Positions 1-40,608 of a stretch of 40,608 nucleotides of DNA are shown piece by piece. Position 1 is the first letter of the stretch. Every line of letters begins with the position of its first letter. Below the pieces are notes generated by a model. That model ran no database searches and was not told where the DNA came from. It saw only the letters and a program-made list of their open reading frames with translations. This DNA is from Fimbriimonas sp. (GTDB taxonomy: Bacteria > Armatimonadota > Fimbriimonadia > Fimbriimonadales > Fimbriimonadaceae): positions 1 to 40,608 of the forward strand of contig JARXAE010000034.1 of NCBI GenBank assembly GCA_029866005.1. The letters are read 5' to 3'. Both the position numbers and the translations under genes were made by a program.

Positions 1-1
1 C

Positions 2-409
2 CGTATGGACGCGGGGCGCTACAGTTGGTTCGGTGGCGAGGCCGGTCTCTCATATGAGCCAAAGGAAAACACTAGGCTGAGCGTCGGGGTTTATGGGTAC
101 AGGTCCTTCGGCAGGGCACTATATGATGCGGACCTATTCAATTCCGATCAGGGAATCAGCCTTCGAGGGGATATCTACGGCAATGCGACAAAGATCAGCA
201 TGCTGTGGAGATACGACCCGAGCCAAGGCTGGTTTGACCGGCAGTTCCGGATATCTCAAGTGATGGGACCCGTCGAACCAGTCATTATCTATCGACAGAA
301 TCCAAATGAGTATCAGTTCGGCCTTAGATTTCGAATGGACCAAGTCTTGGGACTTTTGCTTAATCGCTCTGGTGGACGCAACGCTAAGTCTACAAAAATT
401 CGCCCCTAA
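2..409 (+). CDS. Outer-membrane beta-barrel protein, LptD-like, C-terminal fragment
   Basis: This is the 3' end of a gene that begins before the window: the frame is open to the left edge and stops with TAA at 407-409. About 135 residues are visible. They alternate hydrophobic and polar residues with many Tyr, Phe, Gly and Arg, as in transmembrane beta strands. Near the end, strands such as VEPVIIYRQ and YQFGLRFRM resemble the last strands of LPS-assembly (LptD/OstA-type) barrels. The final tail, rich in Ser, Lys and Arg, is not strand-like. The likely location is the outer membrane. The LptD assignment is inference from strand style only; any large barrel, such as a porin or a TonB receptor, could end this way. 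The gene lies 21 bp upstream of the debranching enzyme on the same strand, so the two may share a transcript. Confidence 0.5.
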   Translation, partial: RMDAGRYSWFGGEAGLSYEPKENTRLSVGVYGYRSFGRALYDADLFNSDQGISLRGDIYGNATKISMLWRYDPSQGWFDRQFRISQVMGPVEPVIIYRQNPNEYQFGLRFRMDQVLGLLLNRSGGRNAKSTKIRP

Positions 410-430
410 CCGCCACACTATAAAGTAAGG

Positions 431-2323
431 ATGATCTACTCGCTTGATAGCCAGCAGTGCAAAAACCTTGCCCTCTCTACCAAGAGAGAATGGCTACTGC
501 CAAACGGCATTGGCGGTTTTGCGATGGGTACCGCGAGTGGAATCAATACCCGTCGCTACCACGGTCTACTCGTGGCTTCAATCACCCCTCCCACAGACCG
601 GAGATTACTGCTGGCTGGAATTGATGGTTGGGCGACATGGGGTTCAACTCGACTTGCGCTCAGCTCCAATCAGTACCCTGGCGCGGTGCACCCTGATGGA
701 TTCGATTTTCTGGAATCGTTCAGTGTAAGCGATCGAGCCACTTGGATCTACCGCCGAGGACAGGTGAAAATTCAAAAGACCGTCTATGTTGTCCCTGGCG
801 AAAACACAGTGCTGGTCGAGTATCGAAACCTCGGGAGTAAATCGACAGAGATTTCACTTAATCCACTTGTCTGTCATCGAGATTTCCATGCAAATTTCTT
901 TGAGCGTGAAAGCTATCCGCAATCCATCCAGATTGGCTCTGATCAAACTGTGATCGAAGAGGATGGGGTGGAACTCGTGCTTTCTCACCCCGGAGCCATG
1001 AGATCACCGGTTGCCGGTTGGTATTACAGGTTCGAGCATCAGCGAGAGACTGAGCGCGGATTAGATCCTAGAGACGATCTCTTCTGTCCTTGCGAGTTGA
1101 CATACTCTTTAGGCGCTGGCGAGGCAGCACTGATCTCTGCCTCAATTGGGGAGCCGTCATTAGAAACGATTCCTCTCGCGACAGATTTTGCTGGCATCGC
1201 ACTTTCAAAGCGGTTGAGTGAGGCTGCCTCAAAGTTTCTTGTCATGGCCTCTTCAAGGACAACAATTCTTGCCGGATACCCGTGGTTCAGCGACTGGGGG
1301 CGGGACACAATGATCGCAGTCCCGGGCATCTGCCTCCATACTGGCCACACAGACACTGCACAAAGTATCTTGAGAGACTACGCTTCCCAGATGCGAAACG
1401 GGCTCATCCCTAATCGATTTGTTGAGAAGGGGGAGATTCCAGACTACAACACGGTAGACGCTACTCTCTGGTTTGCAAACGCGGTCTACAAAACTCTTCT
1501 TCATACGTGGGACGAAACCTTCGCCCAAGAAATGGTAAAGGCTCTCGATCAAATCATCTGGCACCACAGGCATGGGACCGACTTTGGGATCGTTGTCGAT
1601 CCGTCCGATGGTCTTCTAAAGCAAGGGGGAGAAGGACTCCAACTTACGTGGATGGACGCCAAGATCGGCGATTGGGTCGTCACACCGAGGCATGGAAAGC
1701 CAGTTGAGATAAATGGTCTATGGATCAACCTGCTCCGAATCACATGTTGGTTGAAGGCAAAGCTTGGTCAAAACTGGTCCGCTGAAGAAACAATGGCCAA
1801 CCAAGCAACGCAGAATTTCGAGTCAAAGTTCTGGCACGAGGCAAGGGGACACTACTTCGATACCATCGAGCCAGGAGATGCATCTCTTCGACCCAATCAG
1901 GTTATAGCTATGTCGCTTCCATTCTCACCATGCAACAGTGAGCATGCGATGAGAGCTTTAGAGGTCGTGGAGAGAGATCTCTTAACACCTGTAGGACTAC
2001 GAACCCTCGGTCCAAATGAGCCAGCCTATGAGGGTCGATTCGAGGGTCCAATGAAACAGCTTGACGCAGCCTATCATCAGGGCACCGTTTGGCCTTGGCT
2101 GATGGGACCTTTCATCTCGGCAAAGGCACGGCTGGGCGCTGACGTTGTCCAATTGCGAAAAATCATGAAGAACGCTGTCGAGATGCTCTCTGAATCAGGT
2201 TTAGGCGGGATTAGCGAGTGCTACGACGGCGATGCTCCTCACCGACCTAACGGATGTCCTTGGCAAGCCTGGAGTGTCGCAGAGTATTTGCGTGCATGGA
2301 ACGAAGACTGCGGCGGAGATTAG
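431..2323 (+). CDS. Glycogen debranching enzyme, archaeal type (amylo-alpha-1,6-glucosidase)
   Basis: A 630-residue protein. The N-terminal domain (about 1-270) has the family-typical NGIGGFAMGT...NTRRYHGLLVAS stretch at residues 25-50. The C-terminal (alpha/alpha)6 catalytic domain has GYPWFSDWGRDTMIA, YNTVDATLWF, TWMDAKIGDWVVTPRHG and HQGTVWPWLMGPF. This arrangement matches the archaeal/bacterial GDE type (GDE_N plus GDE_C, GH133), which hydrolyses alpha-1,6 branch glucose in glycogen in the cytoplasm. Length is normal for the family and no truncation is seen. The ATG at 431 has AAGG directly adjacent, so it has no well-spaced ribosome-binding site. It converges with the PTPS gene; the two stop codons overlap by 4 bp (2320-2323). 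No other glycogen gene lies nearby. Confidence 0.93.
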   Translation: MIYSLDSQQCKNLALSTKREWLLPNGIGGFAMGTASGINTRRYHGLLVASITPPTDRRLLLAGIDGWATWGSTRLALSSNQYPGAVHPDGFDFLESFSVSDRATWIYRRGQVKIQKTVYVVPGENTVLVEYRNLGSKSTEISLNPLVCHRDFHANFFERESYPQSIQIGSDQTVIEEDGVELVLSHPGAMRSPVAGWYYRFEHQRETERGLDPRDDLFCPCELTYSLGAGEAALISASIGEPSLETIPLATDFAGIALSKRLSEAASKFLVMASSRTTILAGYPWFSDWGRDTMIAVPGICLHTGHTDTAQSILRDYASQMRNGLIPNRFVEKGEIPDYNTVDATLWFANAVYKTLLHTWDETFAQEMVKALDQIIWHHRHGTDFGIVVDPSDGLLKQGGEGLQLTWMDAKIGDWVVTPRHGKPVEINGLWINLLRITCWLKAKLGQNWSAEETMANQATQNFESKFWHEARGHYFDTIEPGDASLRPNQVIAMSLPFSPCNSEHAMRALEVVERDLLTPVGLRTLGPNEPAYEGRFEGPMKQLDAAYHQGTVWPWLMGPFISAKARLGADVVQLRKIMKNAVEMLSESGLGGISECYDGDAPHRPNGCPWQAWSVAEYLRAWNEDCGGD

Positions 2324-3135
2324 CGAGAAACTTCAAATAGATTTCGAGCCGTCTCAAACAATCTCACTCTCTCAAGCTGAGCTGGCACGTGGCCCTCGAG
2401 CCGGTTGAAAATCTCAACGGCAACATTTTCGCTGGTGGTGCATCTCCCGGCGAACTCCGGAATGTCCTCGTTCAAATTTCTATGGTCGTAACGATCAACG
2501 ACTCGATCCGTGACCTCTCGGTCCAAATCATCAATCGAACAAATCATGCCAGTCCGAGAGTCTGGAACTCCGCTCACTGTGACCTCCAACACATAGTTAT
2601 GACCGTGACCAGCGGGATTGTTGCACTTACCGAATAGCTTTAGATTTTCCTCTTTCGAGAGCAGCGGTGCATCGAGGCGGTGGCTCGATGCGAACTCGTA
2701 GATGCGGGTTAAGCTTGTCTTCATTCCGTCGTATTCTCCGTACAGGGTTGTCGTTTCTTCAAGTTTGAGGTTGCGGAGTTTAACTTCTTTTGGGAGTCCG
2801 ATCCGATCGATCTCTCGCCAGATGTAGGCGAGTATGTTTTCAACCGTCGGAGCGATGTTTGCAAAATGCCCCACTTCATCATTGAGGCTTCGGTTGACAA
2901 ATTGAGGGAGCAAGTGAGTTTTCAAAACGGTGTCAATATCCTTGATGTTGACAATCATTCCGTTTGCCGCATTGATTTCACCTTCCACTGTCACGTGCAA
3001 AGTGTAGTTGTGACCGTGATTGTATGGTGAAGCCCACTCCCCAAACAATCCTTTGTTTTCATCGCTCTCAAGATGATCAAACCAGTACCGATGACCGGCA
3101 GAAAACGTCAGCGTACGGGTCATATGTAAATTCAT
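2320..3135 (-). CDS. Tandem-domain 6-pyruvoyl-tetrahydropterin synthase / QueD-family protein
   Basis: A 271-residue protein made of two consecutive PTPS domains; family members normally have one (about 120-150 aa). The second domain (about 141-271) is strikingly like canonical PTPS: LFGKCNNPAGHGHNY carries the catalytic Cys and the zinc-binding His pair, and the domain contains DHRNLN and TTSENVAVEIFNRLE. The first domain (1-140) keeps the zinc histidines (SAGHRYW, NHGHNY) and ENILAYIWREI, but at the Cys position it reads LFGEWASPYNHGHNY, with Trp for Cys and Glu one residue earlier. PTPS enzymes act on dihydroneopterin triphosphate. The product (6-pyruvoyl- or 6-carboxy-tetrahydropterin, or a folate intermediate) cannot be decided here. 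The ATG at 3135 follows AGGGG by about 5 nt. The start overlaps the end of the upstream permease gene by 4 bp, so it is the last gene of the BMP transporter operon. Confidence 0.88.
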   Translation of the reverse strand: MNLHMTRTLTFSAGHRYWFDHLESDENKGLFGEWASPYNHGHNYTLHVTVEGEINAANGMIVNIKDIDTVLKTHLLPQFVNRSLNDEVGHFANIAPTVENILAYIWREIDRIGLPKEVKLRNLKLEETTTLYGEYDGMKTSLTRIYEFASSHRLDAPLLSKEENLKLFGKCNNPAGHGHNYVLEVTVSGVPDSRTGMICSIDDLDREVTDRVVDRYDHRNLNEDIPEFAGRCTTSENVAVEIFNRLEGHVPAQLERVRLFETARNLFEVSR

Positions 3136-3998
3136 CTCATCCCCTTATACGGTTCGCCAAGTGCCGCTGGTGCATTCGTACCGCGACCAGAGAAAATCAG
3201 GATGAGAAGAGTTGCCACGTATGGAAGTGCAATAAGTAGCGATTTTGGAACATCCTGATGGGTCATCTGGAGTTGGTACTGGAGACTCTCGAAGTAACCA
3301 ACCAGACAGGCTGCGACCAATCCCCAAATGGGTTTCCAACGGGCAAAAGTTACGATCGCAATCGCCATAAAACCGCGACCAGAAATCATATCCGGAGCGA
3401 ACGAACCTGCAACTCCGATAGCGTAATATGCCCCTCCCAGCCCGGCTAAGAGGCCACCAACTGAAACTGCTTCAAACCGTGTGCGATTTACGGAATAGCC
3501 AGCGGCTTCAAGCGAAGCAGGATACTCTCCGGAAGCTCGAACCCGCAAACCCCAATCAGACCTGACCAGAACCACTGTTAAAGCAGCGGCAAACAAGACG
3601 AGCACTACCAGTGCCAAATCAATGCCACCCCAAACCTTTGGAAGAGCGGGAAGCGAAAGGAGTTGTCCAGTTGCCCCCCGCAATCTCTCGAAAAGCGTTC
3701 CGCACAGTCCAAAACTCAAGAGGTTAAGTGCGGTTCCCACCACAACTTGATCTTGTCGCATGTTGATAGTGAGTACCCCTGATGCTAGAGATGTCGTCAC
3801 TCCAACAATCGCCCCAGCGATCAATCCAAGCCAAGGACTCTTCGTAGTCAGTGATAGCTCCGTAGCCGCGTAGGCACTCAGAAGCATAGTGCCCTCAAGT
3901 CCGATGTTGATGACACCGGCACGCTCCCCTACTGTCTCACCGACCGCTGAGAACCCAATCGGCGCCGCGTACCGCAGAATTGACGCCAAGTCCATCAT
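3132..3998 (-). CDS. ABC transporter permease, BMP/nucleoside type (second permease)
   Basis: A 288-residue integral membrane protein with about 8 hydrophobic segments. The N-terminus ILRYAAPIGFSAVGETVGERAGVINIGLEGTML is the hallmark of YufQ/NupQ-type permeases (branched-chain/ribose permease superfamily). GLLAGLGGAYYAIGVAGSF and GRGFMAIAIVTFARW are also conserved. It is expected to form the membrane channel as a heterodimer with the permease at 3995-5005, energised by the ATPase at 5002-6342. Known systems of this type import nucleosides or purines; the substrate here is inferred from family only. It overlaps its upstream neighbour and the downstream PTPS gene by 4 bp each, which implies translational coupling. 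Confidence 0.9.
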   Translation of the reverse strand: MMDLASILRYAAPIGFSAVGETVGERAGVINIGLEGTMLLSAYAATELSLTTKSPWLGLIAGAIVGVTTSLASGVLTINMRQDQVVVGTALNLLSFGLCGTLFERLRGATGQLLSLPALPKVWGGIDLALVVLVLFAAALTVVLVRSDWGLRVRASGEYPASLEAAGYSVNRTRFEAVSVGGLLAGLGGAYYAIGVAGSFAPDMISGRGFMAIAIVTFARWKPIWGLVAACLVGYFESLQYQLQMTHQDVPKSLLIALPYVATLLILIFSGRGTNAPAALGEPYKGMR

Positions 3999-5005
3999 TG
4001 CGCGAACTCCACTTGTCGATCTTTCACAAACCGATAACCCAAAAGTCCAAAGACGGCGAGCCCTTGAACAATGTAAACGAAGTAGCTGCCGCTTCCGCCA
4101 AAGCGCGACAGATTTGAGGTGCCTGCGAACAGGGCTCCAAAGAAGAAACTAGATACAGTTACTCCAAGGGGGTGCAGTCCCCCAACCAACGCTACCGGAA
4201 TGGCAAGAAAACCGTACTGTTGCGAAAATGATGGTGTCAACTGTCCATTGATGCCAAGGAACTGAATCCCTCCTGCCAAGCCGCACAACCCTCCGCTCAG
4301 CAACATGACGCGTAGCTGTATTGCACTCGGATTGATTCGATTTGCTCGGACAAACCTTGGATTTGCTCCAGTTGCACGCACAAGATATCCACTTCGTGTT
4401 CGAAACAGGAAAACACCAATGGCCACGGCGACGAGGATCGCTAAAAGAACACCGACATGAAGGTCCGTTTGTCGAGATGGCTTCCAAAGCATCCAAGAGT
4501 CCGGCAACTGCTCCGTCATCGGAGCAGATTGCCCTTTGCGACGTAGCGGTCCGTCGACTCCGAAGAGGAGAAGCTGTAATCCAATGAAATTGAGAAGTAT
4601 GGTCGAAATCACGAGGTTCACACCCCGCTTGATCGAAAGCCAAGCCGCCACTCCCGCCCAGATAGCACCTCCGAGAACGCTTGAGACGAGTACCAAGACC
4701 GTACCGACCAACGGTATTCCCAGTTTAAACAATAGTTGAGCAGTTGACGCTCCAAAAACTGCACCGATCAGTAACTGTCCCTCCCCACCAATGTTGAAGA
4801 CCCCCGCCTTCCAGGCAACCGTAACTCCAAGCCCAGCCAGGAGTAGCGGCGTCGCTCTCACCAAAGATTGAGAAACAGCAAACTGATCTGAAAATGCACC
4901 TTCAAGTAGCAATTTGAAACCAGTAGCTGGTGCGACGCCTGTCACTATCAATCCGATCACCAGAATGCCCAGGAGACCAAGGACGGCGACGACAAGAGTT
5001 TTCAC
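3995..5005 (-). CDS. ABC transporter permease, BMP/nucleoside type (first permease)
   Basis: A 336-residue membrane protein of the YufP/NupP type. An N-terminal helix (residues 1-25) is followed by the conserved LVRATPLLLAGLGVTVAWKAGVFNIGGEGQL, which corresponds to the same loop as in its partner permease. Further on are MLLSGGLCGLAGGIQFLG and AIPVALVGGLHPLG. About 9 membrane segments are expected. The start is GTG at 5005, overlapping the ATPase stop (GTGA, 4 bp). It is predicted to pair with the product of 3132-3998. Length is usual for the family. A nucleoside or purine substrate is inferred by analogy with characterised BMP-linked systems. Confidence 0.9.
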   Translation of the reverse strand: MKTLVVAVLGLLGILVIGLIVTGVAPATGFKLLLEGAFSDQFAVSQSLVRATPLLLAGLGVTVAWKAGVFNIGGEGQLLIGAVFGASTAQLLFKLGIPLVGTVLVLVSSVLGGAIWAGVAAWLSIKRGVNLVISTILLNFIGLQLLLFGVDGPLRRKGQSAPMTEQLPDSWMLWKPSRQTDLHVGVLLAILVAVAIGVFLFRTRSGYLVRATGANPRFVRANRINPSAIQLRVMLLSGGLCGLAGGIQFLGINGQLTPSFSQQYGFLAIPVALVGGLHPLGVTVSSFFFGALFAGTSNLSRFGGSGSYFVYIVQGLAVFGLLGYRFVKDRQVEFAQ

Positions 5006-6342
5006 GCCGAAATTGCCTCCTGAGCCGAATTAAGCAAACGCCCCCGGGAAAGGTAAAGGGTGCGATTTGCAACGGCGGCAAGTTCATCTCGATCGGTCGA
5101 AATGAGAACAACCGCGGCTCCTTGCTCAGCTGACTTACGAATCTGGCTCAACACAAAGGCAGACGCCCTCACGTCAAGACCCCGAGTTGGATTCACGGCT
5201 ACCAACAATTCCGGCCGCTTTGCAAGTTCTCTCGCAAGCACAACTTTCTGCTGATTTCCTCCTGACAAAGACGTGAGAGGTGCGCTCGCTGAGCGAGCCT
5301 TGATCTCATATTCTTTTATCGCAGCCGAACCCGTCAGGCTCACCTCAGCAATCTCAATGTTCTCGTTGATGGACATTGACAGTGCCAGCCCGTCCAATTG
5401 TCGATCTTGGGGGACATAACCGATTGTTGCAACAGTAGTTATCTCACCCTCGGACGGTCTTACTTGAGCAAGCGCTTCAGCAAGTTCAACCTGTCCATTG
5501 CCATCAACACCACCGATTCCGAGTACCTCGCCAAATCCAACATCAAAATTAAGATCAACAATTGGACAGTTCCCGTCGACGCTCAGGTTCTTACAGAAGA
5601 ATTTTGAGGAATTGTCAAATTGCACTGGTTCCGGGAACGAATCCTGTGGACCCACCATGAGCTCCGAAATCTCTCGGGGTGAAACGTCTTGCGTTCGGAA
5701 TGATCCGCGTAGCGTCCCATCCTTCAATACGGAGATTCGATCCGCAACGGAAAACACCTCCGCCAGCTTGTGTGCAATAACGATGACAACTAAGCTATTT
5801 TGAGCAAACTCTCGCATCGATCGCAAAAGCCCGCTGACCTCATCCTCATTTAGCACCGCTGTGGGCTCATCGAAAATCACAACTTTGGGAGAGCTGGCTA
5901 AAGCCTTAAGGATCTCCACCCGCTGCTTTTGGCCGACACCCAGATCAGAAACTAGAGAATCAAAGGGGATATCCCAATCCAGCTCAGTCGCGACCTTTTG
6001 GACATCCTCAAAAGTCCGTTCTGCCCGCATGAGCCCCAATCGCAAATTTTCTTTCACGGAGAACGCTGGTACGAGTCGAAAATGCTGGTGAACCATCTCA
6101 ATCCCCCATTTTCGATGATCTACCGAATTGTTCAACAATGTTCGGTCTCCGAGGCGAACAAAACCTGACGAAGGAGAAAGAAATCCCGCCAACACGTTCA
6201 TCAGTGTTGACTTCCCCGCTCCGTTTTCGCCGACTACTGCATGAACTTCACCTGACAAAAACTCAAGCGTAACGTCGTCCAAAGCTTTGAGCGGTCCAAA
6301 GCTGACCGTGATGCCTTCAACCGAAAGGACTTGTTCGGTCAT
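5002..6342 (-). CDS. ABC transporter ATP-binding protein with two ABC domains (BMP/nucleoside type)
   Basis: A 446-residue tandem ATPase. Domain 1 has Walker A GENGAGKST (about residue 38), the signature-like LGVGQKQRVEILKAL and Walker B VVIFDEPTA. Domain 2 has the degenerate Walker A GVDGNGQVELAEAL, YVPQDRQLDGL, the signature LSGGNQQKVVLARELA and VNPTRGLDVRA. The degenerate second site is normal for YufO/RbsA-like proteins. Family members are about 500 residues long. The roughly 50 missing residues appear to come from the second domain, where the segment between NENIEIAEV and LTSLSGGNQQ is very short. Its start ATG overlaps the lipoprotein stop (TGATG), so it is coupled to the binding protein gene. 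It powers the two permeases that follow. Confidence 0.93.
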   Translation of the reverse strand: MTEQVLSVEGITVSFGPLKALDDVTLEFLSGEVHAVVGENGAGKSTLMNVLAGFLSPSSGFVRLGDRTLLNNSVDHRKWGIEMVHQHFRLVPAFSVKENLRLGLMRAERTFEDVQKVATELDWDIPFDSLVSDLGVGQKQRVEILKALASSPKVVIFDEPTAVLNEDEVSGLLRSMREFAQNSLVVIVIAHKLAEVFSVADRISVLKDGTLRGSFRTQDVSPREISELMVGPQDSFPEPVQFDNSSKFFCKNLSVDGNCPIVDLNFDVGFGEVLGIGGVDGNGQVELAEALAQVRPSEGEITTVATIGYVPQDRQLDGLALSMSINENIEIAEVSLTGSAAIKEYEIKARSASAPLTSLSGGNQQKVVLARELAKRPELLVAVNPTRGLDVRASAFVLSQIRKSAEQGAAVVLISTDRDELAAVANRTLYLSRGRLLNSAQEAISA

Positions 6343-7349
6343 CAGAACTTATCTTTTGGTGCAACGAGTTTGCCGCTTATAATGTTTGATTTTGCTTCCT
6401 CAACGGCCTTAAGCGCAGGCTCAGGAATCTGACTCTTGAGCTTGTCGTTGTAGACGAAATCAATAGCGCCCTTCTCCATTCCAAGTTGAACGACGTTGCC
6501 ATCGAACTTCTTCTCTTTCACAAGCTTGGCAACCTCAAGGAACGCCGCCTTCGCAGAAATTGTAGCGCTACCGATCACCACGCCACTCTCGTTATCATTT
6601 TGATTGAGGTTTGCTCCAAGCGCCCAGGCCTTACCATCCTTACAAGCCGTGAAAACCCCTTGGGCGGCTGCATTTGCTTGATGGATGAGGACGTCGGCAC
6701 CGCTTTTGATCATCGTCTCAGCAACTTGGCGGGCAGCAGCTACGTCATCATTCTTTCCGGTGAAAACCTCAAGAACTTTTGTGCCCGGCTTGGATGCTTC
6801 CGCTCCTGCACGAAAAGCCTTAAAGGTTGATCGGATACTCGGCACATCGGGTCCACCAACCATGCCGACCGTTCCAGTTTTGCTGACGTTTGCCGCAAGC
6901 ACGCCTGCGAGATAAAACGACTGTTCCAAGTAGAACCTGATCGCACCTGCATTCTTTGCGGTGGCACTGCCCGAGGACGAAATGAAAACAGTATCGGGAA
7001 AATCCTTTGCGACCTGAATTCCTGGTTCGTTGTATTCAAATCCATGCCCCAAAACAAGCTGATAACCCTTTTGAGCGTAACTGCGCATGGATTCCTTGAT
7101 ATCACTTCCTTGCGCCACTTGGTTGCTTGTCAGTGCACCTGTTTCAGTCCTGATTGCCTCCAGTCCCTCGAAGGCAAGTGCCGACCAACCGGAATCGTTG
7201 ACTGGTCCAGGCGTAAGCAAGGCTACTTTGAAACTCGCAGAATCCTCTCCTGCTTCGGTTCCATTTGAAGCTGTAGTACCCTGCCCATCCTTAGAACACC
7301 CGGTTAAGAGCGTTGCGAAAAGAATCAAAGATGGCATCAAAATCCTCAT
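6342..7349 (-). CDS. BMP-family ABC substrate-binding lipoprotein (nucleoside/purine type)
   Basis: A 335-residue exported lipoprotein. The signal peptide MRILMPSLILFATLLTGC ends in the lipobox LTGC, with Cys18 as the predicted lipidated residue. The mature protein follows the BMP/PnrA/TmpC pattern: KVALLTPGPVNDSGWSALAFEGL, GHGFEYNEPG, GMVGGPDVPS, ADVLIHQANAAAQGV and VVIGSATISAKA. Family members bind purine nucleosides; the ligand here is inferred. It is the first gene of a five-gene minus-strand operon (binding protein, ATPase, two permeases, PTPS). The ATG at 7349 faces the divergent gene at 7411 across about 60 bp, which should hold both promoters. A second BMP lipoprotein is encoded at 16701-17741. 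Confidence 0.92.
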   Translation of the reverse strand: MRILMPSLILFATLLTGCSKDGQGTTASNGTEAGEDSASFKVALLTPGPVNDSGWSALAFEGLEAIRTETGALTSNQVAQGSDIKESMRSYAQKGYQLVLGHGFEYNEPGIQVAKDFPDTVFISSSGSATAKNAGAIRFYLEQSFYLAGVLAANVSKTGTVGMVGGPDVPSIRSTFKAFRAGAEASKPGTKVLEVFTGKNDDVAAARQVAETMIKSGADVLIHQANAAAQGVFTACKDGKAWALGANLNQNDNESGVVIGSATISAKAAFLEVAKLVKEKKFDGNVVQLGMEKGAIDFVYNDKLKSQIPEPALKAVEEAKSNIISGKLVAPKDKF

Positions 7350-7410
7350 ATCCCAGATTCTACGCTGTTAGTTTGATGAAATTGCTAATTGATCGATCAT
7401 CATAGATGTC

Positions 7411-9003
7411 ATGGTTAGGATCGTCCCCGTCCTGCTCGTGATCATTTGCGCAGTTCTGATCGCATGCGGGGGAGGCGGATCAGGGGGGGCAGGGACGACT
7501 GCTTCGACGTCTACCACCGCTACCACGTCAACTACGAGCACGACTGCCTCGACTGGGAGCACTATGACTCCGGTCAAATTGACGATCAACTGGGCGCAGC
7601 GCTCCCGGGTCCTTAATGCTCCTTCTGCCGCTCAATCTGCGGTCGTCACGGTCTTCGCGGGAGTTAATGCCACAACCGATTACAAGTTTACGATTGATCG
7701 AAATGTTGCACCTGCCGCCTATGCTCTGAGCTACACGTCGCCCGGGACGGTTCGAAAAGGCACCCTCTTAGTCGACATCGCATTCTATGCAGAGCCGGCT
7801 GGGCTTGGTTCCGTTGTTGCAGCCGGAGCGGCCAGTGTCGACTTCTCAAAAAACAACGGTGAGATTGGAGATATCGTTGTCGATTCAATCATCAAATCCG
7901 TTACAATTCCGCCAAGTCAAAGTGTTCGAGTTGGAGAGAACAAAGACTTGCTCGTCGAGAGCCGCGATGTTGATTTAAATATCGTCGCCACATCACCGGG
8001 CTCAGCTATCTTATCTGTCACTAATGGGGGAGGCTTTTTAGGAGTCAACGGCCCGACAGTTGCGGGACTAGCAAGCGGAGTAGGAACTGTTGTAGCGAGC
8101 GTGAATGGAATCACCAGCCTCCCGGTGCCCGTTAACGTAACGGGTGGAGCAGCAACTGGACAAGGTCGGATCTTTTTCGTGGCGGATGGACCAAGTATCA
8201 GGTCTATGTCAGGAGATGGTAGCGATTTAAAAACTATTATCGATGGCGCAGGCGTCTTCGATGCGCTGTCATCTCCGGTTCCGAATCACAACCAAACTAA
8301 ACTCGCCTTTGCAGGGACTAAGCCTGGCTCTGATGGTACGTTGTTCACATGTCTGCCGGACGGAGCTAGTCTCGCCGATTTGTTTGCAGGGTCTTCACAA
8401 AAGCCAGACGGACCGTTTCGTCCCAGGTGGTCTCTCGCTCCCGCTGTCGAGAACAACTCCGCGACCGGGCTCGATCTACTATGGTTCATCGCCGTAGTGC
8501 CTAGTCTCGGATTGAGTAGCTTCAATGTCGACACGATTACGGGGACGGTCAATCAATCTTCGGTTGCCGACCAGCTAGCGGTAAGCACATGGACCGCGGC
8601 GGTTCGCCCACTGTTGGCCCTATCGATCGCCACCGAGGGTGGATGGAATTCCACGATTGACGGAACTCAGATCGATCAAGAAGCTGTAGGATTGACTCAG
8701 CTTGCAATCAGCGATGGCAGAAATAGTTCAAGTCTTTGGTTAGTGGCAGTTGATGCCAGTGGCAACCTCCGACGGTACGATTGCACCATTGTCGACGCAG
8801 GATCAGGTTCAGTAAGCATTTCGATCGATCGTTCTACGGTATTGACAACAAGTGGGGGATTCTCCAATCCAACCATTTCACCCGACGGAACGTTGATCGC
8901 CGCTGAACGAGGCTCGTTCGAATTCTCAGAGATTGTGGTGATGTCAGCCCTCGGAGGCAATGTCCAGTCTATTGCCACCGGAAGGCAGCCATTCTGGCGG
9001 TAA
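7411..9003 (+). CDS. Lipoprotein with Ser/Thr linker, Ig-like region and TolB-like propeller end
   Basis: A 530-residue protein. The signal peptide ends in the lipobox LIAC (about residue 20), followed by a Gly run and a low-complexity Ser/Thr linker (about residues 25-55). Residues about 150-245 resemble a bacterial Ig-like (BIG2-type) domain, with KSVTIPPSQSVRVGENKDL and VASVNGITSLPVPVNV. The rest has WD40/PD40-like blades: RIFFVADGPSIRSMSGDG near 250 and NPTISPDGTLIAAERG followed by EIVVMSALGGNVQSI near the C-terminus. The predicted location is the outer membrane or cell surface. Function is unknown; a binding or scaffolding role is guesswork. It is the first gene of a plus-strand run with the hydrolase, phosphatase and deacetylase genes (12 bp gap to the next). 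Confidence 0.72.
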   Translation: MVRIVPVLLVIICAVLIACGGGGSGGAGTTASTSTTATTSTTSTTASTGSTMTPVKLTINWAQRSRVLNAPSAAQSAVVTVFAGVNATTDYKFTIDRNVAPAAYALSYTSPGTVRKGTLLVDIAFYAEPAGLGSVVAAGAASVDFSKNNGEIGDIVVDSIIKSVTIPPSQSVRVGENKDLLVESRDVDLNIVATSPGSAILSVTNGGGFLGVNGPTVAGLASGVGTVVASVNGITSLPVPVNVTGGAATGQGRIFFVADGPSIRSMSGDGSDLKTIIDGAGVFDALSSPVPNHNQTKLAFAGTKPGSDGTLFTCLPDGASLADLFAGSSQKPDGPFRPRWSLAPAVENNSATGLDLLWFIAVVPSLGLSSFNVDTITGTVNQSSVADQLAVSTWTAAVRPLLALSIATEGGWNSTIDGTQIDQEAVGLTQLAISDGRNSSSLWLVAVDASGNLRRYDCTIVDAGSGSVSISIDRSTVLTTSGGFSNPTISPDGTLIAAERGSFEFSEIVVMSALGGNVQSIATGRQPFWR

Positions 9004-9015
9004 CATTCGGCTGAG

Positions 9016-10809
9016 ATGACATCTGCGCTGGCTCTTGCCCTTATCACTCAAGGAGGCTTTGCTTCCCAATACGACGCCTACGAGTACAACATCCCGATGC
9101 GCGATGGGACAAAGCTCTACACCGTCGCGTGGGTTCCCAAAGATCTTAACGGAAAGTCACCGTTGCTTATGGAACGCACACCGTACGGAGCGGGGTCACC
9201 CTCAACCGGTCCGCGCCGACGATCAACATATCTCACGGCGGCAAAATACATCTACGTCTATCAGGACGTTCGTGGAAAGGGCAAGAGTGAGGGGGACTAC
9301 GTCAACGTTCGTCCGCTTCGCAAGAAAGGGGAAATGATTGATGAGACGACGGACACTTACGACACTGTTGATTTCATCGTCAAAAACGTTCCCAAGAACA
9401 ACGGAAACGTAGGTCTATGGGGAATCTCTTACCCCGGATTTTACGCCGGAATTGGAGCTATCAACAACCATCCCGCTCTTAAGGCCGTCGAACCAGGCGC
9501 GCCGGTAAGCGACTGGTTCCTTGGTGACGATGTTCACCACAATGGAGCTCTATTCCTACAGGAAAGCTTCGACTTTATCGCTGGCTTCGACGTTCCTCGA
9601 GGAGGGCAACGCCCCGTCATTGATCGAACCAACAAGTCGGCCTACCAGTTCTATCTCGAGACCGGAGCGCTACCGAACTTCGACAAGCTGCATTATAAAG
9701 GCTTAATCCCATACTGGAATGATGAGATCATGGCTCATGACACCTATGATCAGTACTGGAAGGATCGATCGCTTCCCTTGAATTTCAAAAATGTCAAATG
9801 TGCCGTGATGACAGTTGGAGGATTCTTCGATAAAGAGGACCTCTGGGGAGCGCTGAACCTTTACCAAGCCGGTGAGAAGCAAAACAAAACTGACAACTTC
9901 TTGGTGATGGGTCCTTGGCTCCATGGAGGTTTTTCCGGGGGAACCGGTGCGTCGCTGGGTCAAGTGAAATTCTATCAAGAGACGGCAGAATTTTTCCGTT
10001 CGAAAATCCAATTGCCCTTCTTCGAGAAGTACCTTAACAACAAGGATTCTGCAACCGCCGAGGCAAACATATTTGAGACTGGAGCCAACAAGTGGCACAC
10101 CTTTGCTCAGTGGCCACCAAAGGGACTCAAAGAGAAATCCGTTTACTTTGACGGCCAAAAGTCGCTTGACTGGGTTCAAGACAGCCTGCAAGGATCTGAC
10201 TCGTACATGCACGATCCATCCAACCCAACTCCGTACCTCGAAGACTGGCAGAATAGTCGACGAGCACCAGGTGACTGGCTCATCCACAATCAGGCTTGGG
10301 CGGAGAAGCGAGCTGATGTGGTTACCTACAAAACGGCCCCTTTGGAAGCCGACTTCCAAATCGTTGGGAAGCCAACCGCCGATCTTTGGATCAAAACCAC
10401 TGGAACAGATTGCGACCTGGTCGTGAAGATCATCGATCAGTTCCCGTCCGATTCAACAGAGACCACCGCTGGCACAGATGCGAAGTCAATGGCCGGTTTC
10501 CAGATGATGGTGCGCTCCGACATCTTCCGGGCAAAATTCAGAAAATCATTTGAGAAACCGACGCCAATAAAGCCAGGTGAACCCACCCAGGTGAAGTTTG
10601 ACCTCAACGAAACGATGCATACGTTCCGAAAGGGGCATCAGATCGTAGTGCAAGTTCAAAGCAGTTGGTTCCCGATCGCAGATCGGAATCCAAACAAGTT
10701 CATGAACATTCACAAAGCCACGGATGCTGACTTCCAGAAAGCCACCATCTCACTGTTGAGGGGTGGGAAGAACAGTTCACGGATCATATTCCGCCAGTTA
10801 CCGAAATGA
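9016..10809 (+). CDS. Exported CocE/NonD-family alpha/beta hydrolase (S15 X-Pro peptidase-like)
   Basis: A 597-residue protein. A short signal-like N-terminus (ALALALITQGGFASQ) is followed by the S15/CocE pattern: YNIPMRDGTKLYTVAWVPK, LLMERTPYG, YVYQDVRGKGKSEGD and the nucleophile elbow GLWGISYPGFYAG with Ser138. VMGPWLHGG probably holds the catalytic His. The C-terminal jelly-roll domain (about 420-597) has ADLWIKTTGTDCDLVVKIIDQFP and FDLNETMHTFRKGHQIVVQVQSSWFP. Relatives cleave acyl esters, N-acyl amides or X-Pro peptides; the substrate cannot be read from sequence. Its TGA overlaps the ATG of the phosphatase gene (ATGA), so the two are probably translationally coupled. Confidence 0.92.
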   Translation: MTSALALALITQGGFASQYDAYEYNIPMRDGTKLYTVAWVPKDLNGKSPLLMERTPYGAGSPSTGPRRRSTYLTAAKYIYVYQDVRGKGKSEGDYVNVRPLRKKGEMIDETTDTYDTVDFIVKNVPKNNGNVGLWGISYPGFYAGIGAINNHPALKAVEPGAPVSDWFLGDDVHHNGALFLQESFDFIAGFDVPRGGQRPVIDRTNKSAYQFYLETGALPNFDKLHYKGLIPYWNDEIMAHDTYDQYWKDRSLPLNFKNVKCAVMTVGGFFDKEDLWGALNLYQAGEKQNKTDNFLVMGPWLHGGFSGGTGASLGQVKFYQETAEFFRSKIQLPFFEKYLNNKDSATAEANIFETGANKWHTFAQWPPKGLKEKSVYFDGQKSLDWVQDSLQGSDSYMHDPSNPTPYLEDWQNSRRAPGDWLIHNQAWAEKRADVVTYKTAPLEADFQIVGKPTADLWIKTTGTDCDLVVKIIDQFPSDSTETTAGTDAKSMAGFQMMVRSDIFRAKFRKSFEKPTPIKPGEPTQVKFDLNETMHTFRKGHQIVVQVQSSWFPIADRNPNKFMNIHKATDADFQKATISLLRGGKNSSRIIFRQLPK

Positions 10810-11399
10810 GGCTCTACCTCGTTCGGCATGGGCGAACGCAGTATAACGTGAACCATCTGGCTCAGGGGCACATTGATGTGCCCCTGGATGAAGTAGGACA
10901 GAATCAGGCTGTTAAAGTCGCTCAGTTCTTTGCCAAAAATCCTGTTCAGCGAATGATGTCATCGGACAGCGAGCGTGCCTTCGAGACTGCACGACTAGCT
11001 AGCGTCGCCTTGGGCATACCGTTAGAAACAACCACACTCCTCAGAGAGCGATCCCTTGGCGATCTCGAAGGCTCTCCAATGACTACGCTCGTCAAAGCCT
11101 GGGACGCAGCATGCTCTGACGGTCAAAGTCGATTCAAAGTCAAGCCTTGCGGAGCTGAGAGTGCCTATGAAGTCATGGATCGAGTGTCGACCATTACAGA
11201 TGACTTACACCTCGACACCCGCTCGACCGCAATTTTCACCCATGGGATGACCAAAGAGGTAATTCTCTGCAGGCTGCTCGGCGCGCCAGTAGAGGTCAGC
11301 CGATCCTTTCGTTTCGACAATGCATCCATCACGGAACTTCGTTGGGCGCAAGATGTTTGGGTCCTTGAGAAGTTTAATAATACGGATCACCTTCGATGA
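10806..11399 (+). CDS. Histidine phosphatase family protein (phosphoglycerate mutase-like)
   Basis: A 197-residue protein, the usual length for a cytoplasmic single-domain histidine phosphatase. The phosphate-accepting histidine lies in LVRHGRTQYN (His8). SSDSERAFETA supplies the second arginine, RERSLGDLEG the acid Glu81, and IFTHGM the second catalytic His146. No signal peptide. It could act as a general phosphatase, a CobC-like phosphatase or a phosphoglycerate mutase. Four-base overlaps join it to the hydrolase before it and the deacetylase-like gene after it. Inside the gene, 10863-10886 forms a near-perfect palindrome (reported as a finding). Confidence 0.9.
   Translation: MRLYLVRHGRTQYNVNHLAQGHIDVPLDEVGQNQAVKVAQFFAKNPVQRMMSSDSERAFETARLASVALGIPLETTTLLRERSLGDLEGSPMTTLVKAWDAACSDGQSRFKVKPCGAESAYEVMDRVSTITDDLHLDTRSTAIFTHGMTKEVILCRLLGAPVEVSRSFRFDNASITELRWAQDVWVLEKFNNTDHLR
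10863..10886. repeat. Perfect 11-bp inverted repeat with 2-nt loop inside the phosphatase gene
   Basis: The left arm CAGGGGCACAT (10863-10873) pairs with the right arm ATGTGCCCCTG (10876-10886) across TG. It encodes the QGHIDVPLD segment near the phosphatase N-terminus. There is no T-run, so it is not a standard terminator. It could be a chance product of codon choice, a translational hairpin about 60 nt into the gene, or a protein-binding palindrome. Confidence 0.6.
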
Positions 11400-12121
11400 T
11401 TCTCTCTTCCCTTCTGACTCTTGGAATATTGAACAGCAAAGCTGCCCAGTTAACACCGGTTCTCACTTACCATGACGTGATCCCCTTTCGAGATTCGAAG
11501 AGTCTATGGTTCGACTGCACCGTGGCCGAGTTCAATGACCAAATCGCGTTCTTCCGTAAGAAGAAGGCGGTGTTTATCTCGATAGAGCACTTGAGACTTG
11601 GCCTTGAAGGCCGACGATCGATTCCTCCGAATGCCGTTTGCCTCACTTTTGCCGATAACTACTTCGGGTTTTATAAGTACGCCTGGCCAATTCTGAAGAA
11701 GGAGAAGATTCCCGTCACTCAGTTTATCCACACTGACTTCGTCGGTAGTGCCATCGGACGACCGAAAATGAGTTGGAGGCAGCTCATCGAACTTGATCGG
11801 AGCAGTCTTGTCACAGTTGCCTCGCAAACTTGCTCACACCCGGGCGATCTCACTCAACTCTCTGACGATCAACTCAATCATGAGTTGGTGGATTCGAAGC
11901 GGGCACTTGAGCAAAAACTTGGTCATCCAGTGAGTGCCATAGCGTATCCAAACGGCAAATACGATCTGAGAGTAGCAAAGGCGGCGAGCAAAGCCGGCTA
12001 CAAGATTGGCTTCACCGAAATCACTCAACCCGCACAGAGGAAACCTGACATGTTCCGAGTGCCTAGGTACGTCCACACGAAGTATTTGCGGGCTTGGAGA
12101 GATTGTTTCGGAAAATCCTAA
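11396..12121 (+). CDS. Polysaccharide deacetylase-fold protein with altered active site
   Basis: A 241-residue protein. A hydrophobic start (SSLLTLGILNSKAAQ) looks like a short signal peptide. The NodB-fold pattern follows: PVLTYHDVIP, then LTFADNYFGFYKYAWPILKKEKIPVTQF, MSWRQLIEL, SHPGDLTQLS, IAYPNGKYD and a C-terminal segment with YKIGFTEI. In active deacetylases the first motif is TFDDG/TFDDx and the second HxxxH. Here the first catalytic Asp is Ala86 (GCC at 11651) and the first metal His is Gln144; Asp87 and His148 remain. It is probably catalytically inactive or altered in metal use. It overlaps the phosphatase gene by 4 bp, as the last gene of the 7411-12121 run. Confidence 0.82.
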   Translation: MILSSLLTLGILNSKAAQLTPVLTYHDVIPFRDSKSLWFDCTVAEFNDQIAFFRKKKAVFISIEHLRLGLEGRRSIPPNAVCLTFADNYFGFYKYAWPILKKEKIPVTQFIHTDFVGSAIGRPKMSWRQLIELDRSSLVTVASQTCSHPGDLTQLSDDQLNHELVDSKRALEQKLGHPVSAIAYPNGKYDLRVAKAASKAGYKIGFTEITQPAQRKPDMFRVPRYVHTKYLRAWRDCFGKS

Positions 12122-12187
12122 ATATCGGTCGTGAAATGACTGATAACTCACTTGAGAACTATGTAGGTCTCGAAAAACAGGCGTCTG

Positions 12188-13588
12188 ATGGTATCGCGAG
12201 GAACGTGTTTATGGGTAGGGTCGGAAATTCCGGCAGCGACCGCATTCCTCGAAGCACAAGGCTTTAACCTCAAAATCCAGAGCCTTGAGGACTTCGACGA
12301 CTTCTCGAAACAAGGATTTTGCTTCTATTTGATCAATGATCAGGGCTCACCGGAAGCAAACGTCAAGCTAGATCTTGCCTCCGAGAATCGTCCCGGAAAC
12401 TTTGTTTTCGTGTGGACTCAGGCCGAGAACAAACACGCGTGGTACAGCGCCGGAGCGGATCATGTCGAGACTGGACCACCAGATGTCGGTTGGCTGCCTA
12501 AGTTGAACTTTCTCGCCAACCTGATTAAAGAGCGTCGTCAATGGCGGGAGACCGAAGAAAACTTTAATCGAGCCCATGAAGATCTCCAGTCAACCGTCGA
12601 AAGTTTAGAATTTGCTTCAAGACGATTCGAGGCGTTGTTCAACGGACTGCCAGTGGGATGCTTCACCTTCGACGCACATGGACTTGTTCACGAATGGAAT
12701 GGATTGGCTACGGAGACGTTCGGCATCGAACCATATGAGGCCTTTTTCAATACGGTTTGGTCAGTTCTTGATCCTGAGGAAACGGGTGCTTGGAGCCAAG
12801 AAAAGGTCAACAACCTATTTGCAAAAAGCGAAAGCATTGAATTTGATTGGATATTTAAAAAAAGGGACAACTCCGAAGTACACCTCGCATGTAAGGTCGT
12901 ATGTCTGACAAATCGGCGTGGAGAGGTAATCGCTGCCGTCGCTGGGAACCTAGATATTTCAGATCGGGTGCACGCTCAACGAAAGATTGACGAGCAAATG
13001 CGGGAGATCAAGAATTACATCAAAGTTATGGAGCGTCAGCGACTGAAACTTCAGGATGCGAACCGACAACTACGCCGTCTTGCAGTCACCGACGGCCTCA
13101 CAGGTCTCATGAACCGACGTAGATTCAACGAACTACTTGATGAGACCCTTGATCGCGCAATCCGACAGGATCACAAGTTCTCCTTATTGTTGTTCGATAT
13201 TGACCACTTCAAGTCGTTGAACGACAGTTTCGGTCACCAAGCTGGAGACGAGATTCTCGTGAGATTTGCGACGGTCTTGTCCTCCACTGCTCGAAGGTAT
13301 GAACGCCCTTCTCGCTATGGAGGTGAGGAGTTCGCAATCATTCTGGATAACTGTGATGCTGCTGCCGCTCAGCTCGCTGCGGAGAGGTTCAGAGCGGCGA
13401 TACTCGCCGAAGTATGGCCGCATAGAAACATCACAGCCTCCGTCGGATGCTCGACATTTACGGGGGTTGAGAGTGCGAGAGGCATGATCCAGCAATCGGA
13501 CGAAGCTCTCTATTATTCCAAGCGCGCAGGACGTAACCGCGTCACACACTACCGAGAGTTGACTGCAGATCAGCTAAACGCTGCGTAA
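12188..13588 (+). CDS. Diguanylate cyclase with receiver-like N-terminus, PAS and GGDEF domains
   Basis: A 466-residue soluble protein. Residues 1-120 look like a degenerate receiver domain (VWTQAENKHAWYSAGADHVETGPP resembles the end of REC domains). A coiled linker leads to a PAS domain (about 145-265; FEALFNGLPVGCFTFDAHGLVHEWN, then VAGNLDISDR). A second coiled coil (about 270-300) leads to the GGDEF domain with LAVTDGLTGLMNRRRF, LLLFDIDHFKSLND and the active motif RYGGEEF (about residue 378). It should make cyclic di-GMP. The product-inhibition I-site (RxxD five residues before the motif) reads RYER, so inhibition may be lost. It stands alone, about 65 bp after the deacetylase-like gene. 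Confidence 0.93.
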   Translation: MVSRGTCLWVGSEIPAATAFLEAQGFNLKIQSLEDFDDFSKQGFCFYLINDQGSPEANVKLDLASENRPGNFVFVWTQAENKHAWYSAGADHVETGPPDVGWLPKLNFLANLIKERRQWRETEENFNRAHEDLQSTVESLEFASRRFEALFNGLPVGCFTFDAHGLVHEWNGLATETFGIEPYEAFFNTVWSVLDPEETGAWSQEKVNNLFAKSESIEFDWIFKKRDNSEVHLACKVVCLTNRRGEVIAAVAGNLDISDRVHAQRKIDEQMREIKNYIKVMERQRLKLQDANRQLRRLAVTDGLTGLMNRRRFNELLDETLDRAIRQDHKFSLLLFDIDHFKSLNDSFGHQAGDEILVRFATVLSSTARRYERPSRYGGEEFAIILDNCDAAAAQLAAERFRAAILAEVWPHRNITASVGCSTFTGVESARGMIQQSDEALYYSKRAGRNRVTHYRELTADQLNAA

Positions 13589-13604
13589 GTGTTAAACTGG
13601 GCGA

Positions 13605-14426
13605 ATGCTCAGAGTGCAACCAGGCGACCCGGTCAATCTTCAGAACATTAACGCTTCCGATTGTGGCAACATTTCTGAAGTAAGGGCATTGGAAGAACTT
13701 GAGAAGCTCACCGAGCGGGTCTCCGATCTCCAAGAACTGATGTTCGCTGCCGGACAAACACCCCTCCTCATCGTCCTTCAAGGTCGAGATACAAGCGGAA
13801 AAGACGGCACGATTCGGCACCTCTTGAAGTTCATGAATGCCCAGGCCACTCGCATTGCCCCTTTCAAGGTACCGACTCCAATCGAAATTGGGCACGACTT
13901 CCTTTGGCGAATTCATCAGCAAACTCCGATGAAGGGCGAGACCGTCATCTTCAACCGTTCCCATTACGAGGATGTGCTTGTCGTGCGTGTCCACGACATT
14001 GCTCCTAAGGAGGTTTGGAGCAAACGATACGAACACATTAATCATTTCGAACAACTACTTGTCGACTCCGGAACAATTATCTTGAAGTTCTTTCTCCACA
14101 TTAGCAAGGACGAGCAGGAGGAGCGTCTGATCGCCCGGGAGAACGATCCTATCAAATCATGGAAGCTATCCGTCGGTGACTGGAAGGAACGCGAGTTCTG
14201 GGACGACTACACCAAGGCCTATGACCATCTCCTTGAAAAGTGCTCACCTGAGGCCGCACCGTGGCACGTCGTCCCGGCAAACAAAAAGTGGTACCGAAAT
14301 TACGTCATCACCAAGGCGATCTACGAAGCCCTCGCACCCTTTGAGGAATTGTGGAAGACGAAGCTCGCTATACTCAGCGAACAGATGAAGGCCGAAGTAG
14401 CGGAGTACCGAAACTCGACTACTTGA
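13605..14426 (+). CDS. ppk2: Polyphosphate kinase 2 family (polyphosphate:nucleotide phosphotransferase)
   Basis: A 273-residue protein with a PPK2 core. The P-loop LQGRDTSGKDGTIRH is at residues 58-72; FKVPTPIEIGHDFLWRIH is the lid/binding segment; Walker B is in IFNRSHYEDVLVVRVH (115-130); then KFFLHISKDEQEERL, WKEREFWDDYTKAYDHLL and APWHVVPANKKWYRNYVI. The pattern matches the single-domain class III-like group (TIGR03709-like), which uses polyphosphate to phosphorylate AMP or ADP. Exact nucleotide preference is not visible. The ATG at 13605 lies 16 bp after the diguanylate cyclase stop, so co-transcription is likely. The last 8 bp overlap the 3' end of the convergent lipoprotein gene. Confidence 0.93.
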   Translation: MLRVQPGDPVNLQNINASDCGNISEVRALEELEKLTERVSDLQELMFAAGQTPLLIVLQGRDTSGKDGTIRHLLKFMNAQATRIAPFKVPTPIEIGHDFLWRIHQQTPMKGETVIFNRSHYEDVLVVRVHDIAPKEVWSKRYEHINHFEQLLVDSGTIILKFFLHISKDEQEERLIARENDPIKSWKLSVGDWKEREFWDDYTKAYDHLLEKCSPEAAPWHVVPANKKWYRNYVITKAIYEALAPFEELWKTKLAILSEQMKAEVAEYRNSTT

Positions 14427-15108
14427 TACGGATAGACTGCGCAACTTGCTTCTCAATAGACTTGATCACGTTTGCGTCCTCCTGGGTGACGAACCTCAAG
14501 CAATACAAATCTTTGCCGTTGGGTATCAGATAGCTGATAGTAGTCTTCACTCCACCATCAACCTTTGTAATGGTCTCTTCCATGCGGTGGGCCTTACCGA
14601 TTGGGAGGTCAACTTCCTTGGCAGCTTGCTTATGAAAGTACTGGTCGCGTTCAAGCTGGTGAGCGCTATCCCAACTCCAGTTTGCGCCTTGGGTCGTCTT
14701 CTGAACGTAAAACCTTGTCCGAGCTTCCCCAATAATCGGCTTGTTACTCATCGAAATCACATTCAAAACGTTGCCCTTCTTTTTGAGCTTCTCCAATGCC
14801 TCTCGCTCAGCTTCATTAGACATTTCAGCGAATACGCCTGACATATCCTGAAGCGCCTTTGTCGCTTCAGGATCGGAGATCGCCGAGGTCTCACCCATCC
14901 CGCCTGACTGACCAAGGAGTGGAGATTCCATCATTCGGTCAACCCCTTGACGCCAACCACCCGGAATCGCGATTTCGACCGCTCCGTCATCAGTGGCTCC
15001 TTTAGCGAAACCCGTAGGCAGTACAAATGATGATGCTTTCACCTCAATCGGAAGTCCGCTGCAACCAATGACCGCTACCAGGGTAACAAAGAATAGAAAG
15101 ATCCTCAT
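14419..15108 (-). CDS. Lipoprotein of unknown function
   Basis: A 229-residue exported protein. The signal peptide MRIFLFFVTLVAVIGC carries the lipobox VIGC (Cys16). The mature part is soluble: an early beta-like stretch (GAVEIAIPGGWRQGVDRM), a Glu/Lys-rich helical segment (about 95-115, AEREALEKLKKKG), and a C-terminal alpha/beta half ending TISYLIPNGKDLYCLRFVTQEDANVIKSIEKQVAQSIRIK. That C-terminal pattern is reminiscent of PsbP/LpqN-like lipoproteins, where a gene product ends in an amphipathic helix after a beta sheet, but I cannot assign a family. It converges with the PPK2 gene (8 bp overlap) and follows the desaturase gene on the same strand. Confidence 0.78.
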   Translation of the reverse strand: MRIFLFFVTLVAVIGCSGLPIEVKASSFVLPTGFAKGATDDGAVEIAIPGGWRQGVDRMMESPLLGQSGGMGETSAISDPEATKALQDMSGVFAEMSNEAEREALEKLKKKGNVLNVISMSNKPIIGEARTRFYVQKTTQGANWSWDSAHQLERDQYFHKQAAKEVDLPIGKAHRMEETITKVDGGVKTTISYLIPNGKDLYCLRFVTQEDANVIKSIEKQVAQSIRIK

Positions 15109-15150
15109 CCCAGCAATTTTATCAAAACGGCGGAGACGGTAGCAGTATCG

Positions 15151-16572
15151 TTAAACGATTGCTTCTTCTGGAGCACTAATTTGTTCAACCAGCGCTGAAG
15201 AAATCTCTCTTTCCCATGTTGGTGCCAAATATCCTTGCATGGTGGGCTCACGCCGCCGCCATCCCCGCCATGCAGCCTTTATTTGCGCCCGAGACGGCAA
15301 GTTAAGTTCGCGCGCCAACCCAAAGAAAGCCAAAGTCTTAATGAGGATCGCTGACGGGTCAAACTGCCACGCAAACACACCATGTTGTGCCCAAAGCTCT
15401 GACTTGTGGTGGGTGTTGTGACCACCCTCTCCGAGAGCAATGATTTCAACAACGGCGTTATTCCGCGAATTGTCTGGCACCTGGAAAGGCTGCTCACCCC
15501 AGATGTGGCTGACGGAGTTGACACAGAAAGTGGCCCAGTTAACGTAACAAACTCGTGCGAGTACTTCCCAAATCGAGATTCCGCCGAGAACCATTGGTGC
15601 TCCGACGCTCACTGCAAGGATGCCAAGATAGACAAGCGGCTGCCCCAGAATGGCAATCGTCTTGTCTTGCTCTATCCCTACGATAACATCAACGAAGCGT
15701 GACCACCGCGCTTTGATCAGCTTCTCAGTGGAAGCAACGATTTTCCCACTCTTATCCTTCACTTCCCAGTGTCCGCGATCCTCCTCCCTAAACTTAAATG
15801 TGGCAGGATTCGGTGAATTTGCAAGCAGATCAGATTTCCAATCTTCGATCGACATCCCTTTGGGACGGCGAAGAGACGGCTCCCGGAACGCCCACATCAT
15901 GAAGCTGTGCATGAAGGCGTAAAACTGTTCAATAAAGATCCCCCGCTTGGAATCCTCAAATACATAAGGCGAATGAACATCGGCCGAAGTTTCACCAAAA
16001 GCATGATGTTTTGAGTGCTTCTTGGTCCACTCGCTGACTGGACCCTGTACGGCCATCGATCCCATGACGAGCAAAATTGCCCGAACCCACTCTGGACACT
16101 TGAAGGATGGGTGAGTTCCGATTCGGTGATACCCTACCGTGATTCCAAATCCGGCGACGATCCAACCCATGGTGAACCAAACAAAATGGTGACCGTAGAT
16201 CATGTACTGACCAACGAAGAACGGCAGCGTGAGCGCGAAAAATCCGATCCTGTAGGCGGATCGCAGAATGCGTGAGCGCCAAACATTGGTAGTTAACTTC
16301 GCATGACGTCCGTTGTAGCTCCGAATTTTCTCAGCGATCTCCTTGTAACTTCGGACAACTGGGTAACGACGGAAAAACGGCCTCACAAATTTGATGTGCG
16401 CCCCAACTAGTAAGCATAACCAAGCTAGCAGACCAAGCGACTGACCAAATTTCGTCGTATCTTGCAGCGCCTGATAAAGAGCAACGAGTCCGCCTATAGG
16501 TGGCATAAAAATGAAAAAGCCGACGATACCAAGTTCAAATCGGCGGTTCGCTGACATGTGAGTTTCAGACAT
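15151..16572 (-). CDS. Fatty acid (acyl-CoA/acyl-lipid) desaturase, Delta-9 type
   Basis: About 473 residues from the ATG at 16572 (MSETHMSANRR). A TTG at 16596 would add 8 residues but lacks a ribosome-binding site. The three histidine clusters of membrane di-iron desaturases are present: GYHRIGTHPSF, KKHSKHHAFGE and EGGHNTHHKSEL. Hydrophobic pairs lie before the first box (IVGFFIFMPPIGGLVALYQAL, FFALTLPFFVGQYMIY) and before the third. The middle, about residues 225-300, is a hydrophilic insertion (SLRRPKGMSIEDWKSDLLANS). It introduces a double bond into saturated acyl chains in the membrane. It is longer than many bacterial desaturases (300-400 aa). The gene sits just downstream of the terminator of the orphan BMP gene, so it probably has its own promoter. 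Confidence 0.92.
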   Translation of the reverse strand: MSETHMSANRRFELGIVGFFIFMPPIGGLVALYQALQDTTKFGQSLGLLAWLCLLVGAHIKFVRPFFRRYPVVRSYKEIAEKIRSYNGRHAKLTTNVWRSRILRSAYRIGFFALTLPFFVGQYMIYGHHFVWFTMGWIVAGFGITVGYHRIGTHPSFKCPEWVRAILLVMGSMAVQGPVSEWTKKHSKHHAFGETSADVHSPYVFEDSKRGIFIEQFYAFMHSFMMWAFREPSLRRPKGMSIEDWKSDLLANSPNPATFKFREEDRGHWEVKDKSGKIVASTEKLIKARWSRFVDVIVGIEQDKTIAILGQPLVYLGILAVSVGAPMVLGGISIWEVLARVCYVNWATFCVNSVSHIWGEQPFQVPDNSRNNAVVEIIALGEGGHNTHHKSELWAQHGVFAWQFDPSAILIKTLAFFGLARELNLPSRAQIKAAWRGWRRREPTMQGYLAPTWEREISSALVEQISAPEEAIV

Positions 16573-16606
16573 AACTGCTGGCAGGGGAGCCGCCAAAACG
16601 GCTTAC

Positions 16607-16652
16607 AAAAAAACCCTGACGGACTTAGTTTAGCACCTCATCCCATCAGGGT
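16607..16652 (-). terminator. Rho-independent terminator of the orphan BMP lipoprotein gene
   Basis: On the minus strand, ACCCTGA (16652-16646) pairs with TCAGGGT (16619-16613) and is followed at once by a run of T (16613-16607). The loop is long (26 nt), but GGA/TCC within it can extend the stem. It lies about 50 bp after the stop of the BMP gene and upstream of the desaturase start. Confidence 0.8.
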
Positions 16653-16700
16653 CATTTCAATGTCCCCTTATCTCAGTACGAGGAACAGGTTCAAAACGGT

Positions 16701-17741
16701 TCAGAGTTTGATTGGAACCGTGATCTTCTTTGCAACAATGTCAGCCTTCACTGCTTCAATTTTCTTGAGGTTATCCTCGCCAATTCGGTCCTTGGTGTTC
16801 TTGAAATCGCTAAGCCCGACCCCGTTCGAGGCCAGATCATAAACCTTTGATCCAGCACTAAATGAGCCGCCCTTGATGTCCTTGATTGTCTGGAAGACCG
16901 ACTCATCAACCCGCTTGATCATGGATGTTAAGACGAATCCTGGAGCTTGATCATCTTGGTTGCTGTCGACCCCGATAGCTAACTTTCCAGCTTCCTTGGC
17001 CGCAGCGATCACGCCAACGCCACAGCGGCCAGCGGCGTGATAAACGATGTCTGCTCCTGCATTGAACAGTGACTTCGCCGACTCTTTTCCGAGTTGCGTA
17101 TCGTCCCAACTCTCGGTGTACTTGCTCGGAAGCATCTCTACCTTGGGATTAGCTGCCATCGCCCCGGCCTTGTATCCAGCTTCAAATTTCTCGATGAGAG
17201 GAATTTTCTTTCCGCCGACGAATCCGATTTTGTTGGATTTGGTCGCGAGCCCTGCAGCGTAACCCGCGAGATAACTTCCCTCCTCTTCGCTGAACAACAA
17301 CGATCGGACATTCGGAGCCTCTACCGTGGCATCGACAATCGCAAACTTTACGTCTGGGAACTTTGGTGCGACTGCGGCGAGTGCTTCCCCTTGCGTGATT
17401 CCGATGGCAAAGATGACATCAAACTTCTGCTCAGCGAGCGTCGTGAGGTTGATGGAGTAATCCTTCTCAGCCTTGCTGTCGACAGTCTGAATTTCGACAC
17501 CAAGCTCTTTCTCTGCTTCCTCAAGTCCCGCGTAGGCCGAGTCGTTAAACGATTTGTCTCCTCGTCCACCACTGTCAAAGACCATGCCGATACGAAGTTT
17601 CTTTCCTCCTGAATCTGGCGTCGACGCTGGAGTTGACGAGGCACTTGAACTCGTCGAGTCGGTGGAGCCTCCGGTGCATCCACTCAAGGTAAAGACTATC
17701 GAAGCTCCAAGAAGGGCAAACAGAATCCTTTTCATACTCAT
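16701..17741 (-). CDS. BMP-family substrate-binding lipoprotein, orphan paralogue
   Basis: About 346 residues from the ATG at 17741 (MSMKRILFALLG), which has GGAG 5 nt upstream; a longer frame to 17786 has no such support. The signal peptide ends in the lipobox LSGC, then a Ser/Thr-rich linker (SSSASSTPASTPDSGG). The mature domain fits BMP/PnrA: KLRIGMVFDSGGRGDKSFNDSAYAGLEEA, VIFAIGITQGEALA, GFVGGKKIPLIEKFEAGYKAG and ADIVYHAAGRCGVGVIAAAKE. It matches the canonical family more closely than the product of 6342-7349. No permease or ATPase adjoins it and a terminator closes it, so it may serve the 7349-2320 transporter with a different ligand, or act as a sensor. Confidence 0.92.
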   Translation of the reverse strand: MSMKRILFALLGASIVFTLSGCTGGSTDSTSSSASSTPASTPDSGGKKLRIGMVFDSGGRGDKSFNDSAYAGLEEAEKELGVEIQTVDSKAEKDYSINLTTLAEQKFDVIFAIGITQGEALAAVAPKFPDVKFAIVDATVEAPNVRSLLFSEEEGSYLAGYAAGLATKSNKIGFVGGKKIPLIEKFEAGYKAGAMAANPKVEMLPSKYTESWDDTQLGKESAKSLFNAGADIVYHAAGRCGVGVIAAAKEAGKLAIGVDSNQDDQAPGFVLTSMIKRVDESVFQTIKDIKGGSFSAGSKVYDLASNGVGLSDFKNTKDRIGEDNLKKIEAVKADIVAKKITVPIKL

Positions 17742-17828
17742 CTCAGCTCCAACACCGACCTGTGTCGGCGAGGTAAACTGGCACATTATGGCGCAATTTT
17801 GTGTTGCGTCGATAAGGAGCCACCCAGT

Positions 17829-18440
17829 TTGATCATTTGTAACCTAACGAAGCTTGAATCCGCCGTCGATCAGATCAGAAAAACTCATCCCAAGCTTCTC
17901 GCCGCCGACGCAGCTCTTGTAGCGTCTGCGCTCAGTCTCACGGGTCGCCACGCCAAGGCCGTTTACGAAGGTCAGTACTTCATCTGGCCAAACGACAACG
18001 AGAAGCTCATGGTCTCAATGTCTGCCCACCTCCACTCGATCAACGCGGTCATCGTTGAATCACTTCCGAAGAAGATCACCAAGAACACGATTCTAGATGA
18101 CGAACCGGTAGTTGTGAACATTGGCCTCGCACCAAATCTTGCTGCAGGCGAAGAGCTTCTCAACACTCGCGAAGACCTCAAAACGATGCTCTCCGATATT
18201 CTCCAAGCCGGAGTCGAGTTTAGCTACTCTTCAGCCGACATCGGATGGCAGTGGGCTCTTGACCGGGCCAATTGGAACACCATCAGCGACGGAGACCTTA
18301 GCCGCCGAATCAAGATCAAGGCTCTTTTCACCGAGGGGGCCGTCGGCTCTGAACAAGGAACAACTACAAAGAAGCGAACAGCAAAGAAAGCTGAGGACGT
18401 TGTCGCAGCTGCAGTTGAAGAGGAAGTCGTCGCCGGATAG
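17829..18440 (+). CDS. Conserved-looking protein of unknown function with charged C-terminal tail
   Basis: 203 residues from the TTG at 17829, chosen because AAGGAG sits 9 nt upstream (17814-17819); a TTG at 17799 has no such site. No signal peptide or membrane segment. The N-terminal two thirds are mixed alpha/beta: KLESAVDQIRKTHPKLLAADAALVASAL, GRHAKAVYEGQYFIWPNDNEKLM, VVNIGLAPNLAAGEELLNTREDL and FSYSSADIGWQWALDRANW. The last 35 residues are a low-complexity Lys/Ala/Glu tail. I do not recognise the family. It is divergent from the orphan BMP gene across about 90 bp and is closed by the hairpin at 18461-18489. Confidence 0.75.
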   Translation: MIICNLTKLESAVDQIRKTHPKLLAADAALVASALSLTGRHAKAVYEGQYFIWPNDNEKLMVSMSAHLHSINAVIVESLPKKITKNTILDDEPVVVNIGLAPNLAAGEELLNTREDLKTMLSDILQAGVEFSYSSADIGWQWALDRANWNTISDGDLSRRIKIKALFTEGAVGSEQGTTTKKRTAKKAEDVVAAAVEEEVVAG

Positions 18441-18460
18441 GCGAACTCTCGAAGAAGAAT

Positions 18461-18489
18461 AGTGCACTCGTTTATCGAGTGCACTTTTT
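18461..18489 (+). terminator. Rho-independent terminator after the unknown gene at 17829-18440
   Basis: AGTGCACTCG (18461-18470) pairs perfectly with CGAGTGCACT (18476-18485) around the loop TTTAT, followed by T-rich sequence TTTTTATTT. It is 20 bp after the stop codon. Its T-run touches the stop of the convergent M16-like gene, so both transcripts meet here. Confidence 0.93.
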
Positions 18490-19630
18490 ATTTGAAGCTG
18501 ATCGACGAATTCTCGAGAAGAGTTTTGAGGCGTGCTCTGACGGTATCAAGTCCGGCTCCTGATATCCACGCGCCTGCCGCGAACGTGGCAGATTTCTTGT
18601 GATTTAGGTACAGATCGCGAAAGAGAATCTCATTATCATCACCTGAGGTCATCTCCGTTTGACCGAGCTTTATTGGTAGCCCAGGCTGTCCCCACTCGAA
18701 GTACCCTTTGAGGAGTCCACGCGCATGCTGAAGATCTTTCTCAGATATTCTCTCAGTTTCTGCGACCATCTGAGACAACAACTTTGTGACAGCACCTTCT
18801 TCCAAAATTCGTTGGTCGGTTGCAATCGCGATTCTAAACTCCCAGCCTGTTTGTGTCGGAACCAAGAAGGCATCCTGCAGGTAACTCATCTTCAGCTGTT
18901 CGCGACACAATCGCCAGAGAATTGAGTCCTTTCCTCCGCCCATCAGAGTTGCCGCAAGAAGATCCTCGGCGTTGAGTAGCGGAATTTTTGATGCCAGAAC
19001 GAGGATCGGTGGCTTTCCAATATCCAGCGTCAGTTTCGGCGAACGCCCAGAAACCGTCTTCTGGGGAGCATACTCTTGCCAAAATCTCTCCCGCTCCCTC
19101 CAAAGTTGACTCGCTCGACCGACCACGACGGGACCTCGAACACCGATGGTGATTGCCTCAGGCCGAATCACATACTTCCATACATCTCGCAGGCTAGCTT
19201 GGTCTACTTCCATTACTGCCGTTTCAAAAGAGCGGATGGCTCTCTGCCAAGGTTGAGTGATCGGAACGGTTTCGATCTTGATAGCGTCGGGCAGGAACGT
19301 CGGATCGGTAAGAACGCTCGAAAGTACGCTTAGTCCGGCGCCAAGGTCCTTGGGCTCAACCGTGAGGCCAATCCGTAAGGCATCGGCAAGTTGATCGATT
19401 CGAAATCGATAACCGGGCGCTAGTATTCGCGAAATGTCTCGACGTCCGTACTGAGGCGTCATCTTGATCGCATTACGGGCTGCCTGCTCAAGACGAAATC
19501 GGTGTCCCGGCTCTAGCGGTGGAAGCTCAATGAGCGCCTCAATCGCAACGACATCCCCGGAAGGAGTCGGAAACTCAATCAGGTGAGGCATCAACACTGC
19601 CCGACCCATAATGAGGGCGGAAACAATCAT
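18488..19630 (-). CDS. M16-family peptidase-like protein, apparently non-catalytic subunit
   Basis: A 380-residue protein with the weak features of an M16 domain pair: RFRIDQLADALRIGLTVEPKDLGAGLSVLSSVLTDPTF in the first half, and AATLMGGGKDSILWRLCREQLKMSYLQDAFLVPTQTGWEFRIAIAT in the second. The latter resembles the C-terminal M16 half (small-residue loop, then R-x-x-x-x-x-YS-type segment). No HxxEH zinc motif is present. M16B peptidases are often pairs of one active and one inactive subunit, and its start overlaps the stop of the active-site gene upstream by 4 bp, consistent with a fixed stoichiometry complex. A short hydrophobic N-terminus (IVSALIMGRAVLM) might be a poor signal peptide. Confidence 0.75.
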   Translation of the reverse strand: MIVSALIMGRAVLMPHLIEFPTPSGDVVAIEALIELPPLEPGHRFRLEQAARNAIKMTPQYGRRDISRILAPGYRFRIDQLADALRIGLTVEPKDLGAGLSVLSSVLTDPTFLPDAIKIETVPITQPWQRAIRSFETAVMEVDQASLRDVWKYVIRPEAITIGVRGPVVVGRASQLWRERERFWQEYAPQKTVSGRSPKLTLDIGKPPILVLASKIPLLNAEDLLAATLMGGGKDSILWRLCREQLKMSYLQDAFLVPTQTGWEFRIAIATDQRILEEGAVTKLLSQMVAETERISEKDLQHARGLLKGYFEWGQPGLPIKLGQTEMTSGDDNEILFRDLYLNHKKSATFAAGAWISGAGLDTVRARLKTLLENSSISFK

Positions 19631-20775
19631 TTAGCAACCGCCTGAATCTGTCGCCAGTAGTTTAGGAACTGCTGGTAGTCGGTATATTCCACCTGCTCCC
19701 ATAATTTTGAGGGTCTCTGACTGAGACTGGCGCTCAATAGCGTTCCGTAGAATGAAGCCGCCTTAGCTGCAGTTGAGGTCTCACCTCTGATCCAGGCGTA
19801 GGTATAGGCCTTTCCGATCCGGAACGCAGTGGCAGGATCCTCATCTTTTAGAACCTTGGCAATTTCTTCTGCCGGATCTTGGGAACCAAGCAAAGCAACC
19901 CCAGGTCTAGCGGAGACGGAATAGCTAAAGAATGGCCGTGATAAACGGGCACTTGCGCCGAAGGCGGCGACGAGGGCCGCGATCGAACCCGCAGATCCGA
20001 TTGGCGGTACGACGATTGCCGCAAGTTGTTTCGTTCCGTATGATCCCGAAATCGTGCGTGGCGTCCACTGCTTGAGAGCACCCTTTGGAAATCCAACCAG
20101 TTCAGGACGGATCAGGTTCGTCACTTCATTCTTGTCCACCGGTCCAGCAACGGAAACCACAATCTGACTTCCAACAGTCAGCTTTTTCCAGAGCGAGGTG
20201 AGTTGTTCCGGCGTCGCCTTCGCACATGATTCCGCATCCCCCGACATCGAAACCCCTTGTTCCTCAAAGACAGAACTCCAGGCTTCGGCCGAAGAAGCTG
20301 AGACAGAATCTAGTAGGGCTAATTCGTGGCCGATGATTGCAGCTTCTCTCGCGATCTCTTCCTTTGAAACCGATTTCCATTCGAGAAACTTTCGCATCGT
20401 TGCAACGACAACCGGCAGCAATTCGGGAGGCACCCGCCAACCGAATTTCACCGTATCACGCGAGGTAGCCGCGTCCAGCGCTCCTCCGGCTGATTCGATC
20501 AGAACATCATGTCCAGGAACGGATCGAGCAATGATGTGCTCCATTAGATGCCGATATCCAAAAGTCGTGGGCGAGTCCGGAGCATTCGCATTAGATACGA
20601 ACACCTGAAAGCTCACAAGCTTCGACGGAATCTGCTGCACAAAAATCACCGCGTCATTTGGCAAAATGGTTCTCAGAGCGTTTTCTTCACGAAAACGAGA
20701 TTGACCGAGCACCAACGTAGCAGCAAGGGAACACAACGGCAAAGCGTAGAAAGTATACGACGGCGGTACAATCAC
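19627..20775 (-). CDS. M16-family zinc peptidase, catalytic subunit (exported)
   Basis: A 382-residue protein from a GTG at 20775 (no clear ribosome-binding site, so the start is uncertain). It has a signal-like segment YALPLCSLAATLVLGQS. The inverted zinc motif is present as RHLMEH (His76, Glu79, His80), with the third ligand probably Glu151 in EEIAREAAIIGHEL. FQVFVSNANAPDSPTTFGYRHL matches the usual strand before the motif. The second half (about 200-382) is an M16 C-terminal-like domain, partly degenerate. It should cleave peptides in the periplasm, together with the partner encoded immediately downstream (4 bp overlap). It diverges from the exported-protein gene at 20802, leaving only about 26 bp for both promoters. 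Confidence 0.88.
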   Translation of the reverse strand: MIVPPSYTFYALPLCSLAATLVLGQSRFREENALRTILPNDAVIFVQQIPSKLVSFQVFVSNANAPDSPTTFGYRHLMEHIIARSVPGHDVLIESAGGALDAATSRDTVKFGWRVPPELLPVVVATMRKFLEWKSVSKEEIAREAAIIGHELALLDSVSASSAEAWSSVFEEQGVSMSGDAESCAKATPEQLTSLWKKLTVGSQIVVSVAGPVDKNEVTNLIRPELVGFPKGALKQWTPRTISGSYGTKQLAAIVVPPIGSAGSIAALVAAFGASARLSRPFFSYSVSARPGVALLGSQDPAEEIAKVLKDEDPATAFRIGKAYTYAWIRGETSTAAKAASFYGTLLSASLSQRPSKLWEQVEYTDYQQFLNYWRQIQAVAK

Positions 20776-20801
20776 GAAGTCAGCCAGCGGTTGAATTGAC
20801 C

Positions 20802-21458
20802 ATGAAATTTGCCCTCTTATCCATTGTCGCCCTCAGCGCCATTTCTGCTGCGCAGGTCAGCCCAGTAGCTGGAGGCAAATACAAATTTGCAACGAAATAC
20901 GCGAAGGGGCAAGTCTTCAAATACAACATGCGAATGCAGGTGGGCGGACCTCAGCCGACCAAGCAGAATTTTGCCGTCGTGGTAAAAGTCATCGACGTCA
21001 AGGCTAACGGAGACAAAGTCATTCAAACCTCGACGACTTCCCCCGGAGAGAAGCCGCAGGTTTCAACAATGACGCTCGACAAGTTTGGAAAGCCGACAGA
21101 TAATAACTTCGGCTCATTTACCGGGTCCCTGGGACTTCCTCTGGATGCTATCAAAGTGGGTCAACGTTGGTCGGGGGACGTGAAGATGGCCGGCGGGGTA
21201 GCCGGTGGGGTGCCCATCAAAGGGGACTATGTTTTTAAGGGCATCTCGACGGTCAACAGGACGAAAGTTGCCACCATTGCTTTCTCCATGGATATGAAAG
21301 CGTTGTTTGGTTCTTCCGGTAGCGGAACTCAGGTCGTGAGGGTATCCGACGGTCAACTCTACTCGATGAGCATGGTAATGAGCATGACCATTCCAAACCA
21401 GAAGACTCAAAAGAGCACAAAGGCGGAGATGAACATCTCGGTTGCAATGGTTAAGTGA
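20802..21458 (+). CDS. Exported protein of unknown function
   Basis: 218 residues from the ATG at 20802 (MKFALLSIVALSAISAAQ). A classical signal peptide is cleaved near Ala17-Ala18. The mature protein is almost entirely beta-prone, with repeated strand-turn patterns (QVFKYNMRMQV, FAVVVKVIDVKANGDKVI, DYVFKGISTVNRTKVATIAFSMDM, LYSMSMVMSMTI). It resembles the DUF6263 type of exported proteins in layout, but I would not assign it. No catalytic motif is seen. It is first of three plus-strand genes; its TGA overlaps the next ATG (TGATG). Confidence 0.78.
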   Translation: MKFALLSIVALSAISAAQVSPVAGGKYKFATKYAKGQVFKYNMRMQVGGPQPTKQNFAVVVKVIDVKANGDKVIQTSTTSPGEKPQVSTMTLDKFGKPTDNNFGSFTGSLGLPLDAIKVGQRWSGDVKMAGGVAGGVPIKGDYVFKGISTVNRTKVATIAFSMDMKALFGSSGSGTQVVRVSDGQLYSMSMVMSMTIPNQKTQKSTKAEMNISVAMVK

Positions 21459-22144
21459 TGACAGCCGGATCTTCAAACCCCCTCATTTCGGAGTTACTCC
21501 GATCGCATCCTCGCATTGAGCCTGTTAGTTCCAGTCATCCTGGGATCGAATTCGGTCAAAGGTCGGTCGCTCGAAGCACGACCGAGGTCGGTGGATTGAT
21601 TGAGCTCATCGATAACAATCCGCTCGTATGTGCGACCGACGCTTGGGTCCCCTCTCCGGCAGGAACGTTGGCGCTCCTAGCCCTAGGACCGATCTCCGAA
21701 GCAGGACTGCTCATCGAAGCTCCAGCCGTACTCACGTCTTTCCCCGACGCAGATCAAACACTCATCGAGCGCGAGCTTCTCTCCGCCAGTTGGGATGCAG
21801 GGATCATGTTACAAACCGAGAACCACGATCTTGGGTCGGTGAGAGGTGCTTACGTCGTCGCCAAAATCAGAAACCCCGACAACTTTGACGACCTTGATGA
21901 GATCTACCGTGACCGCTACGCCCGCTCATTCTTTGTACGCGAACGAGGCGACGCGGAGTGGACCAAGGAACTCGTTGCCGACACGCCATTCGCATACTAC
22001 TATCTCGAACTTTCGCCCGGAGAGAGTGAGAGCCTGCTAAGCATCCACGTGATGGCGGATATTAACGGAAAGCTCGGTGCGGCTCAGTACGTCCACATGA
22101 TGAACGTAATGTGCGGATTTGAGGAGTCTCTCGGAATCCTCTGA
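21458..22144 (+). CDS. ArgC-like protein (N-acetyl-gamma-glutamyl-phosphate reductase fold), probably inactive
   Basis: 228 residues from the ATG at 21458, which overlaps the previous stop. Several segments line up with ArgC. The start LISELLRSHPRIEPVSSSHPG resembles the helix after the Rossmann glycine loop. PSPAGTLALLALGPISEAGLL resembles the NPGCYPT...LALaPL..aGLI active-site segment. EIYRDRYARSFFVRERG resembles the FY...pFV strand. The end INGKLGAAQYVHMMNVMCGFEESLGI resembles NLvKGAAGQAvQnmNlmfG.EtaGL. The Gly-rich NADP loop is missing and the catalytic Cys position appears as Pro. Full-length ArgC is about 340 aa. The identification is mine from motifs and needs a profile search. It is coupled to the symporter gene (1 bp gap). 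Confidence 0.5.
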   Translation: MTAGSSNPLISELLRSHPRIEPVSSSHPGIEFGQRSVARSTTEVGGLIELIDNNPLVCATDAWVPSPAGTLALLALGPISEAGLLIEAPAVLTSFPDADQTLIERELLSASWDAGIMLQTENHDLGSVRGAYVVAKIRNPDNFDDLDEIYRDRYARSFFVRERGDAEWTKELVADTPFAYYYLELSPGESESLLSIHVMADINGKLGAAQYVHMMNVMCGFEESLGIL

Positions 22145-22145
22145 G

Positions 22146-23453
22146 ATGACGACGTCAAGTAGAATGCGCGTTATGGTGGCGTACAAGCGCATTCCCCTCT
22201 TCATCAAGATCATCATCTCGCTGCTCATCGGCGCGGTGTTGGGTCACGCTTGGCACTCAGACTTTGGACCGCTAGTCAGCCTCACCGAAGCTACTGGGAT
22301 CAACGGAGAATCCTTCAAATGGATTGCTGACTTGATCCTGCGAGTCCTCCGTCTTCTCGCAACTCCGCTCATATTCACTGCAGTCATCGGCTCGATCATC
22401 GGCGCAAACATCACCGGTCGGAAAGCAGGAAAGCTGATGTGGCTTTTGATGAGCAACACCGTCATCGCCATTTTGGTAGGCCTTCTGGTCGCAAATGTCG
22501 TACGCCCCGGCGATCACCTTCGAAACGTCTTCACCGAGAAGGGTCCCGCCCCCGAAAAGGAACCGTACAACATCTGGAATCACCTTTTGGATTCCATTCC
22601 AACCGACTTCATTTCCCCTTTCCAGAAGAACGACATCATCGGGATCATCATCATCGCGATCGCTTTTGGCATCGCAATGCGTATGCTCCTCCACTCTGAG
22701 CAGCCCGCTTTGAAGTCCACAATCGAACACTTCCAGAAGACGCTCAACGCCTTCTTCCAGCTGACGTCCAAAATTCTCCACTGGGTTTTCGAACTTGTAC
22801 CGCTTGCGGTCTTCGCCGTGGTCACCCGTGTTGTAGCCACCAAAGGGCTGGAAAGCCTCACCGGTATGGGAGTTTGGGTCCTCAGCGTGGTGGGTGCTCT
22901 CCTCATCATGGGAAGTTTCTATCTCATCCGCATGTCGCTCTCCAGCCGAATCTCACCGCTGGTCTTCCTCAAAGGCGGAAAAGACGCGTTCTTTATGGCG
23001 TTCTCCACCGCATCTTCCGCTGCGACCCTGCCCGTCACCTACCGCTGCGCGACTGAAAACTTGAAAATCAAGGATGAGAACGCCAGCATGGGAATCATGG
23101 TCGGCGGTACTTTCAATCACGACGGAACCGCACTCTACGAAGCCATGGCGGCACTGTTTATTGCCCAAGGGATCGGTATGCACCTTCCCGTGGGTCAACA
23201 AGTGATCGTGGTGATCATGTCCGTCATCGCCAGCGTCGGCGCCGCCGGAATTCCCGAAGCGGGACTGGTTACAATGCTCGCCGTCTTCAAAGCCGTCAAC
23301 CTCCCGGTGGAGTACATTCCGCTCCTTCTTACCGTTGACTGGTTCCTGGACCGATGTCGCACAACCATCAACGTGATGGGCGACATGGCTTCCACCGCCA
23401 TCCTCGAAGGCCGAGAGGCACCTACGGAACGGTTACCAATGGAGACAACTTAA
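22146..23453 (+). CDS. Dicarboxylate/amino acid:cation symporter (DAACS family)
   Basis: 435 residues from the ATG at 22146 (MTTSSRMRVMVAYKR). About eight membrane helices and two re-entrant hairpins. The substrate and cation signatures of GltP/GltT proteins are present: the serine-rich hairpin FSTASSAATLPVTYRCATENL, the helix VGGTFNHDGTALYEAMAALFIAQ (in place of the usual NMDGT, NHDGT), and LTVDWFLDRCRTTINVMGDM, whose Asp and Arg contact the substrate carboxylate and amine. It would import glutamate, aspartate or C4-dicarboxylates with Na+ or H+. It follows the ArgC-like gene at once and converges with the aspartic protease gene with a 32 bp overlap. Confidence 0.93.
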   Translation: MTTSSRMRVMVAYKRIPLFIKIIISLLIGAVLGHAWHSDFGPLVSLTEATGINGESFKWIADLILRVLRLLATPLIFTAVIGSIIGANITGRKAGKLMWLLMSNTVIAILVGLLVANVVRPGDHLRNVFTEKGPAPEKEPYNIWNHLLDSIPTDFISPFQKNDIIGIIIIAIAFGIAMRMLLHSEQPALKSTIEHFQKTLNAFFQLTSKILHWVFELVPLAVFAVVTRVVATKGLESLTGMGVWVLSVVGALLIMGSFYLIRMSLSSRISPLVFLKGGKDAFFMAFSTASSAATLPVTYRCATENLKIKDENASMGIMVGGTFNHDGTALYEAMAALFIAQGIGMHLPVGQQVIVVIMSVIASVGAAGIPEAGLVTMLAVFKAVNLPVEYIPLLLTVDWFLDRCRTTINVMGDMASTAILEGREAPTERLPMETT

Positions 23454-24627
23454 CCGTTGCTCTGTAAAGCTCACCCTTTCGAGAAAGGGTGAGCTTGAGT
23501 TCCTCGTTCTCCTTCCCTTCAAACCTCTTTCTCATCCGTGCGAATCCGATATTCTGCACGTCCTCGGTGCCGAAACCCAGGAACAGGTCGCCTCGCTTAA
23601 TACCAACTTTTTCAGCTGGGCCACCCTTCACGACGTAAGCTACAACCCAGTTCTTGATCTTTCCATCCCAGACGCAGACCATGCCGGCTTCCGCCTCTGG
23701 TTCCTCATGGGTCTTGCCGGTGAAGTTCTCAAACCAAATGCGTCGGCGCTGGTAGTCGATGGTCACATTGAAGTTTTTCAAGAAGCCGTATCCAACCGTT
23801 CCGTCACCCTCTGCCGAGGAGGAAGGAAGATCGATGATGTCCCAAACACTGTTTTCGACGGGAATTCCAAAGATAAACATCTTCGGCATTCGGACGCTAA
23901 ATGAGTCCACAGCTCCCGAAGCGACGAAAGACTGAGACACATACGTCGGGCGCTTTGCCATCGGCATCACCCCAACCCGATCCAAGACATCCTTGTGCGT
24001 CGTCGCATAGAAGCTGTTGCCAGTGTCTAAAGCTAGTGTCAGCGACTTACCAGCCTCGGTTTTAACAAGCATCTCAAGCGAGTCGTGACCGGTAGGTAGT
24101 AGCTTCGAAAGAAATGTCTTGACGCCGTCGGGTTTTCTTGTCGTGATGTCGTAGTTCTTCGGATAGAAAATGAACTTCTTCTTCTCAAAATTGATTTCCG
24201 TAATGTTCTGGGCAATCACGGCATAACCCATGATCCCGTCACAGTGCTGACCGTAACTCGACGTATTATCCTCTCCTGGTCGAAGAACCGCACTTGCATC
24301 AGTCCCGGCCACTGGAATATCCATGCTGCCCAGTCGTAATGACTTGATCTTGACGGTATCAACTTCGAATGTCCCCACGAAATCTCGAAGGGTCATTTTC
24401 CCGTCTGCCTTACCGAGATTGATCCCGGCATCGCAGGTTACGAACCCGCTAAAGCCGGTGTCAAACATCAGCGCAACCTTTTTACCATTCACTTCTGCGT
24501 CAACGATAATCGCCGTCTCCGACGTTCTGAACGGCACCTCAACCGGAGCAGTGATTTCCTTCACCGGAGTAACGGGCGCCTTCACCCCGCCTTGACTTAA
24601 CGCGATCACGCTCAGTAGTGAAAACAT
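23422..24627 (-). CDS. Exported retropepsin-like aspartic protease with two DTG motifs and PDZ domain
   Basis: A 401-residue protein. A short signal-like N-terminus (MFSLLSVIALSQGG) precedes two aspartic-protease lobes. The first has VALMFDTGFSGF (Asp56) and LRLGSMDIPV; the second has LTLALDTGNSFY (Asp201) and GTVGYGFLKNFNVTIDYQRRRIWFE. A PDZ domain ends the protein (about 318-401; AYVVKGGPAEKVGIKRGDLFLGFG). Single-lobe bacterial retropepsins dimerise; here both lobes lie in one chain, so a pepsin-like intramolecular active site is plausible. Periplasmic protein quality control or a signalling cleavage are possible roles. Its 3' end overlaps the symporter gene by 32 bp, convergently. Confidence 0.87.
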   Translation of the reverse strand: MFSLLSVIALSQGGVKAPVTPVKEITAPVEVPFRTSETAIIVDAEVNGKKVALMFDTGFSGFVTCDAGINLGKADGKMTLRDFVGTFEVDTVKIKSLRLGSMDIPVAGTDASAVLRPGEDNTSSYGQHCDGIMGYAVIAQNITEINFEKKKFIFYPKNYDITTRKPDGVKTFLSKLLPTGHDSLEMLVKTEAGKSLTLALDTGNSFYATTHKDVLDRVGVMPMAKRPTYVSQSFVASGAVDSFSVRMPKMFIFGIPVENSVWDIIDLPSSSAEGDGTVGYGFLKNFNVTIDYQRRRIWFENFTGKTHEEPEAEAGMVCVWDGKIKNWVVAYVVKGGPAEKVGIKRGDLFLGFGTEDVQNIGFARMRKRFEGKENEELKLTLSRKGELYRATVKLSPLVTVP

Positions 24628-24666
24628 TTCAATATTCTAACGTACACAAGCAGACACAAGTAACGA

Positions 24667-25440
24667 CTATTTACGACCGAACAGAATGTAGATCGGTAAC
24701 GTCAGGAAGCTACCTCCGCAACAGGAGCACGGAATGTGGGCTATTAGCCAGAGCATATTGCCCTTTCGGTGAATGAGATCCAAAATCATCCAAACCACAA
24801 CCGCTGCCAAGTGAAGATAGCCGAACACCTGCAGCGCCGGATTTGTCATGGAAGCTTGCAGAGCCGCACTCTTCGCCTGATCCCCCGCTTGAGCCGCCGC
24901 CATAACCTCGCTCAATTTTGGCAAGACAGTCAAGAGCATATTGACAAATGACGCTACGCTGACTAAGGTCAAGACCCATCCGAGAGTCACCCAGCCCTTA
25001 CCCATCTTTGTGATGAACGGCAGTCCAGCATTCTGAACTTGGTCCGACATCTCAAAGTCTCGAGGATAAGCTGCCTGCTGAGTTTGCGAAGGCATCCGCT
25101 GAAGCAAACCTTTCGCACCTTCATGATTTGCATCAAGATCGATAGCCTGATTCGCTAAAGACCGAGCCAAATCAACGTTCCCAAGGTTGTATTCGTGGAC
25201 TGCCGCGTTGAACCGCGCTTTGGCATCACCCGGCGCTAGTCCAATCGCTACATCAAACGCAACCGATGCCTCACTCGAGTTTCCGAGTTGGGAGAGACAA
25301 ACGGCCCGTGCTAGTGCTGCACCCGGCGAACTTGGTTCAATTGCCAACGCCGCATCCGCTTTGGTCAGGGCTTCAGCAAACTGACCACTATTAACGAGAT
25401 CAGTGCATTCGCTGACCAAAACTTCAAGTTGAGAACTCAT
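24667..25440 (-). CDS. TPR-repeat protein with three C-terminal membrane helices
   Basis: A 257-residue protein. Residues 1-115 hold about three tetratricopeptide repeats (SGQFAEALTKADAALAIEPSSPGAALARAVCLSQLG and two similar units). About 130-250 form the membrane part: TLGWVLTLVSVASFVNMLLTVL, VFGYLHLAAVVVWMILDLI and a last segment with IAHIPCSCCGGSFLTLPIYILFG. The Cys-Ser-Cys-Cys cluster within the last segment is unusual. The TPR part would face the cytoplasm as a protein interaction platform. The function is unknown. It diverges from the branched-chain binding protein gene. Confidence 0.82.
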   Translation of the reverse strand: MSSQLEVLVSECTDLVNSGQFAEALTKADAALAIEPSSPGAALARAVCLSQLGNSSEASVAFDVAIGLAPGDAKARFNAAVHEYNLGNVDLARSLANQAIDLDANHEGAKGLLQRMPSQTQQAAYPRDFEMSDQVQNAGLPFITKMGKGWVTLGWVLTLVSVASFVNMLLTVLPKLSEVMAAAQAGDQAKSAALQASMTNPALQVFGYLHLAAVVVWMILDLIHRKGNMLWLIAHIPCSCCGGSFLTLPIYILFGRK

Positions 25441-25488
25441 TTCTTAAAGTTTGTACGAACCCCGAAGATGTTTCGGTGCAATTTTCTG

Positions 25489-25494
25489 TATACT
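25489..25494 (+). promoter_or_regulatory. Probable -10 element (TATACT) of the liv operon
   Basis: TATACT at 25489-25494 lies about 50 bp before the GTG start of the binding protein, in the divergent gap with the TPR gene. I see no good -35 box at the correct distance, so the assignment rests on the -10 match and position alone. Confidence 0.4.
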
Positions 25495-25544
25495 TGCCGA
25501 ACTTCAAACGCGCCGAGGAAGCTCGGCAACCAAGGTGAAACCAA

Positions 25545-26840
25545 GTGAAAATCGGGGGAAGCAATCTTAACATACTCGCGCTGGCTGCAATCATTGGCGG
25601 CGCTCTCGTCGGATGCGGTGATAGCGCAGCCTCAGGCCCGAACACCCCGGGCGGAACATCGGCACCAGCCGGTGGCAGCGAGGCTCCTACAACTGGCGCT
25701 AGAAAGGCACCATCTGCCGAAGGCTTCAAGGTTGAAGGCGATACCATTAAGATCGCCGTCGTCACCAGTATCTCCGGTGATAATAAGCCTTGGGGAACCG
25801 ACCAACTCGATGGCTGCAAACTCGCCGTCGATGAGTTTAACAAAGCAGGCGGACTCAACGGTAAGAAAGTTGAAATCGTAGAAGGCGACACTGCCTCCAA
25901 GCCTGACCAAGCTAAACTCGCTGCTGAAAAGGTTCTTGGTCAAGGCGTCATCGGAATTGTTGGAGAAGTTTCCAGCGGTAACACGATCCAGATCGCAAAA
26001 TCAGCTTTCGACAAGGGCGTTCCCGTGGTCGCTGTCGGGGCAACCAAGACCGACCTCACCGACGAAGGTTCACACGTCTTCCGAGTCTGCTACACCGACG
26101 CCTTCCAAGGACCGGCCATGGCTCACTTCGCTTTCGAAAAGCTGAACAAGAAGAAGGTTGCGATTCTTACGGACAACGCACTTCCCTACTCACAGGGTCT
26201 CAGCGACAGTTTCCGAGCCGAATTCAAGAAGCTCGCTGGAGATGATTCGATCGTCGCTGACGAGAAGTACGAATCAGGTTCCAAGCAAGGTACCGACTAC
26301 CAAGGCGTTTTGACGAACATCGCAAAGGCTAACCCCGAGGCTCTGTTCCTAAGCGGCTACTTTACGGAAGTAGGTCCAATCGCAAAGCAAGCTCGCGCGG
26401 CTGGCATCAAAGCAGTTTTCCTCGGTGGAGATGGCTGGGATAGCGACACAATTCTTGCTGGGGCTGGAGACGCAATCCTCGGCGGATTCTTCGCGAACCA
26501 CTACAACAACCTTGATCCAAGCCCAGAAGTCCAAGGCTTCCTCGGACGGTGGAAGGCCGTTCACGGTGGAAACGAGCCGTCGACCACAATGGGCGCCCTG
26601 GGATACGACGCTATGGCCGTCACTCTTGACGCTTTGAAGCGAAGCAAGAGTCTCGATTCGAAGAGCCTCATGGCAGCTCTCGAAGACACCAGTGACTACA
26701 AAGGCGTTTCTGGAAGCATCACCCTCAAGGGAATGAACGGAAATCCTCCTAAGAAACTGATCGTCGTAGAAGTCGTACCGAAGACCGGAAACAACTGGCA
26801 GAAGTACGCAACTAGCTACACCCCAGATCAAATCAAGTAA
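25545..26840 (+). CDS. Branched-chain amino-acid-type ABC substrate-binding lipoprotein (LivJ/K-like)
   Basis: 431 residues from a GTG at 25545 with AAGGTG 7 nt upstream. The signal peptide ends in the lipobox LVGC (Cys24), followed by a Gly/Ser/Pro-rich linker (about 25-60). The mature part is a type I periplasmic binding fold: IKIAVVTSISGDNKPWGTDQLDGCKLAVDEFNKAGGLNGKKVEIVEGDTASKP split over two strands, GVIGIVGEVSSGNTIQIAKSAFDKGVPVVAVGAT, HVFRVCYTDAFQGPAMAHFA and LGYDAMAVTLDAL. This is the LivJ/K-Leu/Ile/Val-binding family, also used for other small amino acids and amides. It is first of a four-gene operon with LivH, LivM and LivG. Confidence 0.93.
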   Translation: MKIGGSNLNILALAAIIGGALVGCGDSAASGPNTPGGTSAPAGGSEAPTTGARKAPSAEGFKVEGDTIKIAVVTSISGDNKPWGTDQLDGCKLAVDEFNKAGGLNGKKVEIVEGDTASKPDQAKLAAEKVLGQGVIGIVGEVSSGNTIQIAKSAFDKGVPVVAVGATKTDLTDEGSHVFRVCYTDAFQGPAMAHFAFEKLNKKKVAILTDNALPYSQGLSDSFRAEFKKLAGDDSIVADEKYESGSKQGTDYQGVLTNIAKANPEALFLSGYFTEVGPIAKQARAAGIKAVFLGGDGWDSDTILAGAGDAILGGFFANHYNNLDPSPEVQGFLGRWKAVHGGNEPSTTMGALGYDAMAVTLDALKRSKSLDSKSLMAALEDTSDYKGVSGSITLKGMNGNPPKKLIVVEVVPKTGNNWQKYATSYTPDQIK

Positions 26841-26854
26841 GGCTAAATCAAATA

Positions 26855-28027
26855 GTGTCAGACCTCATATCGCTTAATCTGGCAGGGTTGGATTTCACAA
26901 CCCTGCCTCAACAGCTTGTCAATGGCTTCCTTTTGGGAGCCATCTATGCGCTTGTCGCCTTAGGTTACACCATGGTGTACGGCGTCCTAAAGCTCATCAA
27001 CTTCGCACATGGCGAAGTCTTCATGCTTGGCTCTTACGGTGCTATGTTCGCTTCCTGGATGCTGGGGTTTGGTCCGGGGGGAGCTGCAGTTGCTGGGTCT
27101 TGGGTAACTCTACTGCTAATGCTTCTCATGGCAATGCTCGTGAGTGGTGTTTCAGGATTCATCATTGAGCGATTCGCTTACCGGCCAATTCGAAACCACC
27201 CTAGAATTGCTTCTCTCATCACCGCAATCGGCCTCTCGTTGTTGCTACAGTACGGTGGCCAAGCCTTCCTGCTCGAGGGTAAGAAGCAGGCAATCACATC
27301 AAAGGTCAATCCGTTTGCAGATGACTTCGTGTTCACCCCTAAGAAAGCCGATGCTTCACTGATTGAGCAGGCTGCGAAGATTCAACCAGAAGTTGATGCC
27401 GCCCAACGAGCCTTCGACGAGCAGATGAAAAACGAAAAGAGCAAGTTTGAGCTCTCTCCTGAAGGAGACCGGCTGAACAAGGTTCTGGCAACCGCCATCG
27501 CGAAACGAGACGATCTCAAGAACCAGGCTGACACGAGCTCAGTCACCATTCGCCTTCCAAAGGGCAAGCTCATTATGCTTGCGACCACAATCATGCTGAT
27601 GATCGGCCTCTGGTATCTGGTCATGAAAACTCGAATGGGGCGAGCGATGAGAGCCGTCTCTGTTGACTTCAACGCCTCATCCCTGATGGGGATTAATCTT
27701 AACACGGTGATCACGTTCACCTTCATTCTAGGCTCAGTTTTGGCCGGTGCAGGTGCCATGATGTACTCAACCTTCCAAAGCGCACCAATTGATCCGTTTA
27801 GCGGAACCGCGCCTGGTGTGAAAGCTTTCGTAGCCGCCGTCCTCGGGGGAATCGGAAACATCCCTGGTGCCGTCGTCGGCGCCCTGCTGATGGGTGTTGC
27901 CGAGAATCTCGTCACCTGGGCTGGCTACTCGTCTTACCGAGACGCTATTGCCTTCGTCATCCTCATCGCAGTTCTCCTGTTCAAACCAGGCGGACTCCTG
28001 GGTTCCAACAAGGTGGAGAAGGTATGA
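26855..28027 (+). CDS. livH: LivH-type ABC permease with a hydrophilic insertion
   Basis: 390 residues from a GTG at 26855. The LivH pattern is clear: LVNGFLLGAIYALVALGYTMVYGVLKLINFAHGEVFMLGSY split over the first helices, ERFAYRPIRNHPRIASLITAIGLSLLLQ, and later TRMGRAMRAVSVDFNASSLMGINLNTVITFTFILGSVLAGAGAMM. Typical LivH has about 300 residues. The extra length is a Lys/Glu/Gln-rich stretch (about residues 161-228) between helices, predicted to be coiled-coil-like and in an extramembrane loop. Together with LivM it forms the membrane channel. It overlaps the LivM gene by 4 bp (ATGA). Confidence 0.93.
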   Translation: MSDLISLNLAGLDFTTLPQQLVNGFLLGAIYALVALGYTMVYGVLKLINFAHGEVFMLGSYGAMFASWMLGFGPGGAAVAGSWVTLLLMLLMAMLVSGVSGFIIERFAYRPIRNHPRIASLITAIGLSLLLQYGGQAFLLEGKKQAITSKVNPFADDFVFTPKKADASLIEQAAKIQPEVDAAQRAFDEQMKNEKSKFELSPEGDRLNKVLATAIAKRDDLKNQADTSSVTIRLPKGKLIMLATTIMLMIGLWYLVMKTRMGRAMRAVSVDFNASSLMGINLNTVITFTFILGSVLAGAGAMMYSTFQSAPIDPFSGTAPGVKAFVAAVLGGIGNIPGAVVGALLMGVAENLVTWAGYSSYRDAIAFVILIAVLLFKPGGLLGSNKVEKV

Positions 28028-29232
28028 CGCAGTTCAACTTTGGAAAATGGTTCGGTACCCGCGCAATCTCCATTCTGGTTGCGTTGATCTTCTGCTTCCT
28101 GCTGGACAAGTTCATGCAGGGTGCTGACAAGTCCTACGGGCGCTTCCTGATGTCTCTGGCGGGAATCTATGTCACGCTAGCCGTCAGCCTGAACCTCATC
28201 AACGGAATCACCGGTCAGTTCTCGATCGGTCATGCTGCGTTCTATCAAATCGGAGCCTATACCGGCGCAGTTCTTGCCGCCAACAAGTTCTCAGCTCTCG
28301 CTGCATCAAAACCCCTGCTGTGGCTACTTCTTTCGGCTCTCTTCGGCGCAATCGCCGCAGGATTAGCTGGTCTTGTAGTTGGCATCCCTTCGCTCCGCCT
28401 CAAAGGTGACTATCTTGCGGTCGTGACACTTGGCATTGGCGAAATTGTCACGATTATTGCCAAAAACCAGAAGTCACTTGGCGAAGCCTACGGTCTTTCC
28501 ACTGCCAAAATTGAGTCAATATTTCTGATCTCTCTTCTGGCGATCACCTGTATCGCTGTCTGTAGAAACCTCCTCAAAAGCGCTCACGGACTCGCCTTCC
28601 TCGCCGTTCGTGAAGACGAAGTCGCCTCAGCGGCCATGGGGGTCAACTTAACTCGAATCAAGGTCACTGCCTTCGTCATTGGATCAGCCTTTGCAGGCGC
28701 TGCCGGCGCGCTCTACGCCCACACCAAAGCTTTCGTCAGTCCTCCTGATTTCAGCATGGATGTCTCGTTCCTAATCCTCACCATGGTCGTTCTTGGCGGA
28801 ACCGGATCCATCACTGGAACAACAATCGCTGCAGTCGTCCTCTTCCTCATCCCCGAGAAAATGCGCGACCTGCCTTACGTCCAGATGGGAACTCCGCTTG
28901 GAGTAGCCATCGGCATCATTGTCGCAGTTGTCCTTCTTCGCAAGATTCAAGAGAGTTTCCATGGAGCAGGTTCGGTTCGACTGGCTCGGAACATTGGATC
29001 CGTAGGGAGTGGTGCAGTTGTAGCATTTATCATGGCGAAACTTCTCGTGATGGTGCCCGCCTTCCAAGGACAGATCAACGGGGCTCTCTTCCGGATGCCT
29101 GTACTCGCCATCACCCTCGTCGTCCTCATGCTCCTCCGCCCACAAGGAATCTTTGGACACCATGAATTCTCATGGAGTTGGGTGCAAAAGTTACTTGGCA
29201 AAAAGGCACCTGAGACGGAGGTGGCGGTTTGA
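28024..29232 (+). CDS. livM: LivM-type ABC permease
   Basis: A 402-residue membrane protein with about 10 hydrophobic segments. It has family-typical LNLINGITGQFSIGHAAFYQIGAYTGA, PSLRLKGDYLAVVTLGIGEIV, LAVREDEVASAAMGVNLTRIKVTAFVIGSAFAGAAGALYA and LVVLMLLRPQGIFG near the end. Two extra hydrophobic stretches after the core (LARNIGSVGSGAVVAFIMAKLLVMV) make it slightly longer than average (about 320-420). The ATG overlaps the LivH stop, with GGAGAAGG upstream. It is expected to heterodimerise with LivH. Confidence 0.93.
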   Translation: MTQFNFGKWFGTRAISILVALIFCFLLDKFMQGADKSYGRFLMSLAGIYVTLAVSLNLINGITGQFSIGHAAFYQIGAYTGAVLAANKFSALAASKPLLWLLLSALFGAIAAGLAGLVVGIPSLRLKGDYLAVVTLGIGEIVTIIAKNQKSLGEAYGLSTAKIESIFLISLLAITCIAVCRNLLKSAHGLAFLAVREDEVASAAMGVNLTRIKVTAFVIGSAFAGAAGALYAHTKAFVSPPDFSMDVSFLILTMVVLGGTGSITGTTIAAVVLFLIPEKMRDLPYVQMGTPLGVAIGIIVAVVLLRKIQESFHGAGSVRLARNIGSVGSGAVVAFIMAKLLVMVPAFQGQINGALFRMPVLAITLVVLMLLRPQGIFGHHEFSWSWVQKLLGKKAPETEVAV

Positions 29233-29993
29233 GCCTTCTCAAACTAGATCAGGCAACGATTAAGTTCGGTGGACTTGTTGCGGTTAACTCTGTCAGCTTC
29301 GAGCTAGAAAAAGGCGATTTGTTCGGTCTTATCGGTCCCAACGGAGCTGGGAAAACGACATGCTTCAACATCATCACCGGCGTCTACGCTCCAACGAGCG
29401 GGAAGATCAATTTCGATGGTCGCGATATCACTGGCACCCCTTCCAACAGAATCGCCCAACAAGGCATCTGCCGCACATTCCAAAACATCCGTCTCTTCCA
29501 CTCGCTCTCTTCGCTGGAGAACGTGGTTGTAGGAGGCTTCCTTCGCCATAAGACCGTCCTCGGATCCGCGCTTTGCTATCTGCCATCAGCGATCAAAGAA
29601 ACCGACGAACTGAAGACCAAAGCCTTGGAACTTCTGGAACTCGTTGATCTGGCTGATGTAGCGAACACCCGCTCGCGAGACCTGCCGTACGGCAAACAGC
29701 GTCGATTGGAGATTGCCCGCGCACTTGCAACCCAGCCCAAGCTCCTTCTACTGGATGAACCCGCCGCCGGAATGAACCCACAGGAGAAGATGGAACTACT
29801 TCAAATGGTTAAGAAGATTCGCGACGTGCTTGGGGTGACGGTTCTGCTCATTGAGCACGATATGAAATTCGTGATGAACCTCTGTGAGCGAATTCTGGTT
29901 TTGGATCATGGCGAAGAAATTGCTCAAGGTCCTCCGGCGGAAATTCGCAGCAACCCAAAGGTCATCGCGGCTTATCTCGGCGAGGCCGTATAG
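29229..29993 (+). CDS. livG: LivG-type ABC ATP-binding protein
   Basis: 254 residues from a TTG at 29229 that overlaps the LivM stop (TTGA) and has GGAGGTGG upstream. Walker A is LIGPNGAGKTT, Q-loop GICRTFQNIRLF, signature LPYGKQRRLEIARALA, Walker B LLLLDEPAAGMNP, H-loop VLLIEHDMKFVM. This matches LivG, with the C-terminal extension DHGEEIAQGPPAEIRSNPKVIAAYLGE typical of the family. In most systems a second ATPase, LivF, follows; none is encoded here and a terminator closes the operon. Homodimer function or an unlinked LivF are both possible. Confidence 0.95.
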   Translation: MSLLKLDQATIKFGGLVAVNSVSFELEKGDLFGLIGPNGAGKTTCFNIITGVYAPTSGKINFDGRDITGTPSNRIAQQGICRTFQNIRLFHSLSSLENVVVGGFLRHKTVLGSALCYLPSAIKETDELKTKALELLELVDLADVANTRSRDLPYGKQRRLEIARALATQPKLLLLDEPAAGMNPQEKMELLQMVKKIRDVLGVTVLLIEHDMKFVMNLCERILVLDHGEEIAQGPPAEIRSNPKVIAAYLGEAV

Positions 29994-29994
29994 A

Positions 29995-30028
29995 AAAAAG
30001 AGGAGGCTCAATCAAGGAGCCTCCTCTT
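29995..30028. terminator. Strong bidirectional terminator between liv operon and 2-oxoacid dehydrogenase genes
   Basis: AAGAGGAGGCTC (29998-30009) pairs with GAGCCTCCTCTT (30017-30028) as a 12-bp perfect stem around a 7-nt loop. On the minus strand the stem is followed by a T-run (complement of the A-run 29995-29999), giving a textbook terminator for the dehydrogenase gene ending at 30050. On the plus strand the T-run is weak, but the hairpin lies right after the livG stop. Confidence 0.92.
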
Positions 30029-30049
30029 CTGAAATAACCAAAAAGTTCT

Positions 30050-31063
30050 TTAGAACTTCACAAGCCGAACCGCTTCATTCACGATCTTGTCAACAGAAGG
30101 CAACACATGAAGCTCCAGAGGCTTCACCCAAGGCACTGGCGTATCCATTCGAGTTACCCGGCTCGGAGGCGCATCCAGCAAGTGGAACGCCTTCGTGGTA
30201 ATACGAGCAACAACCTCGCCCGCAAAGCCGCAAGTCATCGGCGCTTCATTGACCACGATCACACGCGAAGTCTTGGCAATCGAATTGAAAATCGTTTCTT
30301 CGTCTAAAGGAACCAGTGATCTCAAGTCGATGACCTCGGCAGAAATCCCCTGCTTCTCAAGTTCGGTCGCTGCATCGAGGCAGTGATAGACGTTCTGTCC
30401 ATAGGAAACTAGAGTCACGTCACTTCCCTCTCGACGAATCGCCGCCTTTCCGAGCGGGACGATGTAGTCCTCGGTTGGAAGCTCCTCCTCGATCTCCCGC
30501 TTTCGATAAAGCTCCTTGATCTCGTAGAAAATGACCGGATTACCATCGCGCAAGGCAGCTTTCAGCATTCCCTTCGCATCGTAAGGAGTCGAAGGACAAA
30601 CCACCTTCAAGCCTGGTGAGTTGCAGAACCAAGCCTCGTTCATCTGGCTATGATAGAGAGCACCACCGCCGTAGGCTCCTGCAGGACCACGAACAACAAC
30701 AGGAATATTGACTTCTCCTGCCGTGCGGTAATGATAGGTCGCCATCATGTTGACGATCTGGTCAAAGCCACAAGAGATGAAGTCAATGAACTGCATTTCG
30801 GCCATGACCGTCATGCCGTTCAACGCCATGCCGACTGCCGAACCAATGATTGCAGCTTCCGAAATGGGCATGTCAACAACCCGATCTTCGCCGTATTTAG
30901 CCTGCAAGCCGTCGGTAACACCAAATGCGCCACCCAGTCGACCGATATCCTCGCCCTGACAGAGCATCAGATTGTTCCGCTGCATCTCTTCGTCAAGCGC
31001 CTCTTTCAAGGCTGTGAGATAATTCTTTTTCAAAGCTACAGGAGCTTCCGTAGTTGCCGCCAT
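30050..31063 (-). CDS. pdhB: 2-oxoacid dehydrogenase E1 component, beta subunit
   Basis: 337 residues from the ATG at 31063, with AAGGAG 11 nt upstream. The E1 beta pattern is clear: NYLTALKEALDEEMQRNNLMLCQGEDIGRLGGAFGVTDGL in parts, VVDMPISEAAIIGSAVGMALNGM, MATYHYRTAGEVNIPVVVRGP, LEKQGISAEVIDLRSLVPLDEETI and RVTRMDTPVPW. Together with the alpha subunit it forms the thiamine-diphosphate E1 of pyruvate, branched-chain or acetoin dehydrogenase. No E2 or E3 gene is present in the window, so which substrate is used is unclear. Its start lies 3 bp after the alpha gene stop, so the two are coupled. Confidence 0.93.
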   Translation of the reverse strand: MAATTEAPVALKKNYLTALKEALDEEMQRNNLMLCQGEDIGRLGGAFGVTDGLQAKYGEDRVVDMPISEAAIIGSAVGMALNGMTVMAEMQFIDFISCGFDQIVNMMATYHYRTAGEVNIPVVVRGPAGAYGGGALYHSQMNEAWFCNSPGLKVVCPSTPYDAKGMLKAALRDGNPVIFYEIKELYRKREIEEELPTEDYIVPLGKAAIRREGSDVTLVSYGQNVYHCLDAATELEKQGISAEVIDLRSLVPLDEETIFNSIAKTSRVIVVNEAPMTCGFAGEVVARITTKAFHLLDAPPSRVTRMDTPVPWVKPLELHVLPSVDKIVNEAVRLVKF

Positions 31064-31065
31064 GA

Positions 31066-32193
31066 TTAGTTGTTCTCCTTGAAAACCCACATCGCGCCCT
31101 CTTCTGCAGCCGGGAGCGGCGACGCAATCGCTGCCTCAATGCCCTTATTCAAGTACGCCACGACTTCCGGAGGGAAGTCGTCATTGGTGGCCTCGCCAGC
31201 GCCCTTTCCTTCGGCCATGAAGCTCGTTGCCGCTTCGCCAGTCAAGTGCCCAAGCTCAATGAGCTTCTTGCGGCAAACCGCAATTGGGTCGCGCTGGCGT
31301 CCCTTCTCCACTTCCTCCGCCGGACGGTACTTGTCCGCCCGATCATCATCGTGATCGCCGTGACCGTAAGCTCGGAATGTCTTACACTCTACAATTGCTG
31401 GTCCCTTCCCCTCTCGAGCGTGGTTCACGGCCTCCATCACTTTGTCGTAAACGTCAAAGACATCTTGACCGTCCGCGATCAACCCGGGAATTCCGTAGCC
31501 CTTAGCTCGATCAGCAAAATCCTCCAGAGGAGACTCCAACTCAGTTGGGGTGCCATATGCCCACTGATTGTTCTCAATAATCGTAATCACCGGAAGCTTG
31601 TGAACAGCTGCATAGTTAATCGCCTCGTGGAAGATTCCCTGAGCTGTTGAACCTTCTCCGTTATAGGTAAGAACCACGCAATTTCCACCTTGCATTCGGT
31701 CGGCGTAAGCCACGCCTGCCGCTGCAGGAATCGTCCCCGCAAGCATTGAAGTCGAGTGAATGATCTTCTTGCTCTTCGATCCAATGTGCGACCAGTTATC
31801 CCGAGCTCGACCCGGAGATCCTTCTTTGCCCCAAACCTGACAGCAGACCTCTTCAATCGTCATGCCGATCCGAGTGTCGTTATCCCATCCCGCCTTGATG
31901 TCCTTCAAGAAGAACGCGGGCATGTCTCGGTGAATTGGGCTGATCCAGTCCGCGCTCTGAAGTCCAAAAAGTGAACCGACGAGTATCGCTTCTTGGTTGT
32001 GAGAGGAATAAAGTGTCCCTCGGAGTCGTCCGCGTTTCTTCTCTTTAATGAGACGGATATCGAAATATCGGGCTAGATAGAGCTGCTTAAAAAGCTCTAA
32101 ACACTCTTCGCGAGTCAGTGACTCACTAGGTCGACGGCTACCTTGCCCTTGCTCCGCACGTTCGGCGGTCGCACTTCCTGATTTTGCGCTCAC
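31066..32193 (-). CDS. pdhA: 2-oxoacid dehydrogenase E1 component, alpha subunit
   Basis: 375 residues from a GTG at 32193 that has GGAG 5 nt upstream; the frame stays open to a TTG at 32238 without a site, which would add 15 poorly conserved residues. Markers: FKQLYLARYFDIRLIKEKK, SSHNQEAILVGSLFGL, HRDMPAFFLKD, and the thiamine-diphosphate motif GEGSTAQGIFHEAINYAAVHKLPVITIIENNQW in parts, then VECKTFRAYGHGDHDDDRADKY. A Ser/Ala/Glu-rich N-terminus precedes the fold. It makes the alpha2beta2 E1 with the following gene. The upstream terminator at 32282-32309 suggests its own promoter. Confidence 0.93.
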   Translation of the reverse strand: MSAKSGSATAERAEQGQGSRRPSESLTREECLELFKQLYLARYFDIRLIKEKKRGRLRGTLYSSHNQEAILVGSLFGLQSADWISPIHRDMPAFFLKDIKAGWDNDTRIGMTIEEVCCQVWGKEGSPGRARDNWSHIGSKSKKIIHSTSMLAGTIPAAAGVAYADRMQGGNCVVLTYNGEGSTAQGIFHEAINYAAVHKLPVITIIENNQWAYGTPTELESPLEDFADRAKGYGIPGLIADGQDVFDVYDKVMEAVNHAREGKGPAIVECKTFRAYGHGDHDDDRADKYRPAEEVEKGRQRDPIAVCRKKLIELGHLTGEAATSFMAEGKGAGEATNDDFPPEVVAYLNKGIEAAIASPLPAAEEGAMWVFKENN

Positions 32194-32281
32194 ACTTTCT
32201 CCAGTCGCAGTACAACTATTACTTCGGAGAATACCCAAGGATCAGTAGCAATTCAGGTTCAAAAAGGTCTTAAAAGTGAAA

Positions 32282-32309
32282 CAACCCCTGAGCCTGGACT
32301 CAGAGGTTG
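32282..32309 (-). terminator. Terminator of the LolA-like/thioredoxin gene
   Basis: CAACCCCTGAG (32282-32292) pairs with CTCAGAGGTTG (32299-32309), with one mismatch, around CCTGGA. It lies just after the stop at 32327 and is followed on the minus strand by a T-rich tract (TGTTTCACTTTT). It could also stop plus-strand transcription less well. Confidence 0.7.
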
Positions 32310-32326
32310 CATTTTCCGTTAGTTGC

Positions 32327-33301
32327 TCAGAGGGAGTTAATCAATCCGTTCATGTCCGTCATGAACGTGGCCAGATCGCCGTAACCCAACACAGAACCAA
32401 CCCTGGTGCCGTCTGATTTCAAAACGAATACGTTCGGAATTGCCTCAACACCATACTGCTGGGCCAGCGCCGGATTGAGGTCGATGTCGATCTTGCAGAA
32501 CACAACCTTCTTTCCAAAAGCCTTAAACTCAGGAGTCTCAAAAGCCTCGGCTGCCATCTTTTTGCAAGGACCGCACCAGCTTGCCATAAAGTCGATGAAG
32601 ATCCCCTTCTTCGTCTTCGAAGCGATCATCTTGGCTTCTTCGAAATCGTAAACCCAGCGTGAACCAAAGAAGTCCTCGTAAGACATCTCAGTCGATCCGC
32701 TAGGAGCTTTGAAAGCGAACAAGGTGTCTACCGGGGCCCCGTCAACGACGACGTTCTTCGCCGAGAAAACGAGTTGCTTTGGTTTGGTTTGTCCTTTCGC
32801 TTCAGCAGTCAACTGTGCGCGCCGAGCGACACCATCTGGTGAAACGTAGAAGGAAGTGGTCTTCTTTCCTGACTTGTCAAAGAATGCTTTGACTTCGTTG
32901 ACTTGCTCGCCACCAAGGGTTCGAGATCCGGCATCCACCGTCTTGACTGGCTTCAGCGCTGCTCCAAAGAATCCGCTGAACATCGCGTACTGATCATCGT
33001 TGAGGGTTAGCTTGAGCTCCTCAACTGTCTGTGGCTTCTTGTAGAAAATGCTGTCCTTCTTTGAAAAAACCGTGATGTTCGTTCCATCTGCAACGATCGT
33101 TTCGTCGTTCGTCTCCAACCGAAGTGAAGCAGGCTTCTTCATGTCGATCTTGTAGCTGCTGGTGCCCCCTCCAATCTCGTTGACCGTGACAGTTGCGGAG
33201 ACCGACTTCTTGCTGGCTAAAGCTGCTTGCCAGTCAGTAAATCCTTTGCTCGGAGTGTCGAAAAATCCCGCGATTGCGGAGAGCGCGATGAGTGTTGTCA
33301 T
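32327..33301 (-). CDS. Exported LolA/DUF2092-like domain fused to a thioredoxin domain
   Basis: A 324-residue protein. A short hydrophobic start (TTLIALSAIAGFF) may be a signal peptide. Residues about 20-200 are beta-rich with MKKPASLRLETNDETIVADGTNITVFSKKDSIFYKKP in parts and a strand pattern like LolA/LolB or DUF2092 carriers. Residues about 208-324 are a thioredoxin domain: IFIDFMASWCGPCKKMAAEAF (Cys243, Cys246), VFCKIDIDLNPALAQQYGVEAIPNVFVL (cis-Pro). It would act as a periplasmic disulfide reductase or isomerase with a lipid- or protein-binding partner domain. ATG at 33301; the ribosome site AAAAGG is close. It diverges from the membrane protein at 33357. Confidence 0.85.
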   Translation of the reverse strand: MTTLIALSAIAGFFDTPSKGFTDWQAALASKKSVSATVTVNEIGGGTSSYKIDMKKPASLRLETNDETIVADGTNITVFSKKDSIFYKKPQTVEELKLTLNDDQYAMFSGFFGAALKPVKTVDAGSRTLGGEQVNEVKAFFDKSGKKTTSFYVSPDGVARRAQLTAEAKGQTKPKQLVFSAKNVVVDGAPVDTLFAFKAPSGSTEMSYEDFFGSRWVYDFEEAKMIASKTKKGIFIDFMASWCGPCKKMAAEAFETPEFKAFGKKVVFCKIDIDLNPALAQQYGVEAIPNVFVLKSDGTRVGSVLGYGDLATFMTDMNGLINSL

Positions 33302-33356
33302 GACCTTTTCCCTCGCTTATGCAGTGAGTTAAAGCTATCATACACAGAGATTGCTC

Positions 33357-34781
33357 ATGTCATCGAAATTTGCGCGAATTTCCTTAGTCATTTTGATGGT
33401 CACCCACTTCTGGCTGGCGGCGTGGTTCGCGATGATCACACCGTACCGAACAGGTGGCATTCTTCTCAGCCAGCGCGGTCCTGATGGCCGACCAGCGTAT
33501 TCCAAAGACATCGGCGCTCCAGACGAGCGACAGCATGCGAACTACATCGGCTTTCTGCTCAGGGAACGCAAACTACCCGTATTTGACCCCAAGTCTCCAA
33601 CACTGTACGAAGACTATCAGAGTCACCAGCCACCTCTGTTTTATGCAGTAGCAGAAACAGTTGCTAAGGTCACCGGACAGACCGAGGTCGAGGCTCAGTC
33701 CTTCGGTCGAACGATTCGATTACTGAACTGCTTGATCGGAGCGGTAGGAGTCGCAGGTGTGTTCTTTGCCGGACTTTGGGGGACGAAACGAAATGAGATT
33801 GCTGTCATCGCGGCTTCTTTAGCGGCGCTACTCCCGACAAGTGTGATGCTAAATGCAGCCATTTCAAACGACCCACTGCTAGTCGCACTTCTGAGCTGGA
33901 CTATCGCATGGTCGGTCAGAGGTATTCAACTTGAGAGAGGTTCTAACTCCCTCCTTTATGACTTCTTAGTGCCGGCGATTCTTGTTGGATTGGCTCTCTG
34001 TTGCAAGTCTTCTGCACTCGTTGGCTACATCGTCTTCCTAGGAAGCACTGTCGCATCTGGCGCAAGCTTCAAGCGCTGGATCGAATCAAAGGGAGTCACC
34101 GGACGGAGCATCTTGCCGATCGTCATCCCGATAGCGTTGTTTCCACTTCTCTTAGTTAGCTGGCTCTGGGTGCGCAACATCTCTCTCTACGGCGACCCCC
34201 TCGCCCAATCCGCCTTCAAAGAAGCCTTCGTCGGCTCCGCCCAAAAATCCGCCATCCTCGGCGCGATCGAAGCCGGACCCAGCGCTGGCTCCCCTGAAGT
34301 CCAATACTGGATCAATTGGATCGGATACTGGACCGCCCGCTCCTTCATAGGAGTTTTCGGCTACATGGACATCTGGTTCAACGCCACCGGCAAAGCCAAC
34401 AGCAACTCCGACCCAAACATCCTCTACAAAGCCATCATCCTCTTCAACTTCCTCGGACTCGGTGGCGGCGTCCTTTGGCTCCGAAACAACTGGCAAGAGA
34501 ACAAACGCCTCGGTGCTATCACCCTCGGCCTCATTGGCCTCACCGTCGCGCTGTTCGTGATGTTCAACAACACCTACTTCCAGGCACAGGCCCGTTACCT
34601 CTTCCCTGCCCTCAGCGCATTCGCAACGCTCATGGCAATCGGCTGGGTCCAGATCTTCCGCAAATGGCAGATCGCACTGGCCCTGGTGGTCATCATTTTC
34701 GGCGGTTTCACTGTTCACGCCGGAACCCAGCTCCCCGGCGAATTTGCCAAACGAATCCAAACGGAGTCACCTTCGCCCTGA
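33357..34781 (+). CDS. GT-C/ArnT-like multi-pass membrane protein (putative glycosyltransferase)
   Basis: 474 residues from the ATG at 33357 (a TTG at 33351 is possible). About 10-12 membrane segments. After the first helix an extracytoplasmic loop has the acidic pair DIGAPDERQHANYIGFLLRERKLPVF in parts (Asp56, Glu57), then YEDYQSHQPPLFYAV. This D-E ... HQPP(L/F)YY pattern is characteristic of GT39/PMT-related enzymes that use polyprenyl-phosphate sugars. NPDPLLVALLSW-like segment (SNDPLLVALLSW) agrees. Donor and acceptor are unknown; DUF2142-like proteins are an alternative. Codon use changes from mixed to strongly C-ending at about 34185. It is 18 bp before the sigma factor gene. Confidence 0.8.
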   Translation: MSSKFARISLVILMVTHFWLAAWFAMITPYRTGGILLSQRGPDGRPAYSKDIGAPDERQHANYIGFLLRERKLPVFDPKSPTLYEDYQSHQPPLFYAVAETVAKVTGQTEVEAQSFGRTIRLLNCLIGAVGVAGVFFAGLWGTKRNEIAVIAASLAALLPTSVMLNAAISNDPLLVALLSWTIAWSVRGIQLERGSNSLLYDFLVPAILVGLALCCKSSALVGYIVFLGSTVASGASFKRWIESKGVTGRSILPIVIPIALFPLLLVSWLWVRNISLYGDPLAQSAFKEAFVGSAQKSAILGAIEAGPSAGSPEVQYWINWIGYWTARSFIGVFGYMDIWFNATGKANSNSDPNILYKAIILFNFLGLGGGVLWLRNNWQENKRLGAITLGLIGLTVALFVMFNNTYFQAQARYLFPALSAFATLMAIGWVQIFRKWQIALALVVIIFGGFTVHAGTQLPGEFAKRIQTESPSP

Positions 34782-34799
34782 GATTCGCGTCAAAACCAG

Positions 34800-35369
34800 G
34801 TGATCGTGGTGTCGATGATCTATGAAGGCGCAGGAAGTTTCGATGAGGATACAATCCTTGTCGATCGCTTCGTTGGCGGTGATCAAAGCGCATTCGAAAC
34901 CCTGTACTCAAGGTATTACACCCGTGTTTTTAATCTTGCCCGGGGCGTCCTGATTGACCCCGAAGAGGCCGCAGACGCAACCCAAGAAATCTTCGCACTT
35001 GTGTACCGCAACCTGCCCAAGTTTAACCGCCAAAGCAAGTTCAGTACTTGGCTCTTCAGAATCTCGGTCAATCGTTCCATCCAGGAGTCCAGAAAACGCC
35101 GGTTCAGGAACAAGACCCTGGAGTTGGACCAAGCGGCCGAACATCCCGCCCCTTCCCAAGGTGGGCCCGAGCCAGATCCACGTGTTCAACTGGCGATGGA
35201 GATGCTCGCTCCGCAGGACCGGGCAATCATCACTCTTTTCTACTGGCAGGAGCTTAGTCTTCAAGAGATTGCCGACTCAATGGACATCAATCTCAACGCC
35301 GCAAAGACCCGTTTATACCGAGCGAGAGAGAGATTCCGTCAACATTTTGAAGAGGAGCCCGAACTCTAG
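34800..35369 (+). CDS. ECF-type RNA polymerase sigma factor
   Basis: A 189-residue sigma-70 family protein. Region 2: LVDRFVGGDQSAFETLYSRYYTRVFNLARGVL, DPEEAADATQEIFALVYRNLPKF, STWLFRISVNRSIQESRKRR. Region 4: LAPQDRAIITLFYWQELSLQEIADSMDINLNAAKTRLYRARERFR, with the helix-turn-helix near the C-terminus. The start is uncertain: GTG at 34800, GTG at 34809 (AGGTG 6 nt upstream) or ATG at 34815. The following gene starts within its stop codon (TAGTG) and encodes a membrane protein whose layout fits an anti-sigma factor, so the pair is probably a signal-transduction unit. The target promoters cannot be seen. Confidence 0.94.
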   Translation: MIVVSMIYEGAGSFDEDTILVDRFVGGDQSAFETLYSRYYTRVFNLARGVLIDPEEAADATQEIFALVYRNLPKFNRQSKFSTWLFRISVNRSIQESRKRRFRNKTLELDQAAEHPAPSQGGPEPDPRVQLAMEMLAPQDRAIITLFYWQELSLQEIADSMDINLNAAKTRLYRARERFRQHFEEEPEL

Positions 35370-36085
35370 TGCAAATTCCACCAGAAATCGACGAGCTCAT
35401 GTGGGCGATTGCCGAAAACGACACCGTGGACGCGGTGTACGACTTTGAGCACCGGTTTCCCAAATACCAGCAAGAACTGATGCGCCGTATCAAAACCGTT
35501 TCGGCCCTAAAGGCCCAAGGCAAAACAATTCCGAGTCGAGAAATTCCAGTTTTCCAAGCCCGTCCAATCGCTCTAGATCGAAAGCCGATCCAATGGCTAG
35601 GATACGCTGCGGTTTCGCTCGCTGTGATTTCGACTGCCGTTCTCGCCGCCACTAGTAACAAGCCAACGCCAGCCGTCAAGCCAGTCGATGTTAACACGCA
35701 ACGCCGTAAAGCGATCCCAGAGTTGCCTATCGCAACTCCAAGCGTACCGATCGGACAAGCGACCCCGCCGATTGATCCTGCAAAGAACCCAGCACCTAAA
35801 CCTACTAACCAATTCAAGAAGTCAGACCTCATCCTTGAAGTCACCAAACTTCACTCTGCTATCCAGCTGATCGCCGCAAGTGGAGAAGTAACGGTGACGA
35901 TCGCCCCCGGACTTGAGAATCCGGATGTGCAGGTGAGCTTTACTCAGATGACGGCGATGGAAATGCTGACTGCCCTAGCAAAAGACTATGCCTTTACTCC
36001 GGTAGTCGACGGAGAAAAGCACATCCTGATTCTTCCTGTTAAGGATGACTCCAATCCGCAGGATGGCAACGAAGAGCTGAATTAA
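35369..36085 (+). CDS. Putative anti-sigma factor with periplasmic STN-like domain
   Basis: 238 residues from the GTG at 35369 (GAGGAG 11 nt upstream). Layout: an N-terminal cytoplasmic helical part (1-50; IDELMWAIAENDTVDAVYDFEHRFPKYQQELMRRI) like the small anti-sigma domains; one membrane helix (76-96; LGYAAVSLAVISTAVLAAT); a Pro-rich linker (about 98-150); and a C-terminal domain (about 154-226) with VTVTIAPGLENPDVQVSF and MTAMEMLTALAKDYAFTPVVDG, which resembles secretin/TonB short N-terminal (STN) domains. No zinc-binding HxxxCxxC of ZAS anti-sigmas is seen. The anti-sigma role is inferred from position and layout. It may sense an envelope signal directly through the STN-like domain. Confidence 0.6.
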   Translation: MQIPPEIDELMWAIAENDTVDAVYDFEHRFPKYQQELMRRIKTVSALKAQGKTIPSREIPVFQARPIALDRKPIQWLGYAAVSLAVISTAVLAATSNKPTPAVKPVDVNTQRRKAIPELPIATPSVPIGQATPPIDPAKNPAPKPTNQFKKSDLILEVTKLHSAIQLIAASGEVTVTIAPGLENPDVQVSFTQMTAMEMLTALAKDYAFTPVVDGEKHILILPVKDDSNPQDGNEELN

Positions 36086-36089
36086 ACCC

Positions 36090-36118
36090 TTGTCGTTATC
36101 ACAAGAATCAGATATATT
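36090..36118 (+). promoter_or_regulatory. Sigma-70-like promoter before the zinc-ribbon protein gene
   Basis: -35 TTGTCG (36090-36095) and -10 TATATT (36113-36118) are separated by exactly 17 bp, 15 bp before the ATG at 36133. The spacing and sequence are a good match, so this gene is probably transcribed separately from the sigma/anti-sigma pair. Confidence 0.65.
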
Positions 36119-36132
36119 CACTGTACAGCCTT

Positions 36133-36858
36133 ATGCGAATCAAACGGACTTCCGACGTTATCGAACTCATCAGTGAGCGCGCCTTCTATTTCTTCATCGG
36201 CGGAATAGCTAGCGGTGCTCTCGCATTCCTCCTTCTGCGTTACAAGGGCGACGGAATGTTCGTCGGGCTTGGATCAGTGCTCGGGTTCGCCGCCGTTGGT
36301 CTAGTCGGTTACGGAATCAAAGTCGCTCTAGAAACTCGCACAGTTTCCTCTTTCTCAGTAGATTGTCCCATCTGCACCGAGCGAAATGAACTCGTGGATC
36401 AACCAGAGAATGAGGACGTGACTTGTGTAGCCTGCAACCACTTGATTCCGATCAAAAACGGAGCCGTTCTTCCAGTTGAACAAGTTCGATGTGGCTTCTG
36501 TAACTCTCTCAACTACTACTCAGAAAAGACCGAACTCCTCATTTGCGAAACCTGTAATCACGAGATTCCGATCACTCAAGAAGAGGGTAAACCCACGAAA
36601 CAGCTTCCCAAAGGCTATGCAGTTGTTGATGACAATCAAAGCTACGAGCTCGTGCTCATCGATGGTGGAAAGAAGGACGAAGAGGTCATCAAGGTTCTTC
36701 AGCACATGCTCGCGCTCAACCGGAATCAGGTGAAGGACATGCTCGAAGAAGTCCCTGTCACCCTGCTTCAAGGTATCCCCCGCATGAAGGCCGAGATGCT
36801 GGCGGCTCAGATTGGCAGTCACGGTGCAAAAGCCGAAATGCGGGTACTCAGCCAGTAG
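36133..36858 (+). CDS. Membrane protein with two zinc ribbons and a ribosomal L7/L12-like C-terminal domain
   Basis: 241 residues. Two membrane helices (about 17-36 and 42-62) near the N-terminus. Then two zinc-ribbon-like knuckle pairs: CPICTERNELVDQPENEDVTCVAC in parts (Cys78/81, 98/101) and CGFC...CETC (Cys120/123, 138/141). The last 70 residues (170-239) read YELVLIDGGKKDEEVIKVLQHMLALNRNQVKDMLEEVP, ..., AQIGSHGAKAEMRVL, which follows the L7/L12 C-terminal pattern (VxLxxxGxKKxxVIKxxRxxxxLxLxxAKxxVExxP, AxxxxxLxxxGAxxE). It may bind a translation factor or a ribosomal protein at the membrane. It precedes the pyrH-frr-uppS genes by 38 bp, and its own promoter lies upstream. Confidence 0.8.
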   Translation: MRIKRTSDVIELISERAFYFFIGGIASGALAFLLLRYKGDGMFVGLGSVLGFAAVGLVGYGIKVALETRTVSSFSVDCPICTERNELVDQPENEDVTCVACNHLIPIKNGAVLPVEQVRCGFCNSLNYYSEKTELLICETCNHEIPITQEEGKPTKQLPKGYAVVDDNQSYELVLIDGGKKDEEVIKVLQHMLALNRNQVKDMLEEVPVTLLQGIPRMKAEMLAAQIGSHGAKAEMRVLSQ

Positions 36859-36896
36859 CCTGAACCAGCAAATAGGACGGGTACACTCCTGCCATC

Positions 36897-37631
36897 TTGG
36901 CGAGCGGTAGACGACCCTTCAAACGCGCACTTATCAAACTCAGCGGCGAAGCCCTCGCCGGAGACCTGAAGTTTGGTCTCGATCCCCACGTTCTGAATTA
37001 CATCGCAAACGAAGTCGCTTCGGTCCATCAAGCGGGTATTGAAGCCGCAATTGTGGTCGGGGGCGGTAACTTCATTCGTGGAGAAACATTCTCGGCAGAA
37101 GGTGGCATTGACCGTTCTGTTGCCGACCAGATGGGGATGCTCGGTACGCTCATGAACTCTTTAGGCCTGCTCTCCGCGATTGAAAAGAAGGGAGTGGAAG
37201 TAAGAGTCCAAAGCGCGATCACAATCGCTGCCGTTGCCGAACCGTTCATCAAACGCAGAGCGATGCGCCACCTACAAAAGGGGCGAATGGTGATCTTCGC
37301 CGCCGGAACCGGAAACCCATACTTCTCTACCGACACAGCAGCGGTGCTCCGTGCCCTTGAAATCGATGCCGATGTGATCGTCAAAGCTACCAAGGTCGAT
37401 GGAGTGTACGACAGCGACCCAAACAAGAATCCTAACGCGAAGCGATATGACAAGCTGAGCTACAATACCGCGATTACAGACCGACTCAAGGTCATGGATC
37501 AAACTGCCTTCACGATGGCCGAGGAGCACAAACTCCCCCTCATCGTCCTCGATTTTCACAAACCCGGCGCCCTTCTTGATGCCCTCAGCGGCGGATCGAC
37601 GGGAACCCTCGTAGGAGACGAACAATCATGA
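36897..37631 (+). CDS. pyrH: UMP kinase
   Basis: 244 residues from a TTG at 36897 (no ATG is available upstream of the conserved start RALIKLSGEAL). The amino-acid-kinase fold of bacterial UMP kinase is clear: LIKLSGEALAG, AAIVVGGGNFIRG, DQMGMLGTLMNSLGLL, IFAAGTGNPYFSTDTAAVLRALEIDADVIVKATKVDGVYDSDP in parts, and MDQTAFTMAEEHKLPLIVLDF. It phosphorylates UMP to UDP in the cytoplasm. Usual length. The stop overlaps the frr start (ATGA), the conserved pyrH-frr-uppS order. In many bacteria tsf precedes pyrH; here it is the zinc-ribbon membrane gene. Confidence 0.97.
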   Translation: MASGRRPFKRALIKLSGEALAGDLKFGLDPHVLNYIANEVASVHQAGIEAAIVVGGGNFIRGETFSAEGGIDRSVADQMGMLGTLMNSLGLLSAIEKKGVEVRVQSAITIAAVAEPFIKRRAMRHLQKGRMVIFAAGTGNPYFSTDTAAVLRALEIDADVIVKATKVDGVYDSDPNKNPNAKRYDKLSYNTAITDRLKVMDQTAFTMAEEHKLPLIVLDFHKPGALLDALSGGSTGTLVGDEQS

Positions 37632-38188
37632 GCGTAAGCGACACCCTGCAAGAAGCAGAACATAAAATGCAACAGGCCCTCGAGGCAATGATCCACGACT
37701 TTGCGAGCTATCGCACGGGTCGCGCATCCCCAGCAATCCTTGACCGCGTACATGTCGAGTACTACGGAGTCGAAACGCCCATTACTCAAATCGCCAATGT
37801 CTCAGTACCCGAGCCTCGCCAGCTGATGATCCAGCCATACGAAAAGAACATGACCGCTGCCATCGAAAAAGCAATCATGAAGAGCGATCTCGGTATCAAT
37901 CCCAATAACGATGGAACGGGAATCCGTCTCATCTTCCCTCAAATGACCGAAGATCGCCGTAAGGACATGGTCAAGCAGGTTCACGCCCGCACCGAACAAG
38001 GTCGAGTTGCCATCCGAAACGTGCGCAGAGATGCCAACGACAGCATCAAGGGTCTTGAGAAGAAGAAAGAGATCACCGAAGACGAAGTGAAAGGCGGCGA
38101 AGCAAAGGTTCAAAAACTCACCGACACTTATATCTCCAAAGCCGATGACCTCGGCAAGAAAAAAGAAGAAGAACTGATGCAAGTCTAA
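37628..38188 (+). CDS. frr: Ribosome recycling factor
   Basis: 186 residues, exactly the family length. ALEAMIHDFASYRTGRASPAILDRVHVEYYG, VSVPEPRQLMIQPYEKN, AIEKAIMKSDLGINPNNDGTGIRLIFPQMTEDRRKDMVK in parts, and the three-helix part with IRNVRRDANDSIKGLEKKKEITEDEVKGGEAKVQKLTD. It splits the post-termination ribosome with EF-G. The ATG at 37628 overlaps the pyrH stop. Confidence 0.98.
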   Translation: MSVSDTLQEAEHKMQQALEAMIHDFASYRTGRASPAILDRVHVEYYGVETPITQIANVSVPEPRQLMIQPYEKNMTAAIEKAIMKSDLGINPNNDGTGIRLIFPQMTEDRRKDMVKQVHARTEQGRVAIRNVRRDANDSIKGLEKKKEITEDEVKGGEAKVQKLTDTYISKADDLGKKKEEELMQV

Positions 38189-38208
38189 AGCTGGGTTCCT
38201 ACGAAGGT

Positions 38209-38955
38209 ATGGACACCAAGCTAAAGAAGATACAAGTACAGGCACAAGAGCAGGGGATAGACCTCGAGACTCTTCCACACCACCTCGCCATCATTATGGA
38301 TGGCAACGGTCGCTGGGCGAAGAAGAAGGGCTGGCAGAGACTGCTTGGGCACCGTGAGGGCTATAAAGCCCTTCGTGGAGCTCTGCTCAATGCAAGCGAC
38401 CTCGGGATCAAGTACCTTACCGTCTACGCCTTCTCTGCTGAGAATTGGCGTCGACCCTCGGAAGAAGTCGAAGGACTGATGTCGCTGATCGAGAAGGCCA
38501 CACGAGAAGAACTCAGGATCATGCACACAAACAATGTGCGCCTCAACTTCTCTGGTCGTATCGAAGAACTACCTGCTGGTCTGAGGGACGCCCTGGAAAC
38601 TGGGATGGAGATGACGGCAAATAATACGGGAATCGTGTTTACGCTCGCCGTCAATTACGGCGGTCGAGCCGAGATTGTTGATGCAGTCAAGGACCTGATC
38701 GCTGCAGAGTTCGATCCGGAAGATATTACGGAGGAGTTGATTTCCGCTCATCTTTACAACCCGCACCAACCTGACCCTGACCTTATGATTAGAACGGCCG
38801 GCGAAATGCGGTGGAGCAACTTCCTGCTCTTCCAAGGCGCCTACTGCGAGCTCTGGGTCACTCAGGATCCATGGCCAGAGTTTTCGAAGCAACATCTCCT
38901 AGCCGCTGTCAAAGAATTTCAGCGACGAACGCGCAAGTTTGGTGCAGTCGTTTGA
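38209..38955 (+). CDS. uppS: Isoprenyl (undecaprenyl) diphosphate synthase
   Basis: 248 residues. The cis-prenyltransferase signature HLAIIMDGNGRWAKKKG (catalytic Asp in MDGNGRW), GHREGYKAL, YAFSAENWRRPSEEV, FTLAVNYGGRAEIVDAV and RTAGEMRWSNFLLFQGAYCELW (usually RTSGEQRLSNFLLWQ..Y.E). It elongates farnesyl diphosphate to the lipid carrier for peptidoglycan and other polymers. The first 20 residues (MDTKLKKIQVQAQEQGI) are a short extension before the fold. It lies 20 bp after frr. Confidence 0.97.
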   Translation: MDTKLKKIQVQAQEQGIDLETLPHHLAIIMDGNGRWAKKKGWQRLLGHREGYKALRGALLNASDLGIKYLTVYAFSAENWRRPSEEVEGLMSLIEKATREELRIMHTNNVRLNFSGRIEELPAGLRDALETGMEMTANNTGIVFTLAVNYGGRAEIVDAVKDLIAAEFDPEDITEELISAHLYNPHQPDPDLMIRTAGEMRWSNFLLFQGAYCELWVTQDPWPEFSKQHLLAAVKEFQRRTRKFGAVV

Positions 38956-39279
38956 GCAGATGTGTCAACCTATCAATCTTTGGCATGAGCAATGCGTATT
39001 ATCGGTTGGGATTGCCATAACACTCCAGCTCGCTAGTTTTGTTTCAGTTAACTAGCCCCAAAATCGGATCGAGCTCAGCTACCTTAAGGACCATTGACAA
39101 CACATTGCCGCCGTGTCCCAATCCGGCAAGTAATCTCCTGTTACAAAACGAACCGGATACTACCCAAAGGACATCACCGCAACCGTAGCTCAGCCAGCTG
39201 TCGGCTCACCAGTTGCTAGCCGGAAATTCAAGCCGAAGGGCGGCTATCTCAAAGACCCGCGAAACAACCTGACTTGGCC
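38956..39279. other. Gene-poor stretch, possible gene debris
   Basis: About 324 bp between uppS and the DUF423 gene without a credible gene. A weak inverted repeat GCTAGTT/AACTAGC (39032-39038 with 39050-39056) has no T-run. A plus-strand frame after an in-frame TAA (39134-39283, 49 codons to TAA) reads as a plausible protein end (RKFKPKGGYLKDPRNNLTWP), but it has no start or upstream part. This could be the remnant of a lost gene or chance. Confidence 0.35.
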
Positions 39280-39630
39280 CTAAACCTGGCGACTGCTAAA
39301 CAAGATGCTTACCCAACCTAGTATGAGCGTGAGACCGCCCAGCGGAGTGATGATTGCAAAGAACTTCACTCCGCTCAGCACATAGATGTACAGCGATCCA
39401 GCAAAAATGCAGATTCCGGTTAGCATCAATCGTTTTGTCCACATGTGTTTCTCGCCAGCCGAGGCAAGCACTAGTAGCACAGCGGAGTGAACTAGATGGT
39501 AATAAGCGGCCGTCTTCCAAGTTTCAAGACTCTCTGCTGTAACTTGTGACTTCAGACCGTGCGCTCCAAAAGCCCCCAGAGCAACCGCCAATGCCCCACT
39601 CACAGCGGCTACCTTCACCCAACGATTCAT
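39280..39630 (-). CDS. DUF423 family small membrane protein
   Basis: About 116 residues from the ATG at 39630 (MNRWVKVAAVSG), chosen because it fits the usual N-terminus of the family; the ATG at 39642 would add four residues. The DUF423 (YgdD/YwdK-type) pattern is clear: VSGALAVALGAFGAHGLK, ESLETWKTAAYYHLVHSAVLLVL, MLTGICIFAGSLYIYVLSG and PLGGLTLILGWVSIL. Four membrane helices. The molecular function of the family is unknown. Stop at 39280, the end of the gene-poor stretch. Confidence 0.9.
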   Translation of the reverse strand: MNRWVKVAAVSGALAVALGAFGAHGLKSQVTAESLETWKTAAYYHLVHSAVLLVLASAGEKHMWTKRLMLTGICIFAGSLYIYVLSGVKFFAIITPLGGLTLILGWVSILFSSRQV

Positions 39631-39696
39631 TGCAACCAGCATACTTGAAGCACGAAAAAGCCCTTTGCCCAAACGAAGAGCGGAGGGCACCAAAGT

Positions 39697-40608
39697 CTAG
39701 TTCTTGATGGTCAGTGTTTTGCCATCAGCATTGGTAACCATCATGTTGCCTCTAAACTTTCCATCTGTAGCTACAAGCTTTTGTTGCTCTTTGGTGAGGT
39801 CGTTGAACAAGAGATGACCTTGCTTCCTATGCAAATCCCACTGGGCTGGAGTCAAAGAAGCCATGAGCTTCTTCATCGTCTCTCCGAGGTCTTTCAGATG
39901 CGCGGAGGCCTCGCGGTGAGAATGCTCCGCTTTCTTCATCTCCTCACGAGTCTTCTCGATGTCACGTGCTGACTTAATCATCTCTTCACGAACAGCAGCA
40001 AGTTCCTTTTGCATCTTTGACCTTTCTTCTTGGCTCAATCCAGGTGGAAGTTCGTGCAACTTCGCAAGCTCCCTAAAACTCTTCTCGTCGAACGTGAAAC
40101 CGAATCCGTCGGCGCCGAGCGGGGGGATCGCAGGCATCGCCGACATACCTGGCAAAGTTAAAAGGTACGGACGCTTCGGATCCACTCGAGGTGCGACGGG
40201 GTTTCGGGAATCAAACGGGGCACCCGTTGAAATCCCAAATGAGCGACCCGCTCGAAAAACAAGTGTCTTGCCACGAAGACTCCAGTAGCCGCCAAACACT
40301 TCGCCAATCGCATCTAGCGCCTCGTGAAGAGGCACGTTCTTCAGGTTTAACGAGAGGCGCCCTTTGGGCATCGAATCGCTTGAGCTGGCAAAGTTCACGC
40401 CTTGCTTCGAAATCCACCTCAGTACATCTGTTGCAGATGCGTCAACGAACGAACAGGAAACCTCCTTCTTAAACTCTGGGAGTCGCTTAAGTTGGTCGGA
40501 AGAGCCGTTCGAGGCGAAGAGATTTCCTACAATTGGAATCTCCGAGAGGCGAGGAACCTCTGAAGCCTGATCGGGACGAATCGGCACTTCGCGTGCCTGG
40601 AACTCGGT
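39697..40608 (-). CDS. Exported STN-domain protein with coiled coil, 5' end outside the window
   Basis: About 303 residues; the frame runs off the right window edge without a stop, so the true start is not visible. Near the visible N-terminus PRLSEIPIVGNLF resembles secretin-type segments. Then an STN-like domain: EVSCSFVDASATDVLRWISKQGVNF, KGRLSLNLKNVPLHEALDAIGEVFGGYWSLRGKTLVFRAG. A helical, Glu/Lys-rich coiled coil follows (SQEERSKMQKELAAVREEMIKSARDIEKTREEMKKAEHSHREASAHLKDLG, in parts), and a C-terminal beta-like end. It probably sits in the periplasm. The STN-like domain is reminiscent of the one in the putative anti-sigma factor at 35369-36085. Confidence 0.7.
   Translation of the reverse strand, partial: TEFQAREVPIRPDQASEVPRLSEIPIVGNLFASNGSSDQLKRLPEFKKEVSCSFVDASATDVLRWISKQGVNFASSSDSMPKGRLSLNLKNVPLHEALDAIGEVFGGYWSLRGKTLVFRAGRSFGISTGAPFDSRNPVAPRVDPKRPYLLTLPGMSAMPAIPPLGADGFGFTFDEKSFRELAKLHELPPGLSQEERSKMQKELAAVREEMIKSARDIEKTREEMKKAEHSHREASAHLKDLGETMKKLMASLTPAQWDLHRKQGHLLFNDLTKEQQKLVATDGKFRGNMMVTNADGKTLTIKN

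Follow-up and report, generated by a model that had tools for sequence, protein, structure and literature searches.

The gene considered here lies at positions 36133–36858 (forward strand) of a 40,608-nucleotide stretch (the window) of a 2.8 Mb Fimbriimonas sp. genome and codes for a 241-residue protein. Its translation, Pfam matches and cysteine alignment give the order two membrane helices, zinc ribbon, zinc ribbon, linker, and L7/L12-type C-terminal domain (CTD). Immediately upstream on the same strand are the genes for an ECF sigma factor (34800–35369; PF04542 and PF08281) and a presumed membrane anti-sigma protein with an STN-like C-terminal part (35369–36085); the latter gave no Pfam match, and its assignment comes from its position after the sigma gene and a reading of its sequence. 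Downstream, also on the forward strand, are pyrH, frr and uppS (36897–38955), recognised from their sequences, so that the gene does sit directly before pyrH-frr-uppS in its own genome, as noted in a previous reading of this DNA (the sequence-only reading). A scan for promoters and terminators gave counts no better than chance. Near the end of the window a reverse-strand open reading frame of 296 residues (39697–40587) has both a weak match to the end of a secretin and a coiled region resembling Metal_resist.

The N-terminal membrane hairpin (residues ~15–66; 36175–36330) has a short turn at residues 37–41 and is indicated both by hydrophobicity and by the helices of a full-length AlphaFold2 model, which span residues 6–36 and 41–70; both of its ends are predicted to face the cytosol. 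Following it are two zinc-ribbon motifs, C78-x2-C81 ... C98-x2-C101 (36364–36435) and C120-x2-C123 ... C138-x2-C141 (36490–36555), the second of which also has weak Pfam zinc-ribbon matches. All eight cysteines, two CxxC pairs in each ribbon, occur without exception in the 64 homologues, and both ribbons are likely to bind zinc. Residues 149–166 (36577–36630) form a flexible linker that is modelled with low confidence (pLDDT below 50 at 149–167) and is the least conserved of all the regions. The CTD occupies residues 167–238 (36631–36846), and within it the segment L195-N-R-N-Q-V-K201 (36715–36735) takes the place of the L12 hairpin L78-G-L-K-E-A-K84 in the CTD alignment. The full-length model was built from six sequences and has a mean pLDDT of 76 and a pTM of 0.42, and therefore does not fix the mutual placement of these parts.

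The C-terminal domain is homologous to the L7/L12 CTD. The last ~70 residues match PF00542 (E 1.2e-6; 29.2 bits, with a curated cut-off of 25.9), and 26 of 31 diverse homologues match it independently at E 0.1 or better, with a best E of 2.3e-8. A family profile built from 31 sequences finds bL12 chains of the PDB (E 6e-11), and the same chains rank first in a phmmer search with the 241-residue protein. When 64 family CTDs and 31 L12 CTDs of the phylum are compared profile to profile, the probability is 98% (E 3e-13), and controls with shuffled or reversed columns score below 1%. Modelled alone (residues 160–241, AlphaFold2, pLDDT 85.5), the domain runs beta-alpha-alpha-beta-alpha-beta, as the L12 CTD does, and this predicted fold superposes on 1ctf with Z 12.6 and an rmsd of 1.2 Å over 68 residues. 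The sequence-only reading had taken these C-terminal residues to be of L7/L12 type and named structural comparison as the check, and on both counts it is borne out, as it is for the two ribbon motifs and the two membrane helices.

ClpS was considered as the closest relative because of a resemblance by eye (EEVIKVLQ in the family and MEFVIDVLQ in ClpS), and was rejected as the main reading from the profile comparison and the rmsd. The family CTD profile scores 35% against ClpS, and the profile of the protein's own taxonomic family alone gives 96% for L12 and 5% for ClpS. The predicted domain matches ClpS structures with Z 9 to 10.5 and an rmsd of 2 to 3 Å, and, with matches admitted up to E 1, Pfam did not return PF02617 (ClpS) for the 241-residue protein. 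The comparison of L12 with ClpS rests on retrieved loci, for which sequences of the two E. coli proteins served as seeds.

The protein is not the ribosomal L12. The same genome has a separate 129-residue L12 gene directly 3′ of rplJ on another contig (C9), whose product scores 149.9 bits against TIGR00855. The 241-residue protein scores 25.7 bits against this model (cut-off 84.4), matching profile positions 55–124 only; the N-terminal half, responsible for dimerisation and L10 binding, is unmatched, and the membrane helices and zinc ribbons occupy its place. We also considered the protein as a substitute for a missing L12 or EF-Ts, and this is ruled out by the presence of genes for both elsewhere in the genome.

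The 241-residue protein belongs to a real family of Armatimonadota. Full-length members are present in nine taxonomic families of the phylum, which we label anonymously (f for families, g for genera, with f1 as the protein's own family): f1 to f5 span the whole order, and relatives at 20–30% identity reach f12, f13, f14 and f19. For Armatimonadota, this answers the question of phyletic distribution that the sequence-only reading had raised. A scan of genome contigs with the single protein, which reaches close relatives only, found five loci, all in Armatimonadota, and a plasmid search gave weak matches to the CTD only. In addition to the cysteines, all 64 sequences share E11 and P208 (P91 in E. 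coli L12). Mean identity within f1 is 70% for the second ribbon, 59% for the CTD and 37% for the membrane part, and dN/dS relative to the orthologue in genome G096 is 0.02 for the whole protein and 0.002 for its CTD, values of which only the direction is safe because dS is near saturation.

There are informative departures from the full-length form. One example is in genus g13 (loci L057, L063 and L075), where the protein is 152–153 residues long and ends after the second ribbon; it retains both ribbons and the sigma and anti-sigma neighbours without the CTD, showing that the CTD is not indispensable. A second example is a set of short relatives in families f31 to f35 (L153, L154 and L155) with two membrane helices and one ribbon. 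Taken together, these forms make the CTD look like a module added to a membrane zinc-ribbon core.

The CTD aligns to E. coli L12 without gaps (E. coli number equals the number in the 241-residue protein minus 117), and the two can thus be compared position by position. In L12 the hairpin L78–K84 contacts translation GTPases. Bacteria are reported to conserve K65, K70, K81 and K84 of L12, and substitutions of K65 and K70 to weaken EF-Tu binding (PMC10602876). All of the 31 L12s of the phylum compared here have K65, K70, R73, G79, L80, K81, E82, A83 and K84. In the family (64 members), residue 65 varies (E, T, P, D or S), V66 is replaced by Glu or Asp in 55, and Lys is present at position 70 in eight; position 73 is Gln in 52, and at position 81 there is Asn in 43 members and Lys in two. 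Position 84 alone stays basic (K or R in 62 of 64). Family members carry a mean net charge of −0.9 on the alpha4-alpha5 hairpin (residues 64–89), and the L12s of the phylum one of +1.7. Scaffold residues are retained (P91 in all 64, L58 in 63 and A103 in 60). The sequence-only reading had named a lack of conservation of the key Lys/Ala face as grounds for refuting it, and the loss of K65, K70, R73 and K81 speaks against its link to translation GTPases.

The sequence that stands in for LGLKEAK is itself conserved. LNRNQVK is near-invariant in the 39 sequences of f1 and three of f2, with N196 and R197 present in 39 of 39 f1 members, N198 in 37 and Q199 in 38; in members of f12 the hairpin is LKEA(R), which is closer to that of L12. 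Such conservation of the new hairpin face indicates that it is under selection for something, and the loss of one conserved face together with the gain of another points to a different partner, though some GTPase binding may persist. The factor-binding face, now LNRNQVK, has thus probably been remodelled to suit some partner that is not one of the general translation GTPases; with the L12 lysines gone, the CTD probably binds something else at the membrane.

The genes adjacent to the family vary across the phylum. Counting same-strand neighbours within 2.6 kb at 43 f1 loci, the sigma factor gene is present at 35, the presumed anti-sigma gene at 36, and hppA (confirmed by PF03030) at no fewer than 23; the last is a lower bound because many f1 loci have just 1.5 kb of flanking sequence. 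In the genome described here hppA is on another contig (G000:C21:514-3546). At all three f2 loci hppA lies 3′ of the family gene, and it is the sole recurrent neighbour there. In f5, f12 and f13 a gene for a glutaredoxin (PF00462) of ~90 residues is directly 3′ of the family gene at nine of twelve loci (e.g. L047, L052, L055, L058, L064 and L073), and no glutaredoxin gene adjoins the family gene in f1 or f2. None of the sigma, anti-sigma, hppA or glutaredoxin neighbours was seen at f3 and f19 loci. As the sigma and anti-sigma linkage is confined to f1 and other families differ, the neighbourhood does not indicate a single pathway. We note that the HppA proteins encoded beside the family gene in Fimbriimonadales are long (~1070–1230 residues), with a large and variable insert between two PF03030 stretches (L036 6833–10039, L040 7029–10301 and L066 6802–10500, as well as the copy in the present genome).

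The pyrH-frr-uppS genes adjoin the family gene at just three of the 43 f1 loci, those of the present genome and of the two most closely related to it, and in no other family looked at. The argument from ribosome recycling in the sequence-only reading therefore describes a local arrangement only. Overall, the domain identity, ribbon motifs and membrane anchoring proposed there stand, and the link to translation GTPases is not supported.

The best explanation, to which we give a probability of about one half, makes the protein an Armatimonadota adaptor anchored in the membrane, with the face of its L12-type CTD remodelled to bind something other than the general translation GTPases. The two-helix hairpin would hold the two zinc ribbons on the cytosolic side at the inner face of the membrane, the flexible linker would present the L7/L12-type domain, and the rebuilt face would bind the partner. 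That partner probably belongs to membrane or envelope-stress signalling, since the gene is accompanied by those of an ECF sigma factor and a presumed anti-sigma protein in f1, the family from which the suggested link to the sigma factor and envelope stress is drawn.

Several other roles can be weighed against the same observations. The sequence-only reading suggested that the CTD could tether a translation factor to the membrane, and this, or the tethering of one specialised GTPase, would accord with the L12 fold, the basic residue at position 84, the LKEA(R) hairpin retained by some f12 members, and the gene preceding frr in its own genome. We think it unlikely given the loss of K65, K70, R73 and K81, the acidic residue in place of V66 and the inverted hairpin charge, with K65 and K70 being the very residues whose change weakens EF-Tu binding (PMC10602876), and the frr adjacency is seen at 3/43 loci. 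A related proposal would have the LNRNQVK face bind a single specialised GTPase, or the ribosome itself, and make the protein a membrane stalk mimic coupling translation to an envelope-stress sigma system; we regard this as rather improbable. Docking of ribosomes or their subunits at the membrane, with the ribbons touching rRNA and the CTD imitating the stalk, finds some encouragement in weak matches of the first ribbon to S27e (PF01667 in 5 of 31 members, best E 2.5e-6; 1qxf at E 5e-4), but short zinc ribbons score across many unrelated families and no L10- or rRNA-binding part was found in the 241-residue protein, so that this role seems very unlikely.

Two further alternatives move away from translation. 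The eight invariant cysteines could make the protein a redox or zinc sensor, in which the Cys4 ribbons would lose zinc when oxidised, a glutaredoxin would restore them, and the CTD would relay the signal or merely stabilise the protein; the glutaredoxin genes of f5, f12 and f13 and the g13 form that keeps its ribbons without a CTD are both in keeping with this. We nonetheless consider it doubtful, as there is no adjoining glutaredoxin in f1 or f2 and structural zinc ribbons also keep their cysteines without any sensing. A ClpS-like adaptor passing degrons or membrane substrates to a Clp ATPase would exploit the fold that the CTD has in common with ClpS, and helix 1 of the CTD (VIKVLQ) resembles the corresponding VIDVLQ of ClpS; Armatimonadota also keep ClpS-type genes in tandem, such that the fold is in use there. 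The much stronger profile match to L12 and the closer superposition on 1ctf leave little room for this role, and its chances are slim. We thus favour the membrane-anchored adaptor with a rebuilt CTD face. On this view an L7/L12 CTD has left the ribosome and acquired a different binding surface, itself conserved, as part of a membrane protein that much of the phylum retains. The conserved LNRNQVK hairpin offers a specific handle for a partner search, and a PF00542 match, or the database name 'ribosomal protein L7/L12', is not evidence of a role in translation.

L12 CTDs are found outside ribosomes elsewhere in Armatimonadota. One example is a 930-residue protein (L149; G190:C176:86400-91000) with a zinc-ribbon start followed by a Ser/Thr kinase domain (PF00069), L12 CTD repeats and membrane helices; two of the repeats pass the PF00542 threshold singly and there are about five by eye, and the protein could be a striking non-ribosomal use of the domain. 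The phylum also has an arrestin-domain protein and small membrane proteins that contain PF00542. Elsewhere, single-TM proteins with a zinc ribbon or HTH and a ClpS-ribosomal L7/L12 domain are encoded beside Skillet-2 lipocone genes and have been read as signalling or regulatory proteins (PMC12419801), and one cyanobacterial orthocaspase has a Ribosomal_L12 domain (PMC8283722). A mobile non-ribosomal L12 domain is thus of a known kind, and the architecture described here, kept phylum-wide in part, is a variant that we did not find in the literature searched. In most Fimbriimonadales genomes there are also two ClpS-family genes in tandem (here G000:C15:17674-18161), with products of ~100 residues each that are well diverged from E. 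coli ClpS.

Among known systems, the proteins of PMC12419801, compared by description, are similar: they are membrane proteins in which the L12/ClpS-type domain is cytosolic, and one variant also carries a zinc ribbon. They differ in having one TM segment rather than two, and in their fusions: there a ribbon is joined to a conserved helix and an HTH to the L12/ClpS domain, whereas the 241-residue protein combines two ribbons with the L12 domain in a single chain. ClpS (PF02617) has the overall fold of the CTD, although its profile match is weak and it lacks zinc ribbons and a membrane anchor. YgzB/DUF2614 (PF11023) likewise has two membrane helices followed by a zinc ribbon, but has a single ribbon and no L12 CTD; the short two-helix ribbon relatives in other Armatimonadota families align to family residues ~20–117, and one of them scores 20.1 bits against PF11023, just below the Pfam cut-off of 21. 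In bL12 the CTD is homologous, with the same fold and the same scaffold residues, and a flexible linker likewise precedes the domain in the 241-residue protein. In contrast to bL12, the protein has a membrane hairpin and two zinc ribbons and no N-terminal dimerisation domain, the family has lost the factor-binding lysines, and the gene lies outside rplJ-rplL and coexists with that of a true L12.
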